Assembly: GCA_026388755.1 (NCBI GenBank) | Contig: JAPLJE010000790.1 | Coordinates: 1 to 17,266, forward strand | Source of the DNA: Deltaproteobacteria bacterium | GTDB lineage: Bacteria > Desulfobacterota > Desulfobacteria > Desulfobacterales > Desulfatirhabdiaceae | DNA: 17,266 bases | Reading direction: 5' to 3' | Shown: positions 1 to 17,266 of the stretch, in pieces | Position numbering within the stretch: the first letter of the stretch is position 1 | Layout of the letters: each line of letters starts with the position of its first letter | Program-made: the position numbers and the translations under genes | Notes under the pieces: model-generated | Seen by the model: only the letters and a program-made list of their open reading frames with translations | Databases searched by the model: none | What the model was told of the DNA's origin: nothing

Positions 1-2
1 AT

Positions 3-2781
<2,779 letters not shown>

Positions 2782-2814
2782 AATCCTTTTTCGGCGGTTC
2801 ATGATTTTCATTCA

Positions 2815-2829
2815 TTCGGCTAAGCCGAA
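2815..2829 (+). other. Short stem-loop downstream of ligA
   Basis: TTCGGC-TAA-GCCGAA is a perfect 6-bp stem with a 3-nt loop, 34 nt after the ligA stop and before acyP. No T-run follows, so it is not a standard intrinsic terminator. It may only stabilise or pause the transcript. Confidence 0.35.
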
Positions 2830-2873
2830 GGCGCCTCTATTGTTTCAGATTCCCAGCAATAAAAGGATGGGTT

Positions 2874-3155
2874 ATGTCAAAACAGGTCAGGGCAAGAGTT
2901 GTGATCAGCGGAAAGGTTCAGGGTGTATATTTCAGGGCGGAAACCCAGCGTGCTGCCAAACAAAGGAACGTGCTGGGATGGGTCAGAAATCGATCGAACG
3001 GGTCTGTAGAAGCGTTGTTTGAAGGGGATGAGCCCTCTGTGAAGACCATGCTGGAATGGTGCTGGAAGGGTTCACCGTTTTCACGGGTTCAGCATGTGGA
3101 TGTACAGTGGGAAACCTATATGGGCGACTTCGATCGGTTTGAAATTGCCCTTTAG
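2874..3155 (+). CDS. acyP: Acylphosphatase
   Basis: Acylphosphatases hydrolyse the carboxyl-phosphate bond of acyl phosphates such as acetyl phosphate or 1,3-bisphosphoglycerate in the cytoplasm. The 93-residue length is normal for the family. The signature GKVQGVYFR is present with catalytic Arg21, followed by GWVRNRSNGSVE with catalytic Asn39. The start at 2874 is preceded by AAAGGATGGGTT, giving a usable ribosome binding site, and matches the family N-terminus. The gene sits 92 nt after ligA on the same strand and is convergent with the HU gene. Its physiological role in bacteria is generally unclear, and nothing here narrows it. Confidence 0.93.
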   Translation: MSKQVRARVVISGKVQGVYFRAETQRAAKQRNVLGWVRNRSNGSVEALFEGDEPSVKTMLEWCWKGSPFSRVQHVDVQWETYMGDFDRFEIAL

Positions 3156-3163
3156 AAAATTGA

Positions 3164-3214
3164 ATTCACCGCAGGCTTGAGTTTGCAGGAGATCTGCCGG
3201 TTCCTGCGGTGAAT
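3164..3214. terminator. 12-bp inverted repeat between convergent acyP and HU genes
   Basis: ATTCACCGCAGG (3164-3175) and CCTGCGGTGAAT (3203-3214) are perfect complements around a 27-nt loop that itself contains a small GCAG/CTGC stem. It lies exactly between the acyP stop (3155) and the HU stop (3240), which are convergent. A role as a bidirectional terminator is inferred. There is no strong T-run on either side, and the loop is long. Confidence 0.5.
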
Positions 3215-3239
3215 GTCTCAATAAAGAATGCGGCGATTA

Positions 3240-3515
3240 TTATATTCCATCCTTGAGTTTTTTTCCGGGGCGGAACTTAACCACATTGCTCTTTTTGATT
3301 TTAATGGCTTCACCGGTTCGGGGATTGCGACCTTTGCGGGCTTTGCGTGTGGTTTTCAAAAATGTTCCAAAACCTACCAGCGTTACCTTGCCATCTTTTT
3401 TGTCCTTAAGCGCCTTGCCGATACCGTCCATGAAAGAATTGAGCGCTGCGCCAGCGGCTGCCTTGGTAATTCCCGCGTCCTGAGCCATCTTGTCAACCAA
3501 ATCTGATTTTGTCAT
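3240..3515 (-). CDS. hup: HU-family DNA-binding protein
   Basis: HU is a small histone-like dimeric protein that bends and compacts DNA and supports replication and recombination. The 91-residue product has the usual length: an N-terminal helical part beginning MTKSDLVDKMAQ, the core GKVTLVGFGTF, then the DNA-binding beta arm with the GRNPRTGEAIKI motif and the lysine-rich end. The start is preceded by a purine-rich stretch (GGGGGGAAAGAAGAA) acting as ribosome binding site. A TAAAAT hexamer at 3531-3536 could be its -10 box, though no good -35 partner is evident. It is read in the same direction as the ftsY fragment upstream but is probably transcribed on its own. The symbol hup is generic; HupA versus HupB cannot be assigned. 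Confidence 0.93.
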   Translation of the reverse strand: MTKSDLVDKMAQDAGITKAAAGAALNSFMDGIGKALKDKKDGKVTLVGFGTFLKTTRKARKGRNPRTGEAIKIKKSNVVKFRPGKKLKDGI

Positions 3516-3574
3516 TTCTTCTTTCCCCCCATTTTAGATTGTTTGTAGTTCATGAACCAGGCTATTTGTAATGT

Positions 3575-3805
3575 TTACAGAACACTGTGGATGATGTCAA
3601 CAGAAAATCTTTGTTTGTCAACAGTTAATGACTTCAAAACGAAAAAAAACGGCATTTCAATAAAATTTTCCGGATTCATATAATCTATAACAAGTAATTG
3701 ACCTTTTTGTTCGGCCTTTAATGTTCCGGTATTTATATATCCCATTAAACATTCATCACTATCAAACTTAAATGTTTTACCTCTTTTTGTAACCACTTCA
3801 GCTCC
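3575..3805 (-). pseudogene. NosL-like protein C-terminal remnant fused out of frame behind ftsY
   Basis: Right after the point where FtsY homology ends, the next frame reads GAEVVTKRGKTFKFDSDEC and runs 76 codons to a TAA at 3575. The pattern (GAE..T..GK.FKFD...C...Y, then LLVIDYMNP and a FFVLKS segment) resembles the C-terminal half of NosL-like copper lipoproteins as found in Bacteroidetes. This is recognition from memory, not a search. The N-terminal signal sequence and metal-binding CxxCxM part are absent: upstream codons in this frame hit a stop at 3823. The stretch is clearly AT-rich (about one third G+C by eye) compared with ftsY. I read it as the tail of a second gene joined to ftsY by deletion or misassembly. 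It is not expressed as a normal protein here unless translation starts at the GTG at 3796. Confidence 0.5.
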
Positions 3806-4731
3806 AAGGGAAGTTTCAGATCATGACAGATACTGATTACGATTCCGCCTTTGGCGGTTCCATCCAGCTTGGTCAGTGCCAGCGCAGTTACCCCAATGGA
3901 TTCATGAAACAAACGTGCTTGTGAAATGGCATTCTGACCGGTTGTCGCATCCAGGATCAGAAGTGTTTCATGCGGTGCATTCGGGATCTTTTTGGAAACA
4001 GATCTTCTGATTTTTTTCAGTTCCTCCATCAGGTTGACGCGTGTATGGAGCCTTCCGGCCGTATCAACGATAACAACGTCCATATCTCGAGCAATTGCAG
4101 CTTCAACACCATCAAAGGCAACAGCCGCAGGGTCTGCATTGGGTTTGTTTCTGACGATTTCAGCGCCGGACCGCTCCGCCCATATAGTCAATTGTTCAAC
4201 GGCGGCTGCCCTGAAAGTATCCGCAGCAGCAATCAATACTTTTTTCCCGTCATGAGCAAACTGAGCAGCCAGTTTTCCGATGGTAGTGGTTTTTCCAACG
4301 CCATTGACTCCGACAACCATGATGATGAGGGGCCTGGAAACCGTATCCGGAACAGCGACCGTGACATTCAATAATTCCAGGATTTCCTGCTTGAGAGCCT
4401 TTTTGAATCCGTCTGAATCCAGTTTTTCCGATGAAAACTTTTCGGATATGCCCTGGATCAAATCAGTAGCCATTTTAACCCCGATATCTGCGGAAATCAA
4501 AATCTCTTCCAATTCTTCCAGCAGTTCATCGTCTATCTGACGCTTTCCGACAAAGAGTTTGTCAATGTCTGTTGTTAGAACCTGACGGGTTTTCGAAAGA
4601 CCTTCTTTGAGTTTCTGGATCAGACCGCGAGGGGGTAGCGGGGCGGTTGGCGGTGATGAAGAAGTTTTATCCTTCTCCGGCGGAAGGGAATCTTCCGTAT
4701 CCTTATTTTTCCTGAACCAATTTAATGCCAT
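3745..4731 (-). CDS. ftsY: Signal recognition particle receptor FtsY, C-terminus replaced
   Basis: FtsY is the SRP receptor GTPase that docks ribosome-SRP complexes at the inner membrane. The 328-residue product shows an acidic/proline-rich leader, the four-helix N domain (about 36-120), and the G domain with G1 GVNGVGKTT (141-149), DTFRAAA (171-177), DTAGR (223-227) and TKLDGTAKGG (287-296). Homology stops at Leu309. The expected end, roughly 30 residues carrying the GVGE nucleotide-closing loop and the DLxxF helix, is missing and is replaced by 19 unrelated residues ending at a frame-shifted stop. The start has AAGGGAT 6 nt upstream. Because FtsY is normally essential and this end helps form the GTP site, this copy is probably non-functional, or the sequence is chimeric. 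Confidence 0.88.
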   Translation of the reverse strand: MALNWFRKNKDTEDSLPPEKDKTSSSPPTAPLPPRGLIQKLKEGLSKTRQVLTTDIDKLFVGKRQIDDELLEELEEILISADIGVKMATDLIQGISEKFSSEKLDSDGFKKALKQEILELLNVTVAVPDTVSRPLIIMVVGVNGVGKTTTIGKLAAQFAHDGKKVLIAAADTFRAAAVEQLTIWAERSGAEIVRNKPNADPAAVAFDGVEAAIARDMDVVIVDTAGRLHTRVNLMEELKKIRRSVSKKIPNAPHETLLILDATTGQNAISQARLFHESIGVTALALTKLDGTAKGGIVISICHDLKLPLELKWLQKEVKHLSLIVMNV

Positions 4732-4830
4732 TGAAATCCCTTATATTCTTAGCAGGCAAGAGGCCGAATTCGCCTTCTTATCCTACAAAATGCTCATATA
4801 GCCCCATGGTATGCAGAAAGCAGACAGGGG

Positions 4831-5604
4831 TCAATGCAGAATCTGACTGAGAAAGAGTTTGGTCCGGTCATTTTGAGGATTATCAAAAAATGCTTCCGGT
4901 GTGTTGGATTCCACAATCTGACCAAAATCCATGAAGAGTACCCGATGTGCGACGCTTTTGGCAAAACCCATTTCATGGGACACCACGATCATGGTCATTC
5001 CTTCCTGGGCCAGGCTGATCATAACATCCAGAACCTCCTTGACCATTTCAGGGTCCAGGGCGGAGGTGGGTTCATCGAACAGCATGATATTGGGCTTCAT
5101 GCAAAGACTTCTGGCAATGGCCACGCGCTGCTGGTGACCTCCGGAAAGTTGTCCCGGAAATTTTCTGGCCTGCTCAGCGATATGGACTTTTTCCAGATAA
5201 TACATGGCTGTTTTTTCTGCTTCGATTCTGGGGATTTTTCGAACCCATATGGGCCCCAGGGTCAGATTTTCCAGAATGGTCAGGTGGGGAAACAAATTGA
5301 AATGCTGAAATACCATGCCCACTTCAGCCCGTATCTTTTCAACATTTTTAATATGGCTGGTCAGCTCCGTGCCATCCACAATAATTTTCCCTCGCTGATG
5401 CTCTTCCAGTCGGTTTATGCAGCGGATCAGTGTGGATTTGCCAGAACCCGACGGGCCGCAGATGACAATCCGCTCTCCCTTTCGTATGGTCAGATTGATG
5501 CCGCGCAGGACATGAAAGTCGCCATACCATTTGTGCATATCAATTATTTCTATGACTTCTTTGGTTTCAGGAAGATTTATAGCGGTTGCGGGAGTTGCAT
5601 TCAT
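4831..5604 (-). CDS. aapP: Polar amino-acid ABC transporter ATP-binding protein (AapP/GlnQ type)
   Basis: This is the ATPase of the aapJQMP importer, hydrolysing ATP on the cytoplasmic face to drive amino-acid uptake. The 257-residue product has Walker A GPSGSGKS (50-57), Q-loop Gln100, signature LSGGHQQR (153-160), Walker B IMLFDEPT (173-180), D-loop SALD and switch His210. The signature has His where most relatives have Gln (LSGGQQQR), a mild variation. The start has GGAG 6 nt upstream. It is the last gene of the operon, 130 nt after aapM. This is a high-confidence family call; Aap rather than Gln is chosen because of the neighbouring long permeases. Confidence 0.94.
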
Positions 5605-5734
5605 GAACGCTCCGTAATTAACAAATGAAAATGCTGGGCATGTCAGCTGTCAGCAAAGCATGAAAGTAAAATCTGGCTAAATAAAATTTCATATTTTTTG
5701 ACTATCGTCCGCCACTTGTTGCCAATGACAGTTT

Positions 5735-6841
5735 TTATGATGACATCCCCAGCTCTTTTTCCAGTTTTCTGCTGTAATTGGACATGGTGTAGCAGCAGAT
5801 AAAATAAATGCAGGCCAGGAAAAAAAAAGCTTCCGTGGAAAATCCCATCCAGCTTGGATTGGCCAATGTTGTCTGAGTTGTTTTGAGGATATCATATAAG
5901 CCGATGATAACCACCAGAGACGTATCCTTGAATGCGGAAATCAGGATGCTGACAGAAGGTGGAATAACGATTTTCAGCGCCTGGGGAAGGATGATCAGGC
6001 GCATGGTCTGGACATAATTCAGTCCCAGGGATTCTGCCGCCTCGTACTGGCCTCTGGCGATTCCCTGAAGGCCGCCGCGAACCACTTCGGCGATGTAGGC
6101 GGCCGTAAACAGGATAATGGCAACCTGCGCCCGCAGAATCTTGTTTATGGTGATGCCTTCGGGCAAAAACAGTGGAAAAATGACTGCTGACATAAAGAGC
6201 AGGCTGACCAGGGGAACGCCTCGGATCATTTCGATGTAAATGATGCTAAGAGTTTTTATGGCCGGCATTTTGGACCTTCTGCCTAGTGCCAGCAAAACCC
6301 CCAGCGGATAGGCAGCGGTCAGTCCGAAAACCGCCAGAAGAAACGTCAGGGGCAGCCCCCCCCATTGCGTGCTCTCAACTGGAGCAAGTCCCAGCATTCC
6401 CCCCTTCATCAGAATGGCCATGCAAAAAAAACCTGCGACCCAGGCATAGAAAAGGAGGCGTTTCCAGAATTTCCGATTTCTGCTGATCAGCAGCAGGCTG
6501 ATCAGCAGAATCATTGCCAACAGGGGCCGCCATTGGAGTTCATGGGGGAAAAATCCGAACAGGATAAAGCGGTAGTTTGCTGAAATGATAGACCAGCATG
6601 CCCCATCCACGGATCGGCATTCCACGGCAGTGCTTGTCCAAAGGCTGTCTACAAAAATCCACCGGATCAGAGGCGGAAGAATTTTCCCAAGGAAAAGAAG
6701 TGTGATAAGGGTCAGCACCGAATTAAATATGCCGTTAAACAGATTCGATTTGATCCATCCAATAATCCCAATGCTGGTCAAGGGAGGCTTGATATCGTCT
6801 GAATGACTATTCAAAGATTGTTTGGAATGCTGTGTTGTCAT
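5735..6841 (-). CDS. aapM: Amino-acid ABC transporter permease AapM
   Basis: This inner-membrane permease subunit pairs with AapQ to form the channel of a general L-amino-acid importer. The product is 368 residues from the ATG at 6841, with about eight predicted membrane segments and a long N-terminal extension before the transport domain, as is usual for AapM. The C-terminal half carries the EAA loop EAAESLGLNYVQTMRLIILP that contacts AapP. The frame is open to a TTG at 6880, only 4 nt after the aapQ stop. This would add 13 residues and give tight coupling; neither start has a strong ribosome binding site, so the start is uncertain. A 15-nt tandem repeat encodes part of a Leu-rich membrane segment near 6483-6508. 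Confidence 0.92.
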   Translation of the reverse strand: MTTQHSKQSLNSHSDDIKPPLTSIGIIGWIKSNLFNGIFNSVLTLITLLFLGKILPPLIRWIFVDSLWTSTAVECRSVDGACWSIISANYRFILFGFFPHELQWRPLLAMILLISLLLISRNRKFWKRLLFYAWVAGFFCMAILMKGGMLGLAPVESTQWGGLPLTFLLAVFGLTAAYPLGVLLALGRRSKMPAIKTLSIIYIEMIRGVPLVSLLFMSAVIFPLFLPEGITINKILRAQVAIILFTAAYIAEVVRGGLQGIARGQYEAAESLGLNYVQTMRLIILPQALKIVIPPSVSILISAFKDTSLVVIIGLYDILKTTQTTLANPSWMGFSTEAFFFLACIYFICCYTMSNYSRKLEKELGMSS

Positions 6842-6884
6842 AAAACATTCAGATCCGCTTTCAGGTTTAGCTCCAAGCAAATAA

Positions 6885-8075
6885 TCATCGTTCGATCAGT
6901 GCAATTTTTTTATTGTACCAGTTCATGAATGCCGAGGTAAGCAGACTGAAAATGAGATAGACCACCATGATCAGCGCAACGCCTTCTATGGCCTGGCCGG
7001 TCTGATTAATGGTGGTGTTGGCGACGGAAACAAAATCCGGAAATCCAATGGCAACGGCCAGGGAGCTGTTTTTGGTGAGATTGAGCATCTGGCTGGTCAA
7101 AGGCGGAACAATGATGCGAAGCGACTGGGGAAGGATAACAAGATTCAGGGTCTGCCAGGGTTTTAATCCCAGGGACATGGCTGCCTCGGTTTGGCCCTTG
7201 CTGACCGCCTGAATTCCAGACCGGACGATTTCCGCCACAAAAGCGGCGGTATAAAGCACCAGCCCCAGCAGTAGTGCGGTAAATTCCGGGCTGACATTGA
7301 TTCCACCGGTAAAATTAAAGCCTGAAAGCCGAGGCATGTCCATGGCCGTCGGAGTCCCGAAAATTATCCAGGTGATCAGGGGAAACCCCAGTAAAATAGC
7401 AGATCCTGTGCTGAACACCGGAAAAGCCAGGCCTGTCCGGTCCTGCCTTTTCATAGCCCATTTGCGAACAAAATATACACATATACATCCAATCAGGAAG
7501 ACAATGGCGATATACTTATAAGCCGGGTGGGGCTCAGGGATGCCAAAGGCCAGTCCTCTGTTACAAAGAAACATGCCTGGAAGCGGTTCCATCGCATTTC
7601 GGGGAGAGGGAAGCGAATCGTAAAAAACAGCATACCAGAAGATCAGTTGAAGCAATATGGGGATATTCTGGAAGAATTCAATATAAGCTGCTGCCAGTCG
7701 CGAAACCAGCCAATTTGAGGACAGCCTGGCAACGCCAACGAATGTTCCCAGCAGGGTTGTCAGGATAATTCCCACAAAGGCAACCTTAAGGGTATTCAGG
7801 ATGCCAACGAGCAGGGCTCTGGCATAGTTGCTGGCCGCTGAATAGCGGATCAGCGACTCTCCGATCTCAAACGATGCCTCTCTTTCCAGAAAATGGAAAC
7901 CGGTTGCAATGGACTGCCGGTGAAGGTTTGTCACGGTATTGGAAAAAAGATAGTAGCCGATGAAGCCGACCACAGCAAGGGTTGCCAATTGATACACAAT
8001 GGCTCTCTTGGCAGGGTCATGCCAGAAAGGGATGGAATTTTCAGATTCTTTCGTTGATGGCAAGGAGAAGTCCAA
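6885..8075 (-). CDS. aapQ: Amino-acid ABC transporter permease AapQ
   Basis: This is the partner permease of AapM in the amino-acid importer. The 396-residue product begins with a cytoplasmic tail (IPFWHDPAKR is typical of AapQ), a first membrane segment near residues 28-45, a periplasmic stretch, then the permease core. The EAA loop EAAMSLGLKPWQTLNLVILP lies in the last third. The start codon must be TTG at 8075: an in-frame TAG lies two codons upstream, and the first ATG is far inside the conserved core. No clear Shine-Dalgarno sequence precedes it, so translation may be weak or coupled in some other way. It follows aapJ by about 180 nt and precedes aapM by a few nt. Confidence 0.93.
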   Translation of the reverse strand: MDFSLPSTKESENSIPFWHDPAKRAIVYQLATLAVVGFIGYYLFSNTVTNLHRQSIATGFHFLEREASFEIGESLIRYSAASNYARALLVGILNTLKVAFVGIILTTLLGTFVGVARLSSNWLVSRLAAAYIEFFQNIPILLQLIFWYAVFYDSLPSPRNAMEPLPGMFLCNRGLAFGIPEPHPAYKYIAIVFLIGCICVYFVRKWAMKRQDRTGLAFPVFSTGSAILLGFPLITWIIFGTPTAMDMPRLSGFNFTGGINVSPEFTALLLGLVLYTAAFVAEIVRSGIQAVSKGQTEAAMSLGLKPWQTLNLVILPQSLRIIVPPLTSQMLNLTKNSSLAVAIGFPDFVSVANTTINQTGQAIEGVALIMVVYLIFSLLTSAFMNWYNKKIALIER

Positions 8076-8203
8076 ATGCTAATAAGTGGTCAGTATTCAG
8101 TCATAAAAAATTTCTTGAACTGCCGGCGCTCTGCAATAAGCAGTCTGCGCTTCCATGGATCTTTCACGGCAATCATTCCGGGCAATATTTCTGTTTATCC
8201 TTA

Positions 8204-8228
8204 TGCAGGGCTGTCGGTGTACCCTGCA
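8204..8228 (-). other. Stem-loop between aapJ and aapQ
   Basis: TGCAGGG (8204-8210) and CCCTGCA (8222-8228) form a perfect 7-bp stem with an 11-nt loop, just after the aapJ stop on the minus strand. No T-run follows. In binding-protein transport operons such a hairpin often protects the upstream mRNA so the binding protein outnumbers the permease; that role is inferred here. Confidence 0.45.
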
Positions 8229-8256
8229 CAAGAAGATGACGGTAAGATTTGACAGT

Positions 8257-9276
8257 CTATTTGAACGGAGGTGAATACATCAATCCGCCGTTAACCCACA
8301 GTGCGTTCAGACCGCGTTCCAGAGCCAATGGTGTTTTTGGGCCGACATTGCGATCAAACACCTCGGAGTAATTGCCAACCTGTTTGACGATGTTGTAGGC
8401 AAAATTTTCTTCCAGACCCAGGGCTTTTCCGTTTCCGGGGACGACTCCCAAAAACCGCTGGACAGAAGGATTGGTGCTTTTAAGCATTTCATCCACATTT
8501 TTTGATGTAATGCCCAGTTCCTCAGCTTCAATCATGGCCAGAACCGCATAATTGACAACGTCTTTCCACTGGTTGTCACCATGACGAACTGCCGGCGCCA
8601 GGGGCTCTTTGGAAATAATTTCCGGTAAAATGATATAATCTGCCGGATTCGGCGCTACCGACCTGGCGCCAGCCAGTTGAGAGGCATCTGATGTCAGGCA
8701 ATCGCAACGGCCGGCGAAGAACGCTTTGTTCAACTCGGCGTTGTTTTCAATGACAACGGGTTTCATTTTCATGTTTTTGGAGCGGAAATAATCTGCGACA
8801 TTCTGTTCGGTGGTCGTTCCGGGAAGAACGCATACCGTTGCGCCATCCAGCTCTTTAGCGCTTTTGATGTTCATTTTTTTCGGAACCAGAAAGCCCTGTC
8901 CATCATAATAATTGACCTGGGCAAAATCAAGACCCAGGGAGGTGTCGCGGCTCAGGGTCATGGTGGCGTTGCGGCACAGAACGTCCACTTCACCGGACTG
9001 AAGTGCTGTAAAGCGTTGAACAGCGGTCAGCGGAATAAACTTGATTTTTTTGGCATCACCGAATATTGCCGCGGCAATCGCCCGTCCGGTATCCACGTCC
9101 AGTCCTTTCCATTCCCCTTTTTCATCGGGAATGCCGAACCCGGCCAACTGGCCGTTGACGCCAACCTGGACAAATCCCTTGGCCTTGACATCATCCAGCG
9201 TGCCTGCATTGGCAATGCCTGTGGCAAGGACTATGACAGTAACAAATACCCAAACCCATAACTTTTGTAATTTCAT
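8257..9276 (-). CDS. aapJ: Periplasmic amino-acid-binding protein AapJ
   Basis: This is the solute-binding protein that captures amino acids in the periplasm and delivers them to AapQM. The 339-residue length is typical of AapJ. It starts with a Sec signal peptide (MKLQK, then a hydrophobic run, likely cleaved after ANA at about residue 24). The mature part begins GTLDDVKAKGFVQVGVNG and contains the family region GEVDVLCRNATMTLSRD followed by DFAQVNYYDGQGFLVP. An excellent AAGGAGG ribosome binding site lies just before the ATG, in contrast to the poor one of aapQ. It is the first gene of the operon. Specificity (broad or acidic/polar L-amino acids) is inferred from the family. Confidence 0.95.
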   Translation of the reverse strand: MKLQKLWVWVFVTVIVLATGIANAGTLDDVKAKGFVQVGVNGQLAGFGIPDEKGEWKGLDVDTGRAIAAAIFGDAKKIKFIPLTAVQRFTALQSGEVDVLCRNATMTLSRDTSLGLDFAQVNYYDGQGFLVPKKMNIKSAKELDGATVCVLPGTTTEQNVADYFRSKNMKMKPVVIENNAELNKAFFAGRCDCLTSDASQLAGARSVAPNPADYIILPEIISKEPLAPAVRHGDNQWKDVVNYAVLAMIEAEELGITSKNVDEMLKSTNPSVQRFLGVVPGNGKALGLEENFAYNIVKQVGNYSEVFDRNVGPKTPLALERGLNALWVNGGLMYSPPFK

Positions 9277-9734
9277 CTTGTCCTCCTTTAGGTGTTGTGG
9301 ATATGAATCTGCTTCAGTGATTTGAATCGTCTTGATTGTTCAATTTGATACCATACAAGCTTTAATAATGGCAAGAGAAAAGGGGACTTGCCTTTGGATG
9401 GCGATTTTTAAATGTCCATGATCAGTTCGACAGTTTAGAAAGAATGCTGTGTTGTATTTTCAAATGTTTCAGGATTGAATCAGTTCAGTTGTTTCCATAT
9501 TATTTTGTTTTAAGTTAGAGAGCATTTCTCTGTCAATGGAAAATGATTCTGTACAGCAATTCTCACTGAAGGTTCAAGATTATGAGAAGGGATCAAGGAA
9601 GTCAACCAAAGTGAAAACAATTTAGGACAGGTATATTCAAAAGTGATCGAGGGTGATCGTATTTATTCTGGATTTGCTGTTATGAACTTGGGGTGGGAAG
9701 CAGAATGCGTGTGTTTGGAAATGGCTTTGCTCTC
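9277..9734. other. Non-coding leader of the aap operon
   Basis: No convincing gene is seen in this stretch between aapJ and the insertion sequence. It should hold the aap promoter on the minus strand. One weak candidate is TTGCCA, 18 nt, TATCAA, overlapping the inverted repeat near 9370. A 29-codon frame from an ATG at about 9537 on the plus strand lacks a ribosome binding site and is not called. Confidence 0.4.
9370..9392. promoter_or_regulatory. Possible operator: GGCAAG-N11-CTTGCC
   Basis: This 6-bp inverted repeat with an 11-nt spacer lies about 95-115 nt upstream of the aapJ start and overlaps a weak -35-like TTGCCA on the minus strand. Its symmetry and position suit a regulator binding site. 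No known motif is recognised. Confidence 0.3.
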
Positions 9735-9788
9735 TTGAGCGAATTGGCCGATGATAATAATGGGTTCAGTAGTTACCAGGTTTTATGG

Positions 9789-10523
9789 TTAGGGCGGTCT
9801 TATTTCAGGTGGATTCCAGATGAAGTTGAGCATATGTTCCCAGTCGTTGAAGCAGAGCACTCGAAAGGTGCAGCGCAGTTGGTTCCAGTATTCCTTGCGG
9901 GAGGTGAACTTTGACCGGCAGCGCTGATAGATTGGATCGCACAGATCCAGTATTTGATGGATAAAAAAGGCCAAGAGGTTCAGAACAAAAAAATTCATCG
10001 ACAGGTTTTTTTTGCCGTGTCCGAAGTTATGTTCGATGTGATAGCCCTGATTTTTTAAAGTATTGAAGGTTTCATTTTCGATCTTCCAACGGGCTCTACC
10101 CGCCTGAACCATTTCGGCGATATTGTTTTTACTGACAGGCAGATCAGTCACCCAACTGTTTTGATAAACAATTTTGTCATTATCGCGGATATGATATTGA
10201 AAGAAATTGATTTGATCGGCATTTGCAGTACCGTTTAAGGGAACATCCGTGACCCATTGATACAGATGGGTTCGACCTTTTTTATCCGTAGTTGTGAGAC
10301 TGCTCCCTGCATTCAGACCTGTGAGCTCGTGTACCCACTGAAAAAGGATTTTGTGATCATCTGGTTTAGCCACCAGGATAAATGACATGACCTGTTCCTT
10401 GAGCAGATCAACAAAGGGCTGTTTGGAATAAAGGTCATCAGCGACGATAATCATTTTAAGCTTTGGATGCTGTTTTCGGATCATTTGAAGCGCTCTTTTG
10501 GCAGCATTGATTTCACAATCCTG
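9789..10523 (-). pseudogene. Transposase, C-terminal part (-1 frame)
   Basis: This is the second half of the DDE transposase. Read from CAG at 10523 in the -1 frame, it begins QDCEINAAKRALQ, continuous with the first half, and runs to TAA at 9789. It carries the second catalytic Asp (IIVADDLYSKQPF) and the third-residue region WKIENETFNTLKNQGYH, with the Glu of the DDE triad, followed by EHNFGHG. Joined with the first part the protein would be 434 residues, a normal size for such transposases. Translation needs either a -1 ribosomal frameshift or repair of a missing A. An internal ATG at 10484 could start a catalytically incomplete fragment. Confidence 0.85.
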
Positions 10524-11092
10524 TTTTTTTGACCATCGCTGTTTTGGATGCCCTCCGGGCTAAGCGGAATAACCTGCTTTAAGCCAGGTTTGATGATGGC
10601 AGCCTGAAGGATTTGGTGATGGTAGCGCAGATCGCCATTTTTAGATTTTTTGGTAAGACAAGCCGGACACTGGATGGAATCGGATGAAAAATATTGTGAG
10701 CCATCCAGCGCTACCAAGTAATGATCTCCGAGCGATTGATATTTTTCAAGCTGCTTGCCCCGTTGTAGGGCTGAGAGTATTTTGGGAAACAAGGGTTTCA
10801 ACTGCTCGGTAGGCAACTGATCGATGACGGTGCGAAGCTGGGTATCCTTTGGAATGGATTCAACTGCAAAGAAGCTTTTAAGGTTGTTTTGCTGGAGACT
10901 ATCCTGCATCCGACGCTGGAATGCCAGAAGTGAAGTATCCTGAAAATACATCATGGCAAAAGCGCTCATAAAGATATCGTGGAGGCTGTAATCAGTTTTT
11001 GCAGCCTGTCGCTTATCCGGCAAGTTCTCAAAATGTTTCGAGAGTGCTCGACTGAGAGCGGAAAAGCTCAGATGTTTTTTAGGTTCTCTCAT
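10481..11092 (-). pseudogene. Transposase, N-terminal part (0 frame)
   Basis: This is the first half of the DDE transposase, starting MREPKKHLSFSALS with AAAGGGATT just before the ATG. It holds a helical DNA-binding-like N-terminus (SLHDIFMSAFAMMYFQD), the first catalytic Asp (LVALDGSQYF, Asp130) and a CPAC pair (142, 145). Correct reading ends at codon 190, in the slippery run CAA AAA AAC (10531-10523). Beyond it the 0 frame gives 13 unrelated residues and a stop. Related transposases, as I recall them, are single uninterrupted ORFs, so a one-base deletion in the A-run is the simplest reading. Programmed frameshifting is the alternative. Confidence 0.85.
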
Positions 11093-11098
11093 AATCCC

Positions 11099-11134
11099 TT
11101 TAAATAAGCTGTTGATATTTATAGCTTATTTAAA
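11099..11134. repeat. 12-bp inverted repeat upstream of the transposase
   Basis: TTTAAATAAGCT (11099-11110) and AGCTTATTTAAA (11123-11134) are perfect complements around a 12-nt loop, 6 nt before the transposase ATG on the minus strand. It could be a transposase operator, or an mRNA hairpin limiting translation or read-in transcription. The role is inferred. Confidence 0.45.
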
Positions 11135-11450
11135 TGGAAAAGTCTAGTTTTTTATTTATAATTATATCAAGTTGTTATGATAATTTGATCGAATTGGCTT
11201 CGCGAAAAACTTTTTATTATATTTTCTAAATGTTGAGATATGCTACCTCTTTTTGTTCACCGAGAATTGCTGGATTCTGTAGAGGCAAAAAATGCTGAAA
11301 GATTGACAAAAGACACAGGTCGAATGGCTGAAGGTATAGGTTTTTATCATTGTTTTTGGTCTTTTCGGTCTTTGGCCTGAATACCTCAGGAAATTGCAAT
11401 TAATCTTTATGCGCCGCAAGGCCTGTGATATGACGAAAAAAAGGAGAAAA
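11135..11450. other. AT-rich non-coding stretch before the HMG-CoA lyase gene
   Basis: No supported gene is visible. A 46-codon frame (11240-11380, +) has no ribosome binding site and no recognised similarity. A TTGACA at about 11304 lacks a -10 box at the right distance. The promoter of the lyase gene should be here but cannot be placed. Confidence 0.4.
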
Positions 11451-12419
11451 ATGCAGATGGATATGGAAACAAGCAGTCAGCTTGTGAAGCCGGTGCCCGC
11501 AGTGAATACGCGGGAGGTTTTTTGCAGAGCGTTTCCGAAACATGTGACGCTGATCGAGGTAGGGCCTCGGGACGGATTTCAGTTCGAGGAAAAAATCGTT
11601 CTGACCGCACTGAAGCTTGAAATAATCATGCGTCTGGTTGAGGCCGGGTTCAAGCACATACAGGTGGCTTCATTTGTTCATCCCGGCAAGGTGCCGCAGA
11701 TGGCGGATGCGGAAATACTTCTCTCTGCGCTGTCCGGAATTCCAGGCATTGCATTCAGCGCGCTTGTGCTGAACATGGCAGGAGTTGAGCGGGCAATCTC
11801 CTCAAAGCTGGCCCATATCGAGGTTTCGATATCCGCCAGTAACCGCCACAGCCTGAACAATACGGGCATGAGTGCGGATGCGGCCCTGAAAATGGGCCTG
11901 AAAATGGTTGCTTTATCCAAAGAGCACGGAATGCACGTCCGGGCAGGCATTCAGTGTGCTTTCGGCAGTGGATACGACGAAGTGATTTCCGAAGATCGGA
12001 TTGCGGCCATGGCAAAAGACCTGGTGACGGCCGGCGCCGACATGCTCTGTCTGGCTGACACCACCGGAATGGCAACGCCGCTTACGGTCCACCAGGTTCT
12101 TTGTTCCGTCAGACCTGTTGCCGGCAATCTTCCGATCATCATGCACCTTCACGATACCCGCGGACTCGGGCTGGCGAATGTTATGGCGGCCATGTCCTGC
12201 GGGGTTTCCCATTTCGATACGGCCCTTGCCGGCATGGGCGGATGCCCCTTTATTCAAGGTGCTGCAGGGAACATCGCCACAGAAGATACCCTGTATCTTC
12301 TGTCTTCCCTGCATATCGAAACCGGCTTGAATCTGTCTAAAATCGCCGCCTGTTCCAGAGACCTGGAAGTTTTTTTTGGCAAATGTTTTCCCGGAAAACT
12401 CTATCGGCACTGCGATTGA
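11451..12419 (+). CDS. mvaB: Hydroxymethylglutaryl-CoA lyase
   Basis: HMG-CoA lyase cleaves 3-hydroxy-3-methylglutaryl-CoA to acetoacetate and acetyl-CoA, the last step of leucine breakdown. The 322-residue DRE-TIM barrel has all key residues almost at human-enzyme numbering: Arg40-Asp41 in GPRDGFQ, metal ligands His232 and His234 in MHLHDT, the active-site Cys265 in GMGGCPF, and Asn274 in GAAGNIATED. The start at 11451 is chosen for AAGGAG 4 nt upstream; ATGs at 11457 and 11463 are possible and the one at 11457 has better spacing. The frame is open to 11394 but that part is not family-like. No other leucine-degradation or mevalonate genes are next to it. Another DRE-TIM lyase activity is possible but less likely. 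Confidence 0.9.
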   Translation: MQMDMETSSQLVKPVPAVNTREVFCRAFPKHVTLIEVGPRDGFQFEEKIVLTALKLEIIMRLVEAGFKHIQVASFVHPGKVPQMADAEILLSALSGIPGIAFSALVLNMAGVERAISSKLAHIEVSISASNRHSLNNTGMSADAALKMGLKMVALSKEHGMHVRAGIQCAFGSGYDEVISEDRIAAMAKDLVTAGADMLCLADTTGMATPLTVHQVLCSVRPVAGNLPIIMHLHDTRGLGLANVMAAMSCGVSHFDTALAGMGGCPFIQGAAGNIATEDTLYLLSSLHIETGLNLSKIAACSRDLEVFFGKCFPGKLYRHCD

Positions 12420-12478
12420 AAGTTTATCTTTTTATTCACCCTGCGTTTTGGGACCGTTTCGTAATGATGTGAGGCGCC

Positions 12479-14824
12479 ATGAAAAAGAATAAAGAAAAAA
12501 TACTGTATGACCGGGCCAAAGCCATATTGAAAAACAACTCTTCGTCCTTTAATGCAATTGCGCCCGCAGATATTCATGAGTTGATCGAGAATCTCAAAAT
12601 TCATCAGATCGAACTCGAAATGCAGAACGATGAGCTTCTCAGTACCCAGGCCAAACTTGAAATGGCACAGCGCAAATATTTTGAACTCTATGATTTGGCT
12701 CCGGTAGGATATCTTTCGATGAACCCAAGGGGGATCATCCTTGAGATCAATCTGACTGCTGCGGATTTGCTGGGTTTTTCAAGAGGTCAATTGATCTCCA
12801 AAGACTTTGGCCGATATATTTTTATGGATTTTCAGGACATTTTTTATATCCATCGTCATACTGTTTTAAAGACGCTGGAGAAAAAAAACTGCGAGCTGAA
12901 ACTCATCAAAAAAGATGGCGGACAATGTTTTGTCCTGATGAATACCCTCCCCATCCTGATGGAAAACGGAGACGTCAGCGAACTTCGATCGACGATGACC
13001 GACATTACGGAGCGAAAGCTGCTGGAAAATACCCTGTTGGAGAGCAAAAAAACGATTCAGGCCCTTAATGAAGCCAATTCAGAGTCTGTCATGCTGCTTG
13101 ACAGGAAGGGGACGGTGCTAATGATCAATGAAACTGGCGCCCGCAGACTGGGGCAGAACGCAGAAGTTATGATCGGCCTGAACATCAATGATTTTTTGCC
13201 TCCCGAAGTTTCAAAAGAGAGAATGGATTGGTTCAATGAGGTTCTTTCCATGCGTCAAGCTCTCGATTTTCAGGATAAGCGCATGGAAAGGCAATATCAG
13301 CATAACCTTCAGCCGGTCCTGAATGAACAAGGAGATGTGGAGAAAGTCGCTGTTTTCGCGCGGGACATTACACTGGATCATGAGGCTCTGGATGCGCTGC
13401 TCGAGAGCGAAAAAAAATACCGCCTGCTGGTAAATACCGCGCCGATAGGCATCGTGGTGACCCAGGACGGGCTTCTTAAACTGGTTAACCCTCGTGTCTT
13501 ATCTATATCCGGTTATTCAGAACTGGAATTAACCTCTAAATCATTTATTGAAATCGTGCACCCGGACGATCGGGCGATGGTAATGGCATCCCATGTGCGG
13601 AGGCTTAACGGTGAAGACGTCCCAGAAACGTATCTGCTGAGGATTATTACCAGGGGCGGCGAGATAAAACGGATCGAAAACAAAGGCGTGTTGATCACCT
13701 GGAAGGGCCGTCCCGCCACGCTGAATTTTCTCTTTGATGTTACCGAACGTCAACTGGCCGCAGATACCCTTTTTAAGAGCGAGGCTCAGAAACGGACGAT
13801 TCTTGACGCCACCACGGATCTGATTCATTACATTGATAATGAGATGAAATTGATATGGGTCAACAAAGCAGTTCTCCACGAGTTTCATGTTTCGATGGAG
13901 CAAGTCATCGGTCAGTTCTGCTATCGCATATTTTACCATCGAAATGTGATTTGCGAAAATTGCCCGTCGGTGAAAGCGAATCAAACGCGGCAAATAGAAT
14001 GCGCTGTCCTGCATATGGGAGAAAAACCGAATGCCAGATATTGGGATGTCTTCAGTGCGCCGCTTATGGATGAACAAGAGAAAATCTCAGGCTTTATTCA
14101 GATTGCAAGAGACATTACGGCGCAGCGGAAAACAGAGCAGGCGCTGCGGAAGAGCGAGGCTTTTCTGAACATGCTGCTGGAAACCATCCCTATCCCGGTT
14201 TTCTACAAGGACAGGGGTGGGCGATACCTGGGGTTCAACAAAGCGTTTGAGACCTTCTTCGGGACAAGCAAGGAACAAATGATTGGCTCGAGCGTATTTG
14301 ATATCAGTCCTCCCGAACTTGCTAAAGTCTATCATGCCAAGGATGTCGAGCTGTTCGAAAAGCCTGGCGTCCAGGTATATGATTCACAGGTACAGGACGC
14401 ACGTGGCGTCTTGCACAATGTGACCTTCCACAAGGCATCGCTCACTGACACGCAAGGCACGATCACCGGTCTGGTCGGCGCGATCCTTGATATCACCGAG
14501 CGCAAGCAGGCCGAAGAAAAGATACACGAACTGTCTCACTTGCTGATACAGGCCCAGGAAAAAGAACGGCATCTGATCTCATGTGAACTGCATGACAGTA
14601 TCGCCCAGAATCTTTCCGTGCTGAAAATCAACATCGATACGATTTGTAACGATCCGTCAATGAGTTCCCCAGAGTGTAGGGAGAAACTGGCGGCATCTTC
14701 CAGCCTGCTTTCTCAGACCATTTCGGCAGTCAGGAATTTGGCCTATGACTTACGCCTTCCAGGAAAACACAAAAATAAAAGTTGTTTTTCAATCGGCCGG
14801 CATGTCTGTGATAGACATGGATAA
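12479..14824 (+). pseudogene. Multi-PAS NarX-type sensor histidine kinase, N-terminal part (broken)
   Basis: This part is the sensory region and phospho-acceptor domain of a soluble histidine kinase. No membrane segment is seen. A coiled-coil N-terminus (about 31-66) precedes five PAS domains (about 65-180, 195-300, 312-425, 437-550, 560-678), most ending in a DITER-like motif. HisKA_3 follows, with AQEKERHLISCELHDSIAQN and phospho-acceptor His705. Reading is normal to LAYDLRLPG (762), then runs into 19 unrelated residues and a stop. The next frame resumes with the end of the missing linker, so about 15-20 residues plus the frame are lost. A GAGG sits before the ATG. The fourth PAS has a cysteine cluster (Cys481, Cys492, Cys495). 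Without the ATPase domain it cannot autophosphorylate. Confidence 0.85.
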
Positions 14825-15170
14825 TAATATGGAAATCCATGTTTACCGGTTGATTCAAGAGGCTCTGAGCAATGTCCGTAAACATGCGGAAGCCGACCAT
14901 GCATCCATCCTGTTGATGGGATCGTCCCCGAACATCATCTTGCGCATCGAGGACAACGGCAGAGGGTTTGATGTGAAGGCTCAGGAGCTTTTATCCGCCG
15001 CTACAAAACGGATGGGAATTCGCAGCATGCAGGAAAGGGTCAATTTGCTTCATGGCCAGATGACAATTCAGTCCCAACCGATGAATGGCACCAAAATATT
15101 TATCAAAATCCCTTTGCCAGCCTTATCGGCAAAATTGACAAACAAAAATCCCGCATCGACCCACCTGTAG
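14745..15170 (+). pseudogene. Histidine kinase ATPase domain, C-terminal part of the broken kinase
   Basis: This is the HATPase_c domain that belongs to the preceding kinase, in another frame. From FQENTKIKVVFQSAG onward it matches NarX/DegS-type kinases: N-box YRLIQEALSNVRKHAEA, G1 box IEDNGRGFD, G2 region MGIRSMQERVNLLHG, then GTKIFIKIPLP. The start at 14745 is merely an in-frame ATG inside the upstream gene and has no ribosome binding site. A separate protein could form only by re-initiation. It ends at 15170, immediately before the first copy of the 69-bp repeat. Confidence 0.85.
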
Positions 15171-15171
15171 G

Positions 15172-15240
15172 ACAAATGGGGGAAACTCCCGACTGGTAGA
15201 TTCCCCCAGACAAAATGAAGCCCTCCCTCTATGGACAAAA
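15172..15240. repeat. 69-bp intergenic repeat, copy 1
   Basis: This copy matches 16512-16580 at 65 of 69 positions by hand alignment. It contains an 8-bp inverted repeat, TGGGGGAA (15177-15184) and TTCCCCCA (15201-15208). GACAAA also occurs three times in and at the edge of the copy (15171, 15209, 15234). It starts 2 nt after the kinase stop codon. No T-run follows the stem, so it is not an ordinary terminator. Confidence 0.85.
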
Positions 15241-15383
15241 AGAATCAAAAAGGTCAGGATAAGTATGTTTGATCCATGTACTACGGGTGTGCCTGTCATC
15301 AGATTCTTGTCTCACTTTATTAATATATTTTCCCGTGCCTGTTTGCAAAACAAAGCCGTTGGTATCAGCAAGGGAGGATCGTC

Positions 15384-15671
15384 ATGCAAAAAAAAAGCTC
15401 AAAACAGAAGACTAAAAAAATCCAGTTTTCATTAAAAGCAGTCGAGGCAAAGAAGGTTTCTCTGGTTGGAGAATTTAATAACTGGAATCCGGACGCAGAT
15501 CCAATGCAAAGAGATGAAAACAAAACATGGACAAAGGCAAAGATGCTTTCACCGGGAAACATAGAATACAAGTTTTGGGTTGATGGCGAATGGATGCAGG
15601 ATCCTGAAAATTTAAGGGCTTGTCCGAACTGCTTTGGGACCCAAAACAACGTTGTCAAAGTCATCTTGTGA
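15384..15671 (+). CDS. Free-standing glycogen-binding domain (CBM48/AMPK-beta type) protein
   Basis: This 95-residue protein consists only of a carbohydrate-binding module of the isoamylase N-terminal/AMPK-beta family, with a lysine-rich N-terminal tail. It has the family signatures VSLVGEFNNWNPDADPM, the central W..A..L.PG, EYKFWVDGEWMQDP with the aromatic and Lys residues that stack on glucan, and a final NNVVKV strand. No catalytic domain is attached. AGGGAGG lies 6 nt before the ATG. It lies between a sensor kinase and a response regulator, all on the plus strand. It probably binds glycogen or another alpha-glucan in the cytoplasm. A link to the two-component genes is suggested only by position. 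Confidence 0.87.
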   Translation: MQKKSSKQKTKKIQFSLKAVEAKKVSLVGEFNNWNPDADPMQRDENKTWTKAKMLSPGNIEYKFWVDGEWMQDPENLRACPNCFGTQNNVVKVIL

Positions 15672-15800
15672 AGATGGATTTGTTTGTTCTGGACGACCGG
15701 TCCATCCCATCTTTTGTGTTGACAGAATCATGTGAAATTAATACGGAGATACAAAACTATTGCGTTTCCAATATTCCCGATTCTGTTTTCAGGAGAAAAA

Positions 15801-16478
15801 ATGGCGCCGAAAATGCGTATCCTGCTCATTGATGACCATCCGCTTTTCCGGGAAGGAATCAAGTCAATCATCATGCGAAACATCGGTTATGAAGTGATTG
15901 GAGAGGCTGGTACGGCAGGGCAGGGACTTCAAATGGCCCGGGAACTCAAGCCGGATCTGATCTTGATTGATTTGTCCCTCCCTGACCAGAGTGGCATTGA
16001 TTTGATACGGGATATTTATCATTTTTCGCCTAAAACCCGCATGATGGTCGTCAGCATGCATTCCAAGATCGACTATATCGTCAAGGCATTTCAGTGCGGC
16101 GCTACCGGCTATCTGATAAAGGAATCAGCCTCAGATAAGCTGATGCAGGGAATCGATCATGTCTTGAAAGGCGATTACTATTTGGATCCTTCGATTTCTC
16201 ATCAGGTGATAAAAAAACTTGCCGCTTTGCCTCAGAAGAATGCGGATGCGAACACTTCAGAGTATGACACCCTGACCCTTCGAGAGCAGGAAGTCCTGGT
16301 GATGTTGGCTGAAGGACTGTCCTCAAAACAGATCGCCGATAAACTTTTCATCAGCCCCAAAACAGCAGAAAATCATCGCTCCAGTATCATGCGAAAGCTC
16401 GGGTTGCACAGCGCCATCGAACTGGCGCGGTATGCGGCAAAGATTGGCCTGATCGACATAGATCTCTGGAAAGCATAA
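15801..16478 (+). CDS. NarL/FixJ-family response regulator
   Basis: This is a DNA-binding regulator activated by phosphorylation from a histidine kinase, most likely the NarX-type kinase upstream. The 225-residue protein has a receiver domain with acidic pair Asp11-Asp12, phospho-acceptor Asp57 (LILIDLSLPD), Ser85 and Lys107 (GYLIKES). A C-terminal LuxR helix-turn-helix (about 157-215) follows, with LTLREQEVLVMLAEGLSSKQIA and the recognition helix SPKTAENHRSSIMRKL. The start at 15801 has AGGAG 5 nt upstream and gives the canonical RILLIDDHPLFREG beginning. An upstream in-frame ATG (15732) adds residues that do not look like the family. The gene is intact although its presumed kinase is broken. 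Target promoters are unknown. Confidence 0.94.
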   Translation: MAPKMRILLIDDHPLFREGIKSIIMRNIGYEVIGEAGTAGQGLQMARELKPDLILIDLSLPDQSGIDLIRDIYHFSPKTRMMVVSMHSKIDYIVKAFQCGATGYLIKESASDKLMQGIDHVLKGDYYLDPSISHQVIKKLAALPQKNADANTSEYDTLTLREQEVLVMLAEGLSSKQIADKLFISPKTAENHRSSIMRKLGLHSAIELARYAAKIGLIDIDLWKA

Positions 16479-16511
16479 TCCCCCCTTATTCCCACATCGA
16501 TTCCCCTGAAA

Positions 16512-16580
16512 ACAAATGGGGAAAACTCCCGACTGGTAGATTCCCTCAGACAAAATGAAGCCCATCCTCTATGGACAAAA
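16512..16580. repeat. 69-bp intergenic repeat, copy 2
   Basis: This is the second copy of the element at 15172-15240, in the same orientation, 33 nt after the response regulator stop. The differences weaken the G-rich/C-rich stem (one G-T and one mismatch), while the loop GACTGGTAGA and the flanks are kept. Together the copies bracket the CBM48 and regulator genes. Confidence 0.85.
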
Positions 16581-16767
16581 TGGTTTGAAACAGTAATAGT
16601 CGTTGTGATCACTCTTTGGCTTCTTTCCTGACAGATCATTTTGACTCCCCTTCTGACCGGGGCCAGGATTGGGCCAACACTTACAAGAAAACTAAATATT
16701 ATCTAAATAAAATGTGCATCCCGTTCGTGTATGAAAACCTTCTAAACTTATTCAACGGAGGTGTGAT
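16581..16767. promoter_or_regulatory. Upstream region of the UspA gene
   Basis: No gene is seen. A CCCC-TTCTGACC-GGGG hairpin near 16648-16663 precedes an AT-rich segment (about 16690-16712) of the kind found at promoters, upstream of the UspA start. No confident -35/-10 pair can be named. Confidence 0.3.
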
Positions 16768-17178
16768 ATGAAAATTCTGGCGGCCTTGGACAACTCGGAC
16801 TATGCTTTCAAGGCATTAAGGAAAGCAGTGGATATGGCCAAAAAGGAAAATGCCGAACTAACGATTTATTCGGTGTATTCCGATTTGCTGGAAGTGGAGG
16901 GGCTTTCTCTGGAATCGCGGGAATCGCTGGCGCAACAGGCTGAAGAAATTGTTGCCAGGGGAAAGGCCATTGCTGAAAAGGAGGGCGTTTTTGCCAAAAC
17001 CGTCACCGAATCCGGACCTTCTCCCGCAGACAACATTGTGAGTTACGCTGAGCGAAACAACATGGAAATGATCGTTATGGGACATAAAAGCCGAACCGGG
17101 CTGGAGAGACTGCTTGTCGGCAGCGTGGCTGTCAAGGTGGTTACTTATGCGCCGTGTTCGGTTCTGGTAGTCCGGTAA
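16768..17178 (+). CDS. Universal stress protein (UspA family)
   Basis: This is a small cytoplasmic nucleotide-binding protein that usually responds to starvation or other stress. The 136-residue single-domain protein begins MKILAALDNSDYAFKAL and ends in APCSVLVVR, both diagnostic. The nucleotide loop is GHKSRTGLERLLVGSVA (105-121). The second glycine of the ATP-binding pattern G-2x-G-9x-G-S/T is Ser108 here, while the last Gly118-Ser119 pair is kept, so ATP binding is likely but not certain. A strong ribosome binding site (ACGGAGGTG) precedes the ATG. It stands apart from the regulator by 289 nt, so it probably has its own promoter. Confidence 0.93.
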   Translation: MKILAALDNSDYAFKALRKAVDMAKKENAELTIYSVYSDLLEVEGLSLESRESLAQQAEEIVARGKAIAEKEGVFAKTVTESGPSPADNIVSYAERNNMEMIVMGHKSRTGLERLLVGSVAVKVVTYAPCSVLVVR

Positions 17179-17244
17179 GTTTTCATTCCTCCGCCAGCCG
17201 AATGTAGTGGGGGGATTCGCCGCAAAAAGCATGGAGGATGAATA

Positions 17245-17266
17245 ATGAACCTGAAAATGTGTATAT
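17245..17266 (+). CDS. Start of an unidentified gene (3' partial)
   Basis: An ATG at 17245, preceded by GGAGGATG at 17233-17240, opens the frame MNLKMCI, which runs off the window. The strong ribosome binding site and the position 66 nt after the UspA gene on the same strand make a real gene likely. Seven residues are too few to identify it. Confidence 0.5.

Follow-up and report, generated by a model that had tools for sequence, protein, structure and literature searches.

The end of ftsY in a draft genome is replaced by a short piece of Bacteroidetes nosL, most probably through a metagenome artifact

Introduction

FtsY, the SRP receptor GTPase, is essential in bacteria. What, then, should be made of a genome in which ftsY breaks off before its end and continues in another reading frame? 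We investigated such a case in a stretch of DNA of 17,266 nucleotides, hereafter the window, which corresponds to bases 1-17,266 of contig C425 of the draft genome G000 (3.97 Mb; 839 contigs; completeness 92.95%, contamination 5.68%). The named relatives of its FtsY, P0014 from Desulfatirhabdiaceae and P0015 from Deltaproteobacteria, suggest that the host is an uncultured relative of sulfate reducers. The original prediction on this locus proposed that the break could be a deletion fusion (with a second ftsY or a compensating change elsewhere), a non-functional copy or an assembly chimera.

FtsY is normal up to Leu309 and lacks its closing loop and last helix

The assembled ftsY frame occupies 4731 to 3745 of the minus strand and encodes 328 amino acids, of which residues 1-309 are genuine FtsY and residues 310-328 are read out of frame from a patch of foreign DNA. 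When aligned with G001 and G005, both from the genus of G000, the frame reads as a normal FtsY through TKLDGTAKGG to Leu309 (...HDLKLPL), followed by 19 unrelated residues and a stop: after Leu309 the window reads ELKWLQKEVKHLSLIVMNV and a stop, as opposed to KYIGIGENIEDLQSFNSEDFVDALF and a stop in G001. DNA in another frame takes the place of the last 25 residues of FtsY, which comprise the closing loop and the C-terminal helix. The joint reads CTTCCC-TTG-GAGC. The original prediction had placed it correctly, and its account of an FtsY that is normal to Leu309, loses the GVGE/DLxxF end and continues in another frame is borne out by this alignment.

The remaining part of the protein carries the N and G domains typical of SRP GTPases, with Pfam matches to SRP54 (PF00448, 1.6e-66 over 135-311) and SRP54_N (PF02881, 3.4e-13). 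It covers model positions 2-256 of 279 of TIGR00064 with 309.9 bits, and a search of solved structures with the window protein again returned FtsY. The product resembles the bacterial SRP receptor in its N domain and in its G domain through TKLD and the next strand, but differs from it in lacking both the GxGE motif, which we take to be the closing loop, and the C-terminal segment with DLxxF. Passages of a paper on SRP GTPases (PMC1904258) describe how the closing-loop glutamate packs against the ribose and place the C-terminal helix at the N/G interface, a position also given in a passage of PMC2572998. An FtsY deprived of both elements is unlikely to be a working protein.

The lost end is kept by all homologues examined

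GxGE and DLxxF were present at the end of all 120 homologues listed, which are the best 120 of 8000 scored in the protein database. A stricter pattern for the FtsY end recognized 117 of these 120, and the other three were assigned by eye. We also examined 37 related genomes, 33 of which gave an FtsY-level match; the end was read in 19 of those 33, the other 14 being left out, and GxGE and DLxxF were found in 19 of 19 loci. This is as expected if the FtsY end is needed. Relatives with the altered ending, named by the original prediction as evidence that would speak against it, occur neither among the 120 listed proteins nor at the 19 loci, and these counts rule out the altered end as a normal variant.

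The two congeners, whose FtsY is 86% (G001) and 83% (G005) identical to that of the window, both have the normal end. Over residues 1-309 the best identity among the first 60 listed homologues is 91%; apparently no listed homologue belongs to the same species, and an intact same-species copy was accordingly not found among them. Four of the 37 relatives (G006, G011, G028 and G031) have no FtsY-level match and show only weaker matches, in frames at least about 450 residues long. Drafts of the host's group may often be without ftsY or carry a form missed by the search.

Foreign DNA replaces the end of ftsY between collinear flanks

Compared by blastn with contig C2 of G001, the window aligns collinearly at positions 1-3678 (89% identity) and 3805-9381 (87%), and the flanks of the patch are collinear with both congeners. 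In the gap between these two blocks, 126 bases of the window (3679-3804, minus strand, 30% GC) stand in place of 88 bases of G001, and likewise of 88 bases in G005. This minimal foreign patch replaces the end of ftsY, its stop and the start of the spacer. Counting the ambiguous bases at the joints, the foreign tract extends at most over 3657-3807. The sequence from 3575 to 3656 (minus strand) is host ftsY-HU spacer that can be aligned with G001 and G005 (loci L004 and L005). Downstream of ftsY lies a gene for an HU-family DNA-binding protein (3240-3515, minus strand; PF00216, 1.9e-30) in DNA collinear with both congeners; beyond the patch, collinearity with G001 extends over this gene and over those for acylphosphatase and NAD-dependent DNA ligase. 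The change in ftsY is a replacement, neither a deletion fusion nor two long contig arms joined together.

The original prediction, made for the region 3575-3830, had an "unrelated gene tail" begin in another frame at about 3805. The foreign DNA and its frame stand, but its extent is short, 3575-3656 being host spacer, and it is no gene tail, as the identity of the donor shows.

The patch matches the interior of a Bacteroidetes nosL gene

We searched the contigs of GTDB genomes with 51 residues translated from the patch's own frame and obtained one locus, L024, in the MAG Ki3-D2_bin-0761 of an uncultured Bacteroidetes bacterium; because a hit requires an exact match to one of six 8-residue words, other sources can be missed. 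Window positions 3807 to 3657 are identical at the DNA level to this locus (151/151 bases). The donor ORF is nosL (PF05573, 3.3e-12), which encodes the copper chaperone of nitrous oxide reductase, and it is surrounded by a nosZ-like gene with a nos_propeller domain, nosD and two ABC-transporter genes. The patch encodes about 50 residues of a Bacteroidetes NosL. Unlike a nosL gene, however, the window holds an internal piece that begins inside a nosL codon and has neither N-terminus nor C-terminus, so there is no gene here; in window 3578-3808, the NosL domain PF05573 gave no match at E up to 1.

The nearest NosL proteins among those listed are 97%, 88% and 87% identical. The first of them, P0121, whose sources are jgi and lgn, agrees by our reading with the donor at every residue of the patch region, so the donor lineage occurs at more than one site. 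At the DNA level, the patch was matched in none of 57 other genomes around the donor, with at most 14 candidates scored in each, which argues against sequence conservation as the cause of the identity.

Another metagenomic protein, P0135, encoded on a 631-base contig and judged from the protein alone, starts as NosL and departs right after MDNK, only a few bases from the nosL position at which the patch of the window starts. It seems to be a further nosL chimera among public metagenome sequences. The closeness of the two breaks may be a coincidence, or the nosL site may favor chimeras.

Both joints lie at short homologies

The left joint (3805-3807, minus strand) consists of TTG, common to the host's relatives and the donor. 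Chance alone can give three shared bases, with a probability that should be considerable. At the right joint (3657-3678, minus strand) lies a 22-base tract in which the window matches the donor at 22/22 positions, G001 at 17/22 and G005 at 18/22. When donor 22-mers were paired at random with 22-mers drawn from 150 bases surrounding the site, 0 of 200,000 pairings reached the observed match, for each relative; the right joint therefore sits at a real similarity between the donor and the host genome. At position 3657 the window has the base of the donor and not that of G001 or G005, which weakly favors donor DNA up to there. The window represents only the joined product, and in the host itself the tract is perhaps fully donor-like (22 of 22). 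We found no hairpin at the nosL break (z 0.86) and no inverted repeats in 3500-3950 around the patch.

One ftsY and one copy of the patch were found in the host genome

The original prediction had pointed to a possible second ftsY. G000 was searched with TIGR00064 and by protein search. No second FtsY was found: there were two hits, and only the window exceeds the family cut-off of 260.7. The other, a 447-amino-acid frame with 230.6 bits, is taken for Ffh. With the homologous 171 bases of G001 as query, no loose ftsY end was found elsewhere in G000, the only matches being the two flanks in the window, and the patch is present in single copy.

We further looked for other patches by comparing seven G000 contigs (61,269 bases, including 9,000 of the 10,416 bases of C379 and leaving out C229), found with three of the five pieces of G001 contig C2, with that contig. 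Nine chosen unaligned stretches of 38-2,133 bases were then compared with 6,153 bases of donor DNA. The ftsY patch was the only one to match, and the eight others gave none. The seven contigs show no sign of a general fault of the G000 assembly, with patches from sources other than the donor being possible.

Origin of the patch

The patch, the identical donor gene, the collinear flanks and the homologies at the joints are directly observed. We consider it highly probable that this end of ftsY is a metagenome artifact, produced by a chimeric library molecule, a false assembly link or both, and most likely the junction between ftsY and nosL is not a genuine gene fusion. Such an origin is favored by the replacement of 88 bases while both flanks remain collinear with G001 and G005, by the 151/151 identity to nosL of a MAG from another phylum, and by a patch that begins inside a nosL codon with no inverted repeat in 3500-3950. 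The contents of G000 point the same way (only one FtsY hit exceeds the cut-off, a detached ftsY end was not found and the patch occurs once), as do the intact ends of the 120 listed homologues and 19 loci, the state of the draft (839 contigs, 5.68% contamination) and P0135, another metagenomic protein resembling a nosL chimera. The identical tract is also about one short-read length, which may be a coincidence, since the 151 bases include the ambiguous bases of the joints. A stratified-lake dataset with 2 x 150 reads may, we presume, be the source of the Ki3 MAG. The corresponding paper (PMC8121793) describes 2 x 150 reads and the use of Megahit, and "Ki3" is absent from its main text.

We infer that a short piece of nosL from a co-occurring Bacteroidetes bacterium would have been spliced into the contig where the host sequence was thinly covered, in the library or the assembly instead of the cell. 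The left joint, with its three shared bases, calls for a chimeric library molecule, formed for example by template switching or blunt joining during library making, and the right joint can stem from a second template switch or from a false link at a short word shared in the assembly graph. A de Bruijn graph alone cannot make a joint with only three shared bases; the explanation therefore has to suppose either repeated sampling of one chimeric molecule or very low coverage. The living cells would most likely have a normal ftsY. As in chimeric contigs of short-read metagenomes, an abrupt joint between two phyla comes with a change of composition and a broken conserved gene, and the donor DNA, single-copy in the bin, is identical to another organism's gene. 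Whereas such contigs join two long arms, the window has an internal patch of 126-151 bases with both flanks correct. The assembly chimera foreseen by the original prediction is supported in this altered form, as an internal patch from an identified donor gene.

Several points weigh against an artifact: the left joint requires the extra assumption just given, the homology at the right joint is equally what recombination in the cell would use, and no general assembly fault is shown among the nine stretches of the seven contigs. A real event would account for the anatomy equally well. In it, a short Bacteroidetes fragment would have entered a host cell and replaced 88 bases at the end of ftsY through double illegitimate recombination, guided by 3 shared bases at the left joint and by an imperfect tract of about 22 at the right one: a short heterologous patch lies between collinear flanks with homology at both joints, and that at the right joint is far above chance. 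Papers on short-patch double illegitimate recombination exist, and Hulter and Wackernagel reportedly described the double event in 2008 in natural transformation of Acinetobacter baylyi. The short heterologous replacement and the short joint homologies resemble those cases; in contrast, the present one is known from an assembled consensus alone and affects a gene whose end is supposedly essential. The resulting FtsY would be without its closing loop and last helix, and the line would survive only if this end were dispensable or FtsY function were supplied otherwise. Yet the end is kept by all 120 listed homologues, the lost elements are structurally important in SRP GTPases according to passages of PMC1904258, and complete identity to a present-day donor strain would make the event very recent, yet it is already the assembled consensus. 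On likelihood only, given the end kept by all homologues examined, the full donor identity and the draft nature of the assembly, we rank a real event below an artifact and regard it as unlikely. A very recent, natural cross-phylum event of this kind, with a population of an uncultured sulfate-reducer relative living with an FtsY without closing loop and last helix, is about as improbable or slightly more so.

That the window holds a true non-functional or minority copy, from a strain variant with a broken ftsY whose normal counterpart was lost from the bin or left unassembled, appears very improbable. The bin is 92.95% complete and contaminated, and four of 37 relatives (G006, G011, G028 and G031) have no FtsY-level match, so ftsY is often missing in drafts of the group, but no fragment of a normal ftsY end was found in the bin. 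Least probable is that a deletion fused two distant parts of this genome; the abrupt joint speaks for it and nothing else does. This option of the original prediction is contradicted by flanks collinear with G001 and G005 on both sides and by the lack of a second copy of the patch in G000 as assembled.

If the patch is an artifact, it demonstrates that roughly one read length of DNA from another phylum can sit between correct flanks within a core gene of a short-read MAG. Examining contigs one at a time would probably not reveal such a patch, and it could pass as a gene fusion or horizontal transfer. If it is real, it would show that in nature a short piece of DNA from another phylum can take the place of part of an essential gene.

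Other observations on the window and G000

Further along the window, about 2.1 kb (9382-11514) have no alignment with G001 at this place. This stretch contains the overlapping frames 9789-10484, with no Pfam match at 1e-3, and 10481-11092, with a DDE_Tnp_1-associated domain. A PAS-domain histidine kinase is split at 12479-15170: frame 12479-14824 ends after HisKA_3, and HATPase_c lies in another frame at 14745-15170. Near the break (14756-14763), 56 alignment columns are missing relative to G001 and the frame is shifted. Outside the window, positions 2002-2197 of locus L031 (at about 22,000 of G001 contig C2) hold a repeat of about 150-190 bases that is dispersed over G000, matching 25 of its contigs. 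Positions 785-955 of L033, absent from contig C414 of G000 at the collinear position, match partly the same contigs, and the pattern of both stretches is as for a mobile short repeat.
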